Positions 1-46,345 of a stretch of DNA of 46,345 nt are shown here, one piece after another (positions within the stretch are counted from its first letter, which is position 1; every line of letters begins with the position of its first letter). The position numbers and the translations under genes were made by a program. Source of the DNA: Verrucomicrobiaceae bacterium. GTDB lineage: Bacteria; Verrucomicrobiota; Verrucomicrobiia; Chthoniobacterales; JAATET01. The stretch is taken from assembly GCA_027488755.1 (NCBI GenBank), contig JAIYAZ010000139.1, positions 1 through 46,345 of the forward strand, written 5' to 3'. The notes beneath the pieces are model-generated. The model did no database searches. It was given only the letters and a program-made list of their open reading frames with translations, and was not told where the DNA came from.

Positions 1-1166
1 GCAAAGCCGAAGAGGAGCCCGAGCGTGGGCGCGGCCTTGGCGAGGCCGCCGAGTTCGGACATTTCCAGCGTGCCGGTGCGTTCGCGGAGGGCGCCGCAGA
101 GCGCGAAGAGCGCGGCAATGGAGAGGCCGTGGGCGACCATGAGGACGGACGCGCCGCTGAGGGAGAGTTCGTTGAGTCCCGCGATGCCGAGGAAGATATA
201 GCCCATGTGCATCACGCTCGAGTAACCGAGCACCCAATCGAGGCGCTTCTGGGCGATGGTGACGAGGCCGAGGTAGAGCAGGTTGCCGACGATGAGGATA
301 AGGAAGATATCCAGATACGTGAGGCTGAGGCCGAGGCAGGTGACCTTCGTGCTGAAGATGGAGTCGGGGAAGATCGGCGTGATGAGGCGGAGCATGCCGT
401 AGAGGCCGAATTTCTTGAGCACGCCGGCGTGGAGCATGGCCGCGGGCGTGGGGGCCGAGGCGTAGGCCTGCGGGGCCCAGGAGTGCAGCGGGAAGAGGGA
501 GATGAGGGTGCCGAAGCCAAGGAGCAGGGTCCAGAAGACCCAGTGGGGGGGATTGATCTGGCCAGCGAGGGCGAGTTCCTGCACGGAGCGCAGGTCGAAG
601 GTGCGCAGGTCGGCCGGCATCGAGAGGTAAAGCCCGACGATGCCGAGGAGGAGGACGAAGCTGCCGAGGCCGAGGTAGATCGTGGCCTTCCACGCGGCGG
701 CCTGGCGGTCGCCGGAGCCCCAGATGCCGATGAGGAGGAAGGTGGGGATGAGCGCGAGTTCGTGGAACGCGTAGAAAAAGAGGATGTCCGTGGAGGAGAA
801 GGCCCCGACGACGCCGGCGGAGATGAGGAGCACGCAAGCGTAGAAGAGATTTTCGCGGGCGGCGATGGGCGGGATGACCCAGACGGCGGCGACGGTGACG
901 ATGGCCGAAAGCAGGAGCATCGTGAGGCTGAGGCCGTCGGCCCCGAAGCTGAGGGAGATGCCGAGGGTTTCCGAGACCGGGAAGGAGGAGAGGAAGCGGT
1001 AACCGCCCTCGGCGGCGGGGTATTGGGCAAGGAGCGCGCCGGTGAGGACCAGCATGAGGATCGAGGCAAAGCGCGCGACGAAGCGGGCCTGCGCGCCGAC
1101 CATGATGAACAGGGCGGCGACGACCGGGATGAGGGTCAGGAAGAGGAGCGGGCTGGGCAGGCTCAT
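1..1166 (-). CDS. nuoM: NADH-quinone oxidoreductase subunit M, 3' end outside window
   Basis: Antiporter-like, proton-pumping subunit of the membrane arm of respiratory complex I. The first 388 residues are visible; the C-terminus lies beyond the left edge. The start ATG (1166-1164) overlaps the nuoL stop as ATGA, the usual sign of translational coupling. Hydrophobic helices run throughout. The conserved Glu of TM5 is present in HELALIP, and the FPLHSW segment and the following ML-HAGVLKKFG segment match the family. The Lys that normally precedes FPLH (Lys234 in E. coli NuoM) is not there: the aligned position, residue 221, is Leu. Identity as NuoM rather than NuoN or NuoL rests on these motifs and on the gene order L-M. 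Confidence 0.93.
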   Translation of the reverse strand, partial: MSLPSPLLFLTLIPVVAALFIMVGAQARFVARFASILMLVLTGALLAQYPAAEGGYRFLSSFPVSETLGISLSFGADGLSLTMLLLSAIVTVAAVWVIPPIAARENLFYACVLLISAGVVGAFSSTDILFFYAFHELALIPTFLLIGIWGSGDRQAAAWKATIYLGLGSFVLLLGIVGLYLSMPADLRTFDLRSVQELALAGQINPPHWVFWTLLLGFGTLISLFPLHSWAPQAYASAPTPAAMLHAGVLKKFGLYGMLRLITPIFPDSIFSTKVTCLGLSLTYLDIFLILIVGNLLYLGLVTIAQKRLDWVLGYSSVMHMGYIFLGIAGLNELSLSGASVLMVAHGLSIAALFALCGALRERTGTLEMSELGGLAKAAPTLGLLFGF

Positions 1167-3022
1167 TTCGAAATGAGGAGGTAGAGCAGAACGACGACGC
1201 CGGCGCCGAAGAAGAAGGCGTAGGCCTGGATGTTGCCGATCTGGAGGAAGCGGAGGGTGAAGCCGGCGACCCAAGTGGCCTTGGCGCTGAAGTTCACCCC
1301 GATGCCGTCGATGATCCAGCGGTCCACCCAGGAGGAAACCTTGGCGGTGCCGTCCTGCGCGAAGCGGACGATCTGGGCGTAGAGGTCATCGATGTAAAGG
1401 CGGTTCGCGAAGAACGGGATGAAGACCGGATCCTTCTGCGGTGCGCCGCGGTAGATGAGGACGGCAAGCAGGGCGCCCGCCGCGAGGAGGCCGAGGATGG
1501 CGTAGTGGACCCAATGCGGCACCTCGTGCGGATGGGCGATGGGGAAGAACTGCTCCTGGATGAAAGGGTAACCGGCGATGACGGCCGGGATGGCGAGCAG
1601 GAGGAGCGGAATCGTCATCACGAGCGGCGACTCGTGGGCGTGCTCGGCGTGTTCGCTGCGGGGTTTGCCGAAGAAGGTCACCCAGAGCATGCGGGTGGTG
1701 TAGAGGGCGGTGAGGAAGACGCCGCCGAGGGCGAGCGCGAACCAGCCCCAGCCCTTGAAGAAGGCGAACTCGATGATGAGGTCCTTGCTGAAGAATCCGC
1801 TGAAGAACGGCACACCCATCAGCGCGAAGCTGCCGATGACCATGGTGAGGAAGGTGACGGGGGTCTTTTTCCAGAGGCCGCCCATTTTCCAGATGTCCTG
1901 CTCGTGGTGCATCGCGAGGATGACGGAGCCGGAGCAGAGGAAGAGGAGGCACTTGAAGCAGGCGTGCGTGAAGAGGTGGAACATCGGCACGCCGGCCCGC
2001 GCGGCCTCGGTGGCTTCATGGGTGGCGTTGGCGACGACGGCCACGCCGAGGACCATGTAACCGAGCTGGGAGATGGTCGAGTAGGCGAGGATGCGCTTGA
2101 TGTCGTTCTGCTGGAGGCCCATGAGGCCGGCGCCAAAGCAGGTGATGGCGCCGATCCAGCCGATGACGTCGAGCGCGCCGGGCGAGGCTTCGAGGACGGG
2201 GAAGACGCGGGCGAGCAGGTAGACGCCGGCGGCGACCATGGTGGCCGCGTGGAGCAGCGAGGAAACGGGCGTGGGGCCCTCCATGGAGTTCGGCAACCAG
2301 ACGTGGAGGGGGAATTGCGCGGATTTGCCGACCGTGCCACAGAAGACGAGGACGCCGGCGATCGCGAGCCAGAGGGCCGAGCCCTCGAAGGCGGAGAGGC
2401 GGCCGGGAAGTTCCGAGAAGACGATCGTGCCGGTGATGGACCAGAAGATCAGAATGCCGAGCATGAACCCGAAATCGCCGATGCGGTTCACGGTGAAGGC
2501 CTGCTTGGCGGCGTCGCCGGCCGAGGCTTTCGAGTAGTAGTGGCCGATGAGCAGATAGGAACTCACGCCGACGAGCTCCCAGAAGATGAACATCATCACG
2601 AAGTTGTCGGCGAGGACGATGCCGAGCATCGAAAAGAGGAAGAGCGCGAGTCCGGCGAAGTAGCGGCCGAAACCTTCCTCGTGCGCCATGTAGGCGGTGG
2701 AGTAGATGAAAACGAGCGTGGCGATGGTGGTGACAATCACCAGCATGGGCCGGCTGAGCCAGTCGATGGCGAGACCGATGGGGACGGTGAACTGGAAGGG
2801 GGCGTTCGGCCCGAGGATGGCGCCGAGATTGATCCAGTCAACGCTGGTGGTCAGTTCCGCGCCGCTGAGCAGGAGGTGCCAGCTGAGCCCGGCGCAGACG
2901 ACGGCGCTGAGAATGGCGAGGCCGGCGCTGATGATTTTCGAGCGGAGGCCGACGAGCAGGATGACCGCGGCGCAGACCAGCGGCAGGAAAAGAATGATCC
3001 AGGGCGCGAGTTGGGGATTCAC
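1163..3022 (-). CDS. nuoL: NADH-quinone oxidoreductase subunit L
   Basis: Largest antiporter-like subunit of complex I (619 residues, normal length), a distal proton channel with the long lateral helix at its C-terminus. Charged residues expected for proton transfer are visible: Glu149 in FWELVGVSSYLLIG and Lys233 in GKSAQFPLHVWLP. The start is GTG at 3022-3020 and overlaps the nuoK stop as TAGTG; the nuoM start overlaps its own stop. It is the fifth gene of nuoHIJKLM. The last helix (AYAFFFGAGVVVLLYLL) is the membrane anchor of the lateral helix. Confidence 0.97.
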   Translation of the reverse strand: MNPQLAPWIILFLPLVCAAVILLVGLRSKIISAGLAILSAVVCAGLSWHLLLSGAELTTSVDWINLGAILGPNAPFQFTVPIGLAIDWLSRPMLVIVTTIATLVFIYSTAYMAHEEGFGRYFAGLALFLFSMLGIVLADNFVMMFIFWELVGVSSYLLIGHYYSKASAGDAAKQAFTVNRIGDFGFMLGILIFWSITGTIVFSELPGRLSAFEGSALWLAIAGVLVFCGTVGKSAQFPLHVWLPNSMEGPTPVSSLLHAATMVAAGVYLLARVFPVLEASPGALDVIGWIGAITCFGAGLMGLQQNDIKRILAYSTISQLGYMVLGVAVVANATHEATEAARAGVPMFHLFTHACFKCLLFLCSGSVILAMHHEQDIWKMGGLWKKTPVTFLTMVIGSFALMGVPFFSGFFSKDLIIEFAFFKGWGWFALALGGVFLTALYTTRMLWVTFFGKPRSEHAEHAHESPLVMTIPLLLLAIPAVIAGYPFIQEQFFPIAHPHEVPHWVHYAILGLLAAGALLAVLIYRGAPQKDPVFIPFFANRLYIDDLYAQIVRFAQDGTAKVSSWVDRWIIDGIGVNFSAKATWVAGFTLRFLQIGNIQAYAFFFGAGVVVLLYLLISK

Positions 3023-3426
3023 TAGAACTTGAGCAGGTTGAGGTCCTCAACGTGGGTCGTCTGGCGGGAGCGATAGAGGGCCACGATGATGGCGAGGCCG
3101 ACGGCGACCTCGGCGGCGGCGACGGTGATGATGAAGAACACCAGGACCTGGCCGTTCATGTTGGGCATGCCGTTGACGAGCCCGAAGCGGGAGAAGGCCA
3201 CGAGGGAGAGGTTCGCCGCGCTGAGCATGAGCTCGAGGCACATGAAGATGACGATGATGTTGCGGCGGAGGAGCACGCCGGCGAGGCCGATGGCGAAGAG
3301 CAGGCCGCTGACGAGGAGGAACTGCGCCAGCGTGGGCTGGGCGGAGAGAATCTGGTCGAACGGAATCTGGGGCAGCGCCTCGAGGCTGTAGGGATCCGCG
3401 GCCGGGACGGGAGTCGGTTCGGTCAT
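3022..3426 (-). CDS. nuoK: NADH-quinone oxidoreductase subunit K
   Basis: Small three-helix membrane subunit of complex I (MrpC-like). The two membrane-embedded glutamates needed for proton translocation are present at Glu65 ([11 protein letters not shown]) and Glu106 ([10 protein letters not shown]). The protein is 134 residues against about 100 in the family. The extra length is an N-terminal segment of roughly 30 residues rich in Pro and acidic residues before the first helix. The ATG start overlaps the nuoJ stop (ATGA), which supports the long form, and there is no later Met before the first helix. Confidence 0.96.
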
Positions 3427-3926
3427 TTCAATTCGCGCTTGCTGAGGACGACGACGCCGATCGTGGCGACGAGGAGGAGGACGCCGATGATCTGGAACGG
3501 CAGGTTAAACTGCGTGAAAAGCGTGACGCCGACGGCCTGCACGTCGTTCGTGGTGCTCTGGGCGAGGGCGGGTTTGACGGCGGCGAATTTCGGCTCGGAA
3601 CAAATGACCCGGACGAGGATGGCGATGAAGCCGGCCAGGACGAGGATGCCGCCGCCGAGGGCGGGCAGGTTGAGCTTGCGGGCGCGCTCGGCCTTGAGGT
3701 CGAGCAGCATGATGATGAAGAGGAAGAGCACCATCACCGCGCCGGCGTAGACGAGGATCTGGATGATGCCGATGAAGAAGGCGTCGAGCAGGAAAAAGAG
3801 GGACGCCAGCCCGACGAAGGAGACCACCAGGCACATGGCCGAGGAGACGGGGTTGCGCAGGAGAACGACGCCGATCCCGAAGATCAGCATGAGAGCGGCG
3901 AAGGCCCAGAAGAGAGCGAGGGACAC
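3423..3926 (-). CDS. nuoJ: NADH-quinone oxidoreductase subunit J
   Basis: Five-helix membrane subunit of complex I (167 residues, usual length). The third helix carries the conserved [16 protein letters not shown] segment, whose pi-bulge takes part in coupling quinone reduction to proton pumping. The start is GTG (3926-3924). It follows nuoI after a 69-nt gap and overlaps nuoK by 4 nt. The hydrophilic loop near residues 113-135 is variable in the family. Confidence 0.96.
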
Positions 3927-3995
3927 GTTGGCGGCGCGGGTGGGTGGGTTGGCTTGCTTGGAACGCGGGGTTTTATCAGCGGTAGGACGGAGCGA

Positions 3996-4523
3996 CTACT
4001 TATTTTCGTTCCATTTGTTGACGACGCCGGGCATGACGCCGCCGAGTTCGTAGAGCTTTTCCTTGTTGTGCTTCATTTCCGCGCGGGAGTAGCCGGTGAT
4101 CGCGTAGTCCTTGCGGAGGTAGATGGCCTGCTCGGGGCAGACTTCCTCGCAGAGGCCGCAATAGATGCAGCGGATCATGTCGATCTCGAATTCCTTTGGC
4201 CGCTTCTCGACCTTGGCCCAGGGGTCGTTGGTAGGAATCTCCTCGGGCGTGATGGTGATGGCGCGGGGCGGGCAGATGAATTCGCAGAGCTGGCAGGAGA
4301 CGCAGCGTTCGCGGCCCCATTCGTCTTTCACGAGGGTGGGCGCGCCGCGATACCAGGGCGGGAGTTTGTCGTCCCAGCGTTGCTCGGGATACTGCATGGT
4401 GACGGACTTGCCGCCGAGGGAGCGCAGGAAGTGCTTGAACGTGAGAAACAGGCCGCCGAGGACGGCGGGGAGGTAGAGTTTCTCGGCGAGGCTAAGTTTC
4501 GGGCGTTGAACGACGATGGCCAT
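3996..4523 (-). CDS. nuoI: NADH-quinone oxidoreductase subunit I (ferredoxin-type)
   Basis: Peripheral-arm subunit carrying two [4Fe-4S] clusters (N6a and N6b) that pass electrons toward NuoB. Two complete cysteine sets are visible: Cys74, 77, 80, 84 (CVSCQLCEFICP) and Cys119, 122, 125, 129 (CIYCGLCEEVCP). It has 175 residues, with an amphipathic N-terminal helix that lies on the membrane. It is the second gene of nuoHIJKLM, 14 nt downstream of nuoH. Confidence 0.97.
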   Translation of the reverse strand: MAIVVQRPKLSLAEKLYLPAVLGGLFLTFKHFLRSLGGKSVTMQYPEQRWDDKLPPWYRGAPTLVKDEWGRERCVSCQLCEFICPPRAITITPEEIPTNDPWAKVEKRPKEFEIDMIRCIYCGLCEEVCPEQAIYLRKDYAITGYSRAEMKHNKEKLYELGGVMPGVVNKWNENK

Positions 4524-4537
4524 GGGTTCGCGAAGGT

Positions 4538-5743
4538 TTACTTGAGGTATACGAGCACGGCGGCCACGAGGAAGATGTTCACGAGGGCGATTTCGAAGAA
4601 ATAGATCCAGCCGAGCTTCATGAGCTGGTCATAACGGAAGCGCGGCACGGTCCAGCGGACCCAGATGAAGAAGAAGATGAAGGCGCTGACCTTGGCGAAG
4701 AAGACGTTGATGTTGACGAAGCCCCAGAAGGCGCCGGGGAGCCAGACGAGAGTGGCGGGCAGGCTTTGCTCGAGGCCGAAGGGCAGCCAGGTGGCGGTGC
4801 CGTCGGGGATACCGGGGAAGCTCCAGCCGCCGAAGAAGAGGGTCACGATCACGCCGGAGCCGGCGATCATGGCCGCGTATTCGCCGAGGAAGAAGAGGGC
4901 GAACCCCATGGAGGAATACTCGGTGTGGTAACCGCCGACGAGCTCCTGCTCGGCTTCGGGAAGGTCGAAGGGGGTGCGGTTCGTCTCGGCGAACATGGAG
5001 ACGAGGAAGATGATGAAGGAGATGGGGAGCAGGACGCCGAGGGCGACCTTCCACCAGGCAAACTCAAGGTTGAGCCAGGGGGCGATGAGCCAGCCGTTTT
5101 GGATCTGCCAATCAACGATCTGCGTGAGATTGAGGGTGCCGCAAATGAGGAACACGGGCACGACGGAGAGGCCGAGCGCGAGTTCGTAGGAGATCATCTG
5201 CGAGCTGGACCGGATGCCGCCGAGGAAGGGGTATTTGGAGTTCGACGCCCAGCCGGCGAGCACGATGCCGTAGACGCCGAGGGAGGAGATGGCAAAGACC
5301 CAGAGCACGCCAATGTCGACGTTGGCGACGACCATGGGGACGGGCTTGCCGTCGGGGCCGGTGAGGAAGGAGCTGCCGAAGGGGATGACCGCCAGGACGA
5401 GCAGCGGGGGGATCATCGTGAGCTTCGGGGCGATGTAGTAGTAGAACTTGTTGACCGAGTTCGGGATGAAATTTTCCTTGAGGAGTAGCTTGATGGGGTC
5501 GGCGACCATCTGGCCGAGGCCCCAGAGGCTGATGTCCTTTTTGAAGCCGATGAGGGAAATCGGGGCGCCCACGCGGTTCGGGCCGATGCGGTCCTGGATG
5601 AACGCGGAGACTTTGCGCTCGGCAAAGACGGCGAGGGAAACGAGCGGGAGAATCGCGCCGAAGAGGACGAAAAACGTCTTGAGAAGCGACGTCCAGATCA
5701 GGAACGGGAGCGGTTCAAAGAGAAAGGCGATGACTTGGTCCAT
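4538..5743 (-). CDS. nuoH: NADH-quinone oxidoreductase subunit H
   Basis: Membrane subunit that forms much of the quinone-binding chamber of complex I (401 residues, eight or nine helices). Visible family signatures are AERKVSAFIQDRIGPNRVG near the N-terminus and the conserved cytoplasmic loop FAETNRTPFDLPEAEQELV followed by GYHTEYSSM. It is the first gene of the nuoHIJKLM transcript here. In most bacteria nuoG lies directly upstream in the same operon; here an opposite-strand channel gene intervenes, so nuoH must use its own promoter in the 133-bp divergent gap. Confidence 0.97.
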   Translation of the reverse strand: MDQVIAFLFEPLPFLIWTSLLKTFFVLFGAILPLVSLAVFAERKVSAFIQDRIGPNRVGAPISLIGFKKDISLWGLGQMVADPIKLLLKENFIPNSVNKFYYYIAPKLTMIPPLLVLAVIPFGSSFLTGPDGKPVPMVVANVDIGVLWVFAISSLGVYGIVLAGWASNSKYPFLGGIRSSSQMISYELALGLSVVPVFLICGTLNLTQIVDWQIQNGWLIAPWLNLEFAWWKVALGVLLPISFIIFLVSMFAETNRTPFDLPEAEQELVGGYHTEYSSMGFALFFLGEYAAMIAGSGVIVTLFFGGWSFPGIPDGTATWLPFGLEQSLPATLVWLPGAFWGFVNINVFFAKVSAFIFFFIWVRWTVPRFRYDQLMKLGWIYFFEIALVNIFLVAAVLVYLK

Positions 5744-5876
5744 GCGCAGAGAGCGCCATTTCGATAGCGGTTTTCGCCGGGGGGTGTCGAGGGGGAATCA
5801 CGCATTTTTCGACCCGGAGCAACTTTCCCTTCGCGCGCTTGACTCCGCCCGCGGACTCTGAGATTCGCCACGGTTG

Positions 5877-6965
5877 ATGCCACGCCTCACCGCCCTGTTG
5901 TTTGCCCTTGTTCTGACCGGACTTCCTACCGCGATGGCGGAACCCCTGCGCGTGGTCACGCGGGATCTGGAGCCATTTTCCTTCGACCGGGCGACGCAGC
6001 GCGTGGGCTTTGCCGCGGAGCTCTGGGACAACGTTGCCCGCGAGATCGGCGCGACCTCGAGCTGGAGCGTGGCCCCGACGGCGAAGGACGTGGTTGCCCG
6101 GGTCCAAGGCGGACAGGCCGACGTGGGCGTGGGAGCCCTGAGCATTACCGCCGAGCGCGAAAAGATCATCGATTTTTCCCAGCCGTTCTATGAGTCGGGG
6201 CTGCAGATCCTCGTCTCAAAAACAGACGGCGGCATCACGGACGTGATCTGGTCGGTGGTGCGCAGCCTGTTCACGTGGCAACTCGTGCTGGGCGTGACCG
6301 TCACGATCCTCGTCATGCTCGTGATCTCCCATCTCGTCTGGCTCTTCGAGCACCGCATCAATGACGGGATGTGGCCCCCGCATTACCTCGCCGGCATGGC
6401 GGAATCCTTTTGGTGGACGCTGAGCACGTTTCTCGTGGGTGGCGCGGACAACAAGGGCCCGATCGGCCTCGGCGGACGCATCGTGGCCACGATCTGGATG
6501 CTCGCGAGTGTGATCGCCGTCTCGCTGCTCACGGCGTCGTTGAGCGCCCTCTTGACCGTCAACTCGCTCACGAGCGACATCAATTCCCCGAACGACCTTC
6601 CCGGGCGCAAGGTTGCCACGATCGGAGGGAGCCTGGCCGAAACATGGCTGCAAAAATTCGGAGCCACGGCGGGAAAACGCATCGACGTGAAAACCTACGC
6701 GACCGTGCAGGAATGCCTCGCCGCGCTGCGCCAGGGCGAGGTCAAGGCGGTGGTCTACGACGCGCCGGTGCTGAAATACTACACCTCCAAGATGGGGCCC
6801 GATGCGTTCATGCTCATGGGCGTCCCGTTTGAGAAAAACAACTACGGTTTTGCGCTGCCGCAGGACAGCCCGCTCCGCGAGCGCATCAACCAGGCGCTGC
6901 TCACGCTCAACGAAAAGGGCATCACCGACGAGTTGCGCCGGAAGTGGTTCGGCGCAGACGAGTAG
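5877..6965 (+). CDS. Prokaryotic ionotropic glutamate receptor (ligand-gated channel)
   Basis: 362 residues with the layout of bacterial GluR0-type channels: a periplasmic amino-acid-binding domain split in two around a pore. In order there is a signal peptide (1-21, ending AMA), lobe S1 (22-115), TM1 (about 133-158), a re-entrant pore loop (about 173-195), TM2 (about 203-228) and lobe S2 (about 238-356). S1 has the family segment Thr91/Arg94 followed by IDFSQPFYESG; Arg94 is the expected ligand carboxylate contact. S2 has Asp295 (VVYDAPV), the expected ligand amine contact. TM2 carries SLLTASLSALLTV, matching the eukaryotic SYTANLAAF gate. The pore loop reads TFLVGGADNKGP rather than the K+ filter TVGYGD. 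A TTG codon just upstream (5874) is possible, but the ATG at 5877 is preferred. It is convergent with nuoG and divergent from nuoH. Ligand and ion are unknown. Confidence 0.85.
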   Translation: MPRLTALLFALVLTGLPTAMAEPLRVVTRDLEPFSFDRATQRVGFAAELWDNVAREIGATSSWSVAPTAKDVVARVQGGQADVGVGALSITAEREKIIDFSQPFYESGLQILVSKTDGGITDVIWSVVRSLFTWQLVLGVTVTILVMLVISHLVWLFEHRINDGMWPPHYLAGMAESFWWTLSTFLVGGADNKGPIGLGGRIVATIWMLASVIAVSLLTASLSALLTVNSLTSDINSPNDLPGRKVATIGGSLAETWLQKFGATAGKRIDVKTYATVQECLAALRQGEVKAVVYDAPVLKYYTSKMGPDAFMLMGVPFEKNNYGFALPQDSPLRERINQALLTLNEKGITDELRRKWFGADE

Positions 6966-7040
6966 GCTGCCCCCCTTGCGGGCACCAACGGAAAGGTGCG
7001 GCGACGGGCCAAGCCAGCTCGCCGCGGCGTTCCGATCGGG

Positions 7041-8699
7041 TTAGCGCCGGGCGGCCGCTTCGCCGAGCGCGAGTTCCACGCCGAGGTCACCGATGCCGGC
7101 GAGGGACAGGCCTTTGAGGGCGGGAATTTCCGCCGCCATGGTCTTGAAGACTTCCTCGACGGAGTAGACGCCGTTCTGGCCGCCGACGGCGACGATGAGG
7201 TCGCGGAGGATTTCCCAGTCGTCGCGGGCCTGGCCGGGGGCGGGAATGGCGCGGTTGAGACGCTGGATGCGGCCGGCAAGGTTGATCATTGAGCCGCGCT
7301 TTTCGGCGAAGCCACTGGCGGGCAGGAGCACGGAGGCACGCGGGGTGGTGCGGTTCGGCAGGATGTCGAGCGCGACGAGCGCGTCGAGGCGGGCGAGGTC
7401 GCCCTCGGCGATGCCGCACTTGGTCGCGTCCTCGCCGAGCACGAGCAGGCCGCGGATCGCCCCGCTGGCCACGCCGGTCGCGATGGAGGAGAGCTGGCCG
7501 GTGGCAAGGCCGAGGAGCTTCGCGCCGGAGGTATTGGGATTGCCGTCGTTGGCGATGAGGAATCCGTCGCCTTCCTGCGGGCGGGAGAGCACGTCAAACT
7601 GCGTGATGCCGAGCGCGGTCGCGAGCCGGCGGGCGAGGAAGAGCTCCTCGTTCGTCATGCGGGCCGAGGCGATGAGCGCGAGGCGGGCGGGCTCGATGGC
7701 CTTGAGCTGGGCGGCGGCGGCGGTGATGGCCTGCGTCCACGAGGCGGGGGTGTTGGCGACGAGCGGGGCCTTGAGGCGGGCGTCGTCGTGGAGGTATTTG
7801 AAATTCAGGCGGTGGCTGTCGGGCATCCAGCACGAGTTGACGAAGTCGTTTTCGCGCGGGGTGATGCGGTGAATGACGCCCTCGCGCGAGGAGATCACGA
7901 TGTTCGTGCCCGTGCCGCAATTCACGTCGATGGACTTGGTTTCCTTGAGGAACCAGACGCGCATCTTGAAGCGAAAGTCCTTACTGGTGAGCGCACCGAC
8001 GGGGCAGATGTCGACCGTGTTGAGCGAGTAATTGTTATCGAGGCGCTTGCCGGGGTAGACGGTGAGCGTCGTGTGGCTGCCGCGGTTCACGAAACCGAGG
8101 ACGTCGTCCTGCGCGACCTCCTTCATGAAGCGGATGCAGCGCGAGCACATGATGCAGCGCTCGTCGTCGAGGACGATGTTTTGGCCGATGTCGACGCGCT
8201 TGGGCTTTTTGACTTTTTCCTCGATGAAGCGGCTCTCGCCCTTGCCGTATTCGACGGAGAATTCCTGCAGGCGGCATTCGCCGGCCTGGTCGCAGATCGG
8301 GCAGTCGAGCGGGTGATTGATGAGGAGGAACTCCATCACGCCGTTGCGGCACTCCTCGACGAGGGCGCCCTGTGTGCGGACGCCGAGACCTTCGCTGACC
8401 TCCATGGCGCAGGAGATGGCCGGGCGCGGGCTCCAGTTCAGCACCGGCTTGCCGTCCTCGCCGAGCTCGGGTTTGCGGTCGGGGCCCATCTTCGGCATGC
8501 CAAGCTGGACGAGGCACATGCGGCAATTGCCCGGCGAGCTGAGCTTCGGGTGGTAGCAGTAGTGCGGCACGTAGTGGCCGCTCTTCATGCAGGCCTCAAT
8601 GAGGCGCGTGCCCTTGGGAAATTGCCGCCATTCGCCGTCCACCTGGACGTTGATCATCTGGACTTCGGTCGAATTCGGGGCGGTCGCGGTCGTCGTCAT
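7041..8699 (-). CDS. nuoG: NADH-quinone oxidoreductase subunit G, short form
   Basis: Peripheral-arm Fe-S subunit of complex I. The N-terminal ferredoxin domain has Cys48, 59, 62 and 97 for [2Fe-2S] N1b. His129/Cys133/136/142 fit N5, and Cys182/185/188/232 fit N4. A degenerate molybdopterin-oxidoreductase domain follows (about 255-552). The 552 residues are short against the 650-900 of many NuoG proteins, so the MopB part is reduced. The frame is open 18 codons further upstream, but ATG 8699 is chosen because homology to the ferredoxin domain starts just after it. It stands alone: no nuoE/F upstream, and nuoH separated by the channel gene. Confidence 0.95.
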   Translation of the reverse strand: MTTTATAPNSTEVQMINVQVDGEWRQFPKGTRLIEACMKSGHYVPHYCYHPKLSSPGNCRMCLVQLGMPKMGPDRKPELGEDGKPVLNWSPRPAISCAMEVSEGLGVRTQGALVEECRNGVMEFLLINHPLDCPICDQAGECRLQEFSVEYGKGESRFIEEKVKKPKRVDIGQNIVLDDERCIMCSRCIRFMKEVAQDDVLGFVNRGSHTTLTVYPGKRLDNNYSLNTVDICPVGALTSKDFRFKMRVWFLKETKSIDVNCGTGTNIVISSREGVIHRITPRENDFVNSCWMPDSHRLNFKYLHDDARLKAPLVANTPASWTQAITAAAAQLKAIEPARLALIASARMTNEELFLARRLATALGITQFDVLSRPQEGDGFLIANDGNPNTSGAKLLGLATGQLSSIATGVASGAIRGLLVLGEDATKCGIAEGDLARLDALVALDILPNRTTPRASVLLPASGFAEKRGSMINLAGRIQRLNRAIPAPGQARDDWEILRDLIVAVGGQNGVYSVEEVFKTMAAEIPALKGLSLAGIGDLGVELALGEAAARR

Positions 8700-8784
8700 C
8701 GCAAAACCACTTAGATGGGCGATTTTTTTTCGGTTGTCCACGCGCAAAAGCACCTCCCTCCCCCGCTAGCGCCATAAAATCTTC

Positions 8785-8804
8785 GTCACGAAAAGAAGCG
8801 TGAC
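8785..8804. promoter_or_regulatory. Inverted repeat upstream of the OprB-type porin
   Basis: GTCACG-N8-CGTGAC is a perfect 6-bp inverted repeat in the 151-bp divergent gap between nuoG and the porin gene, 46 bp before the chosen porin start. Its left arm continues as GTCACGAAA, the same 9-mer found in the Pho-box-like element before pstS. It could be an operator for either gene, or chance in GC-rich DNA. Confidence 0.3.
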
Positions 8805-8850
8805 CCGCGCTTCCGCGCGTTTTACTCCTGCCTCCTCGCCCGCCTCCGCC

Positions 8851-10317
8851 ATGAGCCCCACCCTGCCGCCGCCCCCCTCCCGCCCCGCCCTGCGCCGCCC
8901 CGTTGCCGTCTGGCTGGCCGTCCTCGCCGCCACCTCCCTAGCGCACGCCGGCACGGAAGCCTCCGCCCCAACGGTTGAGATTCAGGAACAAAGCACGCTC
9001 ACCGAGTGGTGGCAGGGCAAGCGCATGACCGGCGACTGGTTCGGCCTGCGGGACACGCTCGAGGACTACGGCCTTAAGTTTAACGGGAAATATTACGGCG
9101 CGTTTTTTGGCGTGATCAAAGGCGGCGACGCCAAGTCCCGCGGCTTCTGGGATCAGGGCATGGAATTCGGCGCGGAGCAAAACTTCGGCAAGCTCTTCAA
9201 CAGCGAGGCCCTCGAGGGCGTGAAGGGATTCGGCATCGTGCGCTGGCGCGACCCGCGCAGCAGCGCCGACCCGAATGAATACGCCGAGGCCAACAGCATG
9301 TTCAGCCCCACCAACTGGGCCTCCGGCACCCAGTGGCGCCTGCTCGCCGCCGGCCTGGAAATCGGCTCCGCCGGCAACCTCCCCGTGAAGGACATGATCG
9401 TCCTGCGCGGCGGCTGGATCCAACCCCAACGCGAGTTCATCGACCAGCCGCTCTCCAAGCTGTTCCTCAACAACACCGTCAACAGCGCCAAGGGCATCGG
9501 CGGCAACATCCCCTTCTCCTCCAGCTTCTCGACCTGGGGCGGCACGCTGCGCGTCAAACCCACCGAGCAAACCTACGCCAAGGGCGGCCTGTTCATGGCC
9601 TTCCCCCAGGCCACCAGCAGCAGCAACCACGGTCTCGCCATGCAGGGCTTCGCCCGCAACCCGAACCGCAACGGCCTCATGGCCATGGGCGAACTCGGCT
9701 GGACCCCGAAGCTCGGCACCGCGGCGCTCGAAGGCCGCTACGCCTTCGGCGGTTACTACTGGGGCGTCGAAAACAAATCCTACCTCGGCGCGACTTACGA
9801 CGGCCAATACGGGTTCTACGGACAGTTCGACCAGATGCTCTTCCGTGAAGCCTCGCCCGCGCCCGCCTCCGTGCAGGCCAAGGGCCCGGCCGACGGCAAG
9901 TCCACCGCCGACGCGAAGGACTTCAAGCAACCAGTCGGCCTCGAAAAACCCTCCCTCAGCAAGCAGGGCCTCTCGATGTTCAACCTCGTGACCTTCGCCC
10001 CGAAGTATAACAACCAATTCCCCTTCTACTTCCAAACCGGCCTCGTCTACCGCGGCCTCATCCCGACCCGCGACGACGACCTCACCCTCATCTCCCTCGC
10101 CTACGGCAGTTACAGTTTCTACCAGATCGAAGCCGACCAGATGGAGGGCAACCCGAACCAGCCGAACTACTCCGGCATCATCGAAGCCGGCTACCGCGTG
10201 CAAATCAACGGCTGGGCGTTCGTGCAACCCTTCTTCCAATACATCTTCCGCCCCGACGGCACCGGCATCACCCAAAACGCCGGCGTCCTCGGATTCTCCA
10301 CCGGCCTCGAGTTCTAG
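8851..10317 (+). CDS. OprB-family (carbohydrate-selective type) outer-membrane porin
   Basis: Predicted outer-membrane beta-barrel, 488 residues from ATG 8851 (the frame is open to 8800, but the signal peptide begins here). There is a signal peptide to about residue 33 (SLAHA), then the OprB-family opening MTGDWFGLRDTLEDYGL (around residues 60-76) and repeated amphipathic strands with many aromatic residues. The last residue is Phe (STGLEF), the usual barrel-assembly signal. OprB relatives import sugars in Pseudomonas, but substrate cannot be read from sequence. Its place directly before pstSCAB-phoU allows a role in phosphate-limited growth; that is inference. The 181-bp gap to pstS contains a separate Pho-box-like site, so the two are probably separate transcripts. 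Confidence 0.85.
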   Translation: MSPTLPPPPSRPALRRPVAVWLAVLAATSLAHAGTEASAPTVEIQEQSTLTEWWQGKRMTGDWFGLRDTLEDYGLKFNGKYYGAFFGVIKGGDAKSRGFWDQGMEFGAEQNFGKLFNSEALEGVKGFGIVRWRDPRSSADPNEYAEANSMFSPTNWASGTQWRLLAAGLEIGSAGNLPVKDMIVLRGGWIQPQREFIDQPLSKLFLNNTVNSAKGIGGNIPFSSSFSTWGGTLRVKPTEQTYAKGGLFMAFPQATSSSNHGLAMQGFARNPNRNGLMAMGELGWTPKLGTAALEGRYAFGGYYWGVENKSYLGATYDGQYGFYGQFDQMLFREASPAPASVQAKGPADGKSTADAKDFKQPVGLEKPSLSKQGLSMFNLVTFAPKYNNQFPFYFQTGLVYRGLIPTRDDDLTLISLAYGSYSFYQIEADQMEGNPNQPNYSGIIEAGYRVQINGWAFVQPFFQYIFRPDGTGITQNAGVLGFSTGLEF

Positions 10318-10408
10318 CCCGCCGCCAAAACAGCCCGCTTCCCCGTCCGCCCCGCAAAAACCGAAAATCCCCTCGCCCCCGGGCGCCCAACCTTGGCACG
10401 CCTTGATT

Positions 10409-10427
10409 CTTGTCACGAAATCGTCAC
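10409..10427 (+). promoter_or_regulatory. Pho-box-like direct repeat upstream of pstS
   Basis: TTGTCAC and TCGTCAC occur 11 bp apart, separated by an A-rich GAAA. This is the architecture of a PhoB-binding Pho box (two 7-bp direct repeats with 11-bp periodicity, consensus CTGTCAT/CTGTCAC). It lies about 70 bp before the pstS start. No convincing -10 hexamer was found at the expected distance, so the call rests on repeat match, spacing and target gene. Confidence 0.5.
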
Positions 10428-10498
10428 ACGTCGTTCTTTTCCGAGAGCGCCATCACGCCGCATGATGTCCGCTCCAACCCGTTAAATCCACGCTCTCC

Positions 10499-11509
10499 AT
10501 GATGAAGACCTCCCTTCTCCTCCCCCTCCTGGGCACCCTGCTCGCCCTCACCGCCCCCCACGCCTCGGCCGTCCAGCTCAGCGGCGCCGGCGCCAGCTTC
10601 CCCGCGCCCCTCTACCAGCGCTGGGCCGTGGAATTCAACAAGGTCAACCCCGACGTCCAGCTCAACTACCAGTCCGTCGGCTCCGGGGCCGGCGTGAAGC
10701 AGTTCCTCGCCGGCACCGTCGACTTCGCCGCCAGCGACGCCGCCATCAAGGACGAAGAAGCCGCCAAGGTCGCCCGCGGCGTCGTCCTCATCCCCGCCAC
10801 CGCCGGTTCCATCGTCATCGCCTACAACCTCCCCGGCGTGACCGACCTCAAGCTCTCCCGCGACACCTACGTCGGCATCTTCCTCGGCAAAATCATCGCC
10901 TGGGACGACGAAGCCATCAAGAAGGACAACCCCGGCGTCACGCTCCCGAGCCTCCCGATCAACGTCGCCTACCGCTCCGACGGCTCCGGCACCACCTACG
11001 TCTTCACCAAGCACCTCTCCGCCATCAGCCCCGAATTCGACGACGAAGTCGGCACCGATAAATCCGTCACCTGGCCCGCCGGCGCCGGCGGCAAGGGCAA
11101 CGAAGGCGTCACCGCCCTCATCAAGCAGACCCCCGGCACCGTCGGTTACGTCGAATACGGCTACGCCGCCAACAACGGCCTCGCCATGGCCTCCCTCCAA
11201 AACAAAAGCGGCAACTTCGTGAAGGCCGACGCCACCAGCGGTGCCGCCACCCTCGCCAGCGCCGAACTCCCCGCGAACCTCGTCGCCTTCCCCAGCGACC
11301 CCGCCGGCGCGCAGGACTACCCGATCGCCACCTTCACCTGGCTGCTCCTCTACGGCAAATATGACGACACCGCCAAAAAGGACGCCCTCGTCAAATTCAT
11401 CACCTGGGGCCTCGGCGACGGGCAGAAACTCGCCACCGAGCTCGGCTACATCCCGCTCCCCGAGTCCGTCGTGAAAAAAGCCCTCACCGCCCTCGAGACC
11501 GTCAAATAG
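10499..11509 (+). CDS. pstS: Phosphate ABC transporter substrate-binding protein
   Basis: Periplasmic phosphate-binding protein that hands phosphate to PstCA. It has 336 residues: a signal peptide (1-24, ending ASA), then the family opening LSGAGASFPAPLYQRW, whose Ser contacts phosphate. The second phosphate-contact region is RSDGSGTTYVFTKHL, and the C-terminal IATFTWLLLY is also typical. Two adjacent ATGs (10499 and 10502) are possible starts. It is the first gene of pstSCAB-phoU, preceded by a Pho-box-like site. Confidence 0.97.
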   Translation: MMKTSLLLPLLGTLLALTAPHASAVQLSGAGASFPAPLYQRWAVEFNKVNPDVQLNYQSVGSGAGVKQFLAGTVDFAASDAAIKDEEAAKVARGVVLIPATAGSIVIAYNLPGVTDLKLSRDTYVGIFLGKIIAWDDEAIKKDNPGVTLPSLPINVAYRSDGSGTTYVFTKHLSAISPEFDDEVGTDKSVTWPAGAGGKGNEGVTALIKQTPGTVGYVEYGYAANNGLAMASLQNKSGNFVKADATSGAATLASAELPANLVAFPSDPAGAQDYPIATFTWLLLYGKYDDTAKKDALVKFITWGLGDGQKLATELGYIPLPESVVKKALTALETVK

Positions 11510-11575
11510 CGTCCGCCTTTCCCCGCGGGAGACGCCGGTCGCCGGCGTCCCCCGCGGCCCCTCTCCGCCGCGCTC

Positions 11576-12559
11576 ATGGACACCCTGCCCAGCCCCTCGG
11601 CCCCCGCTTCCCGGCCCGGACCCGGCAGCTTCACCGCCCGGCGCCGCCCCGATCTTTTCCTCGTCCTCTGCGTCCTCGCGTCAGTCGCCACCGTCGGCAC
11701 GCTCCTCTGGATGATCCTTGAGATCACCCACCAGTCCTGGCCCGCCATCGAAAAATTCGGCCTCGCCTTCCTCACCAACGCCCGCTGGCAGCCCAACCGC
11801 GAAATCTTCGGCGTCCTGCCCTTCCTCCTCGGCACCGGCGTCACCTCCCTCATCGCCATCATTCTCGCCCTCCCGCTCGGCCTCGCCGTCGCCGTCTTCC
11901 TCAGCGAGGATTTCCTCCCCCCGCCCGTCCGCCAGTTCATCCGGTTCACCGTCGAAATGCTGGCCGCCATTCCCTCCGTCGTCTACGGCCTCTGGGGCAT
12001 CTTTGTCGTCATCCCGCTCGTCCAGGAATTCGGCCGTTGGGCCGTCGTCGCCTTCAAGGGCACCCCCGTCCTCGGCAGCCTCTTTGCCGCCCCCGCCTAC
12101 GGCAACAGCATCCTCACCGCCAGCCTCGTGCTCGCGCTCATGATCCTGCCCACCATCACCGCCATCTCCCGCTCCGCCCTCGTCGCCGTCCCCGGAACCC
12201 TCCGCGAAGGCTCCTACGCCCTCGGCGCCACCCGCTGGGAAACCATCCTCCGCGTCCTCCTCCCCACCGCCGCCCCCGGCATCATCGCCGCCACCATCCT
12301 CGCCCTCGGCCGCGCCATGGGCGAGACCATGGCCGTCGCCATGCTCATCGGCAACAGCCCCCGCTTCTCCGGCTCCCTCCTCTCCCCCGGCGGCACGCTC
12401 GCCGGCCTCCTCGCCAACCAATTCGGCGAAGCCCAGGGCCTCCAGGTCGCCTCCCTCATGTATGCCGCGCTCATCCTCATGCTGCTCACCCTCATGGTGA
12501 ACATCGCCGGGGAAGCCGTCCTGCGTTACACCCAGAAACGCACCGCCGGAATCCGCTGA
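11576..12559 (+). CDS. pstC: Phosphate ABC transporter permease PstC
   Basis: Inner-membrane permease half of the Pst importer (327 residues, six helices). The N-terminal cytoplasmic stretch of about 25 residues is Pro/Ser-rich. Family landmarks are FGVLPFLLGTGVTSLIA, MLAAIPSVVYGLWGIFV and the EAA loop LREGSYALGATRWETI that docks on PstB. It is 66 nt downstream of pstS and 6 nt before pstA, so it is co-transcribed. Confidence 0.96.
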   Translation: MDTLPSPSAPASRPGPGSFTARRRPDLFLVLCVLASVATVGTLLWMILEITHQSWPAIEKFGLAFLTNARWQPNREIFGVLPFLLGTGVTSLIAIILALPLGLAVAVFLSEDFLPPPVRQFIRFTVEMLAAIPSVVYGLWGIFVVIPLVQEFGRWAVVAFKGTPVLGSLFAAPAYGNSILTASLVLALMILPTITAISRSALVAVPGTLREGSYALGATRWETILRVLLPTAAPGIIAATILALGRAMGETMAVAMLIGNSPRFSGSLLSPGGTLAGLLANQFGEAQGLQVASLMYAALILMLLTLMVNIAGEAVLRYTQKRTAGIR

Positions 12560-12565
12560 CCCGCC

Positions 12566-13447
12566 ATGCCCGCCGCGACCACGCCCCCCGCCGCCTTTCT
12601 GGACTCGGCCCGCTCCGCCGGCACCTGCCGCCGCGCCATCATCAACCGTGTGCTCAACGTCCTCTGCGTCGGCCTCGCCCTGCTCACCTTCGTCCCCCTC
12701 GTCTCGATCCTCTTTCTCCTCCTCAAAAACGGCCTCCCCCTCTTCGGCTGGGACATCTTCACCCAACTCCCCCCCGCCGCCGGCCAGACCGGTGGCGGCT
12801 TCGGCAACGCCATCGTCGGCACCCTCCTCATGGTCGGGCTCGCCATCGCCATCGCCACCCCCTTCGGCGTCCTCGCCGCCATCTACGTCAACGAATACGC
12901 CCCCGGTTCGAAACTCGCCAACGCCGTCCGCTTCGTCGCCAAGCTCCTCACCGGCATCCCCTCCATCATCTGCGGCGTGTTCGCCTACGCCATCATCGTC
13001 CTCGCCACCAAGCAATTCTCCGCCTGGGCCGGCGGCTTCGCCCTCGCCATCCTCATCCTCCCCACCATCATCCTCACCGCCGAACAGGCCCTCCTTGGCG
13101 TGCCCAAGGCCTACCGCGAAGCCTCCTACGGCCTCGGCGCCACCAACTTCCAGACCATCTGGCGCATCGTCCTGCCCGACGCCCTCCCCGCCATCATGAC
13201 CGGCGTCATGCTCGCCGTCGCCCGCGCCGCCGGCGAGACCGCCCCGCTCATCTTCACCGCCCTCTTCAGCCAATACTGGATCCGCTCGCTCAACGAACCC
13301 ACGGCCTCCCTCTCCGTCCTCATCTTCAACTTCTCCACCCTGCCCTTCGAGCACCAGGTCAAGATGGCATGGACGGCATCCCTCGTGCTCGTCATCCTTG
13401 TCACCGGCGCAAACGTGACCGCCCAGCTCCTCTTCCGCAAAAAGTGA
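12566..13447 (+). CDS. pstA: Phosphate ABC transporter permease PstA
   Basis: Second inner-membrane permease of the Pst importer (293 residues, six helices). Seen are GGFGNAIVGTLLMVGLA, LTGIPSIICGVFAY and the EAA coupling loop YREASYGLGATNFQTIW. The later GETAPLIFTALFSQYW segment is typical of PstA rather than PstC. It is followed after 6 nt by pstB. Confidence 0.96.
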   Translation: MPAATTPPAAFLDSARSAGTCRRAIINRVLNVLCVGLALLTFVPLVSILFLLLKNGLPLFGWDIFTQLPPAAGQTGGGFGNAIVGTLLMVGLAIAIATPFGVLAAIYVNEYAPGSKLANAVRFVAKLLTGIPSIICGVFAYAIIVLATKQFSAWAGGFALAILILPTIILTAEQALLGVPKAYREASYGLGATNFQTIWRIVLPDALPAIMTGVMLAVARAAGETAPLIFTALFSQYWIRSLNEPTASLSVLIFNFSTLPFEHQVKMAWTASLVLVILVTGANVTAQLLFRKK

Positions 13448-13453
13448 ACGCTT

Positions 13454-14293
13454 ATGTCCTCGACCATGGAGCCGATTGACCCCACCTCCGCCGCCCCCGC
13501 CAGCGCCGCGTCCGCCGCCGACGCCGACGAAGCCCTCCGCCGGCGCTTCATCGAGGTGAAAAACTTCCACTTCTTCTACGGCAAGAAGCAGGCCCTCTTT
13601 GAGATCAACCTCGCCATCCCCCGGCGCGAAGTCACCGCCTTCATCGGACCCTCCGGCTGCGGCAAATCCACCCTCCTCCGCAACTTCAACCGCATGAACG
13701 ACCTCATCGAGGGCGTGCGGCACGAGGGCGACATCACCATCGGCGGCAGCAGCATCTACGACCCCTCCGTCGAAATCATCGCCCTGCGCCGCAGCATCGG
13801 CATGGTCTTTCAAAAATCGAACCCCTTCCCGAAGTCGATCTACGAAAACGTCGTCTACAGCCTCCGCATCGCCGGCCAGAACAGCCGCAAACTCCTCGAC
13901 GAAACCGTCGAACGCAGCCTGCGCGGCGCCGCCCTCTGGGACGAAGTGAAGGACCGCCTCCACGACAGCGCCCTCAGCCTCTCCGGCGGCCAGATGCAGC
14001 GCCTCTGCATCGCCCGCGCCATCGCCAACCGCCCCGAAGTCCTGCTCATGGACGAGCCCTGCTCCGCCCTCGACCCCATCGCCACCGCCAAGGTCGAGGA
14101 ACTCATCCACGACCTCAAAAAGCAGTTCACCATCGTCATCGTCACCCACAACATGCAGCAGGCCACCCGCTGCTCCGACCACACCGCCTTTTTCTACCTC
14201 GGCAAACTCATCGAGTTCGACCGCACCCAGAAAATCTTCGCCAACCCCGCCCAGAAACAAACCGAGGATTACATCACCGGACGATTCGGATGA
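13454..14293 (+). CDS. pstB: Phosphate ABC transporter ATP-binding protein
   Basis: Cytoplasmic ATPase of the phosphate importer (279 residues). The Walker A motif GPSGCGKS is at 65-72, the signature LSGGQ at 176-180 and Walker B LLMDEP at 197-202, with the switch His in [10 protein letters not shown]. An Ala/Pro-rich N-terminal segment of about 30 residues precedes the domain; an internal ATG at 13466 could instead be the start. The gene order pstSCAB-phoU is the canonical one. Confidence 0.97.
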
Positions 14294-14358
14294 CGACTGG
14301 CACGCGCGCTGCGCTCCGCCAACCCGGCATTTGATCACCCCCTCCCCGCCCCCGCACC

Positions 14359-15045
14359 ATGAACGGCACCCACATTCTCGGAACCTTCGACGGCTCCCTC
14401 GCCTCCCTTCGCAACAACGTCCTCATGATGGCCGGCCTGGCGGAGCGCAATCTCGCCAACGCCACCAAGGGTCTCTTCGAGCGCGACGACGACCTCAGCA
14501 ACATCGTCATCGCCGATGACGAGGAAATCGACGTCCTCGAAATCCAGGTCGACCGCGAAGGCCTCGAAATCCTCCTCCGCTTCCAGCCCGTCGCCTCCGA
14601 CCTCCGCCAGGTCGTCACCAGCATGAAGTCGAGCGTCAACATCGAGCGCATCGCCGACCAGTGCGTCAACATCGCCCGCCGCGCCCGCAAGCTCAGCGCC
14701 CAGCCCGAACTTCCCCTTATCCGCTCCCTTGAGCCCATGTTCGCCGCCGCCGCCGGCATGTTTGCCGACGCCGTCCGCGCCTACGCCGACGCCAACGCCG
14801 AACTCGCCCGCGGCCTCAAGGCCCGCGACCGCGACCTCGACGAACTCAACCGCGTCTTCGCCGAAGCCTGCACCGAGCGCATGGCCGTCGAGCCCCACAA
14901 CATCCAGGGCTACCTCAACCTCATCTTCATCGCCCGCTTCATCGAACGCATCGGCGACCACGCCACCAACCTCGGCGAAGACATCGTCTACGCCGTCATG
15001 GCCGAGGAAATCCGCCACACCCAGCCCCCGCCGCCGGCACGGTAG
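14359..15045 (+). CDS. phoU: Phosphate signalling regulator PhoU
   Basis: Two tandem three-helix-bundle PhoU domains (228 residues) that link Pst transport state to the PhoR kinase and shut off the Pho regulon when phosphate is plentiful. Metal-binding D/E-rich helix motifs are seen in both halves (EIDVLEIQVDRE near residue 58; ERIGDHATNLGED near residue 200). It is the last gene of the pst operon, followed by a strong terminator hairpin. No phoR or phoB gene lies in the window. Confidence 0.95.
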   Translation: MNGTHILGTFDGSLASLRNNVLMMAGLAERNLANATKGLFERDDDLSNIVIADDEEIDVLEIQVDREGLEILLRFQPVASDLRQVVTSMKSSVNIERIADQCVNIARRARKLSAQPELPLIRSLEPMFAAAAGMFADAVRAYADANAELARGLKARDRDLDELNRVFAEACTERMAVEPHNIQGYLNLIFIARFIERIGDHATNLGEDIVYAVMAEEIRHTQPPPPAR

Positions 15046-15076
15046 GCAGCCACGCACCGCACGGTTCCATAAACGT

Positions 15077-15114
15077 CAAAAGCCCCCGCCAGGAGAACCC
15101 GGCGGGGGCTTTTG
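15077..15114. terminator. Two-way Rho-independent terminator between phoU and rpsD
   Basis: A perfect 14-bp stem (CAAAAGCCCCCGCC paired with its complement) closes a 10-nt loop. The stem base is AAAA on one side and TTTT on the other, so both strands read a GC-rich hairpin ending in U residues. It sits between the convergent phoU (+) and rpsD (-) and should stop both transcripts. Confidence 0.9.
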
Positions 15115-15168
15115 GCTTCTCGCACCAGAGCGGCCCGAAGGCACCCTGGCGGAGGACGGAACGACGAT

Positions 15169-15780
15169 TTAGCGCGAGTAGAGCTCGACGACGAGCTGCT
15201 CGTTGGCGATCGGGTTGATCTCGTCGCGGGTCGGGATGCGGGTCACCTCGCCGGTGAGATTCTCGCGGTCCACGAGGAGCCACTCGGGCACGGTCACGAT
15301 CTGCGTCTGCTCGAGATTCCGCTGCGCGAGGCGCTTGGAGTTCGCGGCTTCCTTGATCGAGATCTTGTCACCGGGCTTGAGGTTCGCCGAGGCGACGTCG
15401 AGCTTGCGGCCGTTCACGCGCACATGGCCGTGGGCGACCAGCTGGCGGGCACCCTGGCGGGTCTTCGCGAAGCCGAGGCGGTAGATCACGTTGTCCACGC
15501 GGGTCTCCAGAAGCTGGAGGAGCGTCTCACCCGTCACGCCACGGCGGGCAACCGCGATGGCGAAGTAACGACGAAACTGCTTCTCAAGCACGCCATACTG
15601 GTGGCGAAGCTTCTGCTTTTCCGCGAGCGCGAGGGCGTAGTCGGAGACCTTGCGGCGCGCGCCCTTCGGGCCGTGCATGCCCGGGGGATAATTTTTGCGC
15701 TCGAAGGCTTTGGCCGAGCCGCCGATGAGCACGTTGTAACGGCGGCTGATTTTGGTTTTGGGTCCGGTATTGCGGGCCAT
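15169..15780 (-). CDS. rpsD: 30S ribosomal protein S4
   Basis: Primary 16S rRNA-binding protein of the 30S body (203 residues, usual length). The N-terminal region is the zinc-free form. An S4/RNA-binding domain runs over about 92-155 (ETLLQLLETRVDNVIYRLGFAKTR, then ARQLVAHGHVRVNGRKLDV). It is the last gene of the ribosomal run and is followed by the two-way terminator rather than by rpoA and rplQ. Confidence 0.98.
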   Translation of the reverse strand: MARNTGPKTKISRRYNVLIGGSAKAFERKNYPPGMHGPKGARRKVSDYALALAEKQKLRHQYGVLEKQFRRYFAIAVARRGVTGETLLQLLETRVDNVIYRLGFAKTRQGARQLVAHGHVRVNGRKLDVASANLKPGDKISIKEAANSKRLAQRNLEQTQIVTVPEWLLVDRENLTGEVTRIPTRDEINPIANEQLVVELYSR

Positions 15781-15821
15781 CTGTTAGATGATGGTTGAAA
15801 GTTTAGGGTTGGAACGAAGCG

Positions 15822-16484
15822 TCAGACGCGGCGCTGTTTCGGCGGGCGGCACCCGTTGTGGGGAACGGGGGTGACGTCCTTGATGATCGAGATTTCGAGG
15901 CCGATGGCCTGCATGGCGCGCACGGCGCTTTCGCGGCCGGCACCCGGGCCCTTGACGCGAACCTCGACCTCCTTGAGGCCGTGGCCCATCGCCTGGCGGC
16001 AGGCGTCCTGGGCAACCATCTGCGCGGCGTAGGCCGTGCTTTTGCGCGAGCCCTTGAAGCCGCACTTGCCGGCGCTCGACCAACCGAGCACCGCACCACG
16101 GAGGTCCGTGATGCTGACGATCGTGTTGTTAAAGCTGGCCTGCACGTGGGCGATGCCCTGCGTGATGTTTTTGCTGCCCTTGGCCTTGACGACCTTGATC
16201 GGCTCGATCGTGTCGTCGAGCGAGATGCTCACGGGCGCCGGAGCGGCGGCCGCAGCGGCTTCCTCCTTTTTCTTGGAGGCTTTTTTCGCCGCCTTGGGCT
16301 TGGCTTCGGGCGCCGCAGCCGCGGGAGCGGCCGGGGCGGCGGGCGTTTCCGCCGCCGGGGCGGCCTCGGCCGTCACGGGAGCGGGAGCCGCGGCCTCAAC
16401 GGCCGGAGCGGCTTCCTTCTTCGCTTTCGGGGCCTTTTTGGGGGCGTCTTCCGGCGCGGGAACAATGGGATTTTCTTCGGACAT
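15822..16484 (-). CDS. rpsK: 30S ribosomal protein S11 with long N-terminal extension
   Basis: Platform protein of the 30S subunit that binds near the Shine-Dalgarno helix. The conserved S11 core begins near residue 103 ([20 protein letters not shown]) and ends with the family tail [16 protein letters not shown]. In front of it is an extension of about 100 residues made almost wholly of Ala, Pro, Lys and Glu, giving 220 residues against about 130 in most bacteria. No start codon nearer the core in the same frame was evident, and the extension is continuous with it. It is 31 nt downstream of rpsM. Confidence 0.96.
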
Positions 16485-16515
16485 GATCAGAAAAAATAAA
16501 TGAAGCGGTGACGGC

Positions 16516-16911
16516 CTACGTTTTGCCGGCCTTGGCGTTCGGGTTGCGCTGGACGCCCACGGTGCGGCGCGGCCCCTTGCGGGTGCGGGCGTTCGTGGAG
16601 GTGCGCTGGCCGCGCACGGGCAGACCGCGACGGTGGCGGATGCCCCGGTAGCAGTTGATGGCCTGCAGGCGCTTGAGGTTGCTTTGCAGTTCGCGGCGCA
16701 GATCGCCCTCGATGACGAGGCGGCTCTGGCCGATCGCGTTCACGATGGCACCGAGCTGCTCGGGGGAGAGATCCTTCGCGCGGACGTTCGGATCAATGTT
16801 GGCGGCTTCGAGAACGCGCTTCGCGGTCTTCGGCCCAATACCGTAGATGTAGGGCAACGAGGCTTCGATGCGCTTATCGCCGGGAATGTCGACTCCAAGG
16901 AGACGTGGCAT
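16516..16911 (-). CDS. rpsM: 30S ribosomal protein S13
   Basis: Head protein of the 30S subunit that bridges to the 50S and contacts tRNA (131 residues). Seen are [21 protein letters not shown], the helix-hairpin-helix region and the C-terminal basic tail [19 protein letters not shown]. It is followed by rpsK and rpsD. A 124-nt gap holding a repeat separates it from rpmJ upstream. Confidence 0.98.
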
Positions 16912-17035
16912 AAGTTATTTTGGATTTGGGATTTTGGATTTTCGATTGCTGATTTTGGATCGCCAGCCGCGGGGATCTTCGACTCGGGCAGCTACGCTCC
17001 AAATCCAAAATCCAAAATCCAAAATCGAAAATGGT
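16912..17035. repeat. Inverted ATTTTGGATTTT-type repeat between rpmJ and rpsM
   Basis: The 124-nt gap is dominated by two AT-rich arms in opposite orientation around a GC-rich centre of about 40 nt. The left arm (16921-16960) is built from GATTTTGGATTTTCGATT-like units. The right arm (about 16999-17033) is three copies of AATCCAAAATCC. They could fold into a long imperfect hairpin in the mRNA. The 33-nt segment 16928-16960 recurs with 4 differences inside the Hsp70 gene at 35415-35447. AT-richness contrasts sharply with the surrounding DNA. Confidence 0.85.
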
Positions 17036-17149
17036 TCAGCCTTGCTTCTGCTTGTGGCGGGGGTTTTTGCAGATCACGCGGACGACGTTCTCGCGCTTGA
17101 CGATCTTGCAGCTTTCGCAAAGGCGTTTGACGGATGCTCGGACTTTCAT
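17036..17149 (-). CDS. rpmJ: 50S ribosomal protein L36
   Basis: Small zinc-binding 50S protein, 37 residues, beginning [15 protein letters not shown] and ending HKQKQG. Zinc ligands Cys11, Cys14, Cys27 and His32 are all present, so this is the zinc-containing type. The open frame extends 24 codons upstream of the Met, but this start is fixed by the family N-terminus. It is 16 nt downstream of infA. Confidence 0.97.
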
Positions 17150-17165
17150 GGGAATCGGTGGGTGG

Positions 17166-17384
17166 TTATTTCGCTCGGTAGGTAATGCGGCCTGTAGTGA
17201 GATCGTAGGGAGACATTTCAACCCGGACGATGTCGCCAGGGAGGATGCGAATGAAGTTCAGCCGCATCCGGCCGGAAATGTGGGCGAGTATGCGATGCCC
17301 ATTCGCCAGTTCGACTCGGAACATGGTATTTGGCAACAACTCGACGACCTTACCCTCTACTTCAATAGCGTCTTTCTTCGCCAT
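17166..17384 (-). CDS. infA: Translation initiation factor IF-1
   Basis: 72 residues, a single S1/OB-fold that occupies the ribosomal A site during initiation. It is typical throughout: [19 protein letters not shown], then [10 protein letters not shown] and [18 protein letters not shown]. Its ATG lies inside the 3' end of map (28-bp overlap in another frame), so its translation is probably coupled to that of map. Confidence 0.98.
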
Positions 17385-18121
17385 GTCAACACTTCCGGTG
17401 CCTCATTTGTCACGAGAATGGTGTGTTCAAAATGCGCTGAAGGCAGGCCGTCCCGGGTGACGACAGTCCACTTGTCTTCGAGGATGCGAACCTCCGGCCG
17501 CCCCAGGTTGACCATTGGCTCCACGGCGAGGACCATTCCCGCCTTGAGCTTCGGGCCGGTGCCCTTGCGGCCGTAGTTCGGAACCTGGGGCTCCTCGTGC
17601 AGGTGACGGCCCACGCCGTGACCGACAAACTCCCGCACGACGCTGAAGCCGTTCTTCGTCACGTGCTCCTCGATGGCGGCGCAGAGGTCGCCGAGGCGGC
17701 GGCCGGCGGTAGCCAGCGGCAGCGAAAAATCCAGCGACTCCTCGGTCACGCGCAGGAGGCGCTCGACTTCGGGGGGCACGATTCCAATCGGAACGGTCAC
17801 CGCCGTATCGCCGATCCACCCCTCGAGGTTCACGCCGCAGTCCAGGCTCACGATGTCGCCGTAGTTGATTTTGCGGTCCCCGCCGATGCCGTGCACGACC
17901 TGCTCGTTGATCGAAATGCACAGCTGCCCGGGAAACTTGTGGTAGCCGAGGAACGCGCTGCGCGCCCCCGCGTCGGCGATGAGTTTGCCCGCGTGGCGGT
18001 CCAGTTCGCCGGTGGTCACACCCGGGGCGGCCATGGCGACCACGGCATTGAGCACCCGGCTGGCGAGATCGCCCGCCGCGCGCATTTTTTCAATCTCCGC
18101 CGGGCTCTTGATCGGGATCAC
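17357..18121 (-). CDS. map: Methionine aminopeptidase, type I
   Basis: Removes the N-terminal Met of new proteins (254 residues). Metal ligands are visible: Asp pair in [14 protein letters not shown], His in [12 protein letters not shown], Glu in VEPMVNLG and Glu in HFEHTILVT. The start is GTG (18121-18119), overlapping the adk stop as GTGA. The last residues overlap infA by 28 bp, a slight C-terminal extension beyond the usual EVLT end. The order secY-adk-map-infA-rpmJ is the classic one. Confidence 0.97.
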
Positions 18122-18765
18122 GCGCCGACCTCCAGGTTGAGCTGGCGGCAGATCGACGCGAACACGACCTCGCGCGGCGCGGCGGCATCGACTTCGAGGA
18201 GCAGGTGGCGGGCGCGGTAATGCGCGAGCACCGGTAGGGTGTGCTCCCGATGCTGGCAGAGCCGCTCGTCTACGGTGGCCGGCGTGTCATCCTCCCGACG
18301 ACGCAGCGAGGCTCCGCATTGCGGGCAGGCCGAGCCGGCGTGCAAACCATCCATCGTCACCCCGAAGCTCGCGGCGCACTGCGGGCAGCTCAGGCGCTCC
18401 GCGAGCCGGCGGTGGATTTCCTCCGCCCCCAGTTCGAGCGCCACCACCACCTCCGGCCCGCCAAACTCCGCGTCGAGTTGCAGAGCCTGCGGGAGCGTGC
18501 GCGGAAACCCATCAAGCACCCATCCGTGGCGGCCGTGCGCGTCCATCCACTGGCGGAGCATGGCTCCGGCAATTTCGTCGGGGAAAAAGCGGCCGGAGCG
18601 GGTGTAGGCGAGGGCCTGGCGGCCCAGCGGCGTTCCGCGCTCGGCCTCCTCGCGGAGAAGCGCTCCGGTGGAGATCACCGGCAGATCGAGCTTGCGGGCG
18701 AGCATTTTTGCCTGGGTTCCCTTGCCGGATGCCGGAGGCCCGAGCAGCACGATCCGCCGCTTCAA
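18118..18765 (-). CDS. adk: Adenylate kinase
   Basis: Interconverts ATP + AMP and 2 ADP (215 residues). P-loop GPPASGKGT is at 9-17, the AMP-binding region at STGALLREE and DGFPRT. The LID carries two CPQC pairs, a zinc-binding lid as in Gram-positive enzymes. The start is TTG (18765-18763), only 2 nt after the secY stop; a rare start codon in a highly conserved operon may keep its level low. Confidence 0.97.
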   Translation of the reverse strand: MKRRIVLLGPPASGKGTQAKMLARKLDLPVISTGALLREEAERGTPLGRQALAYTRSGRFFPDEIAGAMLRQWMDAHGRHGWVLDGFPRTLPQALQLDAEFGGPEVVVALELGAEEIHRRLAERLSCPQCAASFGVTMDGLHAGSACPQCGASLRRREDDTPATVDERLCQHREHTLPVLAHYRARHLLLEVDAAAPREVVFASICRQLNLEVGA

Positions 18766-18767
18766 CG

Positions 18768-20267
<1,500 letters not shown>

Positions 20268-20419
20268 GGCGGCAAAACGACGCGGGAACGTGGAGAAAGG
20301 CGGACTCGGGGAGGTAGAGTTCTAGTGGTCGGGAGGAGAATGGAAAGCGGAAACACCAAAAGACGCGGCGAACCGGAATTTTCTCCGTGTCCCCGCGTCT
20401 CCGTGTCTCCGCGTTGAGT
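20268..20419. other. Unusually long gap between rplO and secY
   Basis: These 152 nt interrupt an otherwise tight operon. The side next to rplO holds a GTGTC/CTCCG repeat (20381-20416); the rest shows no coding frame, no clear hairpin terminator and no strong promoter. Confidence 0.6.
20381..20416. repeat. CTCCGTGTC-type short repeat downstream of rplO
   Basis: Overlapping units of CTCCGTGTC and CCGCGTCTC occur in tandem. Read on the minus strand they give GGAGACACGGAGAC-like text. The array ends 3 bp short of the rplO stop codon. It resembles phrase-like intergenic repeats common in Verrucomicrobiota and Planctomycetota genomes; that family link is from general knowledge and unchecked. Confidence 0.6.
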
Positions 20420-20875
20420 TTACTTCCCTTCGCGGAGCGAAACGGTGCCGCCGATCTTTTCGATCTTTTCGCGGGCGGACGGGGTGATGAGATCCACTTC
20501 AAGCGTGAGCTTCTTGGAGAGCTCGCCGCGGCCGAGAACCTTGACGCCGTCGATCTTGCCGCGGATGAGCCCGCTTTCGCGGAGGGCGGCTTCGTTGACG
20601 GAGGCGCCGTCGGCAAACTTCTTCTCGAGGTCATCGAGGTTGACGATACCGTAGACGTTCTTGAAGGCGGTGTTGTTGAAGCCGCGCTTGGGCAGACGGC
20701 GGAAGATGGGCATCTGGCCGCCTTCGAAGCCGAGGCGGATGGAACCGCCCGAACGGGCCTTCTGGCCCTTGTGGCCCTTGCCGGAGGTCTTGCCCTTGCC
20801 GGAGCTTTCGCCCTGGCCGAGACGCTTGCGGCGCTTTTTCGCGCCGGGGTTCGGAGAAAGAGTGTGGAGACGCAT
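20420..20875 (-). CDS. rplO: 50S ribosomal protein L15
   Basis: Late-assembly 50S protein (151 residues). The basic glycine-rich N-terminus (KRLGQGESSGKGKTSGKGHKG) and the segment FEGGQMPIFRRLPKRGF are diagnostic. It lies 6 nt after rpsE, leaving no room for rpmD (L30), which normally separates the two. Confidence 0.98.
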   Translation of the reverse strand: MRLHTLSPNPGAKKRRKRLGQGESSGKGKTSGKGHKGQKARSGGSIRLGFEGGQMPIFRRLPKRGFNNTAFKNVYGIVNLDDLEKKFADGASVNEAALRESGLIRGKIDGVKVLGRGELSKKLTLEVDLITPSAREKIEKIGGTVSLREGK

Positions 20876-20881
20876 GGTCGG

Positions 20882-21469
20882 TTATTCAGCGGCCGCGACA
20901 ACGGGCTCGGCGCTCGGCGCGGTGGCCGGGCGGAGCTGCTTGCCGCGAATCTTGTAGATGTCCTCGCGCTGGCGAAGACCGGTGAGGGCCTTGATGGTGG
21001 CCTTGACGACGTTGGCGTGGTTGCTCGAACCGAGCGACTTCGCGAGCACGTCGCGAATGCCGGCCGCTTCGATGACGGCGCGGACGCCGCCGCCGGCGAT
21101 GACGCCGGTGCCGGGGGAGGCCGGGCGCAGCAGCACGCGGCCGCCGCCGAACTCACCCGTCACTTCGTGCGGGATGGTGTTATCCTTCACCGCGACGAGG
21201 GTGAGCTTTTTCTTGGCGGCCTCGGAGGCCTTGCGGATCGCCTCGGAGACTTCGTTCGCCTTGCCGAAGCCGTAGCCGACGCGGCCCTTTTTGTCGCCAC
21301 AGACAATGAGGGCGCTGAAGCTGAAGCGGCGGCCGCCTTTGACGACCTTGGCGCAGCGGTTGATGAAAACGACCTTCTCGACCGTGTCGGACTTCGGCTC
21401 TTCGGGGGCCGGGCCACGATTGGAGCGACGGTCATTGCCGCCACGGCGGTTGTTGTTTTGCGGAGGCAT
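20882..21469 (-). CDS. rpsE: 30S ribosomal protein S5
   Basis: Decoding-fidelity protein of the 30S (195 residues). Double-stranded-RNA-binding fold with [19 protein letters not shown] and the [14 protein letters not shown] segment. Both ends are extended: an Arg/Asn-rich N-terminus and an Ala/Pro-rich tail after KIRGKQLRP. It is 3 nt after rplR. Confidence 0.98.
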
Positions 21470-21472
21470 AGG

Positions 21473-21823
21473 TTAGAATTCGAGGCCCGCTTCCCGGGCG
21501 GCGTCGGCGAGGGCTTTGACCTTGCCGTGGTATTGGTTGCCGCCCCGGTCGAAAACGACCTTGCGGATGTTTTTGGCGAGGCCGCGTTCGGCCACGGCTT
21601 TGCCGATCTTCTGGGCGGTGGCGACGTTGGCGCCGGCGCCGGCCTTGAGATCCTTTTCGGTCGTGTTGGCCGAGACGAGCGTAACGCCCGCCTGATCGTC
21701 AATGACCTGGGCGGTGATGTTGCGGCCCGAGAAGTGCACCGCGAGGCGCGGGCGCTCGGTGGTGCCGGCGATTTTTTTGCGAATCCGCGTGTGACGGATT
21801 TTGCGGAGAGCGTTGGATGCCAT
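21473..21823 (-). CDS. rplR: 50S ribosomal protein L18
   Basis: 5S rRNA-binding protein of the central protuberance (116 residues, usual length). Seen are [20 protein letters not shown] and the C-terminal [19 protein letters not shown]. It lies between rplF and rpsE as expected. Confidence 0.98.
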
Positions 21824-21841
21824 ATGCGTGGGTTCTCCGGG

Positions 21842-22381
21842 TTACTGGACGGTTTTGCCTTCCTTGCGGCGGACCTGTTCGCCCGCGTAGCGGATGCCTT
21901 TGCCCTTGTAGGGTTCCGGCGGGTAGTAGGCGCGGATGTTGGCGGCGGCCTGACCGACGATCTGCTTGTCGATGCCTTCGACGCTGATCTTGGTGTTGTC
22001 GGTGACGGTCACCTTGACTTCCTGGGGAATGTCAAAGAGCACGGCGTGCGACTTCCCGATGGAGAGGTTGAGCTTCTGGCCCTGAACGGCGGCTTTGAAG
22101 CCGACGCCCTGAATCTCGAGGTCGCGCTTGAAGCCCTGGGACACGCCCTGGACCATGTTGGCGACGAGCGCGCGGCTGAGGCCGTGGAGGGCGCGGGCCG
22201 TGCGGGCTTCGCTGACAGTCGTGAGCGCGACGCTCTTTTCCTCGACCTTCGCGGCAACGCCCTTCGGGAGCGTCCACTCGAGTTTGCCCTTGGGTCCCTC
22301 GACGACGACGGCGCCGTCGGCGGAGACGTTGACCTTCACCTTGTCGGGAAGGGGAATTTCTTTTTTGCCAATACGGGACAT
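21842..22381 (-). CDS. rplF: 50S ribosomal protein L6
   Basis: 50S protein near the factor-binding site (179 residues), two repeated alpha/beta domains. MSRIGKKEIPLP at the start and PEPYKGKGIRYAGEQVRRKEG near the end are diagnostic. Confidence 0.98.
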   Translation of the reverse strand: MSRIGKKEIPLPDKVKVNVSADGAVVVEGPKGKLEWTLPKGVAAKVEEKSVALTTVSEARTARALHGLSRALVANMVQGVSQGFKRDLEIQGVGFKAAVQGQKLNLSIGKSHAVLFDIPQEVKVTVTDNTKISVEGIDKQIVGQAAANIRAYYPPEPYKGKGIRYAGEQVRRKEGKTVQ

Positions 22382-22397
22382 GGTGGGATCCTCCGGA

Positions 22398-22793
22398 TTA
22401 CCAGACGTAGGCGAGGAGCTCGCCGCCGACGTTTTTGCGTTTGGCTTCCTGACCGGTCAAAATGCCGCTCGAGGTGGAAAGGATGGCGATGCCGAGGCCG
22501 CCGAGCACGCGCGGGATCTCCGTCGCGGCGACGTATTTGCGCAGGCCAGGCTTGCTGACGCGCTTGAGGCCGGCGAGGGCGGCGGACTTGTTGACGAACT
22601 TGTTTTCGACGCGGATGACCGGGAACTTGCCGGTGGTGTCGAGTTCGTAGTTGGCGATGTAGCCCTCCTGCTTGAGGATACGGACGATTTCGCCCTTGAG
22701 CTTGGAGTAGGGCACCTCAAACGAGGGCTTGCCGACGGCGGCAGCGTTACGCAGGCGCGTAAGCAGGTCGGCGATGGGATCGGATACGGTCAT
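22398..22793 (-). CDS. rpsH: 30S ribosomal protein S8
   Basis: 16S rRNA-binding protein and, in E. coli, translational repressor of the spc operon (131 residues). Seen are MTVSDPIADLLTRLRNA and the C-terminal STSSGILTGQEAKRKNVGGE. It follows rplE after a 66-nt gap where rpsN (S14) normally lies; no S14 frame is present there. Confidence 0.98.
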   Translation of the reverse strand: MTVSDPIADLLTRLRNAAAVGKPSFEVPYSKLKGEIVRILKQEGYIANYELDTTGKFPVIRVENKFVNKSAALAGLKRVSKPGLRKYVAATEIPRVLGGLGIAILSTSSGILTGQEAKRKNVGGELLAYVW

Positions 22794-22859
22794 GGTGTTT
22801 GTGGTCGGTTCGAGCCGCGGCCCCGGTGAACGGCCGGGAACCTCGTGTAAACGCTGGCT

Positions 22860-23459
22860 TTAGGCCGCCACCTCGGGTTCGGGTTTCTTGATTTCGGGTT
22901 TCTTTTTGTCGGAGAAGGGCATGCCCAACTCGGAAAGGAGCGTCTTGGCCTCCGCGTCGGTGCGGGCCGTGGTGACGATGGTGATATCGAAGCCGACGTT
23001 GCGCTTGATCTTGTCGAGCTCGACCTCGGGGAAGATCGTCTGGTCGGCGACGCCCAGCGTGTAGTTGCCGCGGCCGTCGAAGGCCTTGGGCGAAACCCCG
23101 CGGAAGTCGCGGATGCGCGGGAGCGACATCTTGATGAGGCGCTCGAGGAACTCATACATCGCGCGGCCGCGGAGGGTGACCTTCGCGCCGATGGCCTGCT
23201 CCTGGCGGAGCTTGAAGTTCGCGATGCTCTTCTTGGCGATCGTCTCGACGGGGCGCTGGCCCGTGATGAGGGCGATTTCGCTCTTGGCGATTTCGAGCGC
23301 TTCCTTGACGTCGTTGAAGGAACCCACGGAGGTGTTCACGACGACCTTGGATAGCTTCGGGACCTCGTTCACGTTCTTGTAGCCGTGCTTCTCGGTGAGA
23401 GCCGGCACGACGCGCGCGCGGTATTCGTTCAAAAGTTCGGGATCAGATTGCGTAGCCAT
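22860..23459 (-). CDS. rplE: 50S ribosomal protein L5
   Basis: 5S rRNA-binding protein that contacts P-site tRNA (199 residues against about 180). Seen are VNTSVGSFNDVKEALEIAK, FKLRQEQAIGAKVTLRG and DFRGVSPKAFDGRGNYTLG. A short Lys/Pro-rich C-terminal tail (KKPEIKKPEPEVAA) is extra. Confidence 0.98.
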   Translation of the reverse strand: MATQSDPELLNEYRARVVPALTEKHGYKNVNEVPKLSKVVVNTSVGSFNDVKEALEIAKSEIALITGQRPVETIAKKSIANFKLRQEQAIGAKVTLRGRAMYEFLERLIKMSLPRIRDFRGVSPKAFDGRGNYTLGVADQTIFPEVELDKIKRNVGFDITIVTTARTDAEAKTLLSELGMPFSDKKKPEIKKPEPEVAA

Positions 23460-23465
23460 GTTCGC

Positions 23466-23738
23466 TTAGGCGGACTTTTTCTTGCCGGCCGGGGCTTTGC
23501 TCTCGGTGAGCTTGACGTTGGAGATGTGAATGGGGCCCTCGAGCTCGCGGATCATGCCGTTGGGCTGATCCTGAGTCTTCTTCTGGTGCTTCTTGATCAT
23601 GCGGACGCCTTCGATGACGACCTGCGCCTTGGCGCTGCGGATCTCGAGCACCTTGCCGGTGGCTCCCTTGTGGTTGCCGGTGATCACCTCGACGATGTCA
23701 CCGCGTTTGACGTGAAACTTTTTCTGGGCAGTAGCCAT
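23466..23738 (-). CDS. rplX: 50S ribosomal protein L24
   Basis: 50S assembly initiator with a KOW motif (90 residues): FHVKRGDIVEVITGNHKGATG at the N-terminus. The frame is open 9 codons further upstream, but ATG 23738 gives the usual N-terminus and sits 7 nt after the rplN stop. The C-terminal zinc-like part of longer L24 proteins is absent and replaced by a short Lys-rich tail. Confidence 0.97.
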   Translation of the reverse strand: MATAQKKFHVKRGDIVEVITGNHKGATGKVLEIRSAKAQVVIEGVRMIKKHQKKTQDQPNGMIRELEGPIHISNVKLTESKAPAGKKKSA

Positions 23739-23745
23739 GGTGGTC

Positions 23746-24111
23746 TTAGAGCACCTCCGGGGCAAGCGAGACGATCTTCATGAAGTTCTTCTCGCGGAGT
23801 TCACGGGCGACCGGTCCGAAGACGCGGCTGCCCTTGGGGTTCTGGTCCTTGTCGATGATGACAATGGCGTTGTTGTCGAAGCGGAGGACGGAGCCGTCGG
23901 CCCGCTTGACCGGGTGTTTGGTGCGCACGACGACGGCGCGGACGACATCACCCTTCTTCACGGCGCCACCGGTGGAGGCTTCCTTGACGTTGGCGGTGAT
24001 GATGTCACCCACGTGGGCGGTCTGCGTCGCCTTGCCGATCACACCAATCATGGTGGCCATGCGCGCGCCGGTGTTGTCGGCGACGTCGAGTCGGGAACGA
24101 ATCTGGATCAT
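23746..24111 (-). CDS. rplN: 50S ribosomal protein L14
   Basis: Intersubunit-bridge protein (121 residues, usual length). [17 protein letters not shown] at the start and [19 protein letters not shown] near the end are diagnostic. It is 15 nt downstream of rpsQ. Confidence 0.98.
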
Positions 24112-24126
24112 GGGAGCGCGGGGCGG

Positions 24127-24411
24127 TTAGTGTTTGAGGACTTCAACGAGGCGCCAGCGCTTGAGTTTGCTCAGCGGGCGGGTCTCGGCGATCGAGACTT
24201 GGTCGCCAATCTTGGCTTCGTTTTTCTCGTCGTGAACGTGGAATTTGGTGACCTGCTTGACGATCTTTCCAAACTTGGGATGCGGCACGCGGGTGATCGT
24301 CTTGACGATGATCGTTTTGTCGCCCTTGTCGGAGACAACTTCGCCGACGCGGGTCTTGCGGAGGCCGCGGGCTTTCGTCCCGGTGGCGGGAGCAGTGGTG
24401 GTTTCGCTCAT
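24127..24411 (-). CDS. rpsQ: 30S ribosomal protein S17
   Basis: Primary 16S rRNA-binding OB-fold protein (94 residues). Seen are [19 protein letters not shown], the His-rich [24 protein letters not shown] and the end [10 protein letters not shown]. The first 18 residues are an Ala/Thr-rich extension. Confidence 0.98.
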
Positions 24412-24417
24412 GGTCGG

Positions 24418-24618
24418 TTACTTGGCGGGGGCCTGCGTTTTCTCGGTCAGGACCGTGGAAAGGCGCGCGATGTCGCGGCGGATTTCCTTCAGGAGATGCG
24501 GTTTTTCGAGCTGGCCGCCCTGTTGCTGGATGCGGAGGTTGAACGCCTCGTGCTCGAGCTCGTTTTTACGGGCGGCGAGTTCCTTGACGGTCAGTTCGCG
24601 GGCTTCTTGAATCTTCAT
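24418..24618 (-). CDS. rpmC: 50S ribosomal protein L29
   Basis: Two-helix protein at the exit of the peptide tunnel, a docking point for trigger factor and SRP (66 residues). The conserved LTVKELAARKNELEHEAFNLR and the helix LLKEIRRDIARLSTVL are visible. It lies between rplP and rpsQ. Confidence 0.98.
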   Translation of the reverse strand: MKIQEARELTVKELAARKNELEHEAFNLRIQQQGGQLEKPHLLKEIRRDIARLSTVLTEKTQAPAK

Positions 24619-24636
24619 GGCCGGGTGGGGCAGAGG

Positions 24637-25062
24637 TTAGGCGACGGCCGCGTGGTGGCGCGACAGGAAGCGCGTGCGGACGGGCAGTTTGTTGGCGGCG
24701 AGACGGAGACACTCCTTGGCGACGGTCTCGGAGACACCGCCCAGTTCGAAGAGCACGTTGCCGGGGCGCACGGTGGCGACCCAGTATTCCGGCTGGCCCT
24801 TGCCTTTGCCCATTCGGGTTTCCGGCGGGCGGGCGGTCACGGATTTGTCCGGAAAAATGCGGATCCAGAGCTTGCCCTTGCGCTTCATGTTGCGGTTCAT
24901 CGCAACGCGGGCGGCTTCGATTTGCGTGTTGGTGATCCAGGCTCGCTCCAGGGTCTGGAGGCCGAATTCACCGAAGTCAATGGAGAGGGTGCGCGAAGCG
25001 TTACCCTTGCGGCTTCCCCGCTGGGTTTTGCGATACTTCACGCGTTTGGGCATCAGGGGCAT
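24637..25062 (-). CDS. rplP: 50S ribosomal protein L16
   Basis: 50S protein at the A-site tRNA elbow (141 residues). [19 protein letters not shown] and the C-terminal [14 protein letters not shown] are diagnostic. A strong Shine-Dalgarno (AAGGAGGA) stands 7 nt before ATG 25062, which decides for this start over the internal ATG three codons later. Confidence 0.98.
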
Positions 25063-25084
25063 GGGACGTCCTCCTTAAATGGGG

Positions 25085-25759
25085 TTAGTTGGCGGCGCCG
25101 ACCGGCTCGTTGGCGGCGGGCTCGTTTTCGGTCTTCTCGGCCGGTTTGCAGATCCAGCACTTCACGCCGATTTTGCCGGCGGTGGTGTCGGATTCCGCGA
25201 AGCCGTAATCGATCGGCTTGCGCAGGGTGTGGAGGGGGATGGTGCCCTCGCGATACCATTCGGTGCGGGCGATTTCCGAACCGCCGAGGCGGCCGGAGAC
25301 GCGAACCTTGATGCCCTCGGCGCCGAGGTCCATGGCGGTCTGGACGGCGCGCTTGATGGCGCGGCGGAAGCCGATGCGGCGCTCAAGCTGGCCGGCAACG
25401 TTTTCCGCGACGAGCTGGGCGTCGATTTCGGGTTTCTTGATCTCGACGATGTCGATCTTGACCTGCTTGCCTTCGGCGAGTTTGGAGAGCTCGGCGGTCA
25501 TGTTTTCGATCTCGGAGCCCTTGCGGCCGATCACCACGCCCGGGCGGGCGGTGAAAATCGTTACGCGGACGGTGTTCCAAGCGCGCTCGATGAGAATCTT
25601 GGAAACGGCGGCCTGCTTGAGCTTCTTCTTGAGGTGCTCACGGATGCGCACGTCAACGAGAAGGTAGTCGGCCAGCTCTTTCTTCGAGGCATACCACTTC
25701 GAACGCCAGTCGCGGGAGACCGGAAGGCGGAAGCCGATTGGATTGACTTTCTGTCCCAT
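25085..25759 (-). CDS. rpsC: 30S ribosomal protein S3
   Basis: mRNA-entry protein of the 30S with helicase activity (224 residues). The KH domain [14 protein letters not shown] and the segment [19 protein letters not shown] are visible. A short Glu/Ala/Asn-rich tail follows the core. It is 2 nt after rplV. Confidence 0.98.
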
Positions 25760-25761
25760 GG

Positions 25762-26229
25762 TTATTCTTTGGTTTCGACCGTTTCGGCGGTCGGGGTGGC
25801 CTCGGCGGCGGGAGCCTTCTCGGCCTTCGGGGTGGAGGCCTTCTTGGCCTTGCCCGCGGGTTTCTTGGCGCCCTTCGGTTCGCGGCGCTTGATTTCGATC
25901 TCGTCGGTGAGCGTGATCTTGATGTGGCTGGTGCGTTTGCGGATCGGGCCCGCGCTGCCGCGAGCCTTGGGCACAAAGCGCTTGAGGGTCGGTCCCTCAC
26001 CCACGATGGCCTCCTTCACGACGAGAGCATCGACGCGCAGGTTGTTGTTGTTCTCCGCATTCGCGATGGCGCTCTTCAGCGTTTTGCTGATGAGGGCGGC
26101 TGCTTTCTTCGGGGTGAAGCGCAGCACGCTGAGCGCATCGGTGGCGGGAAGCCCCTGAATCTCACGAGTGACTTCCCGAGCCTTAAAGGCCGAGATCCTC
26201 GCATACCGATATGTCGATTGAACCTGCAT
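25762..26229 (-). CDS. rplV: 50S ribosomal protein L22 with Lys/Ala-rich tail
   Basis: Tunnel-lining 50S protein. The core (1-112) has [17 protein letters not shown] and the beta-hairpin region [18 protein letters not shown]. It is followed by about 40 extra residues of Lys, Ala, Pro and Glu ([17 protein letters not shown] onward), giving 155 against about 110. Upstream, where rpsS normally adjoins, a secreted-protein gene intervenes. Confidence 0.97.
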
Positions 26230-26253
26230 GTCTAGTTTGTTAATTCGTTGGTG

Positions 26254-27060
26254 TCACTGCCGGGCATCCACCCGGAGTCGGTCGCCGGCTTGCACCGGAT
26301 TGTTAGGGTCGGTTAAATTCTGGATTACGGCTCCGCAGATGCGTTCGCGAACGTCGATCACGCGCACGTCGGCGATCTTGGTCTCGCCGCGCCACGCCTG
26401 AAAGGGCATGCCAATCTTCACGCCGTGGCGGGTGCCCACGTTGGCAACCACGAGCGAGAGGTCGTCGCGGATTTCGACGACCATGGCATCCGAAAGCGTC
26501 GCCTCGGTGGCGGCCGCGGTCGCGGCACCCTCGGGGCTGCCGAGCAACTCGGAGGTGCGGCGGAGTTCCGCCTCCACCACGCCCCGGGCGTCCGGAGAAA
26601 CGTTTTCGGTGGTTTTCAGCAGCACATTCACCGCCTCGGAGAGTTGGATGAGCCCCGTGCGAAGGTCCTCGTTGTCTTTTTTGGCCAACCGGAGATCCCG
26701 CACCGCCGCAAGCAGCCTCTGCTCGATTTTTCCTTCGTCGCCTTCCAGCCCGGGGATGCCCAGGGCTTGAAGCTTGAGGGAGAGATCGGCCGCCTGCCGT
26801 TTGTAGGTCTCGGCTTCGGCGTTCGCGTTTGCCAGGCTTTGGGTCAACTGCTTGACCGTGTTTTCGAGCAGAATGACGCGCTCTTCCGGAGGGGCATCGT
26901 CTTCGATGCCTCCCGTCGGGGACGCCACTCTGCCACCCCCTCCGGTCGTAACCGGAGGTTCCTGCAATCCAGAATTTGTCAAAGATCGTTCGTCCTGCGC
27001 GCTGGCGAGGGTCGCCAGCCCGAGGGCGCAGATGCCTGCCGCGGTCGCAGCAAGTTTCAT
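26254..27060 (-). CDS. Secreted coiled-coil protein of unknown function inside the S10 operon
   Basis: 268 residues, no recognised family. In order there is a Sec signal peptide (1-21, ending LASA), a Gly/Pro-rich linker (30-58), two predicted coiled-coil stretches (about 61-100 and 111-150), an Ala-rich hinge (175-190) and a compact, probably beta-rich C-terminal domain (191-268). The last contains GTRHGVKIGMPFQAWRG and ends NPVQAGDRLRV. There is no Cys lipobox and no membrane helix besides the signal, so it is probably periplasmic; the general plan recalls MreC-like proteins, but no motif proves it. It starts 8 nt after the rpsS stop and ends 24 nt before rplV on the same strand, so it must be transcribed with the ribosomal genes. 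No clear Shine-Dalgarno precedes it. Confidence 0.85.
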   Translation of the reverse strand: MKLAATAAGICALGLATLASAQDERSLTNSGLQEPPVTTGGGGRVASPTGGIEDDAPPEERVILLENTVKQLTQSLANANAEAETYKRQAADLSLKLQALGIPGLEGDEGKIEQRLLAAVRDLRLAKKDNEDLRTGLIQLSEAVNVLLKTTENVSPDARGVVEAELRRTSELLGSPEGAATAAATEATLSDAMVVEIRDDLSLVVANVGTRHGVKIGMPFQAWRGETKIADVRVIDVRERICGAVIQNLTDPNNPVQAGDRLRVDARQ

Positions 27061-27068
27061 CCGTTTGG

Positions 27069-27347
27069 TTATTTCGTCACTTTTGCGGTGTGCGAACCGT
27101 GCTTCTTGAAGATGCGCGTCGGCGCAAATTCGCCCAGCTTATGGCCGACCATGTTCTCGGTGATAAACACCGGGATAAAGGTCTTCCCATTGTGAATGTT
27201 GAAAGTGTGACCAACGAAGTCGGGGGTGATCGTCGAGCGACGAGCCCAGGTCTTGATCGGCTTCTTTTGGTTGGCGTCGTTGAGCTTGTCGATTTTCTCG
27301 AGCAGCTTCCATTCGACGAACGGGCCTTTTTTGAGGGAGCGTCCCAT
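27069..27347 (-). CDS. rpsS: 30S ribosomal protein S19
   Basis: Head protein of the 30S (92 residues, usual length): [19 protein letters not shown] at the start, [19 protein letters not shown] in the middle, and [16 protein letters not shown] at the end. It is 6 nt after rplB and is followed by the unexplained secreted-protein gene instead of rplV. Confidence 0.98.
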
Positions 27348-27353
27348 GGTGCG

Positions 27354-28208
27354 TTATTTCTTGGTCTTCTTCTGGCTGGGGCGACGCTCGATGATGAAGC
27401 GGTCGCTGCCCTTGTGCTTGCGGCGGGTCTTGAAGCCCTTGGCGAGCTGGCCCCACGGGCTCTGGGGATGCTGGCGTCCGCCACCACCCTTGCTCTTGCC
27501 CTCGCCACCACCCATCGGGTGGTCGACCGGGTTCATGGCCATACCGCGGGTCTGCGGACGGATACCGAGCCAGCGGGAACGACCGGCCTTGCCGCTCGAC
27601 ACGTTGAAATGGTCCGTGTTGCCGACCTGGCCGATGGTGGCGTAGCAGGCCTCGTTGATTTTGCGGATTTCTCCGGAAGCGAGTTTCACGAAGGCGTAGC
27701 CGCCCTCGCGGTTGTTGAGGATGGCCTGGCCACCGGCGCTGCGGACGATCTGCGCGCCGCGACCGGGGGTGAGTTCGAGATTGTGAATCGCGGTGCCGAG
27801 CGGAATGGAGCGGAGCGGAAGGGCGTTGCCGATCTTCGCGTCGATCGATTCGCCGGCAATGACCTTGTCTCCAACGTTCAAGCCAACCGGGGCGAGGATG
27901 TAGGTCTTTTCGCCGTCGGGATACTGAAGCAGAGCCAGACGGGCCGTGCGGTTCGGATCGTATTCGATGGCGAGCACCTCGGCGGCGACGTCGCGCTTGA
28001 CGCGCTTGAAGTCGATGACGCGATACATCCGCTTGTGCCCACCGCCGCGATGGCGGGAGGTTTTCCGGCCGTTGTTGTTGCGGCCGCCGGTCTTCTTGAT
28101 CGGCTCGAGCAGGCTTTTTTCCGGCTTGCTCTTGGTGATTTCCGCAAAATCAGGCAGCGCCTTGAAGCGCGCGGAAGGGGTGAGGGGGCGAAAGGTTTTG
28201 AGTCCCAT
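27354..28208 (-). CDS. rplB: 50S ribosomal protein L2
   Basis: Core 50S protein near the peptidyl-transferase centre (284 residues). [22 protein letters not shown], and the [18 protein letters not shown] segment with the conserved functional His, are present. The frame is open 23 codons further upstream; ATG 28208 ([15 protein letters not shown]) is the family start. Confidence 0.98.
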
Positions 28209-28222
28209 GGCAGTGTTCGCGG

Positions 28223-28510
28223 TTAGACGAGGTCGAGTTTTTCGCCGGCCTTGAGGGTGACGATGGCCTTCTTCCAATGCGGCTTGCGGCCGTAATCAGC
28301 GCGGCGTTCGCGCTTTTTCTTGCCGGCGTAGTTCGCGGTGTTCACGGCCACGACGGTTTTTTTGAAGAGCTTCTCGATCGCCTGCTTGATCTCAAGCTTG
28401 TTGGCGCTCGGGGCGACGCGGAAGACGTATTTCCCGTGCTGCTCGGAGAGAAGGGTAGCCTTCTCGGTGAGGATGACGGTCTGAATCTGGTCGAAAATGT
28501 TGCTGCTCAT
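28223..28510 (-). CDS. rplW: 50S ribosomal protein L23
   Basis: Tunnel-exit protein, docking site of trigger factor (95 residues). Seen are [41 protein letters not shown] and the basic [20 protein letters not shown]. It starts 1 nt after the rplD stop. Confidence 0.98.
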
Positions 28511-28511
28511 T

Positions 28512-29126
28512 TTAGGAGAGCCTCTCGGCGAGTTTGGCCACCGCGTCGCGGGTGACGATGATCTTGTCGAAGGCCAGAAGCTGCTCGGTGTTGACGTCCG
28601 TGGCCGTCGCGAGGAGCGAGGTCTGGACGTTGCGGGCGGCCTTGAAGGTGGTTTCGTCGAACTGCGCGCCGACCACGAGGGTCTTGCGAGCGCCTTTCGC
28701 CGTGTCGGCGATGAAGCTGACGAACTGCTTGGTCTTCGGTTCCTTGACCGCGACGGCGTCCACGAGGATCACGTCGCCGGCGAGGATGCGGGCGCTAAGG
28801 GCCTTGCGGAAGGCCAGCTTTTTGACCTGCTTGGGGACGTTCTTGGTGTAGTCGCGGGGGCGGGGACCGTGGGCGACGCCGCCACCGACCCAGATCGGGG
28901 AGGAGAAGTCACCCGCGCGGGCGCGGCCGGTGCCTTTCTGGCGCCAGGGCTTGCGGCCGGAGCGGTTCACTTCGGCGATGGTCTTGGCGCAGGCGGTGCC
29001 GCTGCGGCGGGCGGCCTGAATGGCGACCACGACGTCGTGCACGGCCTGACGGCCCTTTTGCTCATCGGTGATGAGTTCGATTTTGGACTTGGCCGCCTCT
29101 TCGGCGGTAAAAACGGTGGCGCTCAT
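28512..29126 (-). CDS. rplD: 50S ribosomal protein L4
   Basis: 50S tunnel-constriction protein (204 residues); in E. coli also the autoregulator of the S10 operon. The loop RSGRKPWRQKGTGRARAGDF and PRDYTKNVPKQVKKLAFRKAL are diagnostic. It is 3 nt after rplC. Confidence 0.98.
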   Translation of the reverse strand: MSATVFTAEEAAKSKIELITDEQKGRQAVHDVVVAIQAARRSGTACAKTIAEVNRSGRKPWRQKGTGRARAGDFSSPIWVGGGVAHGPRPRDYTKNVPKQVKKLAFRKALSARILAGDVILVDAVAVKEPKTKQFVSFIADTAKGARKTLVVGAQFDETTFKAARNVQTSLLATATDVNTEQLLAFDKIIVTRDAVAKLAERLS

Positions 29127-29129
29127 GGC

Positions 29130-29774
29130 TTACTTGGCTTTGGCGACTTTCTTCTTGGAGGGACGAACGGTCACGTAGGTGCCGTTCGCGCCAGGAATGG
29201 CCCCGCTGACGAGAATGACATTCTCGGTTTCGCGGACCTGAACGACGCGGAGATTTTGGATGGTCACGCGGTCGTCCCCATGGTGACCGGGCATGCCCAT
29301 GTTTTTCCAGACTCGGCCCGGGGTCGAACGGTTGCCGATGGCACCGTTGCGGCGGTGCATCATGGAACCGTGCGAGGCGGGCTGGCCGGCGAACTTGAAG
29401 CGCTTGACGACGCCCTGGAAGCCTTTGCCCTTGGACTGGCCGATGACGTCGACGAACTGGCCGACCTCGAAGATCGTGACCGGAACGTCGGCGGCTTCGG
29501 GGGCGGTTTCGCCGTCTTTAAGACGAAACTCGCGGATGAACTTCTTGGGACCACTTTCGGTCTTCTTGAAGTGGCCAAGTTCCGCCTTGCTCACACGCTG
29601 GGGCTTCTGGTCGTCGAAACCGATCTGCACGGCGGAGTAGCCGTCCTTGTCGGAGGTTTTGACCTGAAGCACGCGGTTGCCGCCGGTGGCGATCACGGTG
29701 ACAGGCTGGGCCACGCCCTTGTCGTCATAGACGCGGGTCATGCCAATTTTTTTACCGAGGAGTCCGATGCTCAT
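29130..29774 (-). CDS. rplC: 50S ribosomal protein L3
   Basis: Early 50S assembly protein (214 residues). GLLGKKIGMTRVYDDKGVA at the start and the loop GKGFQGVVKRFKF, then HGSMMHRRNGAIGNRSTPGRV, carry the residues that approach the peptidyl-transferase centre. It is 6 nt after rpsJ. Confidence 0.98.
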   Translation of the reverse strand: MSIGLLGKKIGMTRVYDDKGVAQPVTVIATGGNRVLQVKTSDKDGYSAVQIGFDDQKPQRVSKAELGHFKKTESGPKKFIREFRLKDGETAPEAADVPVTIFEVGQFVDVIGQSKGKGFQGVVKRFKFAGQPASHGSMMHRRNGAIGNRSTPGRVWKNMGMPGHHGDDRVTIQNLRVVQVRETENVILVSGAIPGANGTYVTVRPSKKKVAKAK

Positions 29775-29780
29775 GGCCGA

Positions 29781-30092
29781 TTAGATCTTGATGGTGATGT
29801 CCACGCCGGCCGGGAGGTTGAGCTTGCGGAGCTCGTCCACGGTCTTCGCCGTCGGATCGACAATGTCGAGGAGGCGCTTGTGCGTGCGGATTTCGAACTG
29901 GTCCATCGACTTTTTGTCGGCGTGCGGGGACCGGTTCACGGTGAATTTCTCGATGCGGGTCGGAAGCGGGATGGGACCGGTCACCTTGGAACCGGTGCGC
30001 TTCGCCGTCTCGACGATCTCGGCCGCCGAGGCGTCGAGGATGCGGTAATCAAACGCCTTGAGGCGGATGCGGATTTTTTGGCCGTTCGTCAT
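29781..30092 (-). CDS. rpsJ: 30S ribosomal protein S10
   Basis: Head protein of the 30S, also the NusE antitermination factor (103 residues). [18 protein letters not shown] and the loop region [21 protein letters not shown] are typical. It follows fusA directly (11 nt); the usual tuf gene between them is absent. Confidence 0.98.
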
Positions 30093-30103
30093 GATGGCAA
30101 TCG

Positions 30104-32272
30104 TTAGTTTTTCTGTTCGATGACCGCGTTGAGCACCTGCTGCGGAACCTGCTCGAAGTGGCTGGGCTCCATCGAGTAGGAGGAGCGGCCCTTGGACAGG
30201 GAGCGGATGGCGGTGGCGTAGCCGAACATTTCGGCCAGCGGCACTTCGGCATTCACGGTGGTGAGGTTGCCCTTGGTTTCGAGACCCGCGATTTTGGCGC
30301 GGCGGCGGTTGAGGTCGCCCATGATGTCGCCCTGGAATTCCTCCGGGGTAATGTTTTCGACCTTCATGATCGGCTCGAGAAGAATCGGCTTGGCGTTTTT
30401 GAGGCCATCCTTGAGGGCGAAGATCGCCGCCATTTTGAAGGCCATTTCGTTCGAGTCGACGTCGTGGAAGCTGCCGTCCACGATTTCGACGTTCACGTCG
30501 ATCACGGGGTAACCGCCGATGACGCCGTTGAGCGCGGCTTCGTTGAGGCCCTTGACGACCGCGGGGATGAATTCCTTGGGAATCGAGCCACCGACCGTTT
30601 TGTTTTCGATCGTGATGCCTTTGCCGCGTTCGGCCGGGGCGATCTTGATGACGACGTGGCCGTATTGACCGCGACCACCGGACTGCTTGACGAGTTTGCC
30701 CTCGCCGTCGGCGGGTTGAAGAATGGTTTCCTTGTAGGCGATCTGCGGCTTGCCGGAGTTCGCGTCGACCTTGAACTCACGAAGCATGCGGTCGCGGATG
30801 ATTTCCAAGTGAAGCTCGCCCATTCCGGCGATGATCGTCTGGCCGGTGTCCTCGTTTGTGAAGACGCGGAAGGTCGGATCTTCCTCGGCGAGGCGCGCGA
30901 GGGCATTGCCCATTTTCTCCTGGTCGATCTTCGTTTTCGGCTCGATCGCCATGGAGATGACGGGGTCGGGGAACGACGGGGGCTCGAGGAGGATCGGGTG
31001 ATCCTCGTCGCAAAGCGTGTCGCCGGTGGTGATGTTTTTGATGCCGACGATGGCGGCGATGTCACCGGAGTAGCAGGTGTCGATGTCTTCGCGTTTGTCG
31101 GCCTGAATCTGGATCAGGCGGCTGATGCGCTCGCGCTTGTTCGTGCGCGGGTTGTAGACCGTGTCGCCCTTGGAGAGCTTGCCGGAATAGACGCGGAAGA
31201 ACACGAGCTTGCCGACAAAGGGGTCGCTCCAGAGCTTGAACGCGAGGGAGCAGAATTTGCCGTTGTCGTTGGCGCTGGCCAGGATTTCCGAACCGTCGTC
31301 CGGGCTCTGGCCCTTGGCGGCGGGAATTTCGATCGGCGACGGGAGGTAATCCACCACGGCGTCCACGAGGAACTGCACGCCCTTGTTTTTGAAGGCCGAG
31401 CCACCGGCGACCGGCACGAACTTGTTCGCGATCGTCTGGCGGCGGATGGCGGCCTTGAGGTCCTGCTTGGTGATCGGCTGCTCTTCGAGGAACTTGGTGC
31501 CGATCTCGTCGTCGAGGTCGCACATCTGCTCGACGATGTCGTTGTAAGCCGTCTCGGCGATGTCCTTGTATTCCGCGGGGATCTCCACGATCTCGTAGGT
31601 CGAACCCATCGAGTTGTCGTCGAGGTAACGGACGGCCTTCTGGTTCAGCACGTCGATCTGGCCAACCAGCGTGTCTTCCTTGCCCCAGGGAATGAGGATC
31701 GGCCAGACGTTCGCGCCGAGTTTCGTGCGCATGCTTTCCACGGCGGCGTCGAAGTCGGCGCCGGTGCGATCCATCTTGTTGACGAAGGCAATGCGGGGCA
31801 CGCCATACTTGGTGGCCTGGCGCCAGACGGTCTCGGACTGGGGCTGCACGCCGGCCACGCCGCAGAACACCGCGATGGCACCGTCGAGCACGCGGAGCGA
31901 GCGCTCCACTTCGGCCGTGAAATCCACGTGACCGGGAGTGTCTATGATGTTGACGCGCTGCTTGATGCCCTCGAAGGCCTTGTAGATGCCTTCGACGGGT
32001 TCCTTGCGCTGCACCCACGAGCAGGTGGTGGCAGCCGAGGTGATCGTGATGCCACGCTCACGCTCCTGCTCCATCCAGTCGGTCACGGTGGTGCCTTCAT
32101 GCACTTCACCGATCTTGTGGATCATGCCGGTGTAAAACAGAATACGCTCGGTGAGCGTGGTCTTGCCCGCGTCGATGTGGGCGCAGATCCCGATGTTACG
32201 GGTGCGCTCGAGCGGGAACGCGCGGTCGGGCGAGTTCGGGTTCGCGGATTTTTCCTGAAGCGTGGCGGACAT
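30104..32272 (-). CDS. fusA: Translation elongation factor G
   Basis: GTPase that drives ribosomal translocation (722 residues). G1 is AHIDAGKTT (31-39), G3 is DTPGHVDF, G4 is NKMD. The switch I effector loop [14 protein letters not shown] and the C-terminal domain IV/V region are complete. An N-terminal segment of about 20 residues precedes the family start. It is the third gene of rpsL-rpsG-fusA. Confidence 0.98.
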
Positions 32273-32317
32273 TGAGAAAGAACGGGAAGGTTTGGGAAAA
32301 CCGAGGCAACCGGGTGG

Positions 32318-32791
32318 TTACCAGCGGAAGTGGGCGAAGGCGCGGTTGGCCTGCGCCATCTTGTGCATGTCGTCTCGTTTCTTGATGGCGTTACCCTGGC
32401 CGGCCGCGGCGTCGCGCAGCTCGTAGGCGAGCGCATCCTTCATGGGCGTGCCCTTGCGGTTGTTGGCAAAATTGACGAGCCAGCGCATGGCCAGAGCGAC
32501 CTGACGGTCCTGCGGGACTTCCATCGGGACCTGGTAGGTGGCGCCACCGACGCGGCGGCTTTTCACCTCAAGGCGGGGACGAACGTTGTCGATGGCCTTA
32601 TTGAGGGTCTCGAGCGGATCGATCGTGTCGCTGCCTTCGCGCGACTTGTCGATGGCACCGTAAACAATGCGCTCGGCGGTGGACTTCTTACCGGCGGTCA
32701 TGACGGCGCTGATGAGGCGCGCAACGAGCGGGCTCGCGTAGCGGCTATCGCGTTTGACTTCCTTGTGAATAACTCTGCGGCGACGGGACAT
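32318..32791 (-). CDS. rpsG: 30S ribosomal protein S7
   Basis: Primary head-assembly protein of the 30S (157 residues, usual length): MSRRRRVIHKEVKRDSRYAS, VKSRRVGGATYQVPMEV, and KKRDDMHKMAQANRAFAHFRW at the end. It lies 12 nt after rpsL and 45 nt before fusA. Confidence 0.98.
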   Translation of the reverse strand: MSRRRRVIHKEVKRDSRYASPLVARLISAVMTAGKKSTAERIVYGAIDKSREGSDTIDPLETLNKAIDNVRPRLEVKSRRVGGATYQVPMEVPQDRQVALAMRWLVNFANNRKGTPMKDALAYELRDAAAGQGNAIKKRDDMHKMAQANRAFAHFRW

Positions 32792-32803
32792 GGCGGTTAC
32801 CGG

Positions 32804-33214
32804 TTACTTTTTCTTGCCTTTACCAGCGGCGGCTTCCTGGCCGGGCTTCGGGCGCTTGGCGCCGTATTTCGAACGACCGCGGCGGCGGCCATCCACCCCG
32901 AGGCTGTCGAGCGAACCACGGACGATGTGGTAGCGGACGCCGGGAAGATCCTTCACGCGACCGCCACGGACGAGGACGATCGAGTGTTCCTGAAGATTGT
33001 GACCCTCGCCGGGGATGTAGGCGATGACCTCCTGGCCGTTCGTGAGGCGCACCTTGGCGACCTTGCGGAGCGCGGAGTTCGGCTTCTTCGGCGTGCGGGT
33101 CATGACCTGCACGCACACGCCGCGGCGCTGCGGGCAATTCGCGAGGGCGGGTGACTTGGACTTGACCGTCACCTTCGCGCGTCCCTTGCGGACCAGTTGA
33201 TTGATTGTGGGCAT
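32804..33214 (-). CDS. rpsL: 30S ribosomal protein S12
   Basis: Decoding-centre protein and classic streptomycin-resistance target (136 residues). [12 protein letters not shown] and [20 protein letters not shown] are present; the Lys in TPKKPN and the [15 protein letters not shown] loop match the streptomycin-sensitive wild-type form. A GGAGAA Shine-Dalgarno precedes the ATG. It is the first gene of the whole ribosomal run. Confidence 0.98.
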
Positions 33215-33258
33215 TGCTGTTCTCCGAAAAATTTTTCCCCGAAAAAGAATTCAGGGAC

Positions 33259-33282
33259 AAAAAAACCACAGAAGCTGTGGTT
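33259..33282 (-). terminator. Rho-independent terminator or attenuator upstream of rpsL
   Basis: On the minus strand an 8-bp stem AACCACAG/CTGTGGTT with a 3-nt loop is followed directly by a run of U (seven T including the stem end). It lies 44 nt before the rpsL start and about 110 nt after the deaminase gene. It may simply end the Hsp70-lipoprotein-deaminase transcript. A possible promoter further upstream would instead make it an attenuator in the rpsL leader. Confidence 0.75.
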
Positions 33283-33307
33283 GGCTCGCGTCCCCGACGT
33301 TGTGCGG

Positions 33308-33350
33308 GAAGGGTGAGATTACGGAAATGGCCATCCCACGCAACAACAAA
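33308..33350 (-). promoter_or_regulatory. Possible sigma-70 promoter for the ribosomal operon
   Basis: On the minus strand TTGCGT and TAATCT are separated by 16 nt, with T-rich text upstream. This is the best promoter match in the 177-nt gap before rpsL. If used, its transcript would read through the terminator-like hairpin at 33259-33282 before reaching rpsL. Weak on sequence alone. Confidence 0.3.
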
Positions 33351-33391
33351 GTTACAAATTTTTCAGGCGGCCGGCAGACCGGGCCGCGGAA

Positions 33392-34345
33392 CTAAAACTG
33401 AAGGCTCCGCGCGTTGCGTCGGGCCTGCGCAATCTGCTCCGCCGAAAGCCCCGCCGCCGGGGCCGCCACCTCGTATTCATGGGCAAGGTCAATGCCGCTG
33501 ATCCCTGGGTCGTCCGTGTTGATCGTCGCGCGCAGCCCGCGCTCCAGGAAAACGCGCAGCGGATGGCTCGCGTAGTCCGGCACCGTGCTCGTCTGCACGT
33601 TGCTCGTGAGGTTGCACTCGATGCCGATGCCCTGCTCCGCGAGAAAATCCATCAACGCCGGATCGTCGGTCGCCCGCACGCCGTGCCCGATGCGGGTCGC
33701 CCCCAGCTCGCGAATTGCCGTCCAGATGCCCGGCGCGCCCGCCGCCTCGCCCGCGTGCACCGTCACCGCCAGCCCGGCATTCCGCACGCGGCGAAATTGC
33801 GGCACAAACAGCTCCGGCGGAAAATTCCCCTCGTCCCCCGCGAGGTCCACCGCCACCAACCCGTCCCGAAAGGCGAGCAGCGCATCGAGCTCGCGCGCGC
33901 ACTCCTCGACGCCGAAGGTCCGGCTCAAAATCCCGATCAGCTTCGTCGGCACGCCGAAGTCCCGGCACCCCGCCGCGACGCCGTCGATCACCGCCTCCAC
34001 GACCGCCTCCGGCACCAGACCATGGGGCCGCGCCATGAACACCGGACTGAACCGCAGCTCCACCGCGTCGAGCCCCTCGCGCGCGGCATCCTCCACGTTC
34101 TCGTAGGCCACGCGCCGGCATGCCGCGGCATCCACCAGCACGCCGACCATCCATTCAAACTTCGCCAGAAACGGCAGCAACCCCGGCTGCGGCTCGCTCA
34201 CCACCACATGCGGGCGCAGCGTCTCGAGCGTGCGGCCCGGCAGCGGCAGATTGTTCGCCAGCCCCAGCTCGAGGATCGTCTCCAGCCGCACGTTTCCGTC
34301 GAGGTGACGATGCAGATCAATCCGGGGCAGCGGGTCCACCTTCAT
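33392..34345 (-). CDS. add: Adenosine deaminase family enzyme
   Basis: 317 residues, a TIM-barrel metal-dependent deaminase of the ADA/AMP-deaminase superfamily. Zinc ligands and catalytic residues are visible: His12 and His14 (DLHRHLDG), HAGE (197-200), GHG with His221, and the TDDP pair near 278-281. The frame is open 112 codons further upstream, but ATG 34345 fits the family N-terminus and forms an ATGA overlap with the preceding lipoprotein gene. Substrate is probably adenosine; aminodeoxyfutalosine or another adenine derivative is possible, as the family is mixed. The upstream linkage with an Hsp70 gene is unusual. Confidence 0.88.
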
Positions 34346-34494
34346 CGCATCGGCCCCCCGAGCGCCCGCTGGTAGCTGTAAACGCCCGTGTCGTTGATTT
34401 GATCGACCTGCCGCTGGCGGCTGGCCGGCACATTCGTGGCGCACCCCGCCAGCAGAAGCGCGACACCCAGCGCAAGGAGTCCGAGGCGTTTCAT
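34342..34494 (-). CDS. Small lipoprotein, 50 residues
   Basis: A short gene read directly from sequence. It encodes [20 protein letters not shown], then a 30-residue hydrophilic tail ending [10 protein letters not shown]. The lipobox LAGC (Cys18) follows a textbook signal, so the mature lipoprotein is only 33 residues. The residue after Cys is Ala, not Asp, which points to outer-membrane sorting. Its ATG overlaps the Hsp70 stop (ATGA) and its stop overlaps the deaminase ATG (ATGA). No family is recognised. Short lipoproteins of this size occur near envelope genes in many Gram-negatives. Confidence 0.8.
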
Positions 34495-36098
34495 GAGTCG
34501 GAATCTGCCATGAGCATTTCCAAAAGCCGAGTCGCCAGATCCTGCGTCGCCTCGTCGAGCTCGGTGAGCGTTTTTTTGAGCTTGGAAAGATGCCCAGCGT
34601 CCGAGGCCTCCCGCACCGCGGCCACGAGCGTCTCAATGCGCGCGCGCTCCTCGGCCGGGAGCGCATCGCCGAGTTTCGCAAAGGCCATCGCCACCGCCGG
34701 CAGCATTTCGTCGGCCTTCAACCGGGCCTCGGCGAGCTGGCGGTCCGCCATGTCGACGAACGCATGCTCGACCGACGCGCCAATCATTTCCTCGACCTTC
34801 TCCTCCGCGACGTCCACCGCGCTGCGAATCGCGACGACCGTATCCGCCCCGGTCGCAATGTCCCGCGTGAGCACGTGAAGAATCCCGTTCGCGTCGATTT
34901 CAAATTGCACGCCCACCCGCGCCTGCCCCTTCGGCGCGGGCGTGAACGCCACGTCAAACTCCCCGAGCTTCCAGTTGTCCCGCGCCAGCTCGCGCTCGCC
35001 CTGGAGCACCTTGATGAGCATCGCGGTCTGCCCCGCGACGGCGTTCGTGAACATCTCGCCCTTCTTCACCGGGATCGTGGTGTTGCGCGGGATCAGCACG
35101 TTCATCAACCCGCCAAACGTCTCGATGCCCAGCGACAACGGCGTCACGTCCAGCAGCGTCACGTTCTGCACGCTGCCCTCGAGGATGCCCGCCTGCAGCA
35201 CCGCGCCAAGCGCCACTGCCTCGTCCGGATGCTGGCTCAGATTGGGCTCCCGGCCGAACACCTCCGCCGCAAACCGCCGCACGAGCGGCAGCCGCGTCGA
35301 GCCGCCCACAAGGATCACCTCGTCCAAATCCCCCGCCGCCAGCCCGGCATCCGCCAGCGCCCGCAGGCACAATCCGCGCGTCCTTTCCAGCACCGGCGCG
35401 CACGCCCGTTCCACATCCAAAATCGAACATCGAAAATCCAAAATCCCCTCCTCCTTCGCGACCTTCGCGGCTTCGCGGGAGATCCCGCATTGCTCCGCAA
35501 TCGCCGCGTCGAAATCATCCCCGCCCAACCGCGTGTCGCCGTGCGTGGCGAGCACCTGGAACACCCCGTCCGCCAGCTCGAGAATCGAGATGTCAAACGT
35601 CCCGCCGCCCAGATCATACACCGCGACCTTCGCGCGGTCCTTCAAGCGATCCAGCCCGTAGGCCAGCGCCGCCGCCGTCGGCTCGGCCAGCAACCGCCGC
35701 ACCTCCAGCCCCGCCTGCTCCCCCGCCCGCTTCGTCGCCGCGCGCTGCGCGTCGTTGAAATACGCCGGCACCGTGATCACCGCCTCGCGCACCGGCCGGC
35801 CCAGCGCCCGCTCGGCCGTCGCCTTCAGCGCCCGCAGAATGTCGGCGGAAATTTCCTCCGCGCTGCGCCCGCCCACCCGCTCCGCCGTGCCCATCCGGCG
35901 CTTGATCGAGGCAATCGCCCCCGGCCGCCCCACCGCCTCCGCGCCCACCACGGCCGCCCCATCCTCCGAGTAGGCCACCACCGAAGGCGTCAGCCGCCGG
36001 CCGGCCGCATCCGCGCAGAGCACGGGAAAACCCGCGTCCATCGCGCCGATCAGCGAATTCGTCGTCCCCAGGTCGATGCCAACAATCATGCCCGCCAT
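34491..36098 (-). CDS. Hsp70-family chaperone (HscA/DnaK-like) with a shortened ATPase domain
   Basis: 535 residues. The ATPase domain opens with GIDLGTTNS (phosphate 1) and has [19 protein letters not shown] (phosphate 2) and VGGSTRLP (adenosine). The substrate-binding beta domain ([13 protein letters not shown], then NTTIPVKK) and a helical lid follow; there is no EEVD-like tail. Between GGDDFD (192-197) and ALADAGL (247-253) only about 50 residues are present where DnaK and HscA have about 110, so much of subdomain IIB is missing. In that gap residues 217-229 are encoded by a dispersed repeat. ATG 36098 is chosen; ATG 36089 is possible. No hscB, iscU or dnaJ lies nearby, so an Fe-S role is not supported. 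The deaminase and lipoprotein genes follow with overlaps. Confidence 0.88.
35413..35448. repeat. In-frame copy of the ATTTTGGATTTT repeat inside the Hsp70 gene
   Basis: The segment 35415-35447 matches 16928-16960 (opposite strand) at 29 of 33 positions by eye. On the coding strand it reads GGGATTTTGGATTTTCGAT onward and encodes [12 protein letters not shown] without breaking the frame. It lies in the region where subdomain IIB residues are missing. Confidence 0.8.
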
Positions 36099-36170
36099 TG
36101 GACGCGAACGCTTCGGCGTTGCCCACCCCAAATCCTCGCGTCACCCTCGCCCGGTCACCGCCCTCGCCCC

Positions 36171-37037
36171 ATGCCCGCAAATTCCTCCTCCTTCGCCGAT
36201 CCGACCTTCAAGGACTGGGCCAAACCCGGCCCCATTCCGCCCGGAGCCCTCGGCGCCGGCCCCGCCCTCGAACCCTGCGAAACCCTCGACGCCATCAGCG
36301 GCCACTTCCGCCTCTTCCAGCTCGCCGCCGGCCACCGCTTCTCCACCGACGACGTGCTCACCGCCTGGTATGGCACCACCGCCTGCCCCACCGCCCGCAC
36401 CGCGCTCGACCTCGGCAGCGGCATCGGCACCGTCGGCATGATCGCCGCCTGGCGCCTGCCCGGCGCGCGTTTCGTCACCGTCGAAGCCCAGGCCGAAAGC
36501 CTCCGCCTCGCCCGCAAATCCGCCGCCTGGAACGGCCTCCTCGACCGCTACGACCTCCGCGCCGGCGACTTCCGCGATCCCGACGTGCTCGCGCCCGACG
36601 AACGCTTCGACCTCGTGCTCGGCAGCCCGCCCTACTTCCCGCCCGGCAGTGGCCCCAAAAGCGACCACCCGCAAAAACAAGCCTGCCGCTTCGAGCTCCG
36701 CGGCACCATCGCCGACTACGCCGCCACCGCCGCCCGCCACCTCGCCCGCGGCGGCGTTTTTGCGTGCGTCTTCCCCGTCGATCCCGACTTCCAGCACGAA
36801 CGCGTCCGCGCCGCCGCGCTCGCCGCCGGACTCACCATCCTGCGCTGGCGCCCCATCGTGCTGCGCGAAGGCGCGCGACCCCTGCTCGGCCTCTTCGCCA
36901 TGAGCGCCCGCGCCGATCTTCCCGGCCACCTGCACGATCAAACCTGGACCGAGCCCCCCCTCACCATCCGCACCGCGACCGGTGCCGTGCATCCGGAATA
37001 CATGGTCATCAAACTCTCCTTCGGCTTCCCGCCCTAG
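36171..37037 (+). CDS. SAM-dependent methyltransferase, TrmN6-like
   Basis: 288 residues, class I methyltransferase fold. SAM-binding motif I is LDLGSGIGTVG (79-89) and the catalytic motif is SPPYFPPG (152-159), equivalent to the NPPY of N6-adenine and N5-glutamine methyltransferases. The segment GHRFSTDDVLTAWYG just before motif I matches TrmN6/YfiC, which methylates A37 of tRNA1(Val). Asn is replaced by Ser in NPPY, as in some relatives. The start ATG 36171 is 72 bp from the divergent Hsp70 start, so the two share a promoter region. An HemK-type protein methyltransferase is a less likely alternative. Confidence 0.78.
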   Translation: MPANSSSFADPTFKDWAKPGPIPPGALGAGPALEPCETLDAISGHFRLFQLAAGHRFSTDDVLTAWYGTTACPTARTALDLGSGIGTVGMIAAWRLPGARFVTVEAQAESLRLARKSAAWNGLLDRYDLRAGDFRDPDVLAPDERFDLVLGSPPYFPPGSGPKSDHPQKQACRFELRGTIADYAATAARHLARGGVFACVFPVDPDFQHERVRAAALAAGLTILRWRPIVLREGARPLLGLFAMSARADLPGHLHDQTWTEPPLTIRTATGAVHPEYMVIKLSFGFPP

Positions 37038-37108
37038 GACGGATTCGCCACCGCGACCCGGCACAAACGATTGCCCACCCCCGCCAACTGCGCGACACTC
37101 CCGCGCCC

Positions 37109-37954
37109 ATGTCCGCGCCGGTCCTCTACGAAAGCCACTCCCACACCCCGCTCTGCAAGCACTCCGTCGGCGCGCCGGAACTCTTCGCCCAACAGGCCGA
37201 GCGCCGCGGCCTCCGCGGTCTCATCGTCACCTGCCACTGCCCGCTGCCCGACGGCTACTCCGCCGACGTCCGCATGTCCGCGGAGGAATATCCCGCCTAC
37301 ATCGACCTCGTCGCCCGCGCCCGCGAGGCCTGGGCCGGCCGCGTCGACGTCCGCCTCGGCCTCGAAAGCGACTTCTACCCAGGCGTGGAACCCTGGCTCG
37401 AAAAACTCCACGCCCGCACCCCGCTCCACCACGTCCTCGGCTCCGTCCACTACCAGATCGCCCCCTACCGCGACCGCTACTTCACCGGCGACGTCTTCGC
37501 CTACCAGCAGACCTACTTCGACCACCTCGCTCAGGCCGCCGAAAGCGGGCTCTTCGACACCCTCTCCCACCCCGACCTCATCAAAAACGAAGACCCCGCC
37601 CGCTGGGACTTCGCCCGCATCCAGCCTTTCGTCGAACGCGCCCTCGACCGCATCGCCGCCACCGGCGTCGCCATGGAACTCAACACCAGCGGCCTCAAAA
37701 AATCCCTGCCCGAAATGAACCCCGGCCTCGCCCAGCTCGCCCTCATGCGCGAACGCGGCATCCCCGTCGTCCTCGGCGCCGACGCCCACCGCCCCAGCCG
37801 CGTGGCCGACCGCTACGAAGAGGCCCTCGGCCTGCTCGCCGCCGTCGGCTACGACGAGGTCAACGTCTTCCTCGACCGTCGCCGCCAGCCCATTCCACTC
37901 GCCACCGCCCTCGCCTCCCTCCGGCCCGCCCCGCCGCTCCCGGGCCTGCCTTGA
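37109..37954 (+). CDS. PHP-family phosphoesterase, histidinol-phosphatase type
   Basis: 281 residues, polymerase-and-histidinol-phosphatase fold. Metal-binding motifs run in order: ESHSHTPLCKH (His10, His12, His18), CHCP (His43), GLESDFYPG (Glu86), GSVHYQ (His114), SHPDL and GADAHRP. This is the HisK layout, cleaving histidinol phosphate in histidine synthesis; no other his gene is in the window, so the assignment follows family form only. It is 71 nt after the methyltransferase gene. Confidence 0.82.
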   Translation: MSAPVLYESHSHTPLCKHSVGAPELFAQQAERRGLRGLIVTCHCPLPDGYSADVRMSAEEYPAYIDLVARAREAWAGRVDVRLGLESDFYPGVEPWLEKLHARTPLHHVLGSVHYQIAPYRDRYFTGDVFAYQQTYFDHLAQAAESGLFDTLSHPDLIKNEDPARWDFARIQPFVERALDRIAATGVAMELNTSGLKKSLPEMNPGLAQLALMRERGIPVVLGADAHRPSRVADRYEEALGLLAAVGYDEVNVFLDRRRQPIPLATALASLRPAPPLPGLP

Positions 37955-38057
37955 CCGCCGTCATCCCCGCCCACGCAAGCCAAAACGCCCCCGCGCTTGA
38001 CGCCGCGGGCGGAATTTAACCGGGGTCAACACTGGCCCCCGCCCCCACGCCGGCTTA

Positions 38058-38074
38058 GGATAATGCCATTATCC
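38058..38074. promoter_or_regulatory. Inverted repeat abutting the CoA-transferase start
   Basis: GGATAAT-GCC-ATTATCC is a perfect 7-bp inverted repeat with a 3-nt centre that ends one base before the ATG at 38076. It takes the place of a ribosome-binding site, and its left arm contains GATAAT, a good -10 hexamer. Repressor operator over a promoter for a leaderless or very short-leader mRNA is one reading; an RNA hairpin masking initiation is another. Confidence 0.45.
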
Positions 38075-38075
38075 G

Positions 38076-39584
38076 ATGAGCCTCCCCGCTCCCCTCCTCC
38101 CGGCGGCCGAAGCCGCCGCCCTCATCCAGCACGGTCAAACCCTCGGCCTCTCCGGCTTCACCCTCGCCGGCGACCCCAAAGCCACCGCCCGCGCCCTCGC
38201 CGCCCGCGCCCGCGCCGAACACGCCGCCGGCCGCCCCTTCCAGATCGGCCTCGTCAGCGGCGCCTCCACCGGACAATCCGTCGACGGCGAACTCGCCCTC
38301 GCCGACGCCATCGCCTGGCGCACCCCCTTCCAATCGAACAAGCACCTCCGCGCCGCCATCAACGCCGGCCGCACCCGCTTCTTCGACATGCACCTCTCCT
38401 CCCTGCCCCAGCAGTGCCGTTACGGCTTCCTCGGCAAATTCGACTGGGCAATCATCGAAGCCAGCGACCTCACCCCCGACGGCAAACTCGTGCCCACCAC
38501 CTCCGTCGGCGCCAGCCCCACCTTCGCCGGCGTCGCCGACCGCATCATCGTCGAGCTCAACCGCTTCCACCCCCCCGCCCTCCGCGGCCTCCACGACATC
38601 TACGAACCCGCCGATCCCCCCCACCGCCAGCCCATCCCCCTCACCGATTGCGAAACCCGCATCGGCCTGCCCTACATCCAGCTCGATCCCGCCAAAATCG
38701 CCGCCATCGTCGAAACCAACGAACCCGACGAAACCGCCGCCTTCTCGCCCTCCAGCGAAACCACCCAGCGCATCGCCGGCCACGTCGCCGACTTCCTCGC
38801 CGCCGAACTCCGCGCCGGCCGCATCCCCCGCGAATTCCTCCCCCTCCAGGTCGGCCTCGGCAACACCGCCAACGCCGTCCTCGCCGCCCTCGGCGAAAAC
38901 CCCGCCATCCCACCCTTCCGGATGTTCACCGAAGTCATCCAGGACTCCGTCATCTCCCTCCTCCGCTCCGGCCGCTGCCCCTTCGCCACCGGCACCAGCC
39001 TCCGCGTCAGCCCCGACGTCCTTCGCGAGATGTATGCCGAGCTCGATTTCTTCAAGGCCCGCCTCCTCCTCCGCCCGCAGGAAATCACCAACCACCCCGA
39101 GCTCATCCGCCGCCTCGGCCTCATCGCCATCAACACCGCCCTCGAGGTCGACCTCTTCGGCAACGTGAACTCCACCCACGTCATGGGCCGCGACATGATG
39201 AACGGCATCGGCGGCTCCGGCGACTTCACCCGCAACGCCTACCTCTCCATCTTCATCACCCCCTCCGTCGCCAAGGCCGGCGCCATCAGCCCCATCGTCC
39301 CCCTCGTCAGCCACGTCGACCACAACGAACACTCCGTCCAAATCATCATCACCGACCAGGGCATCGCCGACCTCCGCGGCAAAAGCCCCGCCGAACGCGC
39401 GCGCCTCATCCTCGAAAACTGCGCCCACCCCGACTTCCGCGCCGACCTCCACGGCTACTACGACCGCCTCGCCGAGGGTCACACCCCCTCCACCCTCACC
39501 GCCGCCTACGCCATGCACGAGCGCTACCTCCGCACGAAGGACATGCACGGCGTCGACTGGGCCACCCTCCCCGGCTTCCGCTAA
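38076..39584 (+). CDS. Acetyl-CoA hydrolase / succinyl-CoA:acetate CoA-transferase family
   Basis: 502 residues, two class-I CoA-transferase domains. The catalytic Glu is Glu286 in FTEVIQDSV, which forms the glutamyl-CoA thioester. The oxyanion-hole and CoA region is GIGGSGDF (377-384), and the N-terminal GFTLAGDPKA is a family mark. Close in form to AarC/Cat1 and Ach1 proteins, which move CoA between succinyl-CoA and acetate, removing acetate or closing a modified TCA cycle. Donor and acceptor cannot be decided here. No Shine-Dalgarno precedes the ATG; an inverted repeat occupies its place. Confidence 0.9.
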   Translation: MSLPAPLLPAAEAAALIQHGQTLGLSGFTLAGDPKATARALAARARAEHAAGRPFQIGLVSGASTGQSVDGELALADAIAWRTPFQSNKHLRAAINAGRTRFFDMHLSSLPQQCRYGFLGKFDWAIIEASDLTPDGKLVPTTSVGASPTFAGVADRIIVELNRFHPPALRGLHDIYEPADPPHRQPIPLTDCETRIGLPYIQLDPAKIAAIVETNEPDETAAFSPSSETTQRIAGHVADFLAAELRAGRIPREFLPLQVGLGNTANAVLAALGENPAIPPFRMFTEVIQDSVISLLRSGRCPFATGTSLRVSPDVLREMYAELDFFKARLLLRPQEITNHPELIRRLGLIAINTALEVDLFGNVNSTHVMGRDMMNGIGGSGDFTRNAYLSIFITPSVAKAGAISPIVPLVSHVDHNEHSVQIIITDQGIADLRGKSPAERARLILENCAHPDFRADLHGYYDRLAEGHTPSTLTAAYAMHERYLRTKDMHGVDWATLPGFR

Positions 39585-39703
39585 AGCCGCCCCCACCCGC
39601 ATCGCCGCGGGAACAAATCCTGCTTCCCTCCCCCGCAAATTCCTCGGGCGGAGGCAGAAACCGCTTTCCCTCCGGGAAATTTTGGCTACCCGTATCGCTC
39701 CGC

Positions 39704-40327
39704 ATGGCCGAAAACCCGACCCCGCAATTCGACTCCGCCGCCGCCCTCCTCGGCCGCCGCGAATTTGTCGGCATGCTCAGCGCCGCCGGGGCCGCCCTCG
39801 CCATGGCCCCGGGCCCCAGCCTCTTCGGCTGGCTCTTCGGGCCCCGATACGCCTTCGACCTCCCCGCCGAATGGGTGCAGCAACTCGGCCAACCCGTCCG
39901 CGGCTACGCCTCCTTCATAGGCGGCATGCAGCTCCGCCGTGTCTCTGTTCGCCAAGTCATCGAGCCCCACCTCAAGCTCCGCGGCCAGGTGAAAAACACC
40001 CTCCCGCCCGCCAAAATCTGGCGCAACATGCGCCCCACCCTCCTGGTCGCCGAGCAGATCGGCAACCGCCTCGGCGAAAACGTGCGCGTCGTCATCTCCG
40101 CCTACCGCTCGCCCGAATACAACGCCCGCTGCGAAGGCTCCGCCCGCAACAGCCAGCACATGCGCAACCTCGCGCTCGACCTCCAATTCACCAGCTCCCC
40201 CCGCCGCGTCGCCCAGGTCGCCCGAGACCTCCGCGCCGAAGGCAAATTCCAAGGCGGCGTCGGCCTCTACCGCTCCTTCGTCCACATCGACACCCGCGGC
40301 ACCAACGCCGACTGGGGCCGCTTCTAG
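39704..40327 (+). CDS. Tat-exported M15-type (DUF882/YcbK-like) peptidase
   Basis: 207 residues. An N-terminal twin-Arg signal, RREFVGMLSAAGAALA (18-33), points to export of a folded, probably metal-loaded protein. The catalytic domain has AYRSPEYNA and the zinc ligand set His152 and Asp159 (QHMRNLALDL) with His194 (FVHIDTRG), as in peptidase M15A and DUF882 proteins that act on peptidoglycan cross-links. Its stop is 22 nt from the convergent HlyD-type gene. Confidence 0.83.
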   Translation: MAENPTPQFDSAAALLGRREFVGMLSAAGAALAMAPGPSLFGWLFGPRYAFDLPAEWVQQLGQPVRGYASFIGGMQLRRVSVRQVIEPHLKLRGQVKNTLPPAKIWRNMRPTLLVAEQIGNRLGENVRVVISAYRSPEYNARCEGSARNSQHMRNLALDLQFTSSPRRVAQVARDLRAEGKFQGGVGLYRSFVHIDTRGTNADWGRF

Positions 40328-40349
40328 TCGCCCCGCCCCGCCGGCCGGC

Positions 40350-41483
40350 TCAATGCCCGTCCCCGAAAAGGTAGTTCAGCCACGACTTCATCCGTAGCAG
40401 CACCTTTCGCAGCATCGCCAGGTGGTGCATGTGGTGCGTGTAAACCGCCACCTCACCCGTGCTCCCCGGCACGATCTGGTAACGCGAAAGATCCTCGGTG
40501 AACTTCAGGCCGACCAGCATGCGCCCCTGCCCCTTCACCTGCTCGGGATCCACCAGATTCCCGCTCGGCTGCAACTGCCCCTGCGGAATGTAGGCCCCCA
40601 CGGACTCGATCTTCGCCTTGAAAAACCGCCCCGGCACCGCCGGCAAAATCACCTCCGCCTCCGCCCCCTCCTCGATCCGCTGCGCGCTGTTCTGCAGGAA
40701 CGCCGCCGCAAAAACCGGCGGCTCATCCGGCATGAACACCATCACCGGCCGCAGCGGCATCGACGCCGCATACATGCCCGGCCGCAGGAACATCTGCGCC
40801 ACCGAACCATCCGTCGGCGCCCGCACCACGCTCTGCTCCAGATTGAACCGCGCCGTTTCGAGCTCGGCCTGAATCCGCGCCACCTCCGTGTTCACCCCGC
40901 GCAGATTCGCCTCCGCGTCGAGGCGCGCGCGCGTCGCCTCCGCCTCCGCCGCCTGCGCCGAGGCATTCGCAGCCTGGTATTCGCTCTTCGCCTTCTCAAA
41001 CTGCGCCTGCGCAATCGTCCCGCTCGCGATCAGCTTCGCCGCCCGGTCGTAAATGTCCTTCGCCCCGTCCCGCGCCGCCTGCGCGGATTCAAACTTCCGC
41101 TTCGCCGTGTCCGCCGCCGCCTGCAACTGCGCCGTCGCCTGCACCGCATCGGCCAGCGCCGCCTCCTTCACCTCCACCGCATACGCAAACGGCTTCGGAT
41201 CAATCCGGAACAACACATCCCCCGCCTTCAGCTTCGTCCGCGGCTGCACCGGCACGTCGATCACCACCCCGCTCACCGCCGGAATGATCGGCGTCGTCGT
41301 GAAGTAAAACCGCGCCTGACTCGTGAACGGATGATTGTAATTCATCCCCAGCACCAGCGCGCCAAGCAGGGCGATCCCCCCCAGCGCCGCCGTCAGCAGC
41401 GTGAACCCGTTCACCGGGATCTTGAACAACCGAAAAACGACGTAAGCGAGCGCCGCGTAGATCAGAATAATGAGGAGGTCCAT
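40350..41483 (-). CDS. HlyD-family membrane fusion protein, YiaV/YibH-like
   Basis: 377 residues, inner-membrane anchored periplasmic adaptor. Two N-terminal helices (1-50) are followed by a split biotinyl-lipoyl domain: first half SGVVIDVPVQPRTKLKAGD, second half VRAPTDGSVAQMFLRPGMY. Between them lies a long alpha-hairpin coiled coil, Ala/Glu-rich (about 100-210). A beta-barrel domain and a basic C-terminal helix end it. The double N-terminal helix and the partner gene are typical of YiaV. It is 6 nt downstream of the DUF3302 gene. No dedicated exporter or TolC gene lies in the window. Confidence 0.87.
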   Translation of the reverse strand: MDLLIILIYAALAYVVFRLFKIPVNGFTLLTAALGGIALLGALVLGMNYNHPFTSQARFYFTTTPIIPAVSGVVIDVPVQPRTKLKAGDVLFRIDPKPFAYAVEVKEAALADAVQATAQLQAAADTAKRKFESAQAARDGAKDIYDRAAKLIASGTIAQAQFEKAKSEYQAANASAQAAEAEATRARLDAEANLRGVNTEVARIQAELETARFNLEQSVVRAPTDGSVAQMFLRPGMYAASMPLRPVMVFMPDEPPVFAAAFLQNSAQRIEEGAEAEVILPAVPGRFFKAKIESVGAYIPQGQLQPSGNLVDPEQVKGQGRMLVGLKFTEDLSRYQIVPGSTGEVAVYTHHMHHLAMLRKVLLRMKSWLNYLFGDGH

Positions 41484-41489
41484 GGCTGT

Positions 41490-41837
41490 TTACTCCGCTT
41501 TGCCGGCCCGCGCCGCCGCCAGTTCCGCTTCCAGCTTCGCAAGCCGCTCTTCCAGCGCCTTCGTGGCGTCGGGCGACGAACTCTTCGCCGTCGGCGAGGG
41601 CCGCCCCGCATACCCGTGCTCCGGGTGATACGCCGTCGCCCACAGCCACAAAAACGGCCAGATCGCGTGCAGCGTAAACAAACTCACCCAACCGCCCGCA
41701 TGAATCGCGTCCTGATGCGGATGATTCCGCGCCTTCGCGATCAGGTAGGGAATGTCGTGAATCGCAATCATCCCGTAGGCGAGAATCAGCACGACCAGCA
41801 CAAGCACGCCGAGGGCAAAGTAGCTCAGGAAGTCCAT
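41490..41837 (-). CDS. DUF3302 (YiaW-like) inner-membrane protein
   Basis: 115 residues: [22 protein letters not shown] is the first helix, followed by the family segment HDIPYLIAKARNHPHQDAI and a second helix WVSLFTLHAIWPFLWLWA. The C-terminal part is a coiled coil (LEERLAKLEAELAAARAG). In E. coli the family pairs with the HlyD-like YiaV, as here. ATG 41837 is used; the frame is open six codons further upstream. Function is unknown. Confidence 0.82.
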   Translation of the reverse strand: MDFLSYFALGVLVLVVLILAYGMIAIHDIPYLIAKARNHPHQDAIHAGGWVSLFTLHAIWPFLWLWATAYHPEHGYAGRPSPTAKSSSPDATKALEERLAKLEAELAAARAGKAE

Positions 41838-41903
41838 GGATGCGCCATTGGGCAAGGCAAACGCCCGCGAGGCGAGTTTTTTCGACCAATCCTCCGCCCG
41901 CGC

Positions 41904-42812
41904 TCAGGCGTCGCCCGCCAGCAGCCCGGCCCGGGCCTCCGCCAGTTCCGCCCGCTTGGCCGCGCCCACCTTCGGATAACTCAGATCCAGCGATGCGAGC
42001 GCATCCACGATCGCCGAAGCCACGACCACCCGCGTGAACCATTTGTTGTCCGCCGGCACCACATACCACGGCGCATGCTTGCTCGCTGTCGCGCGAATCG
42101 TCTCCTCGTAGGCCCGCATGTAGTCGTCCCAAAACGCCCGCTCCTTCGCGTCGTTCGCGGAGAATTTCCAGTTCTTCCGCGGCAGATCCAGCCGCTCCAA
42201 AAACCGCCGCTTCTGCTCGTCCTTCGACACGTGCAGAAAAAATTTCAGGATAATCGTCCCGTTGCGCGCCAGGTAACGCTCAAACGCCCGGATGTCCTGA
42301 AACCGCTCCTTCCAGACGTGCTTCGTCACGCACGCCTCCGGCAGCTTCTGGCCCGCGAGGAACTCCGGATGCACCCGCACGGCCAGCGTCTCCTCGTAGT
42401 AACTGCGGTTGAAAATCCCGATGTGCCCGCGGTTCGGCAGCGCCTTCATGCACCGCCAGAGGTAGTCGTGATCAAGCTCCTCGGCCGACGGCGCCTTGAA
42501 CGAATGCACGTCGCACCCCTGCGGATTCACCCCCGACATCACGTGCTTGATCGTCCCATCCTTGCCCGCCGCATCCATCGCCTGAAACACGATCAGCACC
42601 GACCAGCGGTCCTGCGCATAAAGAATGTCCTGCAACTCCGCCAGCACCTCGATCCCCCGCTCCAGCCCCTCCTTCGCCCGCAGCTTGTCCTCCGAGGTAA
42701 AATGCAGCGTGTCGCCGGGATCCACGTCCTCCAGTCGGAACTTCTTTCCGCTCGTCACGCGGTAGGGTTTGGAAAGCCGACGCGCCGCATCGATAACTTT
42801 TTTCGTTTTCAT
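41904..42812 (-). CDS. ppk2: Polyphosphate kinase 2
   Basis: 302 residues, PPK2-family kinase that moves phosphate between polyphosphate and nucleotides (AMP, ADP or GDP). The Walker A loop is FQAMDAAGKDGT (76-87), the Walker B region is GIFNRSYYEE (132-141), and the later lid segment has PRKNWKFSANDAKER. A single domain; the subclass (AMP- or ADP-specific) cannot be fixed by eye. The chosen start is ATG 42812, with a C-rich stretch instead of a Shine-Dalgarno before it. The next gene (YiaW-like) follows after 66 nt. Confidence 0.92.
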   Translation of the reverse strand: MKTKKVIDAARRLSKPYRVTSGKKFRLEDVDPGDTLHFTSEDKLRAKEGLERGIEVLAELQDILYAQDRWSVLIVFQAMDAAGKDGTIKHVMSGVNPQGCDVHSFKAPSAEELDHDYLWRCMKALPNRGHIGIFNRSYYEETLAVRVHPEFLAGQKLPEACVTKHVWKERFQDIRAFERYLARNGTIILKFFLHVSKDEQKRRFLERLDLPRKNWKFSANDAKERAFWDDYMRAYEETIRATASKHAPWYVVPADNKWFTRVVVASAIVDALASLDLSYPKVGAAKRAELAEARAGLLAGDA

Positions 42813-42891
42813 GGGGGGGAGGGAACGAGGCCCCGATTTTATCCCCCGTCCGCCCAAATCCGCGAGCAGAATACCGCCGCGCCGCCCGCGC

Positions 42892-43599
42892 CTAACCGTT
42901 CAATTCCGCCAGCACCTCCGGGTCGCGCACGTCCGCCCAGTCGCCCTGCAACTCGTAGGCCCGCACCCGCCGCCCGCTCAACGCCAGCGCGCGAATCGCA
43001 TCCGTCAGCTCGTATTCCCCGCGCGGCGACCGCTCCAGCCGGGCCGTGAAGTCGTAAATGCTCGGCCGGAACAAATACACCCCCGCGTTATACCACGGGC
43101 TCGTCGGCTCCCCCGGCTTCGGCTTCTCGCGCAGATCCACCAGGTCAAACGCCTCGTTCACAAACACCGCCCCGCCCTTGCTCACGTCGTCGCTGAACTT
43201 CACCGACACGATCGCCTCCTCGTCCCCCGGGGCCGCCAGCACGCCGTAATTCCGCGGATCGAGCAGAATGTCCCCGTAGCTCAGCAAAAACGCCTCGCCC
43301 CCCGTGAACTCCCGCGCCAGCTCCACCACCCGGCCCGTCCCGTCCTGCGTCTCCTGCCGCGCGTAGCTCACCGCCACGCCAAAGCCCGCTCCATCCCCGA
43401 AAAAATCCCGCACCACGTCCTCGCGGTAACCCACGATCAGCAGCACCTCGCGCACCCCCGCCGCCCGCAGCCCCTCAATGATATGCTGCAGGATCGGCTT
43501 GCCCCGCACCGCGATCATCGGCTTCGGCAAATCATTCGTCAGCTCCCGCATGCGGGTGCCCCGCCCCGCGGCCAGAATCACGGCTTTCGTCACGCTCAT
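42892..43599 (-). CDS. Sugar-phosphate nucleotidyltransferase
   Basis: 235 residues, NTP-transferase fold. The N-terminal signature is LAAGRGTRMRELTNDLPKPM (nucleotide triphosphate binding) and the metal-binding Asp109 lies in LLSYGDI. The C-terminal half has WYNAGVYLF and ends WADVRDPEVL. It makes an NDP-sugar from a sugar-1-phosphate and NTP; glucose-1-phosphate or N-acetylmuramate-type substrates fit. No acyltransferase or left-handed-helix domain, so it is not GlmU. It is 79 nt upstream of ppk2 and divergent from the transglutaminase gene. Confidence 0.87.
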   Translation of the reverse strand: MSVTKAVILAAGRGTRMRELTNDLPKPMIAVRGKPILQHIIEGLRAAGVREVLLIVGYREDVVRDFFGDGAGFGVAVSYARQETQDGTGRVVELAREFTGGEAFLLSYGDILLDPRNYGVLAAPGDEEAIVSVKFSDDVSKGGAVFVNEAFDLVDLREKPKPGEPTSPWYNAGVYLFRPSIYDFTARLERSPRGEYELTDAIRALALSGRRVRAYELQGDWADVRDPEVLAELNG

Positions 43600-43706
43600 A
43601 AAATTCGCGAGCCAGCTTCACCCACCGCCGCCGCCCCGCGCAAACGTATTCCTTTGACCCCCACCCCCGCCCCCGCCCAAACTCCGCGCCCGCGCCGGAT
43701 TCCCGC

Positions 43707-44558
43707 ATGAAACGCCTCCGCATCACGCACCTCACCGAATACCGCTACCGCGAACCCGTCGTTTTCGGACCCCACCGCGCCTTCGTCCGCCCCCGCGAAG
43801 GCCACGACGTCCACATCGAAGGCTCCCTCCTCGAGATCGCCCCCGCCGCCAGCATCCGCTGGGTCCGCGACATGTATGGCAACTCCATCGCCCTCCTCGA
43901 ATTCTCCGAGCCCGGCGAAACCCTCCGCGTCCGCAGCGAAGTCGACGTCGCCCACTACGACGAAAACCCCCTCGACTTCCGCATCGACCCCGGCGCCGTC
44001 GCCTACCCCTTCCGCTACCCCATCGAAGACCAGACCGACCTCATCCCCTACCGCCTCTCCGCCTTCCCCCGCGACGGCACCGCCCTCCAGGACTGGCTCC
44101 TCCAGTTCTACAAACCCGGCCAGCTCATCGGCACCTTCGAACTCCTCTCCCGCCTCAACACCGCCATCTTCCAAACCTTCCGCTACGCCATGCGCGAGGA
44201 ACCCGGCATCCAAAGCCCCGCCGAAACCCTCGCCCGCGGCTCCGGCTCCTGCCGCGACTTCGCCACCCTCATGATGGAAGCCGCCCGCATCTGGGGCTTC
44301 GGCGCCCGCTTCGTCAGCGGCTACCTCCAGATCGCCGAAAACCAGCACGGCGCCACCCACGCCTGGACCGAAATCTTCATCCCCGGCGCCGGCTGGCGCG
44401 GCTTCGACCCCACCAACAACGCCCTCGCCGGCTCCCAGCACGTCTCCGTCGCCGTCAACCGCGACCCCGAACGCATCGCCCCCCTCAGCGGCGCCTGGAG
44501 CGGCCCCGCCGACGCCTTCCTCGAAATGCACGTCGACGTCCACGTCGTCGCCCTCTGA
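43707..44558 (+). CDS. Transglutaminase-like cysteine protease
   Basis: 283 residues. An N-terminal beta domain (THLTEYRYREPVVFGPHR) of the bacterial transglutaminase-like type precedes the catalytic core. The triad is Cys182 (GSGSCRDFATLMMEAAR), His218 (GATHAWTEIF) and Asp234 (WRGFDPTNN). No signal peptide. It probably acts as a protease or amidase rather than a cross-linker, as most bacterial members do. It is the first gene of a three-gene unit, 11 nt before plsC. Confidence 0.88.
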   Translation: MKRLRITHLTEYRYREPVVFGPHRAFVRPREGHDVHIEGSLLEIAPAASIRWVRDMYGNSIALLEFSEPGETLRVRSEVDVAHYDENPLDFRIDPGAVAYPFRYPIEDQTDLIPYRLSAFPRDGTALQDWLLQFYKPGQLIGTFELLSRLNTAIFQTFRYAMREEPGIQSPAETLARGSGSCRDFATLMMEAARIWGFGARFVSGYLQIAENQHGATHAWTEIFIPGAGWRGFDPTNNALAGSQHVSVAVNRDPERIAPLSGAWSGPADAFLEMHVDVHVVAL

Positions 44559-44569
44559 TCCCCCAGCCC

Positions 44570-45274
44570 ATGTTCGCGGTCGGTCAACCCGGTCAACACG
44601 CCTTCCACGCCCTCGCCCGCGCCGCCTTTCGCGGCCTCTTACGCCTCACCGCCCGCGTCCACCTCGGTCACCTCGCCCCCATCCCCGCCCGCGGCCCCCT
44701 CCTCCTCGCGCCCAACCACATCAGCCACTTCGACCCCCCCGCCGTCGGCTCCTTCTTCCCCCGCCACGTCGACTGGATGGCCATGGAGGAACTCTTCCGC
44801 GACCCCCGCTCCGCCCGCGCCCTCGCCCTCACCGGTGCCTTCCCCGTCCACCGCGACGGCACCGACCGCACCGCCCTCCGCACCGCCGCCCGCCGCCTCC
44901 GCGACGGCCGCTGCGTCGGCATCTTCCCCGAAGGCGGCCTCCGCGCCGGCGAGACCTCGATTCTCAACCGCGCCCCCATGCGCCCCGGCGTCGCCGCCCT
45001 CGCCCAACTCGGCAACGCCCCAATCCTCCCCGCCGTCATCCTCGGCACCGACCGCCTCTACCACCGCCGGAACTGGCGCCTCCGCCGCCCCCCCGTCTGG
45101 ATCCTCACCGGCCACCTCATCCCCCCCACCGGCTCCCGCGAAGACCTCGCCGCCCGCCTCGCCGCCGCCTACCCCGAACTCCAGGCCGCCGCCATCGCCC
45201 GCTGGAACCTCCAGCCCGCCGACCTCCCCCAAACCCCGCAAACCCGCAAGGGCGAGGACCCCTACGCCCCATGA
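44570..45274 (+). CDS. plsC: 1-acyl-sn-glycerol-3-phosphate acyltransferase family
   Basis: 234 residues, PlsC/LPLAT fold. The catalytic HX4D is His50-Asp55 in NHISHFDPP. The phosphate-binding block is FPEGGLRAGE (119-128). The C-terminal region has ILTGHLIPP. It transfers acyl groups to lysophosphatidate or a related lysolipid at the inner membrane. The end overlaps the hydrolase gene by 4 nt (ATGA). Confidence 0.88.
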   Translation: MFAVGQPGQHAFHALARAAFRGLLRLTARVHLGHLAPIPARGPLLLAPNHISHFDPPAVGSFFPRHVDWMAMEELFRDPRSARALALTGAFPVHRDGTDRTALRTAARRLRDGRCVGIFPEGGLRAGETSILNRAPMRPGVAALAQLGNAPILPAVILGTDRLYHRRNWRLRRPPVWILTGHLIPPTGSREDLAARLAAAYPELQAAAIARWNLQPADLPQTPQTRKGEDPYAP

Positions 45275-46230
45275 TCCGTCGCCCCCTCGCCCGCGTCATG
45301 GACGCCGCCATGTGCGCGGCCATGAACCACCTCCAATGGCGCCTGCGCCACGACGCCGGCACCCGCGCCGAACTCGAAGCCTACCTCGCCGCCGGCGAAA
45401 CCCTCACCCGCGAACAATTCTTCGCCGCCCCGCCCTCCCCCCCCATCTCCCATCTTCAAGCTCCCATCTCCCAACTGGAGTGGCCCTCCCCCGTCACCAG
45501 CGGCTTCCCGGCGAACGACACCGCCCGCGCCCTCTGGTTCGTCGGCCCCGCCGGCCCCGCCGCCCCCACCGCCCTCGTCCTCCACGCCCTCATGTCCGCC
45601 AGCGACGCAGGCTACCGCCGCCTCGCCGGCTGGTTCCACGCCCGCGGCTGGAACATGCTCTTCCCCCACCTCCCCTACCACTACTCCCGCAAGCCCCCCG
45701 GCTACGCCAACGGCGCCCTCGCCATCACCGCCAACCTCCCCCGCAACGCCGAGGGCCTCCGCCAGGCCGTCATCGAACAGCGCCAGGCCATGGAATTCCT
45801 CCGCGCGCAGGGCGTCACCCGCTTCGGCCTCCTCGGCACCAGCTACGGCGGCTGGGCCGCCTCCCTCCTCAGCTTCGTCGAACCCGACTTCCGCTTCCTC
45901 ACCCTCATCCAGCCCATCATCGACGTCGAACACGCCATCTGGGACAACCCCATCTCCACCTCCCTCCGGCGCATCGTCACCGCCCAGGGCATCACCGCCG
46001 GCATGTCCCACCGGCACTCCCACCTCAGCTCCCCCCTCCACGGCCAGCCCCTCACCGACCACGGCCGCATCCTCATCATCGGCGGCGCCTACGACTCCGT
46101 CACCCCGCCTGCCTCCCTGCGCGAACTCGCCACGCTCTGGACCGGCTCCCGCTACGTCGAGGTCCCCCAGGGCCACTTCGGCTACGCCGCCCTCGAAGCC
46201 GCCAAACAAGGCCTCGAGCCCCTGCTCTAG
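45271..46230 (+). CDS. Alpha/beta hydrolase
   Basis: 319 residues. The nucleophile elbow GTSYGG (Ser191) and the C-terminal GHFGY His are visible; the acid is probably the Asp in GGAYDSVTPP. The segment LHALMSASDAGYRR looks like an oxyanion-hole region, and the general form resembles ABHD18/DUF2048 hydrolases, though this is not certain. Residues 57-71 are encoded by a CCCATCTCCC-type repeat and look like an insertion in the linker before the core. It overlaps plsC by 4 nt, which suggests lipid or ester chemistry. Confidence 0.8.
   Translation: MIRRPLARVMDAAMCAAMNHLQWRLRHDAGTRAELEAYLAAGETLTREQFFAAPPSPPISHLQAPISQLEWPSPVTSGFPANDTARALWFVGPAGPAAPTALVLHALMSASDAGYRRLAGWFHARGWNMLFPHLPYHYSRKPPGYANGALAITANLPRNAEGLRQAVIEQRQAMEFLRAQGVTRFGLLGTSYGGWAASLLSFVEPDFRFLTLIQPIIDVEHAIWDNPISTSLRRIVTAQGITAGMSHRHSHLSSPLHGQPLTDHGRILIIGGAYDSVTPPASLRELATLWTGSRYVEVPQGHFGYAALEAAKQGLEPLL
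45441..45478. repeat. CCCATCTCCC-type repeat within the hydrolase gene
   Basis: Two related units, CCCATCTCCCATCTTC and CTCCCATCTCCCAAC, sit in frame and encode PPISHLQAPISQLEW. Composition and codon use differ from the flanking text. Similar phrase-like repeats are frequent between genes in related genomes (general knowledge). Confidence 0.55.
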
Positions 46231-46345
46231 CGCCCGATGATGGTGAACGAATAGTCCACCTCCAGCTTCCCGCCCTCAATGATCGCCACCACGTCCGGCG
46301 GGATCGGCGGAATCTCCGCCTCCACGATCGCGCGCACGCTGCAGC
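46227..46345 (-). CDS. C-terminal fragment, possibly TonB-like energy transducer
   Basis: Only the last 38 codons and a TAG stop are in the window. The peptide reads SVRAIVEAEIPPIPPDVV, then AIIEGGKLEVDYSFTIIGR. The pattern AEIPPIPPDVV plus a short strand ending in YSFTI is like the C-terminus of TonB-family proteins, but so little is visible that this is a guess. Its stop codon overlaps the hydrolase stop tail to tail (46227-46230). Confidence 0.45.
   Translation of the reverse strand, partial: CSVRAIVEAEIPPIPPDVVAIIEGGKLEVDYSFTIIGR

Follow-up and report, generated by a model that had tools for sequence, protein, structure and literature searches.

Introduction

GluR0 from Synechocystis (slr1257; PDB: 1ii5) is a bacterial ionotropic glutamate receptor (iGluR) with an S1-M1-P-M3-S2 layout, without amino-terminal domain (ATD) and without M4, and the accessible part of one report describes it as a K+ channel that takes part in volume control when KCl is high (PMC13099474). 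NpGluR0 from Nostoc punctiforme is represented in the PDB by its binding core only (2pyy), and AvGluR1 from the rotifer Adineta vaga is, according to the available portion of a further paper, a K+-selective iGluR that resembles the bacterial ones (PMC12226733). The survey of Ger et al. 2010, as far as its accessible text goes, covers 22 prokaryotic iGluRs, 12 with a K+ filter and 10 without, and places its Group 2 nearer to eukaryotic iGluRs (PMC2950845). An earlier note on the DNA studied here held that most bacterial members of the GluR0 type keep the K+ filter; bacterial members without it are a kind known since 2010.

The stretch analysed here (the window, 46,345 nucleotides from a Verrucomicrobiaceae bacterium, contig JAIYAZ010000139.1) encodes a bacterial ionotropic glutamate receptor without amino-terminal domain and without M4. 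The window channel is a real and well-supported member of this known family, with an unusual filter.

Gene and protein architecture

The open reading frame of the channel (positions 5877-6965, forward strand) encodes 362 residues from an ATG start without internal stop, with a possible TTG start upstream at 5874. Its flanking genes, both on the reverse strand, were identified by Pfam as nuoH (4538-5743; NADHdh, 2e-111) and nuoG (7041-8753; Fer4_Nqo3 and Molybdopterin). After nuoG, on the other strand, positions 8800-14293 hold an OprB-type porin and an apparent pst phosphate cluster.

Pfam assigns SBP_bac_3 (1.7e-23) to residues 26-359 of the channel protein, split by Lig_chan at residues 142-243 (2.1e-16; 60.5 bits against a cut-off of 30.8). 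The latter match lies far above chance, Lig_chan exceeding its cut-off in none of 14 control genomes. An AlphaFold2 model built on a 32-sequence alignment (mean pLDDT 86.2, pTM 0.67) contains M1, the pore helix and M3. The hydrophobic N-terminal stretch MPRLTALLFALVLTGLPTAMA (residues 1-22, 5877-5942), modelled as helical at residues 3-15, is a probable signal peptide, and is followed on the forward strand by the S1 half of the ligand-binding domain (residues 22-118, 5940-6230), delimited by SBP_bac_3 and the 2pyy alignment, and by the M1 helix (residues 134-158, 6276-6350) and pore helix (residues 170-187, 6384-6437) of the model. Alignments place the filter, LVGGADNKGP, at residues 186-195 (6432-6461). 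The M3 helix (residues 198-231, 6468-6569; alignment and AlphaFold2) carries the gate SLLTASLSALLTV, which pairs with a 13-residue GluA4 segment, and leads into the S2 half of the ligand-binding domain (residues 232-359, 6570-6953), defined by Pfam, PDB alignment and AlphaFold2. In the alignments Arg94, within ITAERE (6156-6158, forward strand), occupies the alpha-carboxylate ligand position and Asp295, within VVYDAPV (6759-6761, forward strand), the alpha-amino position; both are invariant across the 32 sequences, where the earlier note had placed them. The gate and the pore, which reads FWWTLSTFLVGGADNKGP, are likewise as it had described them: TVGYGD is absent, and the pore aligns with AMPA receptors.

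In a PDB sequence search the best match was the Nostoc glutamate receptor binding core (2pyy, 1.7e-38), which has the same Arg and Asp, followed by a tandem binding protein (6h30) and then by AMPA receptors over the whole channel. The best of these whole-channel matches, AMPA GluA4 (1.3e-29), spans S1-M1-P-M3-S2, and in its alignment the window stretch GMAESFWWTLSTFLVGGADNKGPIGLGGRIVATIWMLASVIAVSLLTASLSALLTV pairs with a 55-residue GluA4 segment. The top Foldseek match was also an AMPA receptor (8c1q, 2.2e-26), across the whole model. Structural alignment with VIA-align gave Z scores of 29.2 for 2pyy (212 residues, 2.2 Å, 40% identity), 28.1 for GluR0 (1ii5; 219 residues, 2.2 Å) and 26.2 for an NMDA receptor (9oor; 325 residues, 4.8 Å); glutamine-binding proteins reach similar scores, with the binding domain alone.

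The order of the Pfam domains, the AlphaFold2 elements and the Foldseek and VIA-align matches over most of the model all describe an S1-M1-P-M3-S2 topology. With 362 residues and no transmembrane-length helix past S2 in the model, the protein has neither the ATD nor the M4 of eukaryotic AMPA-type receptors. A plain ABC-transporter periplasmic binding protein is ruled out by the Lig_chan score, M1, the pore helix and M3, and a binding protein with accidental helices fits neither Lig_chan nor the predicted structure, in which a pore loop is present, nor the Foldseek and VIA-align matches. The central proposal of the earlier note, an iGluR-type channel lodged on the opposite strand between nuoG and nuoH, is thus upheld by the open reading frame, Pfam, the PDB search, AlphaFold2 and Foldseek/VIA-align together.

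The selectivity filter and its clade

Pore loops were compared in a set of 94 rows, comprising the window protein and 93 proteins of at least 300 residues from the collected loci (GluA4 not counted), duplicates and rows below 300 residues (L019, L036, L082, L083) having been left out before alignment. Two of the latter (L019:6001-7030 and L036) represent a channel copy of a Chthoniobacter flavus MAG that lies in three frames, through decay or assembly error. By loop the set, which is query-driven so that its class counts are not frequencies in nature, divides into 44 K+-type, 17 GGAD, 15 GCE, 11 GKS and 7 cyanobacterial QAE rows. The GKS class comes to 10 rows once L121, whose loop differs, is moved out; this is an iGluR with a loop three residues longer (QIGGAAAGGKVP).

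The GGAD class was set by its four letters. The rows nevertheless lie on one side of a branch with 100/100 support in the careful tree calculated without the filter columns, and because these columns were excluded the clade is independent of the letters that define it. GKS and QAE each occupy one side of a branch in the same tree, while GCE needs two changes there because GGAD is nested inside it; in the quick tree GCE and GGAD together form one side (SH-aLRT 97). The tree test does not reject that GKS, GCE and GGAD arose once (p 0.2). The tree is unrooted, the K+ filter being taken on general grounds as the older state. GCE loops (e.g. LISGGCENKAP) align with the QGCD-type loop of AMPA receptors. 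GluA4, added to a tree from which six long rows (L022, L045, L121, L109, L047, L021) were left out, has an end branch of 3.71, and its placement on the GCE/GGAD side, though not rejected (p 0.205), is uninformative.

All 17 GGAD rows share LVGGADNKGP at 10 of 10 residues, with synonymous codon variation at all 10. The window protein differs from GluR0 in having LVGGADNKGP instead of TVGYGD, and falls outside Group 1. Like AMPA receptors (GluA1-4), it has an acidic residue behind the filter, a TA-L-A-LTV gate and an alignment that runs through the whole channel, but it differs from them in having one more residue between the filter and the conserved Pro, as well as in lacking ATD and M4. The Q/R site of AMPA receptors is the first Gln of QQGCD; numbered from this site, the window protein has Val in place of the Gln and Asp at +4. 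For polyamine block in animal receptors, the paper that describes AvGluR1 names the acidic residue at +4 as important (PMC12226733). AvGluR1 itself, described as eukaryotic and K+-selective, stands apart from the window protein. We assign the window protein to Group 2 of Ger et al. 2010 by the definition in the available text, iGluR topology without a recognisable K+ filter, and not by loop comparison (PMC2950845). The cyanobacterial non-K+ type differs in its loop, TLATQAEEMPK, which is two residues shorter than that of the window. Cyanobacterial iGluRs with loops of this type (L091, L094, L095, L101, L102, L106, L109) form a separate non-K+ clade.

Searches of an open-access library listed no paper on members from Verrucomicrobiota or on GGAD, GGCE or GKS loops, a weak result given that subscription papers are mostly absent from it. 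As far as searched, the pore is what is new: a clade within the Verrucomicrobiota whose LVGGADNKGP is invariant, nested in a GGCE grade that resembles AMPA QGCD.

Paralogues

The window's own genome (G000) carries a second iGluR-type gene, C36:97791-98783 (L002, L124), with the K+ filter TVGYGDKTP (TMTTVGYGDKTP), and no Lig_chan gene beyond these two. Genes of the GGAD lineage occur in six of 57 genomes (G000, G001, G003, G033, G041, G047), the copy in G033 being broken and placed by lineage, its filter not read. A K+-type gene is also present in all six, and a GKS-type gene in five, the exception being the window's own genome. The GKS clade forms a third paralogue (L061, L062, L114, L116, L118, L037-L039, L044, L081; loop e.g. 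LALTGKSAYKGFPG), whose pore loop is unlike the K+ or AMPA filter and which co-occurs with K+ and GGAD types in several genomes.

A more speculative reading, which we consider doubtful, is that the Verrucomicrobiota hold a natural filter series (TVGYGD, GGCE, GGAD, GKS), in which the presence of K+-type and GGAD-type channels in single genomes could allow one cell to answer amino acids with currents of opposite sign, and in which the GGCE loop might share ancestry with the animal AMPA QGCD.

Position among the complex I genes

The congener G001 has nuoG, about 1.5 kb containing a pair of small ORFs that match no Pfam family, the channel and then nuoH, in the same orientation as the window. In G003 the gap between nuoG and nuoH is 121 bases, and the channel lies on another contig beside a RecG-type gene; in a third congener (G002, 84% complete) nuoH was not found. 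The order nuoG-channel-nuoH is accordingly kept in one of the two congeners with a readable locus. Given the two small ORFs between channel and nuoG in G001 (L059:10820-11803), insertion at the nuoG/nuoH border may have happened more than once. Across 30 nuoH loci, drawn from the 50 genomes with a match among 57 searched, 18 have nuoG directly upstream and no channel, two have the channel and 10 have no nuoG in the flank. Seen from the channel, 31 distinct GGAD/GCE loci apart from the window were compared, with flanks that mostly cover 1.5 to 6 kb on each side; a nuo gene lies in the flank of one, that of G001, and in none of the other 30.

The nearest relative of the window channel is that of G102, from a different family, with 67% identity, as compared with 60% for G003 and 56% for G001; NuoH identity among the congeners is 86-87% (87% between G000 and G001). 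A single vertically inherited insertion into nuo is rejected, since joining the two nuo-lodged copies costs 37 log units (p-AU 0.0004), as is holding the three congeneric channel copies together, which costs 39 log units (p-AU 0.0004); both topologies were picked for testing once the quick tree was known. As neither the congeneric nor the nuo-lodged copies are sisters, and channel identity is low compared with that of NuoH, the gene has changed both genome and location. Composition is not informative on a recent foreign origin (G+C 63.5%, neighbours 61-67%).

A fixed gene partner was rejected on a Pfam scan of 20 neighbours among the many in the loci, these being unrelated (amidase, GCV_T, FeoB, RecG, SAICAR synthetase, PAS, PQQ repeat, epimerase) or without a Pfam match. 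Possible partners are same-strand ORFs of 180-246 residues with no Pfam match, which lie directly downstream of the channel in several loci (L005:7110-7802, L015:2510-3202, L006:7045-7785 and L010:7096-7638).

Upstream of nuoH, on the reverse strand, lies a promoter-like element, TCGACA-N18-TATCGA (5761-5790), common to the three readable genus members. Its distance to the beginning of the nuoH match is 43-50 bases, and it is present at the channel-less G003 locus too; a loose pattern of this type is found in three of 27 other nuoH loci, with a different sequence. A consensus sigma-70 scan of the region found no site, no RNA family was found in 5500-7300, and one terminator was found between the genes against 1.8 expected. 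We read the element as a probable separate promoter for the nuoH unit, in which case the nuoG/nuoH border would tolerate insertion.

Proposed function and alternatives

From its sequence and predicted structure, we think it probable that the window protein is a stand-alone amino-acid-gated, non-K+-selective cation channel, of the Ger Group 2 type, that landed at a transcription-unit border. The hydrophobic, helical N-terminus suggests that the binding domain would be exported; four subunits would assemble around a pore, closure of the binding lobes on an amino acid would open it, and cations would then pass without K+ selectivity and depolarise the cell. Selectivity for cations is proposed because TVGYGD is absent and the loop resembles that of AMPA receptors. 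The gene, standing alone and mobile between genomes and places, would have reached the border of nuoG and the nuoH-led unit, where an insertion need not break nuo transcription, and no tie to complex I is needed.

That the pore might still select K+, as a GluR0-like channel with a degenerate signature, is suggested by the gapless alignment with K+-type paralogues, TTVGYGDKTP over LVGGADNKGP, in which one filter Gly is kept together with the K and P behind it, and by the placement of the family among K+-type members in the tree. We consider it quite unlikely, however, as TVGYGD has lost its Tyr, its second Gly and its Asp, the replacement is invariant in 17 of 17 rows, which speaks for a new filter, and the loop resembles AMPA QGCD. 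The GKS types of related genomes, with loops unlike a K+ filter, raise the further idea of a protein that is anchored in the membrane and binds or senses amino acids but no longer conducts, its pore loop retained for folding only. This is very improbable in view of the conservation within the GGAD rows, where 104 of 338 positions (residues 22-359) are invariant and the filter and M3 are the best conserved, with 10 of 11 and 17 of 34 invariant positions versus 25 of 97 in S1 and 33 of 128 in S2.

The earlier note had also proposed a place where the channel could sense or balance the ion gradient made by complex I; a functional tie of this kind might keep the gene by nuoG and nuoH for co-regulation. 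G000 and G001 do share place and orientation despite the divergence of their channels, and there may be some selection on the nuo placement. Against this, nuoG and nuoH are adjacent in G003 with the channel elsewhere, 18 of the 30 nuoH loci and 30 of the 31 other lineage loci separate channel from nuo, the two copies lodged in nuo do not group as sisters, and the channel is read from the strand opposite to nuo. Neither synteny nor tree gives the channel a conserved place in the nuo cluster; a functional tie is most unlikely, and the placement looks like a chance insertion. What stands of the proposal is a ligand-gated channel of iGluR type that has no K+ filter, has a pore alignable with AMPA receptors and would differ in ion choice; the part in the complex I gradient does not.

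As for the ligand of the non-K+-selective channel that we favour, the Thr of the GST motif in S2 is kept in 13 of 17 GGAD members, but is Leu in the window copy, which thereby differs from NpGluR0, and Met, Ala and Ala in its near kin L004, L027 and L030. Since the Thr is lost in the window protein and these three relatives, the ligand may be an amino acid other than glutamate. By analogy with GluR0 in Synechocystis, a role in an ion or volume response is possible.

How neuronal glutamate receptors came by their non-selective filter, starting from a pore like that of K+ channels, is an open question, on which the position among the complex I genes has no bearing. The odd filter, shared by an entire bacterial lineage, might help to show how filters change: a lineage with stable and strictly conserved non-K+ filters and K+-type relatives offers compact two-helix proteins of about 360 residues for filter swaps.

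Follow-up and report, generated by a model that had tools for sequence, protein, structure and literature searches.

A conserved gene for a putatively exported coiled-coil and beta-barrel protein between rpsS and rplV in Verrucomicrobiota

Two described proteins come closest in plan to the one considered here: FlgT, the Vibrio H-ring protein, which is exported and carries a six-strand barrel, and MreC (Pfam: PF04085), in which a coiled coil is followed by one or more small beta barrels outside the cytoplasm. A review describes the C-terminal domain of FlgT as a barrel of six strands capped by a helix, sharing the topology of the periplasmic-adaptor barrels and linked in structure to F1-ATPase, and calls its role not fully understood (PMC4446572). 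Among lineage-specific proteins of the PVC group, the signature protein CT421.2 also has an unknown role, but at 53 to somewhat more than 80 amino acids, against 268 here, it is set apart by its size and its description (PMC3444138). The gene that we describe lies in the S10 ribosomal operon.

The window, that is, the whole stretch of 46,345 nucleotides analysed from a Verrucomicrobiaceae bacterium (contig JAIYAZ010000139.1), contains an open reading frame for 268 amino acids with an ATG start and no internal stops (Table 1). The gene is separated from rpsS by 8 nt and from rplV by 24 nt, all on the same strand, so that the reading frame and its flanks agree with the preliminary description of an intact gene inside the S10 operon. 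The pairing of rpsS with rplV is among the most stable in bacteria. No sigma-70-like promoter was found in positions 25700-27500, and terminator-like sites in the same interval showed no excess over shuffled sequences. Shine-Dalgarno strength is uninformative, as most genes of the S10 operon here have no obvious such site. The neighboring rplV product has a C-terminal extension of approximately 48 residues, rich in K, A, E, and T; the match to the L22 domain ends at residue 107.

Table 1. Features of the gene, its predicted product, and its two neighbors (positions in the window)
Feature	Position	Strand	Basis or remark
Gene for exported coiled-coil and beta-barrel protein, 268 aa (export predicted)	26254..27060	minus	ORF call, homologues
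Export signal, residues 1-21	26998..27060	minus	ASA|QD as predicted site of signal peptidase I; conserved starts
Low-confidence linker, residues 22-57	26890..26997	minus	pLDDT <50 for residues 1-53; alignment
Helix 1, residues 58-99, heptad-patterned	26764..26889	minus	AlphaFold2 and heptad test
Helix 2, residues 109-149, heptad-patterned	26614..26736	minus	AlphaFold2 and heptad test
Helix 3, residues 156-173, without heptad excess	26542..26595	minus	AlphaFold2 and heptad test
C-terminal beta-barrel, residues ~189-268, FlgT C-domain type	26257..26496	minus	AlphaFold2, FlgT match, profile-profile match
rpsS	27069..27347	minus	Upstream neighbor in S10 operon; orthologous rpsS in relatives
rplV	25762..26229	minus	Downstream neighbor; linkage partner where rplV no longer follows rpsS

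The protein begins with MKLAATAAGICALGLATLASA|QDERS, where the bar marks the predicted cleavage site. A hydrophobic N-terminal stretch above a threshold of 1.6 (the ribosomal controls reach at most 1.53) is found in 23 of 26 homologues of the order, 12 of 13 from other classes, and all seven of the minimal versions described below. This supports the signal peptide named in the preliminary description, and the hydrophobic N-terminus argues against the identity of a ribosomal protein. The export signal is kept in differing forms: the N-terminus is lipobox-like in homologue L187 and, by eye, in L189, and anchor-like in L183 and L191. Just past the cleavage site, at residues 25-30 (positions 26971-26988), there is a motif of the type RSLTNS or SSLTES; it recurs in the alignment of most Chthoniobacterales homologues and is possibly a binding peptide.

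Two coiled coils and a compact C-terminal domain had also been proposed, and both are recovered. The hydrophobic excess at heptad positions a and d was matched by 19 of 5000 shuffles for the first helix and by 45 of 5000 for the second; the third helix is not patterned in this way. The C-terminal domain is predicted to form six strands, and when it was modelled alone with 50 homologues the AlphaFold2 model was confident (pLDDT 88.8, pTM 0.77).

How widely is this arrangement conserved? A homologue is present in 42 of the 57 genomes of the order that were searched, host included. Within the order, homologues from 25 further genomes share 32-73% identity with the window protein, and a 268-amino acid frame conserved to this degree is far beyond chance. 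Among 29 loci fetched from relatives, 28 have rpsS, the gene, and rplV in this order on one strand; in the remaining one (L030) the gene is directly before rplV and no match to rpsS was seen. When named genomes were scanned with a profile containing the barrel motif, blind to location, all 80 loci recovered in named Chthoniobacterales contigs had the same order, although a scan of the contigs with the single protein as query gave no match. The agreement across independent genomes rules out an assembly artefact. Fifteen further families of the class contributed 20 regions, and in every one of these the gene lies between rpsS and rplV within a normal S10 cluster. A profile search gave matches in at most 213 of 286 genomes of the class and in at most 100 of 240 across the phylum, both upper bounds that include weak matches to paralogues outside the operon. 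One heavily sampled genus of the class (g32), with genomes of 2-3.5 Mb, carries the gene.

The part of the protein that persists is the barrel. In three families (f21, f46, f48) and part of a fourth (f24), the same slot is occupied by a minimal version of approximately 110-135 amino acids that has the signal and the barrel without the coiled coil, and profile comparison speaks for the homology of these versions (hhalign E-value 1.5e-12). Thirteen further families of the class or order (f5, f19, f20, f23, f26, f28, f29, f32, f33, f34, f36, f47, f55) have rpsS followed by rplV after 5-46 nt, with nothing in the interval. These clean adjacencies indicate that the gene can be lost, and with many lineages of the class lacking it, the gene is not universally required.

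Several loci have unusual spacers or reading frames. In L154 (genome G010, 0.9 Mb, family f8) and in L172, L175, and L176 (f24), rpsS and rplV are separated by 99-151 nt with no recognizable gene; same-family relatives keep the gene, and these spacers are possibly its remnants. L155 (G053, f6) has an open frame of 177 amino acids, approximately 171 from the first ATG, with a divergent barrel, and L157 (G006, f4) has a 555-nt spacer without a recognizable homologue. In six genomes of family f12 (G020, G027, G035, G042, G048, G055) the homologue match is split into two adjacent pieces, which suggests that something has been inserted where the helical region meets the barrel.

Outside the class, homologues lie between rpsS and rplV in families f66, f71, f74, f76, f89, f90, f91, f93, and f99, and directly before rplV in f67 and f87. 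The set from the order and the set from other classes are clearly related (hhalign probability 99.6%, E-value 4.5e-24). The preliminary description had raised the question of whether the insertion is conserved; the same slot is used in the order, in the class, and in other classes. A further sample comprised 30 other-class genomes picked by handle number. The gene is absent and rpsS and rplV are adjacent (15-109 nt) in f63, f69, f70, f75, and f82. In f62, f67, f68, f72, f73, f80, and f88 there is no rplV after rpsS within the flank read; other sequence follows rpsS there, and rplV-rpsC-rplP continue elsewhere. Loci around rplV were sampled in these families and in a few further genomes, 24 in all. 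With rplV parted from rpsS, 16 of the 24 still encode, 3-101 nt upstream of rplV, a helical protein that has the same barrel. As the homologue still accompanies rplV apart from rpsS, the tie of the gene is to rplV.

The gene has been inherited together with its neighbors. For 87 loci, its protein distances track those of rpsS, rpsC, and rplB combined (Mantel r 0.96; 0 of 2000 permutations), and four of 34 strong splits conflict with this combined set. It evolves roughly twice as quickly as they do (mean p-distance 0.565 versus 0.251). When presence and absence are placed on a tree of rpsS and rplB for 103 loci, which is approximate because it is built from two short proteins, nine losses suffice as against 19 gains, and the Fitch count is nine changes compared to a mean of 26.7 with shuffled labels. 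These numbers favor one old acquisition, followed by vertical inheritance with repeated loss. A recent or horizontal insertion is ruled out by the class-wide synteny together with the congruence of distances.

The codon usage of the gene differs from that of its neighbors. Its codon adaptation to the ribosomal set in the window is 0.42, the lowest of the operon, versus 0.56-0.78 for the others, and in 63 of 95 loci the gene ranks last or next to last. Equal expression or matching dosage should therefore not be assumed, and the idea of growth coupling is tempered accordingly. The gene is probably transcribed together with the S10 operon, yet it is not optimized like a ribosomal gene.

On balance, we lean toward the view that the gene encodes an envelope protein that is ancient in the Verrucomicrobiota, has been passed on vertically, and whose dose would be coupled to ribosomal-protein synthesis. 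The protein would be exported by the Sec pathway, with a signal peptide here and, in some homologues, an N-terminus that resembles an anchor or a lipobox; its coiled coil would thus act outside the cytoplasm, as would its FlgT_C-type barrel. The barrel would be the conserved functional part, most likely docking on another envelope protein, a ring, or a scaffold, while the helices would set reach and oligomer state and serve as a dispensable, adjustable spacer. With the gene directly before rplV, its transcription would rise and fall with ribosomal-protein synthesis; translation might also be coupled, given the gap of only 8 nt. An envelope factor would thereby be supplied in proportion to growth. 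It is tempting to go further and to hypothesize that the linkage to rplV has been selected because the factor must match ribosome synthesis, as a built-in coupling of growth rate and envelope; this we propose only tentatively.

A rather doubtful but serious competitor is that the gene is a long-lived passenger, an ordinary envelope protein gene that entered the S10 operon once, in an ancestor, and whose place there would be of no consequence for regulation. Rearrangements of ribosomal clusters are rare, so that simply staying put would look similar. The weaker codon adaptation, the recurrent clean losses that leave rpsS and rplV at their normal spacing, and the wide variation in length and architecture all fit a passenger. 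However, a passenger would not be expected to keep its link to rplV at loci where rplV has parted from rpsS, or to be retained with a conserved barrel in many families within and outside the class. These two observations make a passenger less likely.

The barrel was compared with known structures. Its best matches are two FlgT structures (PDB: 3w1e and 8z5n; TM 0.67), which are also at the top of the Foldseek results; the comparison with the FlgT C-domain gives Z 11.2-11.7 and an rmsd of 1.9-2.4 over 77-82 residues, with 22-25% identity; for the barrel modelled alone the values are Z 11.2-11.3 and rmsd 2.0-2.4 over 79-82 residues. The next-best matches are the N-terminal barrels of F1-ATPase (Z approximately 10). 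Both these and the periplasmic adaptors have a barrel of the same small six-strand class (for the adaptor link, see PMC4446572), but the gene has no transporter or ATPase context and the likeness is one of fold only. Since F1-ATPase has the same barrel fold, the fold alone does not fix the function. Weak matches to Pfam FlgT_C (PF16538) were found in 24 of 50 homologues at an E-value of 0.1 or less (best 6.2e-5), more often than to any other Pfam family; the window protein itself has no match to this domain. A profile match to a MexC-like adaptor (E-value 0.0011; its strongest stretch, 36 positions long, has i-E 0.017) is probably due to chance.

The preliminary description had suggested a comparison with MreC, and one might imagine an MreC-like scaffold of the cell wall or cell shape that organizes peptidoglycan synthases at a dose tied to growth. 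A coiled coil followed by a barrel would suit such a role, Foldseek matches the barrel to MreC, among others (TM 0.50-0.51), and four of 50 homologues have weak Pfam MreC matches (best E-value 0.03). The distant similarity of fold therefore stands: against Listeria MreC, the barrel alone gives a Foldseek E-value of 1.4e-2 and TM 0.51, compared to TM 0.67 for FlgT, which fits better. Identity with MreC does not stand. The genome has its own mreC on another contig (C164), beside mreB, mreD, and a PBP2-like gene, and hhalign of the barrel against this MreC gives a probability of 1.3%, so that a replacement of MreC is ruled out. In addition, the window protein has no Pfam MreC match, has one barrel only, carries a signal peptide instead of a membrane anchor, and is encoded outside mreBCD. 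We consider an MreC-like scaffold improbable.

A regulatory role of the SecM type, in which translation and export of the protein would set the expression of rplV downstream, appears more improbable still. The placement of the gene immediately before rplV, given the export signal of its product, and the persistent link to rplV rather than to rpsS would agree with it; but the homologues have no conserved arrest-like C-terminal peptide, their conserved part is a folded barrel followed by tails that vary in length and sequence, and the distance to rplV ranges from 3 to more than 100 nt. A flagellar FlgT-like ring protein can be dismissed despite the best fold match being the FlgT C-domain, because of the 54 genomes searched for FlgH six have it and 48, among them the host, do not. 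The FlgT N and M domains have no Pfam match in the window protein up to an E-value of 10, residues 58-173 are helical, and the gene lies in the S10 operon.

The preliminary description regarded the function as undescribed, and we found no curated family or paper for the protein. No NCBIfam family exceeds its cut-off for the window protein, and the homologues have scattered weak NCBIfam matches only, mostly to coiled-coil families. The papers examined, which deal with S10 gene order, with PVC signature proteins, and with rpsS, rplV, and Verrucomicrobia, do not describe it. That several classes of the same phylum have kept, at rpsS-rplV, a protein that carries an export signal and is not ribosomal is an unusual exception. 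An uncharacterized gene right before rplV occurs across much of the Verrucomicrobiota. The conserved position suggests that these bacteria may tie part of the cell envelope to ribosome production. It singles out a defined gene with which to ask how growth rate and the building of the envelope are brought into line. Tractable hosts are available: for Verrucomicrobium spinosum, a saturated transposon library and targeted mutagenesis exist; the transposon study lists 644 essential genes, and 100 essential proteins are of unknown function (PMC12283558).

Paralogues of the gene occur in the host and elsewhere (L182, L198, L199, L201). They have a long coiled coil and the same barrel, but there is no ribosomal gene nearby, the N-terminus is anchor-like, and the barrel has a different motif (WNFVVLNIG, EPSxxIAD). 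The host copy, L182 (contig C27, positions 9000-15500, ORF ending at 3751), is a weak profile match (E-value 1.7e-6). The paralogue family is also found outside the ribosomal operon in other families, and genomes of family f65 have two matches close together, possibly tandem copies.
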